In this document: positions 1-32,902 of the stretch, piece by piece | Position numbering within the stretch: position 1 is the stretch's first letter | How the letters are laid out: each line of letters starts with the position of its first letter | Source: a virus | DNA length: 32,902 nucleotides | Virus record (IMG/VR): IMGVR_UViG_3300032050_000497 | Coordinates: 1-32,902 of that record | Strand: one strand, 5' to 3' | Program-made: the position numbers and the translations under genes | Notes under the pieces: generated by a model | What the model saw: the letters and a program-made list of their open reading frames with translations, nothing else | Told to the model about the DNA's origin: nothing | Database searches by the model: none

Positions 1-10
1 TAGTCCAGCT

Positions 11-202
11 CTACTTCCGGGTTCTGGCGTATAAAGTTACAGAGCTCCCAATTTTTAGATTCACACTTAGCTCGGGATAGGTGCTTTTGGACACGGACCT
101 TAACAGAGCGTAGAAAAGCACGGCCGGAAGCAACAGTAAGGCCAATATAGCTGTCACCGCTATCCGGCCAAACAATTTGATATAGTACATAATTTCGGTC
201 AT
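11..202 (-). CDS. Small membrane protein, unknown
   Basis: 63 residues. After a short polar start there is one strongly hydrophobic segment (about residues 12-35, rich in A, L and V), followed by a polar tail, so this is probably a single-pass inner-membrane protein. It starts at ATG 202, 12 bases after the stop of the gene upstream (215-457), and no strong Shine-Dalgarno is visible. A second in-frame ATG lies four codons on. It is the last of a run of small minus-strand genes transcribed toward the window edge. I do not recognise the family. Confidence 0.55.
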   Translation of the reverse strand: MTEIMYYIKLFGRIAVTAILALLLLPAVLFYALLRSVSKSTYPELSVNLKIGSSVTLYARTRK

Positions 203-214
203 TTCGTTTTTTTC

Positions 215-457
215 TCATCGCGGATTAAAGCCCAGCTCAAATTCCATCATAATCATTTTAGCTATATTGATATACTGGCGAGCAATTTCATTGGTACCAG
301 ACTGATTAGAAGCAATCAACTCCTGGGCGTCCGACAGATAACTAGCCACTACCATGCCAGGACCACTTAGTTTAAAAGTCAGAGAATCCTGTACAGACTC
401 CAGAATATCATCTTTCGGAGACCCGTAGGCCTGGATTTCCCATTCTAAATTTTTCAT
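215..457 (-). CDS. Hypothetical protein, 80 aa
   Basis: A soluble, acidic 80-residue protein with no motif I recognise. Its ATG overlaps the stop of the 54-residue gene upstream in an ATGA arrangement (454-457), which supports both genes and suggests translational coupling. The N-terminus (MKNLEWEIQAYG) and the helical second half (AQELIASNQSG...IAKMIMMEFELGF) look like a folded small protein. It belongs to the early accessory run of tiny minus-strand genes. Confidence 0.6.
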   Translation of the reverse strand: MKNLEWEIQAYGSPKDDILESVQDSLTFKLSGPGMVVASYLSDAQELIASNQSGTNEIARQYINIAKMIMMEFELGFNPR

Positions 458-618
458 AGTTTCATTCCATTTGCAAGGTAAGCAATATAGCCAGGGTTTT
501 TGTTCAGCACCACCACAGGCTCAATACTCGGTGTCACGCCAGTCTTCCTCCATGCCTTCGTAGCATAAGCCACAGCGGCTCTCAGCGTCTTGAATTTTCT
601 TTCATTACAGGTATACAT
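454..618 (-). CDS. Hypothetical protein, 54 aa
   Basis: A short gene reading MYTCNERKFKTLRAAVAYAT and ending in NGMKL. The basic first half could be a helix with alternating A and K/R; no family is recognised. AAGGA lies about six bases before the chosen ATG. A tandem ATG one codon earlier is the alternative start, with less room for the ribosome. The stop overlaps the next start as ATGA, and the Shine-Dalgarno overlaps the end of the upstream membrane-protein gene. Confidence 0.6.
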   Translation of the reverse strand: MYTCNERKFKTLRAAVAYATKAWRKTGVTPSIEPVVVLNKNPGYIAYLANGMKL

Positions 619-627
619 CATTATTCC

Positions 628-900
628 TTATTTAAACACTATTAGAGCCAGTAGTATGCTGTTAAAGAAGAAACCAACAGCGTTACTGATAATATACAGT
701 TTATCACTTCGAGCCAAGGCACGGATCAGGAACAGAAACAATCCACTCCAGACTAACAGAACCATGCTCAAAGGAGGCAACTTATCACTATATCCCAGAA
801 TCACTCCAAGACTAGTAGGAAGGGTTGCAGCGTGAATCAAGACCATACCTAACCAACCGCAGGCCTCACTTATATCGAATTTGTCTTTTCTCTTAACCAT
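628..900 (-). CDS. Membrane protein with about three transmembrane segments
   Basis: 90 residues. A charged N-terminus (MVKRKDKFDISEACG) is followed by three hydrophobic segments at about residues 16-35, 44-62 and 71-89, so this is an integral membrane protein of unknown role. The ATG at 900 has no usable Shine-Dalgarno. It lies only 6 bases downstream of a good -10 box (TACAAT, 907-912), so the message may be leaderless. A start further in cannot be excluded, but no better ribosome site is visible there. Confidence 0.6.
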   Translation of the reverse strand: MVKRKDKFDISEACGWLGMVLIHAATLPTSLGVILGYSDKLPPLSMVLLVWSGLFLFLIRALARSDKLYIISNAVGFFFNSILLALIVFK

Positions 901-906
901 GACTCT

Positions 907-934
907 ATTGTACAGGTTTCGGTAGGAATGGCAA
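907..934 (-). promoter_or_regulatory. Sigma70-type promoter, repeat copy 1
   Basis: On the minus strand a -35 box TTGCCA (929-934) and a -10 box TACAAT (907-912) are separated by 16 bases. The spacer shares the string CCGAAACCTGTA with a second copy about 105 bases upstream (1012-1039). The -10 box lies 6 bases before the start codon of the 628-900 gene. Confidence 0.7.
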
Positions 935-991
935 GCATTATTTGGTGTTGTCAGGAATGAAACTTTACCCCCCCCCCTCCGTGACGGGCAA

Positions 992-1008
992 AACCTCTCT
1001 CAGTATGG
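992..1008 (-). repeat. Repeated leader containing an SD, copy 1
   Basis: The 17-base minus-strand string CCATACTGAGAGAGGTT is identical to the one at 2264-2280. Both copies lie just downstream of a sigma70-type -10 box, and both contain a strong ribosome site (GAGAGG). In the second copy the ribosome site serves a real gene. Here it is followed only by TTG and an open frame of a few codons that ends just after a homopolymeric G run, so this may be the remnant of a lost gene. Confidence 0.7.
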
Positions 1009-1011
1009 TCA

Positions 1012-1039
1012 ATTATACAGGTTTCGGCAAGGATGGCAA
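1012..1039 (-). promoter_or_regulatory. Sigma70-type promoter, repeat copy 2
   Basis: On the minus strand a -35 box TTGCCA (1034-1039) and a perfect -10 box TATAAT (1012-1017) are separated by 16 bases. The surrounding sequence matches the promoter at 907-934. The transcript would begin with the repeated leader at 992-1008 and run into the 628-900 gene. Confidence 0.75.
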
Positions 1040-1200
1040 GCCCTCAGAATGTTATCAAAAAGATAAGGAAATCTCGTTGACACTCTGATAAGTTACAGAA
1101 ATGACATGGATTTTAGACTACCCGTTGCTTCTCGAATAACCTCGCATTTTTCGCTACGTCCAGCTAGTGCGTTTGCGTAGCGTTCCGTGACACAAAATCC

Positions 1201-1220
1201 CACTTTATCCCACTAAAGTG
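1201..1220 (-). terminator. Possible weak terminator after the HNH gene
   Basis: A perfect 7-bp inverted repeat CACTTTA/TAAAGTG with a 6-base loop lies about 50 bases past the stop of the HNH gene. On the minus strand GGGATTTTG follows. The stem is AT-rich and the T run short, so termination is uncertain. Confidence 0.3.
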
Positions 1221-1268
1221 CATTATATTGCATGTTCCTATACACTGGATGCACTATACTTCGGTTCT

Positions 1269-1664
1269 CTATGCGGTCTTATAATACTTGCGTCCTGGAC
1301 TACTATAGTCCTTATTCATTAGCGTTTTAAAGGTGTGGCAGTTCGCACACAATGTTTGGAGGTTTCTTTTACGGTTATCTGATGGATTGCCGTTCTTATG
1401 GTCTACTTGTAATTGACCCTCTATACGGATCTTATAATTACACTTAAACCCTAATCGGCCGTCTTTATTCTCACAATAATCTTTACGGTATTGTTTATAT
1501 TCCCATCCCCCAATTTCATAGCGTATACCGTGGTGTTTTTGGCATTGTTTACGGAAAAGTGGAGTGCCGTCTTTACGGTAATTTCCCGTATGCTGTCCAG
1601 GGTTATTGCAACCTGGATGGGAGCATTTTGGACGCTTCGATATATCAATAATTTTCTTTTTCAT
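1269..1664 (-). CDS. HNH endonuclease
   Basis: 131 residues with a C-terminal HNH nuclease domain. Visible features are VDHKNGNPSDNR (residues 87-98; D88, H89, N97) and LCANCH (105-110; C106, C109, H110). The N-terminal half has further Cys/His (C14, C19, C41, H44, H45) that could bind a second zinc. Proteins of this size and form are common in phages as free-standing homing endonucleases, and some small HNH proteins act in packaging; the position among accessory genes favours the homing type. The ATG overlaps the stop of the upstream gene (TAATG). Confidence 0.85.
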   Translation of the reverse strand: MKKKIIDISKRPKCSHPGCNNPGQHTGNYRKDGTPLFRKQCQKHHGIRYEIGGWEYKQYRKDYCENKDGRLGFKCNYKIRIEGQLQVDHKNGNPSDNRKRNLQTLCANCHTFKTLMNKDYSSPGRKYYKTA

Positions 1665-1900
1665 TAGTATACTCCAAGAGCATATTTAAGTGATTTTTTA
1701 CCATGGTATCGGATATGGCTTACAAAGGTACTATTATAGTCTTTTGTTGAATAGAGTTTTTTGTTCTCTTTCAGCAATACTGTACCATCAGCATATACAT
1801 TAAACACTTCACCTCCACGGCCATGTTCAACTTCAGCATATATACGACCTTTTCGGTCTTTTTGTATTGTAGTATAACAGAATCTACGATAAGTACCCAT
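1664..1900 (-). CDS. Hypothetical protein, 78 aa
   Basis: A basic, probably beta-rich protein (MGTYRRFCYTTIQKDRKGR...EVFNVYADGTVLLKENKKLYS). No family is recognised. An in-frame TTG precedes the ATG, but the ATG at 1900 has GAGGTG about seven bases upstream, so it is preferred. The start overlaps the stop of the 52-residue gene (TGATG), and the stop overlaps the HNH start (TAATG), so the three form one translational unit. Confidence 0.6.
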   Translation of the reverse strand: MGTYRRFCYTTIQKDRKGRIYAEVEHGRGGEVFNVYADGTVLLKENKKLYSTKDYNSTFVSHIRYHGKKSLKYALGVY

Positions 1901-2058
1901 CAATACACCTCACGCTCATATACATCGAATTCCTCTATAGTATTCTCAGCAACTAGTGCTTCACCATAGGCAATAGCATCATCATACTTTGCAAATACAC
2001 GGAGGACGGTATCGCCCTCATATGGTATCGGTTCTACTACAATAAAAACTTTGTTCAT
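1900..2058 (-). CDS. Hypothetical protein, 52 aa
   Basis: It reads MNKVFIVVEPIPYEGDTVLR, then VFAKYDDAIAYGEALVA, and ends in YEREVY. The pattern of a short strand followed by a helix starting YDDAIAYGE is common among small phage proteins, but no function is known to me. AGGGTG lies about six bases before the ATG. The stop overlaps the next start (TGATG). Confidence 0.6.
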   Translation of the reverse strand: MNKVFIVVEPIPYEGDTVLRVFAKYDDAIAYGEALVAENTIEEFDVYEREVY

Positions 2059-2062
2059 TTTA

Positions 2063-2257
2063 TCACCCTAAATCATCAGCGGTTGCAAGGTCGCCAGTAG
2101 TTCCCCACCCATACCCACCAGCAAGAATAGTCGAGCCGGGAATCAAGGTATCGGAATCAGTACAGGCGCAAGTCCAGCAAGTAAATCGGTCATAGTACCC
2201 GGCAAATACTCGCGGAACAAGTGCGGTAGAACAACAAGGACAAATTGGTGTAGTCAT
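2063..2257 (-). CDS. Small zinc-ribbon-like protein
   Basis: 64 residues with two cysteine clusters: CPCC at residues 6-9 and CWTCAC at about 27-32. This suggests a small zinc-binding fold. The C-terminal half is Gly/Thr/Asp-rich and may be disordered. The start is strongly supported by GAGAGG about eight bases upstream, inside the repeated leader, with a sigma70-type promoter at 2285-2313, so it heads a transcription unit. Role unknown. Confidence 0.6.
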   Translation of the reverse strand: MTTPICPCCSTALVPRVFAGYYDRFTCWTCACTDSDTLIPGSTILAGGYGWGTTGDLATADDLG

Positions 2258-2263
2258 TTTGAT

Positions 2264-2280
2264 AACCTCTCTCAGTATGG
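2264..2280 (-). repeat. Repeated leader containing an SD, copy 2
   Basis: Exact copy of the 17-base string at 992-1008, between the -10 box at 2285-2290 and the ATG at 2257. It supplies the ribosome site GAGAGG for the zinc-ribbon gene. Confidence 0.75.
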
Positions 2281-2284
2281 AGTA

Positions 2285-2313
2285 ATTATCTCATAAAACG
2301 GTGGATTTGGCAA
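2285..2313 (-). promoter_or_regulatory. Sigma70-type promoter
   Basis: On the minus strand a -35 box TTGCCA (2308-2313) and a -10 box GATAAT (2285-2290) are separated by 17 bases, upstream of the zinc-ribbon gene. The -35 box is the same as in the promoters at 929-934 and 1034-1039. Confidence 0.7.
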
Positions 2314-2326
2314 CCATTGTCTTTTT

Positions 2327-2339
2327 GACAACAATTGTC
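2327..2339. promoter_or_regulatory. Operator-like dyad upstream of the -35 box
   Basis: The palindrome GACAA-CAA-TTGTC lies 13 bases upstream of the -35 box at 2308-2313. On the minus strand it overlaps a near-repeat (TCAAATAGACAAT and TCAAAAAGACAAT, 18 bases apart) that reaches into the end of the 2339-2521 gene. It could be a binding site for a repressor or activator of the promoter; no regulator gene is identified here. Confidence 0.35.
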
Positions 2340-2521
2340 TATTTGATACTACATTTCTCGCAAAGGTGTTGGTGATATTCTAATGCGGTTTCAAGGGTAT
2401 CGGCTCTACTATGGAGTTCTACGTACCCATTCTCATTATACAGGTGGATCTGGTATTCGGTATCAGTCTGTACGGTAATCGCTATTTGTGTAGCATTATG
2501 AGATACTTTGATTATTTTCAT
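2339..2521 (-). CDS. Hypothetical protein, 60 aa
   Basis: A small protein that begins with predicted beta strands (MKIIKVSHNATQIAITVQ) and ends in a helix with two cysteines (ALEYHQHLCEKCSIK). No family is recognised. Its ATG overlaps the stop of the 2518-2715 gene (ATGA), so the two are coupled. The stop codon lies inside the repeat/operator region of the next promoter. Confidence 0.6.
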   Translation of the reverse strand: MKIIKVSHNATQIAITVQTDTEYQIHLYNENGYVELHSRADTLETALEYHQHLCEKCSIK

Positions 2522-2715
2522 TGGTCTAGTCCAAAGTGCTTATAGATGGTCTTATCTATACGCCTCTGGTACTGCTCATCGGTGAAGGTCAGTTTGAACA
2601 GGTCAGCACATTCCTTTATGATTAACTCAGCAAATTTTTCATGTACCGTGTCCTTGGGCATCACCTCATAGTGTACACCAGCCTGTGATAATAGTTCTTT
2701 TATTCGGTCGTTCAT
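2518..2715 (-). CDS. Small RIKEL/FAELIIKEC-family protein (copy A)
   Basis: 65 residues, beginning MNDRIKELLSQAGVHYE, with the core EKFAELIIKECADLF (about residues 26-40) and ending IYKHFGLDQ. At least three related genes occur in the window (5059-5292, 5560-5814, 5807-5956), and 3371-3541 may be a distant member. Such proteins are common in T4-like phages of aquatic bacteria, and I know of no established function. The start overlaps the stop of the upstream Lar-like gene. Confidence 0.65.
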   Translation of the reverse strand: MNDRIKELLSQAGVHYEVMPKDTVHEKFAELIIKECADLFKLTFTDEQYQRRIDKTIYKHFGLDQ

Positions 2716-2948
2716 TTTCTCTCTTTTGCTCTCACGGGTAAATTGTTCCAGAGTTCTTCCCAGTAATCATCGTGGATATCGACATATGAATAATCTGCAA
2801 CCATACTCAGTTCCATGCCGCAGTGCTTACCTTTGGTGTCAGTGCATCTTACTCCATAGGTTTGCCATGCCCAGCCATAGCATTCGGAAGTACCCGTAGC
2901 AAAAATCTCCGCTTCACTTTCACATTGCGGACAAGGCAGTAAACTCAT
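2712..2948 (-). CDS. Lar-like zinc-ribbon protein
   Basis: 78 residues, starting MSLLPCPQCESEAEIFA, with a CxxC near the N-terminus, a second Cys pair (C35, C43) and a C-terminal EELWNNLPV. This arrangement is that of the Lar (restriction alleviation)-like small zinc ribbons found in many phages. The second pair is CTDTKGKHC rather than CxxC. Family membership is likely. Anti-restriction activity is known only for the prophage Lar protein and is not shown for this type. Confidence 0.6.
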   Translation of the reverse strand: MSLLPCPQCESEAEIFATGTSECYGWAWQTYGVRCTDTKGKHCGMELSMVADYSYVDIHDDYWEELWNNLPVRAKERK

Positions 2949-3190
2949 TCAGTTCCCCAATATTGTGTACCCTTCCAAACCTCTACACTATTCAACATAC
3001 TCTTAGCACGATAAATTGCACGCTCTTTGGCGGATTCTTCAGAGCTATAATGCACAGGATATTTCGTTGTTTGATCATCAAATTTATAACAAGAATCATA
3101 CCTCCAGATAAACCAGTTCTTATAGTACACCTGATACTCCTTCAAATGAGCATCATACACAACCCTGGTACTCTTATATAATGCTTTCAT
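2945..3190 (-). CDS. Hypothetical protein, 81 aa
   Basis: An aromatic-rich small protein: STRVVYDAHLKEYQVYYKNW, then FIWRYDSCYKFD, then a helical end SAKERAIYRAKSMLNSVEVW. I recognise the general pattern as a conserved unknown of large phages. It overlaps the 2948 start by ATGA and the upstream stop at 3187, so it belongs to a tightly packed operon. Confidence 0.65.
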   Translation of the reverse strand: MKALYKSTRVVYDAHLKEYQVYYKNWFIWRYDSCYKFDDQTTKYPVHYSSEESAKERAIYRAKSMLNSVEVWKGTQYWGTE

Positions 3191-3378
3191 AACTTTTCCA
3201 CATTCTTTAGGTTGCCGTTAATATCAAAGGTAAATCGCACATTCGGTGGATCATCCCAATTCGTGCGTATAGGATTTTTACCTTTCTTCCAATCATCGAA
3301 ACTCCACCAAATAGTATCTTGATATACTAAATCACCATTCGGCAGTTCATTTACTACCCAACTTTTCGGTTCACTCAT
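3187..3378 (-). CDS. Hypothetical protein, 63 aa
   Basis: A Trp-rich protein (SEPKSWVVNELPNGD, DTIWWSFDDWKKGKNP) with no recognised domain. Two adjacent ATG codons are possible (3381 and 3378). AGGAG lies upstream, and the second ATG has the better spacing. It overlaps the end of the upstream gene by a few codons. Confidence 0.6.
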   Translation of the reverse strand: MSEPKSWVVNELPNGDLVYQDTIWWSFDDWKKGKNPIRTNWDDPPNVRFTFDINGNLKNVEKL

Positions 3379-3541
3379 CATTTAACTCCTTATACATCCA
3401 CTCATATTCTTCCAGCCTCTTTATCTCTGCGGCTGCCTCGACCAGTAAATCACGGACTTTTTGATGCTCCATAAGTTCAGGGTTGAATAAACCACCAGAC
3501 AACAAATATTCCTTGATTCTCTCAGTAACAGGATTTTTCAT
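3371..3541 (-). CDS. Hypothetical protein, 56 aa
   Basis: A helical protein: MKNPVTERIKEYLLSGGLFN, then HQKVRDLLVEAAAEIKRLEE. The open frame extends upstream into the Pal-like gene, but the ATG at 3541 has AGGA at suitable distance and begins just after that gene's stop, so this start is chosen. The N-terminal TERIKEYLLSGG resembles the opening of the RIKEL family (2518-2715 and others), so it may be a divergent member. Confidence 0.6.
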   Translation of the reverse strand: MKNPVTERIKEYLLSGGLFNPELMEHQKVRDLLVEAAAEIKRLEEYEWMYKELNDE

Positions 3542-3542
3542 C

Positions 3543-4097
3543 TCAATTCCTATAGTATAATTCCACTCGGCGATTCTCACTCCAAGCTTCCTCATTCGAA
3601 CCTATAATACGGGGTTTTTCCGACCCATAAGAAAATGCCTCAGCTTGTTTCTCAGAAACTCCATAATTCATCAATACAACCTTCACAGCATTAGCCCTTC
3701 TCTGACCTAATGCTAAATTGTACTCTGCACCACCCCGTTCATCAGTATGCCCCTCTATAAAAACAAACTCATCCGGATTCTTCACCAAAAACTCGGCATG
3801 CTGCTTCAGTAAAGGTAAAAATTTGTCCTGTACCGTATACTCATCCAAATCAAAATAAATTAAATAATCACGAAAAATACCATTAGGGTCATTCCGTTTC
3901 GGTATATCAATTTTTCTCACCTCTATTCGAGCATCAGTGTCTACCTCCACCGTCACACCCGAATTATTCTTTTTCGTTCGATTCTCCACTATGGGAGGGG
4001 CATCATTATTCTCATTACTACCTTTAGATACATCCTTCAATGACACCGTTGAACAGGCCGTTAAACATAACACTAAGGGAATTATTTGAATTTTCAT
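3543..4097 (-). CDS. Pal/OmpA-like peptidoglycan-binding lipoprotein
   Basis: 184 residues. The signal peptide ends in a lipobox LTAC (residues 12-15), so C15 would be lipidated and the protein anchored in the outer membrane. A low-complexity linker (about 20-70) leads to an OmpA-like domain (about 75-184) with the Pal hallmarks YFDLDEYTV, GHTDERG (116-122), NLALGQRRA (127-135) and NRRVEL (175-180). Host Pal ties the outer membrane to peptidoglycan with Tol. In a phage it might stabilise or remodel the envelope during infection, or take part in lysis; that is inference. It is translationally coupled to the 46-residue lipoprotein gene 4094-4234. Confidence 0.85.
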   Translation of the reverse strand: MKIQIIPLVLCLTACSTVSLKDVSKGSNENNDAPPIVENRTKKNNSGVTVEVDTDARIEVRKIDIPKRNDPNGIFRDYLIYFDLDEYTVQDKFLPLLKQHAEFLVKNPDEFVFIEGHTDERGGAEYNLALGQRRANAVKVVLMNYGVSEKQAEAFSYGSEKPRIIGSNEEAWSENRRVELYYRN

Positions 4098-4234
4098 TTT
4101 GTTCTATACTCGCAAATTATACGGTTTTTCTCTATACAATGATGGGTCGGTTTATCAGATACAGATATCACTCTCAATTGATACGGCGAGGCACAACCTG
4201 AAAGTAATAACACTAATATTATATAATTAGTCAT
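4094..4234 (-). CDS. Small lipoprotein, 46 aa
   Basis: It begins MTNYIILVLLLSGC, a compact signal peptide with lipobox LSGC and lipidation at C14. About 32 mature residues follow, with two further cysteines (C33, C41) that could form a disulphide. Size and topology are like those of a small outer-membrane lipoprotein such as an o-spanin or a lysis-type lipoprotein, but it is not proline-rich and no partner i-spanin is seen. The stop overlaps the start of the Pal-like gene as ATGA, so the two are coupled. Confidence 0.6.
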   Translation of the reverse strand: MTNYIILVLLLSGCASPYQLRVISVSDKPTHHCIEKNRIICEYRTK

Positions 4235-4391
4235 TCTGCACCATTACACCTTTACTATAAAGGAAAAATCGAAACATAGTCTGTACTACCTTCGGATAAT
4301 TATCGGGACTCGGCAAATCAACCGTTGTCTCTATAAACTCCTGAGCTAAACGATCTTTCTCCTCCAAGGGCAATTCTCTATAAATAATCAT
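4227..4391 (-). CDS. Hypothetical protein, 54 aa
   Basis: It reads MIIYRELPLEEKDRLAQEF, then VDLPSPDNYPKVVQTMFRFF. No family is recognised. The last codons overlap the start of the small lipoprotein gene. Its ATG abuts, back to back, the ATG of the only rightward gene in this block (CAT|ATG at 4389-4394), so there is no space for separate leaders. Confidence 0.5.
   Translation of the reverse strand: MIIYRELPLEEKDRLAQEFIETTVDLPSPDNYPKVVQTMFRFFLYSKGVMVQND
4379..4386 (+). promoter_or_regulatory. TATAAATA late-promoter-like octamer
   Basis: An exact match to the T4 late promoter consensus, six bases before the ATG of the rightward gene 4392-4589. Late transcription would start close to the ATG. 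It lies inside the 5' end of the opposite gene in AT-rich DNA, so chance is possible. Confidence 0.4.
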
Positions 4392-4589
4392 ATGTGGATC
4401 CTACTCTTAATCGTACTCTCATCCGAACCACCGCATAAGCATAAAGGTTCAATATTCAACCTCTATAAAACAGAGGCAGAATGTACCGCCGACATGCAAA
4501 AGGCAATCCAAGCACTCTCACTCAAAGGTACGAAAATCAATGCATCATGTACATTCAAAGATTATCTAACACCTAACTCTACATTTTAA
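4392..4589 (+). CDS. Small exported/anchored protein, lone rightward gene
   Basis: 65 residues with a hydrophobic N-terminus (MWILLLIVLSSEP) that could be a signal or anchor, then a soluble part with two cysteines (C31 and C53). It resembles 6224-6406 on the other strand: both start MW plus a short hydrophobic stretch, then GSI, a T-x-x-E-C block and a second Cys about 20 residues later. That similarity supports it as a real gene. It is the only plus-strand gene among about 45 leftward ones. Its 3' end overlaps the convergent gene 4579-4752 by 11 bases. Confidence 0.65.
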   Translation: MWILLLIVLSSEPPHKHKGSIFNLYKTEAECTADMQKAIQALSLKGTKINASCTFKDYLTPNSTF

Positions 4590-4752
4590 TTAAAACTTTT
4601 TGGTCAAAGCAATAATAACCATTGACCGTTTTCACCAATATACCGTTCTTAGCGGTACACTCATCATCTTTAAAATTGAGTGGCAACATTACAATCCAAC
4701 TAAGCAGTAGAATGAAACCGACCGTAGTCACAGCGATTACAAATATTTTCAT
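4579..4752 (-). CDS. Small single-pass membrane protein, 57 aa
   Basis: An N-terminal transmembrane helix (MKIFVIAVTTVGFILLLSWI) is followed by a short polar domain with two cysteines (ECTAKNGILVKT and YYCFD). This is the pattern of a small anchored phage protein I have seen as a conserved unknown. The start overlaps the stop of the 40-residue gene (ATGA), and the tail overlaps the rightward gene. Confidence 0.6.
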   Translation of the reverse strand: MKIFVIAVTTVGFILLLSWIVMLPLNFKDDECTAKNGILVKTVNGYYCFDQKVLIKM

Positions 4753-4871
4753 TTTTCAACTCCATGATTAAGTAATTGCATGTAGGCTTCAACCTCATCC
4801 CAATAAAGGCTGATAACATCATCTCTGGAGATATTATAGAATTGCATAACGAACTCAATTGCCTCGTTCAT
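4749..4871 (-). CDS. Hypothetical protein, 40 aa
   Basis: A tiny helical protein: MNEAIEFVMQFYNISRDDV, then VEAYMQLLNHGVEK. The short length makes the call tentative. It is supported by the ATGA overlap with the following gene and by a protein-like composition. It overlaps the end of the upstream gene by 17 bases. Confidence 0.5.
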   Translation of the reverse strand: MNEAIEFVMQFYNISRDDVISLYWDEVEAYMQLLNHGVEK

Positions 4872-5055
4872 CGTATGTGTCCAGTGTAAAGAATGGAACA
4901 CTTCCTGCCATTCGAACAAATTTTAGATTGGTGGGAAATACGTCAAGACTGCCACGATGACGCTCAACACGAACTTCGCCGTTCATTTCAGTGCCATAGA
5001 ACCAGTTGTCTGTGGCACCGCCCTCAATCTGTTCTCTAAAATAGTTTAATATCAT
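4855..5055 (-). CDS. Hypothetical protein, 66 aa
   Basis: A small protein, MILNYFREQIEGGATDNWFY and then a beta-like C-terminal half (GEVRVERHRGSLDVFP). AGGAG lies upstream of the ATG. No recognised family. It belongs to the dense leftward run of small genes. Confidence 0.6.
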   Translation of the reverse strand: MILNYFREQIEGGATDNWFYGTEMNGEVRVERHRGSLDVFPTNLKFVRMAGSVPFFTLDTYDERGN

Positions 5056-5058
5056 TCT

Positions 5059-5292
5059 TTAACTCCTAAATGTTTTACTGATTTTATCAGCACAATAATG
5101 ACCATCCATTCCTTTATCGCCTAGTTCTTCACATATACCTAAACATTCATTGATAATCAACTCAGCGAATCTTTCCAACTCACCATCATATTGTGATCCC
5201 CAATCAACGATAGCACCTTCAGGTTTCCATGGCTCATCTTCCCATAGTAGGAAACCGGCCTTTTCGGCCAATTCTTTAATCTTTTCATTCAT
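5059..5292 (-). CDS. Small RIKEL/FAELIIKEC-family protein (copy B)
   Basis: 77 residues, beginning MNEKIKELAEKAGFLLWEDE, with the shared core ERFAELIINECLGICEEL (about residues 40-57). The opening and core match copy A at 2518-2715. An insert of about 15 residues separates the two blocks. The start overlaps the end of the MazG-like gene as ATGAATGA, the same junction as between 5807-5956 and 5560-5814. Function unknown. Confidence 0.65.
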   Translation of the reverse strand: MNEKIKELAEKAGFLLWEDEPWKPEGAIVDWGSQYDGELERFAELIINECLGICEELGDKGMDGHYCADKISKTFRS

Positions 5293-5563
5293 GATCCAAA
5301 TTACTCCACTTTTTCAACTTCTTGCGTTTCTCTGCTATGTAATGGGTTAATTCTTTTTCATCCAAAATTTTTTTCTCTACACACAACTCAATCATACACA
5401 ATAAATCTCCCACTTCTTTGTGTAGTAGAGTATCATTATGTTCCTCGGTAATTGGATTAAAATTATATAATCCAAATCGGTGAATCTTTGAAATAATCTG
5501 CACTACTTCACCACATTCTTCCTGCAATATCACTAACAGTTCATCACAATTTAATCGACTCAT
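5285..5563 (-). CDS. MazG-like NTP pyrophosphohydrolase
   Basis: 92 residues, all helical, with the metal-binding pattern of MazG-like enzymes: QEECGEV (E15, E16, E19) and, after a loop, HKEVGDLL (E50, D53). The family hydrolyses nucleoside triphosphates to monophosphates. In phages it is thought to clean up unusual dNTPs or to affect host alarmone signalling. The length fits a single minimal domain. It is coupled by ATGA to the RIKEL-family gene upstream and lies between two members of that family. Confidence 0.7.
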   Translation of the reverse strand: MSRLNCDELLVILQEECGEVVQIISKIHRFGLYNFNPITEEHNDTLLHKEVGDLLCMIELCVEKKILDEKELTHYIAEKRKKLKKWSNLDHE

Positions 5564-5814
5564 GGTATATTATAATCTCTATTGTATTGACTTGTAATCG
5601 ACCAATGAGCATCTGGTCCCTTATACTTTATATCGCTAGGTATTTCATAACCAAATCGTTTAAGAATATTTTTCTTATCGGCCTGACTACCGCAGCAAGC
5701 AATACATTCTTTTATAATCAAGTCAGATATCATTTCAATCCTCGACTGGCAATCAGCATCAATATATTTGTGTATGCCATGCTTTTGCATCAAGTCTTTT
5801 ATTTGCTCATTCAT
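5560..5814 (-). CDS. Small RIKEL/FAELIIKEC-family protein (copy C)
   Basis: 84 residues, beginning MNEQIKDLMQKHGIHKYIDA, with the core SDLIIKECIACCGSQADK (about residues 30-47). It matches copies A and B in the opening and in the LIIKEC core. The C-terminal part (YKGPDAHWSITSQYNRDYNI) differs. The junctions with both neighbours overlap, indicating one operon. Confidence 0.65.
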   Translation of the reverse strand: MNEQIKDLMQKHGIHKYIDADCQSRIEMISDLIIKECIACCGSQADKKNILKRFGYEIPSDIKYKGPDAHWSITSQYNRDYNIP

Positions 5815-5956
5815 CTTCTTTTATACCAAAATGTTTTTTGATTAAATCAAATGCTTGACCGCGAGATATCATATCACGAAGCTCAGGATGCAAAGCCTTA
5901 CGACATTCTTCAATTATCATCTCAGTGTATTCTTCCATGAATTTTGTATCACTCAT
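5807..5956 (-). CDS. Small RIKEL/FAELIIKEC-family protein (copy D, short)
   Basis: 49 residues, MSDTKFMEEYTEMIIEECRK and then AFDLIKKHFGIKEDE. It lacks the MNExIKEL opening but keeps the core (EMIIEECRKAL) and the KHFG ending also seen in copy A (YKHFGLDQ). The stop and the next start overlap in an ATGAATGA junction. Confidence 0.55.
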   Translation of the reverse strand: MSDTKFMEEYTEMIIEECRKALHPELRDMISRGQAFDLIKKHFGIKEDE

Positions 5957-6222
5957 TTTTTCTCCCATTTTATACCCATCATTTTATAAAGCATTTTACG
6001 ATAGAATGGTGGTTCATCTTTTGTTTTGATTACAGTAGTATCTACATCAATCGACAAATTGCTAGCAACAAAGGTAGTGGTAATATCATTTATATTTCGT
6101 ATCGCATAATTCGAATATAATTTTACTGCGGAAAGTTTTGGCGCCTCGCAATCTGCATAATCAAGGTCAAGAGGAATTTGTTCCGTTAATGGCCAGAAAA
6201 ATTTTATTTCTAATTGCTGCAT
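5953..6222 (-). CDS. Hypothetical protein, 89 aa
   Basis: It begins MQQLEIKFFWPLTEQIPLDL, an opening I associate with a conserved unknown of T4-like phages of aquatic bacteria. A longer frame exists upstream, but the ATG at 6222 has AGGAG at good spacing. The C-terminus is basic (FYRKMLYKMMGIKWEKK). Role unknown. Confidence 0.65.
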   Translation of the reverse strand: MQQLEIKFFWPLTEQIPLDLDYADCEAPKLSAVKLYSNYAIRNINDITTTFVASNLSIDVDTTVIKTKDEPPFYRKMLYKMMGIKWEKK

Positions 6223-6223
6223 A

Positions 6224-6406
6224 TTATCTCCTACCATTAGGTACACAATTTGCTGTTACTCTATACTTGTCGGATTCCCAGGCCTTTTTTACATAATCTC
6301 GTACTTGCTGACATTCTTCAATATTTTGAGTAGGTAAAGTTATTGATCCTTTTGATGGCGGCACATTCGGTGAAATGGCGTGTAACATGATAACTAAAGT
6401 CCACAT
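6224..6406 (-). CDS. Small exported/anchored protein, paralogue of 4392-4589
   Basis: 60 residues, MWTLVIMLHAISPNVPPSKG, then an EEC block (C33) and a second cysteine in TANCVPN (C55). It shares the layout of the rightward gene 4392-4589: MW plus a hydrophobic stretch, GSI, a first Cys after T/E residues and a second Cys about 20 residues on. The two may be disulphide-linked periplasmic domains. GAGAG lies upstream of the ATG. Confidence 0.6.
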   Translation of the reverse strand: MWTLVIMLHAISPNVPPSKGSITLPTQNIEECQQVRDYVKKAWESDKYRVTANCVPNGRR

Positions 6407-6415
6407 TATTTACTC

Positions 6416-6595
6416 TCAATCAATACTTTTTAAAAATCCCACAACTTCAAGATAAGGCATATCAACAACAACTGATTGTCCATCTGTTGTAAAAATCCAT
6501 GATCGATGCGAATCACCATGTTCTTCAACTCTAACAATTTGATTAGACACAATTGATACCGAACGACCGATTGTGGTAGTGGTTAAAACTTTCAT
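6416..6595 (-). CDS. Hypothetical protein, 59 aa
   Basis: A beta-rich small protein, MKVLTTTTIGRSVSIVSNQI and then RSWIFTTDGQSVVVD. The frame extends 21 codons upstream, but GAGGAAAA precedes the ATG at 6595, so that start is chosen. No recognised family. Confidence 0.6.
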   Translation of the reverse strand: MKVLTTTTIGRSVSIVSNQIVRVEEHGDSHRSWIFTTDGQSVVVDMPYLEVVGFLKSID

Positions 6596-6614
6596 AATAT
6601 TTTCCTCAATTCTT

Positions 6615-6773
6615 TTATTTAAATAATGTGTTAAAAACAAATGCACCGAACAAGGCACTCAGAAACAAATAAAAATAGGCAGAGATTTTTTTGCCTTCAT
6701 TATAATTCTCACTCGACCATTGCCAAAATAACCAAGCAAAAAAAGTATCAACGAAAAGACTAAGTATTCCCAT
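6615..6773 (-). CDS. Small membrane protein, 52 aa
   Basis: Two hydrophobic segments (about residues 3-17 and 32-50) flank a polar loop (QWSSENYNEGKKISA), which suggests a two-pass inner-membrane protein. The composition and the MGILSLFVDTFFAW opening look like a conserved unknown of large phages. It overlaps the end of the 50-residue gene upstream by 14 bases. Confidence 0.55.
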   Translation of the reverse strand: MGILSLFVDTFFAWLFWQWSSENYNEGKKISAYFYLFLSALFGAFVFNTLFK

Positions 6774-6912
6774 TTTCTTTTGCTTTCTTTATCAAATCAA
6801 TTAAAGATAATAAATCGTTTACTGGAATTTTCTCAGAGCCAAAATAATCAGAATCAATTAAAGGTTCTGGTTTTTCCTGAGTTTTCAAGTAAACGATATT
6901 ATTTGCGTTCAT
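6760..6912 (-). CDS. Hypothetical protein, 50 aa
   Basis: A soluble small protein: MNANNIVYLKTQEKPEPLID, then VNDLLSLIDLIKKAKENG. No recognised family. The C-terminal helix is amphipathic. It overlaps the following membrane-protein gene by 14 bases and the preceding gene at 6909. Confidence 0.5.
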   Translation of the reverse strand: MNANNIVYLKTQEKPEPLIDSDYFGSEKIPVNDLLSLIDLIKKAKENGNT

Positions 6913-7133
6913 TGCAATGTTTTAGGTGTTAAGTTTCTATCGTTTTGCACTGTAGTTAAAAACGAATAAAAATCGGATTCGTTATCGGTTTCTCTGTTTA
7001 GTATCATTAGACGGGCTAACACAATACCATTAATTGCATTTGGACCAAAACCTTGTTCGACTAATTCAAGCAAAAAGTCATCTAATTTTACTGCAGCTTC
7101 AATGATCTCGTCATCGAAAATTGTATCTTCCAT
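6909..7133 (-). CDS. Hypothetical protein, 74 aa
   Basis: An acidic helical protein: FDDEIIEAAVKLDDFLLELV, then GPNAINGIVLARLMILNRET. The pattern is that of a conserved small phage protein of unknown role that I associate with T4-like phages of aquatic bacteria. The ribosome site is weak (AGGG about 13 bases upstream). Confidence 0.65.
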   Translation of the reverse strand: MEDTIFDDEIIEAAVKLDDFLLELVEQGFGPNAINGIVLARLMILNRETDNESDFYSFLTTVQNDRNLTPKTLQ

Positions 7134-7137
7134 TATG

Positions 7138-7374
7138 TTAGACCCTAAACGTAAAAAAACCGAAAATTCCTTTTAATTTAAAAGGCACTTCAACTTCAAA
7201 AGAGGCATCACTCTCTTGATCTTTTTGTTGGCGAATATAGAATGGTGTATCACAACCAATCTCTTTCACCTTTTGTAGAATAGATTCTAAATCTTCCTTA
7301 TCGATTAGAATTTCTTTATTGCCGTTGTCCAAAACATCTCCTTCTATGAATGTGTTTAAAGTATTATACTTCAT
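7138..7374 (-). CDS. Hypothetical protein, 78 aa
   Basis: An acidic N-terminal part (NKEILIDKEDLESILQKVKE) is followed by a beta-rich C-terminal half (FEVEVPFKLKGIFGFFTFRV). No recognised family. No Shine-Dalgarno is visible before the ATG; the 50-base gap upstream holds an A/T-rich stretch and no clear promoter. Confidence 0.55.
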   Translation of the reverse strand: MKYNTLNTFIEGDVLDNGNKEILIDKEDLESILQKVKEIGCDTPFYIRQQKDQESDASFEVEVPFKLKGIFGFFTFRV

Positions 7375-7424
7375 CTAAATTTTTTTATCAAGTGGTTTGT
7401 TGTATAGGTAACACAGTTTCATGA

Positions 7425-8138
7425 TTAATTGCCGTCCCACTTATCATACCATCTTCTAAATGCCATTTCCATACTTTCATTTATTGCCCAATCGCAACTC
7501 CAACCCATCATGCCGCCTTTCCATGTTCCTGCTTTCTTGCCCAATTCGACATTTGATTCACAAGAAACAACTCGTTCAACTTTATTGAATAATGGCAACC
7601 ATGTAAACCACAACCAACGCCATTCTCTTTCTTCACCCGTTAATGTGATTATTGCCTGTTGACGGCGACCATCTTTTGTATAGTGATCCAATTCTACCGT
7701 TCTAGCACATTTTTCTAAAAGGCCTCTTTTTAGATTTTCATCCTTCCAACCATTTAACATTTCATGCCAATGGTAATGTTCACCAATTTTTTCGCCAGAA
7801 TAATCCCACAAATTGGTTTGATATACACTACCATCAGGCAATAAAAGGTCATGGCGAACAATTTGCCAACGCCATGGCATATCAATTGCAGTGTATTTGT
7901 CCAATCCTTTGTAGATAAAAAATACACCTTCACTATATGAGAAACCATATTTTGGTCCCATAATTGAAGTAAAATCTCCAACACCTTTTGTTGGCCACAA
8001 TCCTATACTTGCAAAGAATTTCCAGAAACCAAATGAAATTTTTAAATATTTGTTTTCATCACCCTCTGTTGGCCATATCAAATACATGTGCCAAAATTTA
8101 TAGTCTGACCAAGTAATTTCAAAAAAATTGTTTCTCAT
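7425..8138 (-). CDS. Hypothetical Trp-rich protein, 237 aa
   Basis: A soluble protein unusually rich in tryptophan (for example MPWRWQIVRH, EREWRWLWFTWLPLF and MGWSCDWA). No nuclease, protease or binding motif is recognised. It may be a beta-sheet protein, with repeated W/F-x-W and GE-type turns. The ATG at 8138 overlaps the stop of the upstream gene as ATGA and is preferred over the ATG three codons earlier. Together with 8135-8374 and 8374-8877 it forms an overlapping set of three. Confidence 0.65.
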   Translation of the reverse strand: MRNNFFEITWSDYKFWHMYLIWPTEGDENKYLKISFGFWKFFASIGLWPTKGVGDFTSIMGPKYGFSYSEGVFFIYKGLDKYTAIDMPWRWQIVRHDLLLPDGSVYQTNLWDYSGEKIGEHYHWHEMLNGWKDENLKRGLLEKCARTVELDHYTKDGRRQQAIITLTGEEREWRWLWFTWLPLFNKVERVVSCESNVELGKKAGTWKGGMMGWSCDWAINESMEMAFRRWYDKWDGN

Positions 8139-8374
8139 GTTATGCAATCCTTCATCTCACGCCAATAGTTTCGCTCTGCCCAATGTATGACACACCAATC
8201 TTCAATACATTGTTCGGATGTTAGTTTCTCAATAGGTTGATTATTTTCAATCATACGAACATACCAGTAAGACCAGTATTGCTCTAAAATATCTTGATCA
8301 GATAATGTTTCCCAATGTGTGTATTCTTGACCTGATTCTGTCTCATCGGGATAAACGATAGTCCAAAATTTCAT
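8135..8374 (-). CDS. Hypothetical protein, 79 aa
   Basis: It begins MKFWTIVYPDETESGQEYTH, has a middle SDQDILEQYWSYWYVRMIE, and ends CIEDWCVIHWAERNYWREM. I recognise the pattern (a query-like beta start, then a helical CIEDW...HWAE end) as a conserved unknown of T4-like phages of aquatic bacteria. Its start abuts the stop of the 167-residue gene upstream. Confidence 0.7.
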   Translation of the reverse strand: MKFWTIVYPDETESGQEYTHWETLSDQDILEQYWSYWYVRMIENNQPIEKLTSEQCIEDWCVIHWAERNYWREMKDCIT

Positions 8375-8877
8375 TACACAAAACCTTCTTCATTTTGTTC
8401 GGCTTGTTGTGGATCATGCGATGAAACACGCCACTCATAGATTGGCTCATCAGGCACAATATAAGGAAATTTTACTGGTACACGACTTTCGAAAGCGGTG
8501 TAATGTGATTTATATACATTTCCATCATCATCTTTATACCATTCCCAAAATACTTTACCATCGATATCATATGCTTCACCGTCTTTACCATCTTTGAATA
8601 CAGAACCACATCTTTTGTTTTGATAGTGTGGTTTTCCACTGATTTCAGCAACATCAGTCCATTCATCATCTTCACCTGTTAATGGTGATAGTGGTTTAAA
8701 ACGAAGTAATTTTTCTAAACACTGTAATGCATAACTCGCAGAGAATCCAGAATGTCCTTCTTCTGAAAATTCATGTATCATGTGTAGCAAATGTCTACGC
8801 ATTGCTCCATTCATGTCATCATCATCGGTCATACCAATACGGTCTAATTCACTTTCTGCATATTGTACTAAACTCAT
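8374..8877 (-). CDS. Conserved phage protein of unknown function, 167 aa
   Basis: The N-terminal helical part (YAESELDRIGM, then HEFSEEGHSGFSASYALQCL) is followed by LRFKPLSPLTGEDDEWTD and a C-terminal region with NKRCGSVFKDG and EAYDIDGKVF. This block order belongs to a widespread phage protein family of unknown function that I recognise from many tailed phages. GGGAG precedes the start. It overlaps the stop of the 143-residue gene. Confidence 0.7.
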   Translation of the reverse strand: MSLVQYAESELDRIGMTDDDDMNGAMRRHLLHMIHEFSEEGHSGFSASYALQCLEKLLRFKPLSPLTGEDDEWTDVAEISGKPHYQNKRCGSVFKDGKDGEAYDIDGKVFWEWYKDDDGNVYKSHYTAFESRVPVKFPYIVPDEPIYEWRVSSHDPQQAEQNEEGFV

Positions 8878-9305
8878 TGTAACTCCCTCATATAAATTTC
8901 ATGAATTAAATTGCTGACAAATTTTGGATCCAACTCTGTAGAATTATTATCTTCAAATGGTATGATATCAACTAAATCAGCATTGACATCATACCAAGCC
9001 CAAATGCAAACTTCTTCTTTTGGTCGATGAATCAAAGCCCAAGGCGTTTGTTCATGTGGTGGAAATTCCTCATTCAATGAATTTTTGTGAATGAATACAG
9101 CAAACGACAATGTGTTTGTATCATTATTTTCCAAATCATTTTCTTCATCATACCCATAGCCATCGAAAATGATTTTTACACCAAAAGGTGCCTCACCCGA
9201 ATCATTGCCTGCTGTAAGCACACCCTCGTCCATTGTTGCAATGAAATCACGAATCCATTCTTCAACGATTTTACTATAATCTCTTTCATCATCAAAATAA
9301 ATCAT
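8874..9305 (-). CDS. Hypothetical acidic protein, 143 aa
   Basis: An acidic protein (many D and E; FDGYGYDEENDLENNDTN) with a probable alpha/beta layout and a basic C-terminal helix (VSNLIHEIYMRELQ). No recognised motif. AGGAG lies upstream of the ATG. It sits directly downstream of phoH in transcription order and could share its message. Confidence 0.6.
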   Translation of the reverse strand: MIYFDDERDYSKIVEEWIRDFIATMDEGVLTAGNDSGEAPFGVKIIFDGYGYDEENDLENNDTNTLSFAVFIHKNSLNEEFPPHEQTPWALIHRPKEEVCIWAWYDVNADLVDIIPFEDNNSTELDPKFVSNLIHEIYMRELQ

Positions 9306-9319
9306 AATATACTCCTGTG

Positions 9320-10087
9320 TTAGTTATTCAAATCTTCTACTTTCAACTTTGCGATAATGTAATCTTTTACTAAACTACTTCTCACAATATCTTCAACTGT
9401 AAATTCAACTCTTGTAAATGCTGCCATATGGTATGCAATGTCAAAGAATTTCAAAATACCAGAAACATCATTTTTCTTTTTGTTCAAATCAGTTTGACGA
9501 TAATCACCACACCAAATAATTTTTGAACGATATCCAACTCGGGTCATAACGGTATCAATTTCCTCGAATGATAAATTCTGACATTCATCAACGATAATGA
9601 TTGCGTCATCGAAGGACATTCCCCGGATAAATGAGGTGGAAATAAATTCAATATGCCCCTGTTCTTCTAATCTATCCCATGCATCTCTGCGTCCGAATAA
9701 TGTTTCACAAATTTGTCTATATGGTTGCTGATAGATTTCCATCTTCTCATGTACATCACCCGGTAAATGGCCAATTTCTCTAGACTGTACAGCCGAACGA
9801 ACAACAATGATTTTCTGAAAAGGATTATTTCTATCTAAAACTTCTTCTAAGGCTTTATATAATGCACAAAATGTTTTTCCTGTTCCTGCTACACCATGCA
9901 GTGCTATAAAATAATCTTGCCTTTTATATGCATCAAAAAATATTTTTTGATTTTCTGTCAATGGGTCAAATGTTTTTAAATCATCTATTTTAATTCTCAA
10001 ATTATGTGTTCCTGTTTTTATTTTTGAGTTTTTTGTTGAATGTTCACTTTCAACAATTTGCAGGTCTACAGAAGATTTTCTTGCCAT
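9320..10087 (-). CDS. phoH: PhoH-like ATPase
   Basis: 255 residues. Walker A is GVAGTGKT (65-72), and Walker B is IIIVDECQN (about 163-171). Between them are VVRSAVQSREIGHLPGD and other conserved blocks of the PhoH P-loop domain. The first 40 residues are a variable basic leader. PhoH belongs to the Pho regulon in E. coli and is very common in phages of phosphate-poor waters; its role in infection is unsettled (RNA-linked ATPase or helicase activity has been proposed). GGGAG precedes the ATG. No Pho box is seen upstream of it here, unlike at pstS. Confidence 0.95.
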   Translation of the reverse strand: MARKSSVDLQIVESEHSTKNSKIKTGTHNLRIKIDDLKTFDPLTENQKIFFDAYKRQDYFIALHGVAGTGKTFCALYKALEEVLDRNNPFQKIIVVRSAVQSREIGHLPGDVHEKMEIYQQPYRQICETLFGRRDAWDRLEEQGHIEFISTSFIRGMSFDDAIIIVDECQNLSFEEIDTVMTRVGYRSKIIWCGDYRQTDLNKKKNDVSGILKFFDIAYHMAAFTRVEFTVEDIVRSSLVKDYIIAKLKVEDLNN

Positions 10088-10102
10088 TAATTCTCCCTTT
10101 TG

Positions 10103-10387
10103 TTATATTATTGATTCTTTTCTTAGTTTACCAATTACACTTGCATTAGCTGTGACAACTCTGGCACGATAAATTCGACTCATTTGATTCGTATCTTCTT
10201 GTGCAGTAAATTCGATATGATTCGAATTCATTAATCCGTCTATCAATTTTCGAACTAATTTTTCTTTGAGTAATTTCTCATATTCATCTCCATCTAATCC
10301 TCTGTATGAAAGAGATTCGATATGATTGACATTTAATTGAACCGAAATGGTCGATAGAGAATTCAACAATTCATCATTTAGTATCAT
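10103..10387 (-). CDS. Hypothetical protein, 94 aa
   Basis: Predicted alpha/beta, MILNDELLNSLSTISVQLNV and then RVVTANASVIGKLRKES. No recognised family. Its start overlaps the end of the 92-residue membrane protein gene by 14 bases, and it lies just upstream of phoH in the same direction. Confidence 0.6.
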   Translation of the reverse strand: MILNDELLNSLSTISVQLNVNHIESLSYRGLDGDEYEKLLKEKLVRKLIDGLMNSNHIEFTAQEDTNQMSRIYRARVVTANASVIGKLRKESII

Positions 10388-10652
10388 GATGATTCATCTT
10401 TCTTTCATAACGTTCAGAATCAATTCTTTTCCATTCCTGTTCTCTTTCCAAGATTTCTTCGTCCCATTTCATTTGACTTAAAACTACTTTATAAATGGCT
10501 TGTATAACAATGCCAAGTAAAACGATACCAAAGATGGGTAGAATCCAATTTGTTGGAATGTTTATCATAACAAATGCTAAAAATGTTGTTAGCATAAAGA
10601 AAGACAGTATGATAAGAGCTGTCTTAATTGCTGCTTTCTTGTGTATTTTCAT
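10374..10652 (-). CDS. Membrane protein with two transmembrane segments
   Basis: 92 residues. Two hydrophobic helices (about residues 9-31 and 36-58) are followed by a charged cytoplasmic-type tail (KWDEEILEREQEWKRIDSER). A small inner-membrane protein of unknown role. It overlaps the end of the methyltransferase gene by 29 bases. Confidence 0.6.
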   Translation of the reverse strand: MKIHKKAAIKTALIILSFFMLTTFLAFVMINIPTNWILPIFGIVLLGIVIQAIYKVVLSQMKWDEEILEREQEWKRIDSERYERKMNHHDTK

Positions 10653-11364
10653 TTTTTGTAAAAGTAAAAATAGTAGTTAATTGATTTAAATGTGTGATTT
10701 TAACATGAAAAGCCTCGATGCTCTTTTTAAATTCTTCTGTGAATGTTTCGACGCAAAAATTTCCATTTAGTTTTTTAATTTCTACGAAGAAATCATACCC
10801 AAAAGTTTTGTAATGGTCGTTTTCTCCATGTATAAGAATTCTTTCTTCATCACTAGTTAAAAACTCGCCTCCTTCTATTGTTTTTGTTGATAAAAAATCT
10901 TTTGCAAGAGGAACATGAAATATCATACGTCCCTTAGGTTTAAGGATTCTAACAAGTTCAGTTAAATGATCGACATATTTTCCCGGAATATGTTCTAAAA
11001 CACTAGAATGTATGATAAGGTCGAAGTAATTGTCGGAAAATATTCTAATATCGTCCGGTAGTTTTAACCTAAGGAAAGGTATGGGTAAGTTTTCACTATA
11101 GTTTTCGTAGTATTTTGATTTATAGTCAGATAAGTAATATCCTGATCCAATTATTGAAAATAAATTATTTACTATTCCTGGATCAGGAGAAATATGTAAA
11201 ACTCTTATATTTTCGAATGTGGTTTTTTTGTTTAAATATCCATACTTTTCTAATGTGGAATAAAGCAATCTATGCCTAGACTCACTTCCACAATTTTCAC
11301 ACATTTTTTGTTGAAATTTTTTCTCACCACAAATATTACATGACGATTCATTCTTTATACTCAC
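10624..11364 (-). CDS. SAM-dependent methyltransferase with N-terminal zinc ribbon
   Basis: 246 residues. The N-terminus has a CxxC-CxxC zinc ribbon (C9, C12, C22, C25). A class I SAM methyltransferase fold follows, with VLHISPDPG as the glycine-motif region, then DLIIHSSVLEHIPG and VRILKPKGRMIFHVPLA (motifs typical of the Methyltransf_11 type). The substrate cannot be read from the sequence. Start is GTG at 11364 with GGGT upstream; no ATG lies near. It overlaps its neighbours at both ends. It may modify a nucleotide, a surface sugar or a small molecule. Confidence 0.8.
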   Translation of the reverse strand: MSIKNESSCNICGEKKFQQKMCENCGSESRHRLLYSTLEKYGYLNKKTTFENIRVLHISPDPGIVNNLFSIIGSGYYLSDYKSKYYENYSENLPIPFLRLKLPDDIRIFSDNYFDLIIHSSVLEHIPGKYVDHLTELVRILKPKGRMIFHVPLAKDFLSTKTIEGGEFLTSDEERILIHGENDHYKTFGYDFFVEIKKLNGNFCVETFTEEFKKSIEAFHVKITHLNQLTTIFTFTKNENTQESSN

Positions 11365-11608
11365 TATTTACCCTTTCGCCGTCAATGCAAATTTCACCTT
11401 TAAAAACATAAACATTTGAATCAACTCGTATTTGTTCAAATACTTGATTGTTTACACATTTATAGGGGTCTTTGTAATTCATAAAATAATAGTATGCACC
11501 GTAACCAATGCCTGCTAGTACAAGCAGTATAGGAATTATTTTGATATATTTTGATAACTCTGGCAAAGCCGAGAGTATTTGTGGTAGAAATTTAAGTAAA
11601 TCTTTCAT
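11348..11608 (-). CDS. Single-pass membrane protein, 86 aa
   Basis: An N-terminal amphipathic part (MKDLLKFLPQILSALPELSK) is followed by one transmembrane helix (about residues 22-43, IIPILLVLAGIGYGAYYYF) and an outer domain with two cysteines (C51 and C73). The layout suggests a small anchored protein with a possible disulphide. I recognise the pattern as a conserved unknown of large phages. It overlaps the methyltransferase start. Confidence 0.65.
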   Translation of the reverse strand: MKDLLKFLPQILSALPELSKYIKIIPILLVLAGIGYGAYYYFMNYKDPYKCVNNQVFEQIRVDSNVYVFKGEICIDGERVNSEYKE

Positions 11609-12012
11609 TGGTAGTTTGCTACAAAAGATTCATAAAGGTTTAAACCGTAGAGCTCTGCCTCGATTTCCCAAGGTTTGTTTTCGTATACAATATTTTTAGA
11701 AACTTTTTTGCCTCGCCATCTTGTCATCGGTTCATTTAAATATCCCAACGAATATTGTTTTACGTGAACCATTTCATGCGCCAAGGTTTTTAGTTTATCA
11801 TCTATACTCAAACAACGGTTTACTTCAATGATAAAAGAATCTGGTTTACCTTTAAGGTTATAATTATCTATATAGACTAGACCAAAAACATCTAGATTTT
11901 TGTACCGAATTGTAAGTTCTAATTGAGCGATTCTCGCAGGCGTAAACAGCAACTCGGCAAAATGATCAATTGCCAAGAGGTGTTTTTTCGGTACTTTTCC
12001 ATTGATAATCAT
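11605..12012 (-). CDS. SprT-like zinc metallopeptidase
   Basis: 135 residues. HEMVH (79-83) is the zinc-binding HExxH motif; a downstream glutamate in KPWEIEAE (about 113-120) is placed to be the third ligand, and the loop MTRWRGKKV between them is typical of SprT-like phage proteins. The substrate and role are unknown. A near-perfect sigma70 promoter ends 5 bases before the ATG, so the message may start at or next to the start codon, and no Shine-Dalgarno is visible. Confidence 0.8.
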   Translation of the reverse strand: MIINGKVPKKHLLAIDHFAELLFTPARIAQLELTIRYKNLDVFGLVYIDNYNLKGKPDSFIIEVNRCLSIDDKLKTLAHEMVHVKQYSLGYLNEPMTRWRGKKVSKNIVYENKPWEIEAELYGLNLYESFVANYQ

Positions 12013-12017
12013 ACGTC

Positions 12018-12046
12018 ATTGTAACACGGAAAAATGTGTTTGTCAA
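12018..12046 (-). promoter_or_regulatory. Strong sigma70 promoter before the SprT-like gene
   Basis: On the minus strand a perfect -35 box TTGACA (12041-12046) and a -10 box TACAAT (12018-12023) are separated by 17 bases. It fills the 36-base gap between two genes. The -10 box ends 5 bases before the ATG at 12012, which implies a leaderless or nearly leaderless transcript. Confidence 0.85.
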
Positions 12047-12048
12047 GC

Positions 12049-12363
12049 TCACCACTTTTCTGCCCGAGACCACGATGAATCATAATCTAGATTATAATCG
12101 GTTACATCAGGAATGTCAACAGCAAAATCATCTACCGAAATTTCTCTCCAATCTTCACCTTTATTCATTGCCGTAACCATGCGGCGAGATTTTTCTTGGG
12201 TAGCAATACCTTCTGGTGTTTGGTGATATTCGATGAGTTTTTTGCGGCGAACTTTTTTATCTTCTTCAGTATGCTCACGAACATTGCCGCAAGACCTTGA
12301 GCAAAAGGGACCACGTTTCGTATGAGTAGTGCCGCAGCGAGGACAATCTTTTTCTTTTGCCAT
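12049..12363 (-). CDS. Zinc-finger protein, 104 aa
   Basis: It begins MAKEKDCPRCGTTHTKRGPF and continues to CSRSC, making a CxxC-CxxxC zinc finger at residues 7-25. A basic helical region (EEDKKVRRKKLIEYHQTPEG) follows, then an acidic tail. It looks like a nucleic-acid-binding phage protein of unknown role. The frame runs further upstream, but the ATG at 12363 starts the conserved part. No Shine-Dalgarno is evident; a small hairpin lies immediately upstream. Confidence 0.65.
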   Translation of the reverse strand: MAKEKDCPRCGTTHTKRGPFCSRSCGNVREHTEEDKKVRRKKLIEYHQTPEGIATQEKSRRMVTAMNKGEDWREISVDDFAVDIPDVTDYNLDYDSSWSRAEKW

Positions 12364-12369
12364 AAAAAT

Positions 12370-12387
12370 ACCCAGACTAAGCTGGGT
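12370..12387 (-). terminator. Hairpin between two small genes
   Basis: Inverted repeat ACCCAG/CTGGGT with a 6-base loop, followed on the minus strand by ATTTTT and then the next ATG. It overlaps the stop of 12377-12646. It could be a weak terminator or could control entry to the zinc-finger gene. Confidence 0.35.
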
Positions 12388-12646
12388 TTTCGTTACCTTG
12401 TAATAATATACTAGGATCTTTTTCACAAAGGAAGTTTATATACTTGACGGCATCATTTTCGTTTTCAAAGTACCGAATGATGGTTTGACAAGTGTAAGCA
12501 GAAATAAAAATGAGTAGTACACTTTCATCTTTAGAGATGGAGAATTTAATGTACCACCCATTTCGTTCTACTGGTGACCAAAATTTTAAATCACTTTTTA
12601 CTTGATTGAACTTTACCTGGTTCAAAGTCAATGGCTTCTTTTGCAT
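12377..12646 (-). CDS. Hypothetical protein, 89 aa
   Basis: A mixed alpha/beta small protein (MQKKPLTLNQVKFNQVKSDL, then ISAYTCQTIIRYFENENDAV). AGGA lies before the ATG at 12646, which would make a 56-base overlap with the upstream gene. The overlap is larger than usual in this window, so a shorter form is possible, but no internal start is clearly better. Confidence 0.55.
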   Translation of the reverse strand: MQKKPLTLNQVKFNQVKSDLKFWSPVERNGWYIKFSISKDESVLLIFISAYTCQTIIRYFENENDAVKYINFLCEKDPSILLQGNENPA

Positions 12647-12839
12647 AGTTTCCTAATCCTACTACAAATTTTTCAGACTCTTTGGTATATGTAGTAAAAA
12701 AGGAATATGTAGCATGGTCAAAAGCTTTATTGTATGACTTGAAACCTTCAACTTTAAGGTCAATGAAGGCCTTCATAAAATCTTTTTGACGCTCTGCAAC
12801 TTCATTGAAAGTCGGTACTGGTGGGAATGTATAAAACAT
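12591..12839 (-). CDS. Hypothetical helical protein, 82 aa
   Basis: Mostly helical: NEVAERQKDFMKAFIDLKVE, then KAFDHATYSFFTTYTKESEK. Amphipathic helices with aromatic residues faintly recall phasins, but no motif supports that assignment. AGGAG precedes the ATG. It is preceded by a 47-residue gene in the same operon. Confidence 0.6.
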   Translation of the reverse strand: MFYTFPPVPTFNEVAERQKDFMKAFIDLKVEGFKSYNKAFDHATYSFFTTYTKESEKFVVGLGNYAKEAIDFEPGKVQSSKK

Positions 12840-12840
12840 T

Positions 12841-12984
12841 TTAGTTTCTCCTGTAATTTGAATAATATTGGATCCAATGTTCTACGTCAGCCGTAGATTT
12901 TGGATTTTTAGACTCAATAAATACTTCTATCTCCGATTTATGATCCGGTGTTAGAAAATCGATTAATTTTTGTAAGCAACTCAT
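12841..12984 (-). CDS. Hypothetical protein, 47 aa
   Basis: It reads MSCLQKLIDFLTPDHKSEIE, then STADVEHWIQYYSNYRR. AGGAG lies before the ATG. It is the first gene of the leftward block, divergent from the fibre genes across about 100 bases. No recognised family. Confidence 0.6.
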   Translation of the reverse strand: MSCLQKLIDFLTPDHKSEIEVFIESKNPKSTADVEHWIQYYSNYRRN

Positions 12985-13064
12985 AAAAACTCCTGTACAA
13001 GTATATATCCAATCCTATGTTGCAAGAGCACATTTTTTACGGTAATTAGTTTGACTAAATAGTG

Positions 13065-13072
13065 TATAAATT
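13065..13072 (+). promoter_or_regulatory. Late-promoter-like TATAAATT before the fibre cassette
   Basis: TATAAATT lies 12 bases before the ATG of the first rightward fibre gene and differs from the T4 late consensus TATAAATA only in the last base. An AAGAGG ribosome site follows. Late expression fits structural genes. Confidence 0.6.
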
Positions 13073-13084
13073 CAAGAGGTACCC

Positions 13085-13282
13085 ATGCCAAACACAAAAG
13101 TAAAATCGCATAATCTTGCAAACACCGCAGTCACAGCAGGTTCTTATGGCGGGGATGGAAATGCAGCGGCTATTACTGTCGATGCACAAGGTCGAATCAC
13201 AGCAGCATCAAATGTTGCGGTAAGTGGCGGCGGTAGTGCAGAATCTTCAATACCAACAATGTTAATGTTATCGGGAATGTAA
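13085..13282 (+). CDS. Short fibre-like protein, 65 aa
   Basis: A small Ala/Gly/Ser-rich protein with ITVDAQGRITAASNVAV (about residues 30-46), a motif that occurs repeatedly in long phage tail fibres. Here it stands alone in 65 residues, so it may be a truncated or split fibre module, or a small tail accessory protein. It starts with AAGAGGT and a late-type promoter upstream, and the next gene begins one base after its stop. Confidence 0.6.
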   Translation: MPNTKVKSHNLANTAVTAGSYGGDGNAAAITVDAQGRITAASNVAVSGGGSAESSIPTMLMLSGM

Positions 13283-13283
13283 A

Positions 13284-13616
13284 ATGCCACAAACCTTCAA
13301 AGTACTAGGACAATCAAATCCAACAGCATTTACAAATACAACTTTGTATACTGTACCAGCAGCGACTCAAGCGGTTATATCAACAATTACAATTGCAAAT
13401 GCCAATACTTCCGCAAATGCAAATTATAGTATTGCGGTACGCCCAGCCGGAGAAGCTATTGCTGCAAAACACTATATTACAAACAACAATGTGGTTCAAT
13501 CGGTGGATAGTATCGCATTGACTTTGGGATTGACTTTGGGAAATACTGATGTGGTTACTGTTTATACTTCATCATCTAATGTTTCATTTGGTATTTTTGG
13601 ATCAGAGATAACGTAA
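13284..13616 (+). CDS. Tail fibre-associated protein, 110 aa
   Basis: A beta-rich Thr/Ala/Asn-rich protein (TLYTVPAATQAVISTITIAN, then YSIAVRPAGEAIAAKHYI). It ends FGIFGSEIT, nearly the same as the end of the 1411-residue fibre (SVFGSEITFG), so the two share a C-terminal module. The start abuts the previous stop. It is probably a minor structural or tip protein. Confidence 0.6.
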   Translation: MPQTFKVLGQSNPTAFTNTTLYTVPAATQAVISTITIANANTSANANYSIAVRPAGEAIAAKHYITNNNVVQSVDSIALTLGLTLGNTDVVTVYTSSSNVSFGIFGSEIT

Positions 13617-13617
13617 T

Positions 13618-14553
13618 ATGGCGATCAAGTCATTTGTAGAACAAAATATTAGATCACAAAGATTTAATAGAAGAGACACCTCGAATCCTTCGCGCAACGT
13701 AACTACTCCCACGGTCGAGTATTTGGTAGTTGCGGGTGGCGGTGGTGGTGGATACGGATCATCCTCTGGAGGTGGTGGAGCTGGAGGACTTTTAACAGCA
13801 ACTAATTTTTCTATAACCAAAGGTTCTTCTTTAACTGTTACTGTTGGCGCGGGTGGTAATGGAGGCACCACGGCCAGTGGATCTAAAGGTTCTAACTCAG
13901 TTTTTAGTAGCGTCACTGCTATAGGAGGAGGTTTTGGATCTTATAATGGTGCTAGTGGTGGTACCGGTGGATCAGGCGGCGGCGGTGGATTGAGTACGTT
14001 TACTGGCGGAGGCGCAGGTGGCACCGTGCAAAGTTCCGGCCAAGGAAATGCCGGCGGTGCAGCAACTGGTGATGGTTCTACTAGATTTTCATCCGGTGGA
14101 GGTGGAGGAGCAGGAGGTAACGGACAAACATGGACAACAGGTGTAACTGTCGCCTCTGATGGAGGATTAGCACTTCAATCATCAATATCTGGAACTTTAA
14201 CATATTATGCCGGCGGCGGTGGCTCAGGACAAGACACTCGAGCAACAGCTCTGACTAGGGCTGGATACGGAGGAGGAACTACTACAACTTCTCAAAAAGG
14301 AGGAGCGGGTGATGGAGGTACTAATGGAAGCGCAGGGCAAAGTGGATCTACAAACACCGGCGGTGGCGGCGCCAGCGGTTCTTATAGTCCTGGAGGCACT
14401 GGAAATGGAGGCGCAGGAGGTTCCGGAATTGTAATTATAAGATATACTTCAAATTTTCTGGATGCTGCTTCGACCACAGGATCTCCAACACTAACAATTT
14501 CTGGTGGATTTAAAATTTATACTTTCACAGGTTCAGGTTCAATTACTTTCTAA
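13618..14553 (+). CDS. Glycine-rich tail fibre/adhesin protein
   Basis: 311 residues, dominated by glycine-rich tracts (GGGGGGYGSSSGGGGAGG-type) between about residues 38 and 270, framed by hydrophobic strands (VEYLVVAGG at the start; GIVIIRYTSNF and ISGGFKIYTFTGSGSITF at the end). This is the phage glycine-rich domain, which in some adhesins packs as polyglycine-II helices and carries receptor-binding loops. That comparison is by pattern only. It lies between other fibre genes with near-zero spacing. Confidence 0.75.
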   Translation: MAIKSFVEQNIRSQRFNRRDTSNPSRNVTTPTVEYLVVAGGGGGGYGSSSGGGGAGGLLTATNFSITKGSSLTVTVGAGGNGGTTASGSKGSNSVFSSVTAIGGGFGSYNGASGGTGGSGGGGGLSTFTGGGAGGTVQSSGQGNAGGAATGDGSTRFSSGGGGGAGGNGQTWTTGVTVASDGGLALQSSISGTLTYYAGGGGSGQDTRATALTRAGYGGGTTTTSQKGGAGDGGTNGSAGQSGSTNTGGGGASGSYSPGGTGNGGAGGSGIVIIRYTSNFLDAASTTGSPTLTISGGFKIYTFTGSGSITF

Positions 14554-14578
14554 TCACGAAAAATAAAAAGAAAAAGAT

Positions 14579-17500
14579 ATGCCATTAACACAACTAACAG
14601 GCGGATTAATTGAACCAGGATCAATTCAACAGTCCGATTTAAGTACAGAAGTAGCAGCAAACATATCTTCTGCTTTTGCTGCGGCTAACTCCGCAGCATC
14701 TTACGCCAATCAGGCATTTTCTGCGGCGAATACAGCATCATCGGGTAGCATAGATAGTTACGCTAGAGATACAGCGAATAGTGCCGCTTTTTATGCTAAT
14801 AGTGCATTTAACGAAGCGAATTCGGCCTTCAATAAAGCCAATACTTCTGTTATAGCAGGTAGTTATGCAAACTCAGCATACAGTCAGGCCAACAATGCAA
14901 CTACAAATGCTGGAGTGGCAGACACTAAAGCTGTAAATGCGGGATCATATGCTAACTCTGCGTATAGTCAAGCTAATACCGCCACAACAAATGCATCTAC
15001 AGCTGATGGTAAAGCAGTAACAGCTGGTAACTATGCGAATACAGCATACAGTCAAGCAAACACCGCAACTATTAATGCTGCAACAGCCGATAGTAAAGCA
15101 GTAAGTGCTGGAGAATATGCTAATACTGCCTTTGGTCAAGCCAATACGGCCGTAACCAATGCTGCTACAGCTGATGATAAAGCTGTAAGTACTGCATCAT
15201 ATTCTAATTCAGCATTTGGTGCCGCTAATAGTGGTTCATCTTATGCCAATTCAGCATATACTCAAGCTAATACAGCAACAACAAATTCAACTACAGCTGA
15301 TCAAAAGGCCACAAGTGCTGGAGAATACGCTAACTCAGCCTATGGTCAATCTAATACCGCAATCACTAATGCATCTACCGCTGATGGTAAGGCTGTAACA
15401 GCTGGCATTTATGCCAACGCTGCCTTCAGTGAGGCCAACACTGTTGATTCTAAAGCAGTAACAGCTGGTAACTATGCCAACTCGGCATTTGGTGTTGCGA
15501 ACACTGCAACTACAAATGCTGCGACTGCCGACAGCAAAGCAGTATCATCCGGAGTTTATGCTAACAGTGCTTATGGTGCTGCTAACACAGTAGATTCTAA
15601 AATTATTGATGTTGGTGGTTATGCTAACTCAGCATACACTCAAGCAAATACCGCAGATAGTAAAGCAGTAACATCTGGTAACTATGCTAACTCAGCATAT
15701 ACTCAAGCAAATACATCTGACAGTAAAGCGGTAAGTGCTGGTAGTTATGCTAACTCAGCTTACACACAAGCAAATACAGCAACTACAAATGCAGCAACTG
15801 CCGACAGTAAAGCTGTAAGTGCAGGATCATATGCTAATTCGTCCTTTAGTGTGGCTAATACAGCAACTACAAATGCTGCTACAGCTGATGGTAAAGCTGT
15901 TGATGCAGGACAATATGCTAACTCTGCTTATACTCAAGCAAACACTGCAACTACAAATGCTGCTACAGCTGATGGTAAAGCAGTAACAGCTGGCAGTTAT
16001 GCTAATGCAGCGTTTGGTATTGCCAACACAGCAGATGTCAATTCTATTTCTGCTGGTAACTATGCTAATGCTGCTTTTGCTGTGGCCAATAGTGGTATTA
16101 CCGATTCTTGGGCTAGAGATACTGCAAACGCTGCATCTAGTTATGCCAATTCAGGATTTTATACTGCTAATAGTTCTGGTCTTTATGCTAATGCAGCATT
16201 TGCGGCCGCAAATACAGGAGTGCCAGATACTTTAGCTAGAGATACTGCTAATGCGGCATCAAGTTATGCCAATTCTTCTTTTAATACAGCGAATACTGCT
16301 GACAGTAAAGCAGTGAGTGCTGGTAGTTATGCTAACTCAGCTTTTGGTGCAGCAAACACAACAGCAATTTACGCAAACGCTGCATTTGCTGATGCCAACA
16401 CCAAATTTAGTTCATCGGGCGGCACAATCTCTGGTAACGTTACTATCCTCTATGATCTTAGTGTCTTAGGAAATGTTAGTTTTACAGGAAATGTTACTTC
16501 TGTAACTGTCACTGGTAATAGTGGTCAATTTTTTGGTGAAGCGAACGGGCATAACGCATTATATGCTGGTATTCCTGTTGGATATGACTATCAGCCACAT
16601 ACAGTATTTCAAGCATCAACAAATGAGGATAATTACTCTCAAATAAACATTCAAAACATTAATCCTGGAAATAACGCATCATCTGATTATGTTGCTACGG
16701 CCGATAACGGTACTGAAAATGATACTTATATTGACATGGGTATTGCTAGTAGTCTGCATGCCGATCCTGAATTTACGTTAGTTGGTCCAAATGATGGTTA
16801 CTTGTATGTGTCTGGCAATACAGTCACGGGCGGTGGTGGCCTTGTAATTGGTACACTTTTAGAAAATGATGTCATATTTACTGCTGGTGGCATGAATGAA
16901 GAAAATGAACAAATGCGTATCATTGGTTCAAGCAATACGATTAACATTCGTTCTAATGTAGATTCAAGTATCGCAAAGAGTGTTTTATTGGGACCAATTG
17001 CAAACCTTCATATTACAGGTGGTTCAAATGATGATTATATTAGAACCGATGGTTCAGGTAATCTGACATTTGCAAATTTAACTTCCGCAAATGTAATTAA
17101 AGTTTTATATGATACAGCTAACACTACTAGTCAAACAGCTGTAAGTTCTAGTTCATATGCAAATGGCGCTTTTGCTGCAGCTAATACAGCAGACCAAAAA
17201 GCTGTAACGGCTGGAACATACGCCAATGCGGCATTTGCAGCCGCTAATACAGGCGCCAGTAGTTCAGACCAATATGCTAGAGACACTGCTAATGCTGCAT
17301 CTAGTTATGCCAATTCATCTTATAGTCAAGCAAACACAGCCACAACTAATGCTGCTACAGCTGATGGTAAAGCTGTAACAGCTGGATCATATGCTAATGC
17401 TGCCTTTGCTTTAGCTAATACCTCAGATAGTAAAGCAGTAACAGCAGGTAACTATGCTAATTCAGCTTATGGTCAAGCTAATACAGCAACTACCAATGCT

Positions 17501-18814
17501 ACTACTGCTGACTCTAAAGCTTTAACGGCAGGTGATTACGCTAACTCATCCTATACTCAAGCTAATACTGCTACAACAAATGCATCTACAGCTGATGGTA
17601 AAGCTGTAACAGCTGGTAACTATGCTAATAGTGCTTATGGTCAAGCTAATACTGCTACGACTAATGCTGCAACTGCTGATGGTAAAGCTGTAACAGCAGG
17701 ATCTTATGCTAATGGAGCTTATACTCAAGCTAATACCGCAACTACTAATGCTGCTACAGCTGATGGTAAAGCAGTAACAGCTGGTAACTATGCTAATAGT
17801 GCTTTTGCTGCTGCGAATACTGCTACAACAAATGCATCTACAGCTGATTCTAAAGCTGTTGATGCTGGTAACTATGCTAACTCTGCATTTAGTGTTGCTA
17901 ATACGTCAGACAGTAAAGCAGTAACATCTGGATCATATGCTAATTCAGCTTACACGCAAGCAAATACAGCAACTACCGATGCTGCTACTGCTGACAGTAA
18001 AGCAGTAACAGCTGGTAACTATGCTAATTCAGCTTATACTCAAGCTAATACAGCAACTACCAATGCTACTACTGCTGATCAAAAGGCCACAAGTGCTGGA
18101 TCATATGCTAATTCAGCTTATGGTCAAGCTAATACTGCTACAACAAATGCATCTACCGCTGATGGTAAGGCTGTAACAGCTGGTAACTATGCTAACTCGG
18201 CATTTGGTTCAGCTAATACTGCCGACAGTAAAGCAGTAACATCTGGATCATATGCTAATTCGGCATTTGGTGTAGCAAATACCGCAGATAGTAAAGCTGT
18301 AACAGCTGGATCATATGCTAATTCATCATTCACTACCGCTAACACTGTAACATCAGCGAGTTTGTATGCTAATGGTGCTTTTGCTTCTGCAAACACTCGA
18401 CTAGCTACAGCTGGTGGTACAATTTCTGGTGATTTAACAGTAACAGGATTCACCACTTTACAAGAAGTAACAGAAGTTTTAAGTACATTAACTGGTGCTA
18501 CAGGAACAGTAACTCATAACTTAACTGATGGTTCTGTTTTTTATCACACAAGTGCTGCAGCAAACTTTACTGCGAATTTTACAAATGTACCAACCACAAC
18601 AAGTCGATCTATTACAGTTACGATTGTTATAGTACAAGGTGCAACAGGATATATACCAAATGCCGTACAAATAGATGGCGCAGCACAAACAATTAATTGG
18701 GCTGGCGGTGCAGCACCCACACCAACAGCAAACAAAACTGAATTTTATTCATTTAATTTATTAAGAATAGGATCTGCATGGTCTGTATTTGGTTCTGAGA
18801 TTACATTTGGTTAA
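14579..18814 (+). CDS. Long repetitive tail fibre protein, 1411 aa
   Basis: An N-terminal segment (MPLTQLTGGLIEPGSIQQSD) is followed by alanine-rich repeats to about residue 605. A beta-rich central domain (about 610-840, with GGTISGNVTILYDL and GPNDGYLYVSGN) comes next, then a second repeat region (about 845-1275) and a C-terminal domain (about 1276-1411, GGTISGDLTVTGFTTL ... SVFGSEITFG). The repeat unit is YANSAYSQANTATTNAS plus TADGKAVTAGN (28 residues), with shorter 21-residue versions, both multiples of seven. This suggests a heptad-based trimeric shaft. At the DNA level the repeats are also close, so length variation by recombination is likely. Assigned as a fibre on these features and on its position. 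Confidence 0.8.
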   Translation: MPLTQLTGGLIEPGSIQQSDLSTEVAANISSAFAAANSAASYANQAFSAANTASSGSIDSYARDTANSAAFYANSAFNEANSAFNKANTSVIAGSYANSAYSQANNATTNAGVADTKAVNAGSYANSAYSQANTATTNASTADGKAVTAGNYANTAYSQANTATINAATADSKAVSAGEYANTAFGQANTAVTNAATADDKAVSTASYSNSAFGAANSGSSYANSAYTQANTATTNSTTADQKATSAGEYANSAYGQSNTAITNASTADGKAVTAGIYANAAFSEANTVDSKAVTAGNYANSAFGVANTATTNAATADSKAVSSGVYANSAYGAANTVDSKIIDVGGYANSAYTQANTADSKAVTSGNYANSAYTQANTSDSKAVSAGSYANSAYTQANTATTNAATADSKAVSAGSYANSSFSVANTATTNAATADGKAVDAGQYANSAYTQANTATTNAATADGKAVTAGSYANAAFGIANTADVNSISAGNYANAAFAVANSGITDSWARDTANAASSYANSGFYTANSSGLYANAAFAAANTGVPDTLARDTANAASSYANSSFNTANTADSKAVSAGSYANSAFGAANTTAIYANAAFADANTKFSSSGGTISGNVTILYDLSVLGNVSFTGNVTSVTVTGNSGQFFGEANGHNALYAGIPVGYDYQPHTVFQASTNEDNYSQINIQNINPGNNASSDYVATADNGTENDTYIDMGIASSLHADPEFTLVGPNDGYLYVSGNTVTGGGGLVIGTLLENDVIFTAGGMNEENEQMRIIGSSNTINIRSNVDSSIAKSVLLGPIANLHITGGSNDDYIRTDGSGNLTFANLTSANVIKVLYDTANTTSQTAVSSSSYANGAFAAANTADQKAVTAGTYANAAFAAANTGASSSDQYARDTANAASSYANSSYSQANTATTNAATADGKAVTAGSYANAAFALANTSDSKAVTAGNYANSAYGQANTATTNATTADSKALTAGDYANSSYTQANTATTNASTADGKAVTAGNYANSAYGQANTATTNAATADGKAVTAGSYANGAYTQANTATTNAATADGKAVTAGNYANSAFAAANTATTNASTADSKAVDAGNYANSAFSVANTSDSKAVTSGSYANSAYTQANTATTDAATADSKAVTAGNYANSAYTQANTATTNATTADQKATSAGSYANSAYGQANTATTNASTADGKAVTAGNYANSAFGSANTADSKAVTSGSYANSAFGVANTADSKAVTAGSYANSSFTTANTVTSASLYANGAFASANTRLATAGGTISGDLTVTGFTTLQEVTEVLSTLTGATGTVTHNLTDGSVFYHTSAAANFTANFTNVPTTTSRSITVTIVIVQGATGYIPNAVQIDGAAQTINWAGGAAPTPTANKTEFYSFNLLRIGSAWSVFGSEITFG
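14840..16390 (+). repeat. First coding repeat array of the long fibre
   Basis: Tandem DNA repeats of 84 and 63 bases encoding 28- and 21-residue units such as YANSAYTQANTATTNAA-TADSKAVSAGS. Strings such as ACAGCTGATGGTAAAGC recur. The copies are similar but not identical. Confidence 0.75.
17130..18400 (+). repeat. Second coding repeat array of the long fibre
   Basis: The same 84/63-base repeat units as in the first array, after the central domain. Short strings such as GCTGTAACAGCTGG recur many times within and between the arrays, giving much room for recombination. Confidence 0.75.
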
Positions 18815-18816
18815 AT

Positions 18817-19377
18817 ATGCCTAGATTATCTTCGATAAACACATTCGTTTTAAATTCTGTAATTGGTTCGGTAGCAACTGATCCAGAGCAAGCTAATTAT
18901 CAAGGTGCCACTATGGTCTTTGTTTTACAAGGATCCGCACCAACAGGATGGGTTAAAGACACTTCAGATACCGATTATACTTTACGATGTGTTACAGGAT
19001 CAGTATCAAGTGGAGGATCATCAGGATTTTCTTCCGTTATGTCATCTAAATCTTTAACAGGTAGTCTATCGGTAACTGGAACTGTAGGAGGAACATCACT
19101 TACATCTAGTATGATACCCTCCCACAACCACGGACCTTATCCTGCTGCAGCAACTGTTGCTGCCAGCACAACTTCTCCTGTAATACCAGGACCATCAATA
19201 GCCAGAACAGTATCTAACAATTTTACACCTGGTGTGGTAAATCCAGGTGGTGTTAATCCTGGAGTTACAGCAACTGCTCATGATCATCCGTTAAATCCAG
19301 CAACAAGTCCTGTAACCTTCACCACAGTAAATTTAGCTATTAAATATGTGGATTCAATTTTAGCAACAAGGACTTAA
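18817..19377 (+). CDS. Tail fibre tip protein, paralogue 1
   Basis: 186 residues. It has the tail-tip opening GSAPTGWVKDTSDTDYTLR (about residues 39-57), two HxH sites (HNH 103-105, HDH 155-157) and an end NLAIKYVDSILATR. HxH motifs bind iron in the T4 gp37 needle, so metal binding along a trimeric tip is plausible. The two downstream genes (19379-19876, 19879-20382) share all these features, so the three are paralogues. No Shine-Dalgarno is visible; the start follows the fibre stop by two bases, which suggests coupled translation. Confidence 0.75.
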   Translation: MPRLSSINTFVLNSVIGSVATDPEQANYQGATMVFVLQGSAPTGWVKDTSDTDYTLRCVTGSVSSGGSSGFSSVMSSKSLTGSLSVTGTVGGTSLTSSMIPSHNHGPYPAAATVAASTTSPVIPGPSIARTVSNNFTPGVVNPGGVNPGVTATAHDHPLNPATSPVTFTTVNLAIKYVDSILATRT

Positions 19378-19378
19378 T

Positions 19379-19876
19379 ATGGCATTAGTTATAGAATCAG
19401 GATCAAGAACAATAATGAAAATGACCACTCCACCAACGGGATGGACAAAAGATACTACATATGATAATTATGCACTAAGAGTAACTACCGGTTCTGTTAT
19501 TAATAGAACTACAGGAGAGTCTTTTTCTACAGTTTTTAAAAATTATAATAGCATTGGTGTACCGGCACCTGGACTTTCTTATTCTGCTGTAAACGCCACT
19601 GTGATAGACGATGCGGCAATGACAACGCATAATCACACTACCATAACACACCCATCCGCATTGTTAACTAGACGAGGTGGTGCAGGTAATACGAACGTAG
19701 CTCGTACCCCAGCGGGAGCACCAGTTACTTTTAGTAATAACCCTGGTGGTGGAGGATCACATACTCATCCAATTGGAACTGTAGCCGTTACTGGTTCAAT
19801 TAATCAGAGTGGAGTTAATTCAGAAATAAATTTGAATATAAAATATGTTGACACTATTATAGCGGTTAGGAGTTAA
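19379..19876 (+). CDS. Tail fibre tip protein, paralogue 2
   Basis: 165 residues, with TTPPTGWTKDTTYDNYALRV (about residues 16-35), HxH sites in THNHTTITH and SHTHPIG, and an end NLNIKYVDTIIAVRS. It has the same architecture as its neighbours but diverged loops between the HxH sites, where receptor specificity would reside. It begins one base after the previous stop, without a Shine-Dalgarno. Confidence 0.75.
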   Translation: MALVIESGSRTIMKMTTPPTGWTKDTTYDNYALRVTTGSVINRTTGESFSTVFKNYNSIGVPAPGLSYSAVNATVIDDAAMTTHNHTTITHPSALLTRRGGAGNTNVARTPAGAPVTFSNNPGGGGSHTHPIGTVAVTGSINQSGVNSEINLNIKYVDTIIAVRS

Positions 19877-19878
19877 TC

Positions 19879-20382
19879 GTGGCTATTTTTGATTCTGGAA
19901 CAACAACAATTTTTCATCAAACATCCGCACCCACTGGTTGGACGAAAGAAACTGTGAATTATAATAATCACGCACTTCGAGTAGTAAATGGATCGTCTTT
20001 GAGTTCTGGAGGTACTGTCGATTTCACAACAGGTTTTAATACTACATCATATATTTTTTCATCGGTTGCTGTTCCTTATACAGTAGGTAACCATACCTTA
20101 ACTGGAGCTCAGTTACCATATCACCTTCATGCTGTTGCGCCATCAACAAATAGATTTGCTATTGGAACTGCTACCACACCCACAAATGCTACATCTCCAA
20201 TAACTCCTGCTGTACCCGTTATGACTACTGCCGTACCGGCCGGTGGGCCGATAGGCGCATCAGTAGGTAGTTCAGGAGCGCACAATCACTCAATTACAAT
20301 TACCGCTAGTGGTAATGTTTTTGGTCCAAATTCTACAATAGGTGTAAATTATATTGATGTTATTATTGCTTCTTTAAACTAA
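19879..20382 (+). CDS. Tail fibre tip protein, paralogue 3
   Basis: 167 residues, with TSAPTGWTKETVNYNNHALR (about residues 15-34), HxH sites PYHLHAV and AHNHSI, and an end IGVNYIDVIIASLN. The start is GTG at 19879, two bases after the previous stop. It is the third in a tandem series of fibre-tip paralogues that differ mainly in the central loops. Confidence 0.75.
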   Translation: MAIFDSGTTTIFHQTSAPTGWTKETVNYNNHALRVVNGSSLSSGGTVDFTTGFNTTSYIFSSVAVPYTVGNHTLTGAQLPYHLHAVAPSTNRFAIGTATTPTNATSPITPAVPVMTTAVPAGGPIGASVGSSGAHNHSITITASGNVFGPNSTIGVNYIDVIIASLN

Positions 20383-20394
20383 TTCATATATAAT
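20366..20394 (+). promoter_or_regulatory. Sigma70-type promoter after the tip genes
   Basis: A -35-like TTGCTT (20366-20371) and a perfect -10 box TATAAT (20389-20394), spaced 17 bases, overlap the end of paralogue 3. It would transcribe 20428-22283 independently of the fibre genes. Confidence 0.5.
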
Positions 20395-20427
20395 AGTATA
20401 TTCGTTTTTAACCGAAAGGCAATTTTT

Positions 20428-20787
20428 ATGATTCAAACACATAAATTAGTAGTAATTCCTGTTGATGGTATTGTCGTTACAGACCAAGAAGGTTTATCAG
20501 AGTTAGACTTATCTCAATGTGGAATACCAGATAATATACATGCATTACAATGGAATAATCCCATTTGGCCAGATAAACAAAATTCCCATCTAAATGGATT
20601 GCAATATGGCCAAGGATCTGGTTGGTTAGAATTTAGATCGACCGATCCTAATGAAAATATAACTGAATTACCACAATGGGCTATCAACTGTTATGATGTA
20701 TGGTTGCAAGCATATAATATAAAACAAGCTGCACTAGCGGCATCAGATGCTGCTGATGAAGCCGCAGCTGCAGCAGAAAACAATTAA
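20428..20787 (+). CDS. Hypothetical protein, 119 aa (possible fibre assembly factor)
   Basis: A beta-rich N-terminal part (HKLVVIPVDGIVVTDQEG, LDLSQCGIPDNIHALQWNN) and a GSGWLEFRSTDPNENITELP region end in an Ala-rich amphipathic helix (AALAASDAADEAAAAAENN). Position just after the fibre tips suggests a tail fibre assembly or chaperone role, but no motif proves it. AAAGG precedes the ATG. Confidence 0.55.
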   Translation: MIQTHKLVVIPVDGIVVTDQEGLSELDLSQCGIPDNIHALQWNNPIWPDKQNSHLNGLQYGQGSGWLEFRSTDPNENITELPQWAINCYDVWLQAYNIKQAALAASDAADEAAAAAENN

Positions 20788-20806
20788 ATTAAAAAGTGAT
20801 TATATT

Positions 20807-21967
20807 ATGAATAAATCATTAACTGAAAATAATTATATCTATATTCCCAACTTCATTAGTGAAGCCGCTGCAAAAGTCATGGCTTCCAACTTCAAAAGTC
20901 ACTGTAAACAAAATGAGGTTCAAGGAGACAATCAAGCTCCAAATTCTTCAGCGGAATATAATTTCATAGACTTTTTAGAAATGCTATGTGATAAAGTACC
21001 AACGGTGAGCACAATTATAGGTGAAACCGTTTTACCAACATATAGTTATGCTAGAGTGTATAAAGATGGTAGTGTTTTGGAAAGACATAGGGATAGAGAT
21101 GCTTGCGAAATAAGTTTAACTGTACATTTAGATGGTGATGAAGATTGGCCAATTTATATTGAAACTCCTGATGGTAATGAAGTTGAATTGATTCTAAAAC
21201 CAGGTGATGCAATGCTTTATTTGGGATGTGTTGCTGATCATTGGAGAAATCAATTTTTAGGTAAAGAATATGTTCAGGTATTTTTACATTATGTAAGAAG
21301 TAGAGGTGATAAAGCTTATACTTATTTTGATAAGAAAAAAGATTCTCCAATCAAAAAAGAAGAAAGTGTGAAACAAGAAAAAACAACACCAGTTAAAATA
21401 AACTCCAAAAATAAAATATCAGATTTCATTCAAATTTATGAAGATATTATTCCCTACTCACTATGTGATGAAATTATAAATGAGTATAAGAATGATGATA
21501 ATTGGTGTCTTGCTGGAGTAGGATACGAGGAAATGAATTTAAATGCTAGAAATGTAAATACAATTCCTATTTCACACGAAAATACAATTTTAAAAAATCC
21601 CGAAATAAGAAAACTTTTAGATGATAGACTTTATAAAGTTGCAAATGAGGTCATTAGAAAATATAATGATATTTTCCCACTAAGTCAAATAGAAGAAGAT
21701 TCTGGATATGATTTATTAAAGTATGAGGTAGGGCAATTTTACCGGCAACATACAGATTCATACAAAAAACATCCTAGAGCAGTGTCTTGTTCTTTCGCAC
21801 TAAATGATGATTTTGGAGGTGGAGAATTTGCTTTCTTTGATAGAGAGTTGATTTATAATTTAAAGAAAGGATCAGTAATCATGTTCCCTTCAAATTTTAT
21901 GTATCCACACGAAATCATGCCTGTAATCAAAGGCACTAGATATTCTATTATTACTTGGTTTGTTTAA
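20807..21967 (+). CDS. Fused double 2OG-Fe(II) oxygenase
   Basis: 386 residues with two oxygenase domains joined by a charged Lys/Glu linker (about 175-203). Domain 1: ERHRDRDACEISLTVHLDGD with H94 and D96 as the first two iron ligands, and H145 in VADHWRN as the third. Domain 2: QHTD (H315, D317), YPHEI (H368) and an Arg in GTRYSIITWF (R378), resembling prolyl-4-hydroxylase-type enzymes. Both sites appear complete. The substrate is unknown; such genes are often near fibre genes in aquatic phages. The frame runs 20 codons upstream, but the ATG at 20807 starts the conserved part. Its own ribosome site is poor. Confidence 0.8.
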   Translation: MNKSLTENNYIYIPNFISEAAAKVMASNFKSHCKQNEVQGDNQAPNSSAEYNFIDFLEMLCDKVPTVSTIIGETVLPTYSYARVYKDGSVLERHRDRDACEISLTVHLDGDEDWPIYIETPDGNEVELILKPGDAMLYLGCVADHWRNQFLGKEYVQVFLHYVRSRGDKAYTYFDKKKDSPIKKEESVKQEKTTPVKINSKNKISDFIQIYEDIIPYSLCDEIINEYKNDDNWCLAGVGYEEMNLNARNVNTIPISHENTILKNPEIRKLLDDRLYKVANEVIRKYNDIFPLSQIEEDSGYDLLKYEVGQFYRQHTDSYKKHPRAVSCSFALNDDFGGGEFAFFDRELIYNLKKGSVIMFPSNFMYPHEIMPVIKGTRYSIITWFV

Positions 21968-21980
21968 AGGAGATTATATT

Positions 21981-22283
21981 ATGCAATTAAAACCAGGAAC
22001 ATTTTGTCCTATAATGAAAGAAGAATGTGTACAGTTTAAATGTGCATGGTTTACTAAAGTTGAAGGTTATGATATCAATACAGGTAAGCAAGTTGAAGAA
22101 TGGAATTGTGCTATGACTTTTATTCCTATGTTACTGATTGAAAATTCAGGAATGTCTCGTCAAACTGGTGCAGCTGTTGAAAGTTTTAGGAATGAGATGG
22201 TGAAATCTAATGAAGAAACTCAGAAGATATTCTCCAATATGTTGTCAATGAATCCTGAAAACAATACAAAATTACTTAAGTAA
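21981..22283 (+). CDS. Conserved Cys-containing protein, 100 aa
   Basis: It begins MQLKPGTFCPIMKEECVQFK, with four cysteines in the N-terminal half (CP..., EEC, KC and NC), possibly binding a metal, followed by a helical part ending PENNTKLLK. I recognise this as a conserved unknown of T4-like phages of aquatic bacteria. AAGGAG precedes the ATG. It converges with and overlaps the 22272-22676 gene by 12 bases. Confidence 0.7.
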   Translation: MQLKPGTFCPIMKEECVQFKCAWFTKVEGYDINTGKQVEEWNCAMTFIPMLLIENSGMSRQTGAAVESFRNEMVKSNEETQKIFSNMLSMNPENNTKLLK

Positions 22284-22676
22284 ATGTTTTTTTGTAATCT
22301 TACAAGAAACCCATTGATTGTAGTAAGATTCATTCAATAGTGCGTGGCGAGAGAATATCTCCCACGTTTCGTAATAAGACAATTCTGATTTAGTTTTACA
22401 GAGGTGAAGTATCTCTCTTACGTATTGATCTTCACCATTTTTTTTAACTTCTTCTTGTAGTAATAAATTAGAACCCCAGTATGTCATCCAATCAGACGAT
22501 ACTCGGGTTTTCTTTTTCTTACCTTTAACTTGTGTAGTCTTAGATTTGGTGAAGAATTTTTTACCAATATATTTACGACCACTTTGAGTATGTGTGATTA
22601 GATATACAAACCCAAAATGGCCGTCTATATTTTCTTCGGTAAATTCTTCACCTGTATTATGAAAATACCAGGTCAT
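22272..22676 (-). CDS. GIY-YIG-like endonuclease
   Basis: 134 residues. The N-terminal half has FGFVYLITHTQSGRKYIGKK (residues 21-40), in which FVY and YIG stand for the two signature blocks of the GIY-YIG fold, then a Lys-rich insert and DWMTYWGSN, and a C-terminal SYYETWEIFSRHALLNESYY with a candidate catalytic Glu. This is the pattern of small Seg-like phage endonucleases. The basic insert would contact DNA. The start overlaps the stop of the zinc-ribbon gene (ATGA). Confidence 0.7.
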   Translation of the reverse strand: MTWYFHNTGEEFTEENIDGHFGFVYLITHTQSGRKYIGKKFFTKSKTTQVKGKKKKTRVSSDWMTYWGSNLLLQEEVKKNGEDQYVREILHLCKTKSELSYYETWEIFSRHALLNESYYNQWVSCKITKKHLLK

Positions 22677-22822
22677 TCGTCATCATCACCAAAATCCTCA
22701 GTTTCAATTAAATATTCACCGCAAAATGGACAGTAGTGTGGATCATCTTCACATTTACTTTCATCATATTTAATTGTAAACTCTGAGGAACATGCCCCAC
22801 AAGTGTGTTTCAACGAAGCCAT
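22673..22822 (-). CDS. Small zinc-ribbon protein, 49 aa
   Basis: It reads MASLKHTCGACSSEFTIKYD, then DDPHYCPFCGEYLIE, with an acidic tail. CxxC at residues 8-11 and CxxC at 31-34 form a classical zinc ribbon. It overlaps the stop of the nuclease gene upstream (TAATG) and the start of the GIY-YIG-like gene (ATGA), so it is embedded in one operon. Role unknown. Confidence 0.65.
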   Translation of the reverse strand: MASLKHTCGACSSEFTIKYDESKCEDDPHYCPFCGEYLIETEDFGDDDE

Positions 22823-23271
22823 TATTGACACCAAGATTGTTTGGCTTCACCAAAATATTCCCGAGCGAAACCGTTTTGAATCAACATACTACGGAGACTT
22901 TGACCATCTAGAATCATATCACCCAAGACACGACCACCAAATTTATCCCAACCATAGAGTGTGACTTGTCGTTTAATGGACTTTGCAACTAGATTTTTAG
23001 TAAACACAGTTGCTGCTTGACCACGTTGATCTTCACTTGGACATTGAGCTCTATGGCCTTTTTCTGGCGTATCTACACCATAGATACGAACTGCTAATTC
23101 AGGTTTTAATGGCAAAGGTAAAAAGGGTGCTGCAATCACTACAGTATCACCATCATTTACCCGTACAATTTGTGCATCATACGTTACACCTTTTGCTGTT
23201 TTGTCAGCATAAACATTTCCTATACCAGCGAAAGATAATAGACCAATTAAAAGTATTTTTGTTAATTTCAT
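22822..23271 (-). CDS. Exported thermonuclease (staphylococcal nuclease-like)
   Basis: 149 residues. A clear signal peptide (MKLTKILLIGLLSFAGIGNVYA, about 22 residues, AXA-type end VYA) leads to an SNase domain with NDGDT (D41 region), VRIYGVDTPE (R62, D67, E70) and FGGRVLGD (R114). These match the calcium and catalytic residues of staphylococcal nuclease. An exported phage nuclease would cut extracellular or periplasmic nucleic acid. Next to pstS and a porin, one reading is phosphate scavenging; another is blocking incoming DNA. AAGGAG precedes the ATG. Confidence 0.85.
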   Translation of the reverse strand: MKLTKILLIGLLSFAGIGNVYADKTAKGVTYDAQIVRVNDGDTVVIAAPFLPLPLKPELAVRIYGVDTPEKGHRAQCPSEDQRGQAATVFTKNLVAKSIKRQVTLYGWDKFGGRVLGDMILDGQSLRSMLIQNGFAREYFGEAKQSWCQ

Positions 23272-23280
23272 TCTTTCTCC

Positions 23281-23601
23281 TTAAATATTAAAACTTTCAC
23301 CACAACCACATCGATTCTTTTCTAAAGAATTTATAAAATCAAAACCTTCATTGAGTCCATTTCTTTTCCAATCTATTTCCATTCCGTTCAGATAAGGAAT
23401 ATGTTTTGGGTCAACAAAAATTTTAACACCGTTAGATTCGTATATAGTATCTGTATCCGATACACTATCAACATATTCTAAGGTATAGGCCAAACCACTG
23501 CAACCTGTGGTTCTAACACCAACCTTAATACCTAATCCTTTTCCTCTTTTGTTTAAAGAGTTTAAAGTTTTGCGAGATGCGAGTTCAGTCATTGTGATCA
23601 T
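23281..23601 (-). CDS. IscA/HesB-type iron-sulphur carrier
   Basis: 106 residues of the A-type carrier family: IKVGVRTTGCSGLAYTLEY with C34, and the C-terminal CGCGESF (C98, C100), all three cluster ligands present. It could supply iron or an Fe-S cluster to viral or host enzymes; iron demand here includes NrdB and the 2OG oxygenases. It has its own strong ribosome site (AAGGAG) and lies past the porin terminator, so it probably has a separate promoter; TAAATAA about 25 bases upstream may be late-type. Confidence 0.85.
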   Translation of the reverse strand: MITMTELASRKTLNSLNKRGKGLGIKVGVRTTGCSGLAYTLEYVDSVSDTDTIYESNGVKIFVDPKHIPYLNGMEIDWKRNGLNEGFDFINSLEKNRCGCGESFNI

Positions 23602-23634
23602 AGATTTCTCCTTCGATCTTTATTTAGACGAAAA

Positions 23635-23656
23635 AAAAGCCTCTTACGAGGCTTTT
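23635..23656 (-). terminator. Intrinsic terminator after the porin gene
   Basis: On the minus strand AAAAGCCTC-GTAA-GAGGCTTTT forms a 9-bp stem with a 4-base loop, followed by further T (eight in a row with the stem end). It lies 18 bases past the porin stop and ends the pstS-porin unit. Confidence 0.85.
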
Positions 23657-23673
23657 AATATAACAAAAAAATT

Positions 23674-25080
23674 TTAGAAACTTAATTGACTTCTAAACAT
23701 AATTGCTTTTTCACCATTTACACGACTACCAGAACTACCAACTAATGCATCAAACTTTGTATCTACGTAGTTGAGCATGAAACGTAGATTGTCAGTGCAA
23801 AACCAAGTTAGACCGTATGTCATAGCAGTAGCACGATTTGACTTGCCTGTTGCAACGGATACATCACTTGCATCAAACTCACTCATACGTACACCAACCT
23901 GCCACGCACCACGACCACCTTTGTCGATTGGATTATTTGGTTTAATCCAACCAAACGCACCATCTTTGTATGCATGTGATTCGCCAGTTAAATTATAAAC
24001 TGCTTGTACATAGTACCCTTTGATTTCTTGGTCACTACCTGTTGCAGCATCATATTTAAAATTGAACTGTTCGCCTTGAACTTTGAAACCGTTATATGCA
24101 AACGCTGCTTCTAATCCTTGGCGTGTTCTTGTAGTAGCACCACTCAATGCGGAACCTGTAAACCAACCAGACTGCATACGAGATTCTGTTCTACCACTGG
24201 CTGGTGCAACGCCACTTTTAATTTCACCTGTGCTGTATGCTGCACCCAAGTGTGCAGTGTATGCTTTGCTGCCTGTTAGTTCAGCAATATTAGTTGTTAC
24301 ACGACCAATATAATCAAGTCCATCGAACTCTGCGCTCTTATTGGATTTGCCTCTACTTGCTGCTATAGCATATGTAAGGCCAGGTTTTGGCACACCATGT
24401 AACATGAAACCAGTTTCTTTTGCAGGAATAAATTCAGTATCATTCTGACCAATCAAACTACGTTCCATAAAATCTAGATTGTTTGAACTTGTCATTTGTT
24501 CAAGACTAAATGGCATCTTGAATAAGCCAAATTGAAATTGCATTTCTGGATTTGCTGCATAGTTTACCCACATCTCATCTGCTGTTGATGATGTAGAACT
24601 AAAGCCATCACTTGCACCAAAGTTTGCTAACAATTGATATTTGAAGTCTTTTGCAAATTGTCCACGAACACCAAATCTTGCACGGCGAACTTCGGCTAAG
24701 TTTTGATACGAATCCGTGGTTTGGCCGACACCATAATCTGGTGTGTATTGGCGATAGTCCATATGAATTCGACCTGTAAACTGTGCCGTATTGTTTCCAT
24801 CTTTGCTTTTGAGTCCGATTCCATTTTCTGTGACTGAACCATCGTTTGCTCTTGCTTGTCTGTATTTGACCGAATCACTAACATCTTTGTCGATTCTTTG
24901 TTCTGCAAACTTTTTGTTTTCTTCTTTTTCTTCATATGCATTGAGTTTTGATTCATATTCTTTTTGAGTGATTATATTCTTCTCTCTTAGAATATTCAAT
25001 GTATCTTTATACTCATCAGCATATGCAGGAATTACTGCTGCAAGTGCAACTACGATAGATAATTTTTTAAATAGTTTCAT
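23674..25080 (-). CDS. Phosphate-selective porin (OprO/OprP family)
   Basis: 468 residues. A signal peptide (MKLFKKLSIVVALAAVIPAYA, 21 residues) leads to a short coiled region (about 22-65), then a beta-barrel with the order typical of OprP-type porins (FTGRIHMDYRQY, RRARFGVRGQFAKDFKYQL, FGLFKMPFSLEQMTSSNNLD, FMERSL). It ends SQLSF with the terminal Phe needed for outer-membrane insertion. Families of this type form anion/phosphate channels; selectivity here is inferred from the neighbouring pstS. The start is 9 bases downstream of the pstS stop, with AAGGA, so the two are co-transcribed, and a terminator follows. Confidence 0.85.
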   Translation of the reverse strand: MKLFKKLSIVVALAAVIPAYADEYKDTLNILREKNIITQKEYESKLNAYEEKEENKKFAEQRIDKDVSDSVKYRQARANDGSVTENGIGLKSKDGNNTAQFTGRIHMDYRQYTPDYGVGQTTDSYQNLAEVRRARFGVRGQFAKDFKYQLLANFGASDGFSSTSSTADEMWVNYAANPEMQFQFGLFKMPFSLEQMTSSNNLDFMERSLIGQNDTEFIPAKETGFMLHGVPKPGLTYAIAASRGKSNKSAEFDGLDYIGRVTTNIAELTGSKAYTAHLGAAYSTGEIKSGVAPASGRTESRMQSGWFTGSALSGATTRTRQGLEAAFAYNGFKVQGEQFNFKYDAATGSDQEIKGYYVQAVYNLTGESHAYKDGAFGWIKPNNPIDKGGRGAWQVGVRMSEFDASDVSVATGKSNRATAMTYGLTWFCTDNLRFMLNYVDTKFDALVGSSGSRVNGEKAIMFRSQLSF

Positions 25081-25089
25081 AATTTATCC

Positions 25090-26112
25090 TTATTTCCAAA
25101 TTGGGTTGTTGTCAGGACCTTTTAAGTCTTTTTTCCAATTGTCCTGATTTAATTTAATAACTGATTGTGGTAAATGAACATATTCTAGTTCTTCACTCAT
25201 CTTGGCACCATTCTTCCAACTCCAATCAAAGAATTTCAAAACTGCACGACCTGTCAAACTATCTGCTTGTTGTTTGTGCATGAGAATGAAACTTGCGCCT
25301 GTTGCTGGCCATGCTTCTTTACCTGTTTGCCATGTGAGCAACAAATACATTCCTGGTGCATTAGCCCAATCTGCGTTTGCTGCTGCGGCTTTGAATGAAT
25401 CGTCACTTGGTTGTACAAAAACACCATCACGATTTTTTAATTGTGCGTGTGCAATTTTATTTCTTTTTGCATATGCATATTCTACATAGCCAAATGCACC
25501 TTTGATTCTTTGTACTTGAACAGCAACACCTTCATTACCTTTACCACCTACACCAACTGGCCATTTTACTGCTGTGCCTTCGCCAACAGTTTTTGCAAAA
25601 TCAGCGTTTGCTTTACCTAAAAAGTTTGTCCAAATAAATGTAGTGCCTGAACCATCTGCACGATGAACAACTGTGATTGCTAATGCTGGTAGATTGACGC
25701 CAGGATTCAAATCAACAATTGCTTTATCGTTCCACTTTGTGATTTTACCAAGATGAATGTTTGCAATAACTTCTGGTGTTAATTTTAATTGACCTGCTGC
25801 TACACCGTCAAGATTGAATACTGGTACTACACCGCCAATTACTGCTGGAAATTGCACTAGACCTTCTTTGTCTAATTCTTCAGGCTTCAATGGCATATCA
25901 CTTGCACCAAAGTCAACTGTTTTTGCTTTGATTTGTTTGATACCACCACCAGAACCGATTGATTGATAATTCAGACCAATGCCAGTGGATGCTTTATATG
26001 CTTCTGCCCACTTAGCATAGATTGGAAATGGAAAAGTCGCACCAGCGCCAGTTAATTCTGCTGCGGATGCGACTCCTGTAAATAACAATAAAGATAAAAG
26101 TAACTTTCTCAT
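25090..26112 (-). CDS. pstS: Periplasmic phosphate-binding protein PstS
   Basis: 340 residues. A signal peptide (MRKLLLSLLLFTGVASA) leads to a PstS domain with the phosphate ligand blocks TFPFP (26-30), GSGGG (S54), ASDMP (D72) and HRADGSGTTF (R151, S155, G156, T157). PstS hands phosphate to the host PstCAB transporter; those partners are absent here. The frame extends 13 codons upstream, but AGGAG lies before the ATG at 26112 and the signal peptide starts there. The upstream gap carries Pho-box-like repeats and a hairpin, and the porin gene follows in the same unit. Confidence 0.95.
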   Translation of the reverse strand: MRKLLLSLLLFTGVASAAELTGAGATFPFPIYAKWAEAYKASTGIGLNYQSIGSGGGIKQIKAKTVDFGASDMPLKPEELDKEGLVQFPAVIGGVVPVFNLDGVAAGQLKLTPEVIANIHLGKITKWNDKAIVDLNPGVNLPALAITVVHRADGSGTTFIWTNFLGKANADFAKTVGEGTAVKWPVGVGGKGNEGVAVQVQRIKGAFGYVEYAYAKRNKIAHAQLKNRDGVFVQPSDDSFKAAAANADWANAPGMYLLLTWQTGKEAWPATGASFILMHKQQADSLTGRAVLKFFDWSWKNGAKMSEELEYVHLPQSVIKLNQDNWKKDLKGPDNNPIWK

Positions 26113-26128
26113 GATTTCTCCTATAAGA

Positions 26129-26146
26129 ATTGTGCCTTTGCACAAT
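26129..26146. promoter_or_regulatory. Hairpin in the pstS leader
   Basis: Perfect inverted repeat ATTGTGC/GCACAAT with a 4-base loop, 16 bases before the pstS start and just upstream of its ribosome site. Possible operator or RNA hairpin controlling pstS; no T run follows, so it is not a normal terminator. Confidence 0.45.
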
Positions 26147-26183
26147 ATCACACTTATCTATGAAATCATGATCCTTAAACGGG

Positions 26184-26213
26184 ATTGTAACAAAACCGTC
26201 ATCGGATTGTCAT
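26184..26213 (-). promoter_or_regulatory. Possible pstS promoter overlapping the Pho-box-like repeats
   Basis: On the minus strand a -35-like ATGACA (26208-26213) and a -10 TACAAT (26184-26189) are spaced 18 bases. Transcription would start about 70 bases before the pstS ATG and include the leader hairpin. Confidence 0.45.
26185..26213 (+). promoter_or_regulatory. Triple Pho-box-like direct repeat upstream of pstS
   Basis: Three 7-mers TTGTAAC (26185-26191), CCGTCAT (26196-26202) and TTGTCAT (26207-26213) are spaced exactly 11 bp start to start, the layout of PhoB half-sites (consensus CTGTCAT). A fourth, degenerate unit CTTAAAC lies at 26174-26180 in phase. The repeats read on the plus strand, whereas pstS is on the minus strand, so they are inverted relative to classical pst promoters. 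A minus-strand promoter (ATGACA, 18 bases, TACAAT; -10 at 26184-26189) overlaps them. Confidence 0.6.
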
Positions 26214-26220
26214 AAATCAA

Positions 26221-26907
26221 TTAATACATATTTGGAGGATCTACTTTCCATTCATATCCTTCGGGAACTGGATTCCAATTATTGGTATCTTTTTTCCATG
26301 CAAAACCAATACCCCAATCGTTAGAAGTTTCAATCACGTTTGCTTCAACAGCCCATTCATCTTTATTTAAATTTCTCATGAATACTTTTGGACCAGGATG
26401 ATATGCTGTATCATGAAGTCCAACAATTCCATTTTTTCCTAAAATGTTTGTGTATTCCCAATCTTTTAAACATTGATTAACGCTGTGCCACCCGTCGATG
26501 AAAATAAAGTCAAATTCTTTTCTAGTTGCTCCACATTTTTCAAAAATTTGATTTATTATTTTCATATTTTCTTCATAGTTGGAACTATCACCTCTTATAA
26601 CATGAATATTTTCTTCTTCATTGTTTAGATATTCTCTATCATCTATATCTATTCCAATATAGATAGTTTCTTTTTTCTTATTTTTCAACAACACTTGTGT
26701 AAATGAATTTTCTCCATTTCTATTGACTCCGATTTCAAGTATAGCGGAACAATTTTCAGAAACTCTCAAAAATCTATCTCTTAAGACCATTCTATTCGCT
26801 TCAGTTACCTCAGCCCAACCCCTAAATTCTATTCTTGGATCTCCATCACTATCATCCCAAGGTGTAAGATATCTAATATCTTTTATTAAATCATTTTTCC
26901 ATTTCAT
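26221..26907 (-). CDS. SAM-dependent methyltransferase, class I
   Basis: 228 residues. Motif I region ILEIGVNRNG (about 56-65), then YIGIDIDD (83-90) binding the cofactor ribose, and FDFIFIDGWHSVNQCLKDWE with a second acidic block (IFIDGWH), then GIVGLHDTAYH. This resembles the Methyltransf_24 / cephalosporin-hydroxylase-like group, whose members act on sugars or small molecules. A GTG lies one codon upstream; the ATG at 26907 has AAGGAG at good spacing. It follows nrdB by about 14 bases. Confidence 0.8.
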   Translation of the reverse strand: MKWKNDLIKDIRYLTPWDDSDGDPRIEFRGWAEVTEANRMVLRDRFLRVSENCSAILEIGVNRNGENSFTQVLLKNKKKETIYIGIDIDDREYLNNEEENIHVIRGDSSNYEENMKIINQIFEKCGATRKEFDFIFIDGWHSVNQCLKDWEYTNILGKNGIVGLHDTAYHPGPKVFMRNLNKDEWAVEANVIETSNDWGIGFAWKKDTNNWNPVPEGYEWKVDPPNMY

Positions 26908-26921
26908 CACTTTTTCTCCTT

Positions 26922-27914
26922 TTAAGCTGCTTTACCCCAAACTTCTTCCCATTGTCCCGACAAGGCACCTTTTGCGTAATCAGTAACACGATTTTCGAAA
27001 AAGTTTCCGTGAATAGGAGCATTAATCATTTCTTCAACCCATGGCAATGGATTTTTCTTTACCTTGAAAATCCCTTTAAGACCAAGAGAAATAAGCCTAC
27101 GGTCAGCAATATAGCGAATATAGCGCTTAACATCTTCTGCATCTAGGTTCTCCATTGGACCCATCTCGAAAGCTAGGTCAATAAATTTATCTTCTAGTTC
27201 CACCATTTTTTCTGCAATAGTATATATTCTCGATTTTAAATCATCATTCCAAATTTCTTTGTTTTCTTCCACATATGTACGGAACAATTTAATCATATTC
27301 TCGGCGTGCATTGTTTCATCAACAATAGACCAAGTAACGATTTGTCCCATACCCTTCATCGTACCGTTGCGTGGGAAGTTAAGTAACATGATAAAGGAAC
27401 TGAATAATTGCATCCCTTCGGTGAAAGCAGAGAATACTGCAATGTGAGTAGCAGTAGAAGCAGCATCGCCATTCTGTGAGCTAAGATTAAGTACGTAATC
27501 ATGTTTATCTCTCATTGCCTGATATTCTAAAAATTGATTGTACATTGTATCAGGCAATCCTAATGTTTCAATCAAGTGTGAGTATGCTGCAATGTGTAAT
27601 GCTTCACGAGCTGCAAAACCAAGTAACATCATTCTTACTTCCGGTTGAGGAAAATAAGGAAGATAATTCTTTACATAACCACCTGCCACATCAATGTCGC
27701 CTTGTGTGAAGAATCTAAAAATGTGTGTGAGAAATTGTTTCTGTTCTGTTGTTAATTTGTTTTTCCAATCTTTTACATCTTCGATCATTGGAACTTCTGA
27801 ATGAAGCCAATGAGCTTGTTCATGTTGCAACCATGCATTATATGCCCAAGGATATGCGAATGGTTTAAATGCGGTTCTTTCGTCCGTTAGTTTTGTGTCG
27901 TGCTTTTTAATCAT
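26922..27914 (-). CDS. nrdB: Ribonucleotide reductase class I, beta subunit
   Basis: 330 residues. Iron ligands D73, E104 and H107 with the radical tyrosine Y111 in AAREALHIAAY match the E. coli spacing (D84, E115, H118, Y122). A later pair lies in WSIVDETMHAEN. So this is a tyrosyl-radical type enzyme. It works with NrdA to make dNTPs for phage DNA. The start overlaps the thioredoxin gene by 8 bases. Order in transcription is primase, thyX, nrdA, GATase-like, three tiny genes, thioredoxin, nrdB. Confidence 0.95.
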   Translation of the reverse strand: MIKKHDTKLTDERTAFKPFAYPWAYNAWLQHEQAHWLHSEVPMIEDVKDWKNKLTTEQKQFLTHIFRFFTQGDIDVAGGYVKNYLPYFPQPEVRMMLLGFAAREALHIAAYSHLIETLGLPDTMYNQFLEYQAMRDKHDYVLNLSSQNGDAASTATHIAVFSAFTEGMQLFSSFIMLLNFPRNGTMKGMGQIVTWSIVDETMHAENMIKLFRTYVEENKEIWNDDLKSRIYTIAEKMVELEDKFIDLAFEMGPMENLDAEDVKRYIRYIADRRLISLGLKGIFKVKKNPLPWVEEMINAPIHGNFFENRVTDYAKGALSGQWEEVWGKAA

Positions 27915-28152
27915 TGATGAATGCCTCTAGTTCTTGTTTTGTTTTATTTCCTATGAGTCTTTTTGATGCCATATTATCTTCAACGATTACCAATGTTGGT
28001 ACACTACGAATGCCAAATTCTGTTGCAATTTCTGGATTGACATCAATATCAATCACTTCAATTGGTACATTAGTTTCAACTTCTTCTAATGTTTTAGCTA
28101 GCATTTTACATGGTCCACACCATGATGCTGTAAATCTTAAAACTTTTTTCAT
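27907..28152 (-). CDS. Thioredoxin-like protein
   Basis: 81 residues, shorter than bacterial thioredoxin (about 105). It carries the WCGPC active site (11-15) and the cis-proline VPTLV (51-55 region). It probably reduces the C-terminal cysteines of the phage NrdA (CLAC). Start and end overlap the neighbouring genes, one operon with nrdB. Confidence 0.9.
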   Translation of the reverse strand: MKKVLRFTASWCGPCKMLAKTLEEVETNVPIEVIDIDVNPEIATEFGIRSVPTLVIVEDNMASKRLIGNKTKQELEAFIND

Positions 28153-28283
28153 CGACCTTGACCTCTATATTTTTTATTTGATGTTTTTTCTGTTTTATTC
28201 ATGGAGGAGGTTTTTTTCTGTCCACCCTGTTTAGTTCTTTTGTGTACTGATTTGTGTTTACTTGTTCCGGTTTGCTTAGCCAT
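28149..28283 (-). CDS. Small basic protein, 44 aa
   Basis: Very basic: MAKQTGTSKHKSVHKRTKQG, then KKTSSMNKTEKTSNKKYRGQ. It looks disordered and nucleic-acid binding. I recognise a similar small Lys-rich protein as a conserved unknown of T4-like phages of aquatic bacteria. The stop overlaps the thioredoxin start (ATGA). Confidence 0.6.
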   Translation of the reverse strand: MAKQTGTSKHKSVHKRTKQGGQKKTSSMNKTEKTSNKKYRGQGR

Positions 28284-28292
28284 AATATCTCC

Positions 28293-28457
28293 TTATTTGC
28301 TTTTGTAATTTACATTTTGTTTTGCTTCCAATTCACGCAAATCGTTTGCCACATCTGATACGCCATGCCAATCTTCAATCGCAATCATTACTTGTAAATA
28401 ATCCAATAATATTTCTTTTTGTGTTTCAAAATTGCTGTAATCTTTACTTTTGCTCAT
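28293..28457 (-). CDS. Hypothetical protein, 54 aa
   Basis: A helical protein: MSKSKDYSNFETQKEILLDY, then AIEDWHGVSDVANDLRELEA. The DWHGVSDVANDLREL block looks conserved in related phage proteins of unknown function. Overlaps the end of the 43-residue gene upstream. Confidence 0.6.
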   Translation of the reverse strand: MSKSKDYSNFETQKEILLDYLQVMIAIEDWHGVSDVANDLRELEAKQNVNYKSK

Positions 28458-28575
28458 TCTTTTTTTCCTCTTGTACTATTGCTGGTTTTTCTGGCCATAT
28501 TTTTTCTTTAATGTATGAAGCACCAAACCAACCCCATGCTGAAAAGAAACCCCACATAATGATTTCACCTATCAT
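28444..28575 (-). CDS. Small membrane protein, 43 aa
   Basis: An N-terminal hydrophobic helix MIGEIIMWGFFSAWGWFGAS (Trp-rich) and a polar Lys/Glu tail. Single-pass membrane protein of unknown role. It starts just after the stop of the GATase-like gene. Confidence 0.55.
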   Translation of the reverse strand: MIGEIIMWGFFSAWGWFGASYIKEKIWPEKPAIVQEEKKNEQK

Positions 28576-28576
28576 A

Positions 28577-29215
28577 CTACTTCTCCATCAATCTGTCAAC
28601 AAATTGTTTTAATAATGTATGATGTTTACCATTATTCCAGTGACGATGCAAATAAGGTTTATCATACCAATATTCTTCTGCTTCGAGATGGGGTCCAATC
28701 AAACCTATACGACCTTGTATAATTGCGGCTGGATCTCCATTTTTATATCTCGCTACAACTTCATAATTCGATTCTTCTCCGATAAATGTAGGTGCATCGT
28801 AAAAGAAGAATCTATCATCTGTGCCGTTCCAGTTACATTCAATTGCTTTACTGTATGATCGTCTGGTACAGGTGTTTGGTCTTTTAATATATTGTTTTGA
28901 TTCAACTCCGTACAGTATATTAAAATAATGTTTATCAGCCCAATAGGCACCCATACATATCCCAAGATATCTGCCACCAGATTTGATGTAGTCAAGGATA
29001 AAACTCCCGTGATGCCTAAAATATGTATCGAAAGCATCACTGTCGCCAACACCACCAGGAAAACACAAGAGATCCACATTATCAAAAAAGTCGTTTTCGA
29101 TTTCATGTTTAGTAAATAATTTATATGTATAGTTCGGTCCTAGTGCTTTGATTATACCATTGCACGATTGAACCGAACATTTCGGGTGTTGCACAAATAA
29201 TGCAATTGTTGACAC
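28577..29215 (-). CDS. Class I glutamine amidotransferase-like protein (BPL_N-like)
   Basis: 212 residues of the GATase1-like fold: PGGVGDSDAFDTYF, then GGRYLGICMGAYWA with nucleophile C87, and LIGPHLEAEEYW with H176 and E178 completing a Cys-His-Glu triad. This resembles the biotin-protein-ligase N-terminal-like group. The partner and substrate are unknown. Placement between nrdA and thioredoxin suggests a link to nucleotide chemistry, but this is inference. Confidence 0.7.
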   Translation of the reverse strand: MSTIALFVQHPKCSVQSCNGIIKALGPNYTYKLFTKHEIENDFFDNVDLLCFPGGVGDSDAFDTYFRHHGSFILDYIKSGGRYLGICMGAYWADKHYFNILYGVESKQYIKRPNTCTRRSYSKAIECNWNGTDDRFFFYDAPTFIGEESNYEVVARYKNGDPAAIIQGRIGLIGPHLEAEEYWYDKPYLHRHWNNGKHHTLLKQFVDRLMEK

Positions 29216-29225
29216 TTTATATCAA

Positions 29226-31022
29226 TCATCCTTCGCAAGCTAAACAAACATCTTCTGTTGCTAAAGCCTTCAAATCAATTTCTTCGATCACTTTTCTTTC
29301 GATTCTCTTTGACACTTTATCTGCTTTAGCCAATTTCTCACTACGGCAGTAATAAAGTGTTTTGAGTCCTTGTTTCCAAGCCTGAAAGTGTACAGCATGT
29401 AGATACTTTACATTTACATCAGGTCTAAAAAAGAGGTTAATGGATTGCGCCTGGTCAATGTAATTTTGTCTGTTAGCTGCGTGGTCCACAATCCATCTTT
29501 GGTCAATTTCCATACTAGTTTTGTAGACATCTTTGGTCCATTCATCCAAGAAATCCAAGTGTTGGACGGAACCATCGTTTGCAATGATAGATGACCAGAT
29601 TTCTTGATAATCCAATTTGCTGTCGGCATCACATTTCTCCTTGATTAACTTATCCAAATACTTATTTTTATTTAAGTAGGCTCCAGAAAGAGTATCTTGT
29701 CTATAGGCATTGGCACGATAAGGCTCAACAGAAGGGCTAGTATTGCCCATGATAATAGAGCTAGAAGCATTAGGAGCAATGGCCATAAGATGACTGAAAC
29801 GTAGTCCGGTGCCTCTAGCATCCGGTGCTTCACCTCGTTCAGCACCCAATTGAAGATTCGCTTCATTTAATCCTTCTCGTATGTGTTTAAATATTTTATT
29901 GTTTGAAGATGTTGCCAGCGCCGACTCAAACGGTATGCCATTTCTCTGTAGATAAGCGTGAAAACCAAGAGCCCCCACACCAATGCTGCGCTCTTGGATA
30001 GCAGAGTACCTGGCTCGGCTAATGTGATCAGGAGCATTGCTAATAAAGTACTGAAGTACATTATCCAGCATTTCAGCCGTGTCCCGTAAAAAAAGTTTAT
30101 CATTTTTCCACTCATCAAAATACTCCAAATTCAATGACGAAAGACAGCAAACAGCAGTTCTTTCTTTGTCGGTTGGTAAAATAATTTCGCTGCATAGATT
30201 ACTTTGTTTAATTGATAGACCTAATTTCTTTTGAAATTCTGGCATTGCACGATTACTTGTATCAATAAAATGCAAATATGGTTCACCCGTCATCATACGC
30301 ATTTCAAGTACACGTTGCCACAATTCTCTCGCAGAAACTTTGTCACGTACTTCACCACTATGTGGATCTTTTAGTTCCCATGTATCATCTGCATCATGGT
30401 CTAACATACACTTTTCAATTAAATGCATGAAGTCATCTGTAATGTTAATTCCGTGATGTAAATTCAAACAACGCATGTTTTGATCACCCGTTGGTTTACG
30501 CATCTCTAAGAAAATAAGAATATCTGGATGACTAATATCAAGATAAGCAGCGTAAGAACCGCGGCGGGTCCTACCTTGCCTATACGCCAAAGAAGAAGCG
30601 TCATAGGTACGCAAGTGAGGCATAATGCCAACAGACTTATCATCAGCAGAACGAATACCAAGACCAATTCCAACTCCTCCTCCTAACATTGAAAGCCAGT
30701 TGACTTCCGATAACGTATCGACCAAGCCCTCAGCACTATCATCCAAATAAGGTAAGAAACAAGAGATAGGAAGGCCACGCTTACTACGGCCAAAGCTAAG
30801 AATGGGAGTAGAATAACTAAGCCAATGCTTGCTACTATAATTATAAAGTCTTTGTGCATGTTCTTCATTTGAACTAAAAGCTTTTGAAACATATGCAAAC
30901 CTTTCTTGTGGAGAGTTTTCTTCCTCTTTCATGTAAGATTCTTTTAATCTTTTTACACCCAACTCATCAAACAAACTATCTTGAGAATAGTCTACCTTAA
31001 TACCATTGATGATATCTTCCAT
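29226..31022 (-). CDS. nrdA: Ribonucleotide reductase class I, alpha subunit
   Basis: 598 residues, much shorter than T4 or E. coli NrdA (about 750-760), and it lacks the N-terminal ATP-cone. Catalytic features are present: PISC (C88), SNLCSEI (N275, C277, E279), AVCCLSS (C292), LYYCRS (tandem Tyr of the radical path) and a C-terminal CLACEG with a CxxC for thioredoxin. Without the ATP-cone the enzyme would not be shut off by dATP, suiting high dNTP output. The frame extends 27 codons upstream, but GGAG precedes the ATG at 31022. Confidence 0.95.
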   Translation of the reverse strand: MEDIINGIKVDYSQDSLFDELGVKRLKESYMKEEENSPQERFAYVSKAFSSNEEHAQRLYNYSSKHWLSYSTPILSFGRSKRGLPISCFLPYLDDSAEGLVDTLSEVNWLSMLGGGVGIGLGIRSADDKSVGIMPHLRTYDASSLAYRQGRTRRGSYAAYLDISHPDILIFLEMRKPTGDQNMRCLNLHHGINITDDFMHLIEKCMLDHDADDTWELKDPHSGEVRDKVSARELWQRVLEMRMMTGEPYLHFIDTSNRAMPEFQKKLGLSIKQSNLCSEIILPTDKERTAVCCLSSLNLEYFDEWKNDKLFLRDTAEMLDNVLQYFISNAPDHISRARYSAIQERSIGVGALGFHAYLQRNGIPFESALATSSNNKIFKHIREGLNEANLQLGAERGEAPDARGTGLRFSHLMAIAPNASSSIIMGNTSPSVEPYRANAYRQDTLSGAYLNKNKYLDKLIKEKCDADSKLDYQEIWSSIIANDGSVQHLDFLDEWTKDVYKTSMEIDQRWIVDHAANRQNYIDQAQSINLFFRPDVNVKYLHAVHFQAWKQGLKTLYYCRSEKLAKADKVSKRIERKVIEEIDLKALATEDVCLACEG

Positions 31023-31045
31023 TCGCTGCTCCAATTTTATTGTTA

Positions 31046-31714
31046 TTAATTTTCTGTGAATTCTTTTGCCATCGGAAATACTTTGGCAACTACTTCTGCA
31101 CATTTACGTGCGATGAGCATGTGCTCTTTTTGTGTGCCGTTTGCTGAACGTAACTGTATGTAGTGTATCCAACTACGCAAGGTTCCATTCATATACAAAC
31201 GTGATACTGTTAGACCTTCTGGCAAAACTACACGGGCTTGTTCTTTTGCAAGACCATTTTCTATAGCCCACTCATACGCTTGTTTTGCTCTTAGAATTAC
31301 TGATGCTTGTTCTGATTCCCATCTTTCTTGCAAGTAATCATCATTCGTTTCAATAGAATTTTGTCGATTCTTTGTATCTTGTAATCTAGCTTCACGATAC
31401 ACAAAATCCAAATCTTCTACAGGATTAGCATAACGCTGTGAAAATTCCTGAAAAGAAAAAGAACGGTGACGAAGCATCTGTCTAGCAATATCTCTTGTGG
31501 TTTCAATTTCTAAACACATACTCACCATCTCTAAAGGTGACCAGTGTTGGTTTTTGATGAGATAACGAATTAACTTCTCACTTGTTTCTTTATTTGATTG
31601 GTTACTGGGATTTGATACTCTTGCACAGAAAGCGACTAACTCTTGTAAATCTTTTTCAATGCCACCACCTGATGTTCGTGCTATTTGTGAATAACTAATC
31701 AAATTAACTTTCAT
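31046..31714 (-). CDS. thyX: Flavin-dependent thymidylate synthase
   Basis: 222 residues. The signature RHRSFSFQEFS (82-92, RHRx7S) and the following QRYA identify ThyX, which makes dTMP from dUMP using FAD, NADPH and methylene-tetrahydrofolate. Length is typical. It supplies thymine nucleotides with NrdA/B and lies between primase and nrdA in transcription order, with one base to the primase stop. Confidence 0.95.
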   Translation of the reverse strand: MKVNLISYSQIARTSGGGIEKDLQELVAFCARVSNPSNQSNKETSEKLIRYLIKNQHWSPLEMVSMCLEIETTRDIARQMLRHRSFSFQEFSQRYANPVEDLDFVYREARLQDTKNRQNSIETNDDYLQERWESEQASVILRAKQAYEWAIENGLAKEQARVVLPEGLTVSRLYMNGTLRSWIHYIQLRSANGTQKEHMLIARKCAEVVAKVFPMAKEFTEN

Positions 31715-31715
31715 G

Positions 31716-32747
31716 TTAAACTCTTTTCCAAAATGTAAATCTAGTTTGTGCTTCCAAACCAGAAAAAGTATTATTACTTATAATTTCTTCAATTGCGTCA
31801 GGTGAAATGCCTGACATTACCATTTCATTTATATCTTTGGCTTCAATATAATCTGGCCATATCACTACCTTATAACCTAATTCTATCGAATTGTGCATCA
31901 TCTTTAGAATTTCTTTATTTCTTTTTTCATTATCATAGATGAGAATCTTTTCTTTGCAATCTACATTCTTAGCTGCGATTGAAAGATTTCCATCACCTGA
32001 AGCGATGCAGTTATTTAGAAACAAGGAATCTAACTGGCCTTCTACAATTCTTACTGGTTGATTTAAATCAACTGTATCCATACCAAACAATAACTTATCT
32101 TTTGAATCGTTTGTTCTCACGGTAACATAACGAAGCACTTTACTTCCAGATTCCAATGATCGACCAGTTACAGCGATTAATTCATTGTAATGGTCATAGA
32201 AAGGTATAACTAGACGAGCATCAGGTACTAATTCTTTATCACAATCAGGTATGAGTTTCTTAATGAACTTCTCATAGTTGGTTGTGAAATAGAGGTTATC
32301 AAAAAACTTTTCTGGTATTTTTCTTTTTTGTACGTATGTTAAACAAAAATGTCCAGAAGGCAAGTCCGAAAGTCTATCTGCGTATTCGAATGTTGTTTGC
32401 TTTTTGATCTTATCAAATTTGGGTTGTGGTATGTCGAAAGTTGGCTTTTGGTAATTGGAGTTACCTGATTCGCCGGCCTTGTATCTCTCAAGGATATATT
32501 CTTGATATAAGGCTGAGTCGGTGTGTTTAATAAGATTGCCAAGGTTCGTACTCGCTGCACAATTGTGACATCTGTAAAATAAACCACCAGATTTCTCGAA
32601 AACATATCCTCGAGCTTTAGATTTATTTTTCTGTGAATCACCACAGAAGTTACAAGAAAAATTGAATAGGTTAGTATCTTTCTGTTTGAAGTTACGCAAA
32701 CGAGAAGAAATTAACCGCAAATACTTCACATCAATAGACAGAGACAT
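31716..32747 (-). CDS. DNA primase, T4 gp61-like
   Basis: 343 residues. N-terminal zinc finger CNFC (C32, C35) and CHNC (C60, C63), then a TOPRIM-type catalytic region with IVEGQLDSLFL (VEGQLDS 235-241) and YDNEKRN (271-277). This is the layout of T4 gp61 primases, which make primers with the gp41 helicase. The start at ATG 32747 has a strong sigma70 promoter about 30 bases upstream, so this gene opens the leftward block. Confidence 0.9.
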   Translation of the reverse strand: MSLSIDVKYLRLISSRLRNFKQKDTNLFNFSCNFCGDSQKNKSKARGYVFEKSGGLFYRCHNCAASTNLGNLIKHTDSALYQEYILERYKAGESGNSNYQKPTFDIPQPKFDKIKKQTTFEYADRLSDLPSGHFCLTYVQKRKIPEKFFDNLYFTTNYEKFIKKLIPDCDKELVPDARLVIPFYDHYNELIAVTGRSLESGSKVLRYVTVRTNDSKDKLLFGMDTVDLNQPVRIVEGQLDSLFLNNCIASGDGNLSIAAKNVDCKEKILIYDNEKRNKEILKMMHNSIELGYKVVIWPDYIEAKDINEMVMSGISPDAIEEIISNNTFSGLEAQTRFTFWKRV

Positions 32748-32775
32748 AATATAGTAAATTATTTAATGAACGACT

Positions 32776-32804
32776 ATTATAACAGAAACTTGATGAAGTA
32801 TCAA
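32776..32804 (-). promoter_or_regulatory. Strong sigma70 promoter of the primase block
   Basis: On the minus strand a -35 TTGATA (32799-32804), 17 bases, and a perfect -10 TATAAT (32776-32781). It lies between the partial gene at the window edge and the primase start. Confidence 0.8.
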
Positions 32805-32807
32805 GTT
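32787..32807. promoter_or_regulatory. Inverted repeat over the -35 box
   Basis: AACTTGAT and ATCAAGTT, 8-bp arms with a 5-base centre, cover the -35 box and much of the spacer. It could be an operator, or a weak terminator for the gene upstream (TTTCTGTT follows). Confidence 0.5.
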
Positions 32808-32902
32808 ATATAAACAACTTTACCAATGACTCAAATTTAATGTTGGAGATTACCCAAGCTAAGATTATTACCCCACCAGCAATCATCCATTTCCATTGGG
32901 TG
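32806..32902 (-). CDS. Partial small membrane protein (5' end outside the window)
   Basis: The final 32 codons of a leftward gene entering from the right edge. It has a hydrophobic stretch WMIAGGVIILAWVI followed by a polar end SNIKFESLVKLFI. Probably a small membrane protein. The start lies beyond the window. Confidence 0.5.
   Translation of the reverse strand, partial: TQWKWMIAGGVIILAWVISNIKFESLVKLFI

Follow-up and report, generated by a model that had tools for sequence, protein, structure and literature searches.

What is the purpose of an array of PhoB-type half-sites ahead of a viral pstS gene when every half-site points away from that gene? The question is raised by a 32,902-base record of a freshwater bacteriophage whose replication genes (RNR, thymidylate synthase and primase) are T4-like; we analysed this record over its full length and refer to it as the window. 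Its minus strand carries a methyltransferase-like gene (26221-26907), then pstS (25090-26112; a phosphate-binding protein of 340 residues, Pfam PF12849, phrog_5385 phosphate transporter subunit), which starts with the ATG at 26112 behind the Shine-Dalgarno sequence GGAG (26118-26121), and, 9 bp after pstS, a gene for a phosphate-selective porin O/P (23674-25080; Pfam PF07396), with which pstS presumably forms one operon. A further stretch, 20747-21967, encodes a two-part protein matching PHROGs labelled ferrochelatase and 2OG-Fe(II) oxygenase and is likely an auxiliary gene. The repeat array sits inside the 108-bp gap ahead of pstS. PhoB is the model tandem activator, binding head-to-tail, with its direction set by contact with RNA polymerase; in canonical PhoB promoters the box overlaps the -35 element and ends 10 bp before the -10 element, and the polarity is thought to be fixed by contact with sigma.

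Direct reading of the plus strand yields, at an exact 11-bp period, the 7-mers TTGTCAT (unit 1, 26207-26213; ATGACAA in the sense of pstS and farthest from that gene), CCGTCAT (unit 2, 26196-26202) and TTGTAAC (unit 3, 26185-26191), followed in phase by a weak unit 4, CTTAAAC (26174-26180), and confirms the spacing and the coordinates (26174-26213) given in an earlier sequence-only reading of this DNA. A PhoB box comprises two or more CTGTCAT-type 7-bp units at an 11-bp period, and this is what the array displays; pstS is transcribed leftward, and the half-sites point away from it. For scoring, we used a PhoB matrix trained solely on bacterial pstS promoters (50 distinct boxes), without phage boxes, and taken, as a stand-in for that of the host, from the nearest cellular relatives of the phage PstS (Oxalobacteraceae, other Burkholderiales or Nitrosomonadales; best identity 77%). 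The top 18-mer of both strands of the window is then 26185-26202 with 16.1 bits (runner-up 7.0), close to the value of 16.4 that marks the 5th percentile among the bacterial boxes, and thus a member at the weak end of their range. Read forward as a PhoB box, the same DNA scores -6.7, and this candidate was rejected.

The two-unit score by itself is not extreme (18.6 versus a shuffle 95th percentile of 18.1), so that the case is carried by the third unit and by conservation. The three-unit array 26185-26213 attains 25.6, which exceeds each of 200 whole-window Markov shuffles (maximum 20.3, median 9.3), and hence scores like the boxes of the nearest-relative group and above background. Unit 4 contributes about -1.5 bits, that is, no gain over background, and draws its support from conservation in phase (RTTTAAR in the sense of pstS). 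Across 11 related phage records (~1.26 Mb in total), a strict two-unit pattern occurs at pstS in 7 and only once elsewhere. That one match lies at 102932-102948 in the record of L035 (G008). The weight-matrix test thereby upholds the assignment of PhoB half-sites made in the sequence-only reading, and in our judgement the repeats are very probably PhoB sites.

The orientation is shared widely. A set of 294 usable viral loci, many of them from the same contigs, reduced to 63 distinct sequences upstream of pstS, which divide into 24 with a forward box, 33 with a reversed box and 6 without a clear box. The reversed class consists of 24 compact two-unit promoters (R2) and nine four-unit promoters of the window type (R4), to which a pattern search added L406 as a tenth R4 member. 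Scores of these 33 sites range from 6.8 to 18.6 in the reversed direction versus -9.3 to 1.9 in the forward direction. The reversed orientation noticed earlier in the window alone turns out to be common to 33 of the 63 distinct pstS promoters. In R2 promoters, the box lies ~55 bp ahead of the ATG and is preceded by an A tract; its base changes, when the box is read in the reversed direction, are those that PhoB tolerates, with C/A at position 5 and C/T at positions 1-2 in the second unit, while in the first unit positions 1-2 are loose, matching the bacterial matrix. Each of the 24 forward boxes, including those of L027, L041 and L053, stands exactly 10 bp before (T/C)TAAAT, and in the forward class a host PhoB site seems to have been joined to a late promoter of the phage. 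In two related phage genomes, NTAAATA ranks with the most strongly enriched pre-gene motifs, TAAATAT occurring 11 times versus 0.8 expected in one of them. At L014-like loci, in the region ~60-110 bp ahead of pstS, the reversed two-unit promoters mostly come after a late-promoter-like motif, ACTAAATATAAAG, and a hairpin, so that late transcription would pass over the PhoB site.

Within the R4 group, homology sets in with unit 1, a few bases beyond the stop codon that ends the upstream gene (7 bp in the window), and identity is 18-42% upstream versus 48-98% in the array; for the window and L025 the values are 26% and 93%. Six different genes are found upstream: the methyltransferase of the window, nrdB, and four with labels read from sequence alone (cytochrome-c-like, small ORF, IscA-like and epimerase-like). 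The four units start 52, 41, 30 and 19 bp upstream of an invariant ATAGATA (26155-26161, minus strand in the window), and L081, the core of which has largely diverged, retains three units in unchanged register with this reference point, one of them being a better-matching half-site (GTTTCAG in the sense of pstS) at the exact position of unit 4. ATAGATA itself fits neither a phage late promoter (NTAAATA) nor a sigma70 -10 element (TAnnnT), and both readings were rejected. The window combines a phage-borne pstS with a linked PhoB-type site, as expected for a phage pstS under control of host PhoB, and in our judgement the array very probably belongs to pstS.

The arrangement is not that of a canonical PhoB promoter: the box faces away from the gene, is not followed by a -10 element at 10 bp and, in the sense of pstS, ends well before the -10 that we prefer. 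The explanation we favour, at slightly better than even odds, is that a reversed array for host PhoB belongs to the pstS-porin operon and most likely activates a leftward pstS promoter. The preferred candidate promoter is the extended -10 sequence TGATATTGT (26142-26150, minus strand), which in the window lacks a good -35 element, consistent with the need for an activator. Phosphorylated host PhoB would bind units 1-3 and, cooperatively, unit 4 as head-to-tail dimers, and would most likely activate from a class-I-like position, given that the array spans about -78 to -39 relative to the presumed downstream start and thus ends ~39 bp before it. Contact would be made via the C-terminal domain of the RNA polymerase alpha subunit. 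Taken on its own, activation in reverse appears to us more probable than not, even though E. coli PhoB overlaps the -35 element and contacts sigma (PMC3348028), which counts against it.

Occlusion is the explanation to be weighed most carefully against activation. A second, sigma70-like promoter is embedded in the array (26184-26213, minus strand), with ATGACA (26213-26208) followed after 18 bp by the extended -10 sequence TGTTACAAT (26192-26184); it is formed by units 1 and 3 read leftward. PhoB bound to the array might then block this promoter, resulting in repression or in a switch to the downstream start. Both TGTTACAAT and the downstream TGATATTGT are kept in eight of the nine R4 promoters, and TACAGT is frequent as a -10 element in bacterial pstS promoters. 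An inverted repeat, TTGTGC-AAAG-GCACAA (26130-26145, minus strand), is located just upstream of the Shine-Dalgarno sequence of pstS. It is conserved: its two arms change in a compensating way in L039 (TTGTAC..GTACAA), and L081 has a repeat of different sequence. If the repeat acts as a hairpin at the 5' end of the mRNA, as it would in the forward class, transcription has to start further upstream, which argues for the embedded promoter. Short inverted repeats of varying sequence, with compensating changes, occur right before the Shine-Dalgarno sequence in the pstS leaders of many relatives. Against occlusion, an RTKACA placed 18 bp before TACARN arises of necessity in every reversed PhoB array with an 11-bp period, and the boxes are kept where the embedded promoter is absent, namely in L081 and in most two-unit reversed promoters. 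L081 in fact lacks both extended -10 motifs and has a -10-like CATAAT close to the place of the downstream promoter, which is why we prefer the latter. Moreover, production of less pstS during starvation would make little biological sense. We regard occlusion as unlikely. The sequence-only reading had offered three roles for the array, that is, PhoB working in reverse, blocking or remodelling of the overlapping promoter, and antisense transcription of the methyltransferase gene; the first is now favoured, the second is still live owing to the embedded promoter, and the third finds no support (see below).

It is quite improbable that the array serves not PhoB but another regulator of the OmpR family, or one encoded by the phage, with an 11-bp site of the TTACA type. 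Such a regulator is suggested by TGTTACA arrays of 3-6 units, which stand before strong promoters of non-phosphate genes in unrelated, mostly marine phages. The marine arrays, however, repeat TTACA, whereas TGACA and TTACA alternate here, as do TGTCA and TGTAA in bacterial PhoB boxes; moreover, the genes linked to the array are pstS and a phosphate porin, and in relatives pstS itself is preceded by plain forward PhoB boxes. TGTTACA units are arranged head-to-tail with an 11-bp period before sigma70-like promoters, sometimes with two arrays per contig (L415, L418, L419, L429, L430, L443, L447, L448, L463 and others).

Bacterial pstS promoters follow a regular plan, consisting of a 7-bp unit, 4 bp, a second 7-bp unit and, after exactly 10 bp, a -10 element such as TACAGT or TAGACT. 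Reversed boxes upstream of pstS do exist in the bacterial relatives, and the phage array might accordingly be a non-functional relic of a divergent box of this kind, or the product of chance. However, TAnnnT follows at 10 bp in every one of the 33 reversed boxes found near bacterial pstS, as nearly always does a large divergent gene where the contig extends far enough; the phage boxes have neither, and the idea that they copy the bacterial divergent box was rejected on these grounds. By the same token, the bacterial set offers no precedent for activation by a reversed box, which counts against the explanation we favour. Given also the matrix score, the conservation and the presence of reversed types in 33 distinct promoters, there is little to recommend a relic or chance. 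At Undibacterium-type loci such as L088, L094 and L105, one PhoB promoter serves pstS and another a divergent gene of ~700 codons, the boxes being directed away from each other at a nearly fixed spacing. A search of 8 bacterial genomes for reversed boxes before codirectional genes gave no clean precedent, gene calls being ambiguous in GC-rich DNA. Finally, although half-sites that point rightward would, in a forward PhoB promoter, direct transcription to the right, antisense transcription of the methyltransferase gene is most improbable, because not one of the 33 reversed phage boxes is followed on its own strand by TAnnnT at 10 bp, the gene upstream of R4 arrays is codirectional with pstS rather than divergent, and this gene is not conserved, five others replacing the methyltransferase in relatives that keep the array.

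Reversed activation by PhoB also has to be viewed against the history of the gene. Phage PstS proteins form one clade (support 100) beside bacterial PstS, and on a quick PstS tree the state of the promoter, forward or reversed, changes 11 times, a count that recombination within pstS could inflate; the starred branches alone require 5 or more changes of the forward label. Closely related PstS proteins may have unlike promoters, as in the pairs L049 (reversed) and L327 (forward), and L218 (reversed) and L058 (forward). Because promoter types swap repeatedly on the tree, the promoters look like interchangeable cassettes, which fits an equivalent use. It is tempting to speculate, with the chances falling slightly short of even, that this group of phages evolved tandem PhoB dimers that are reversed and yet still activating, and exchanged them with canonical promoters before the same gene. 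If this is true, PhoB polarity is not obligatory. With one gene standing behind either orientation, the sister phages provide a matched set of natural promoters for testing whether the direction of PhoB matters. A captured nutrient gene would have been wired by phages to what is probably the starvation signal of the host, with the wiring swapped as a module.

With canonical PhoB promoters of the E. coli phoA/pstS type, the array shares 7-bp half-sites, 4-bp spacers, the 11-bp period, the kind of recognition sequence and the link to a phosphate-uptake gene; it differs in facing away from the gene, in being located upstream of the presumed -35 position and in having no -10 element at 10 bp. The forward-box promoters of the sister freshwater phages (24 distinct) have the same gene, the same PstS clade and PhoB-type half-sites, but their boxes are set at the fixed 10-bp distance from (T/C)TAAAT, which doubles as the phage late-promoter motif. 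A Pho box positioned upstream of the -35 element has a functional counterpart in the pdtA/phdA promoters of P. aeruginosa, that of pdtA requiring the box for activity; these promoters depend on the ECF sigma factor VreI, and the accessible part of that report describes no reversed box (PMC4971064). Control of phage pstS by host PhoBR has been reported for marine cyanophages (P-SSM2 and others, cited in PMC10976474), which likewise combine a phage-borne pstS with putative host PhoB sites; unlike in the window, those sites have the cyanobacterial specificity PyTTAAPyPy and belong to a different phage group (PMC10976474). In silico Pho-box calls proved unreliable in a cyanophage, not all of the boxes being bound (PMC10976474), and the same caution applies to the array of the window. 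The literature searched describes no reversed, cassette-like architecture for cyanophage pstS and, covering few subscription papers, yielded nothing on reversed or oriented Pho boxes in general, which is weak evidence of absence. Hence, while control of a phage pstS by host PhoB is known, the reversed geometry common to a group of phages appears to be new.
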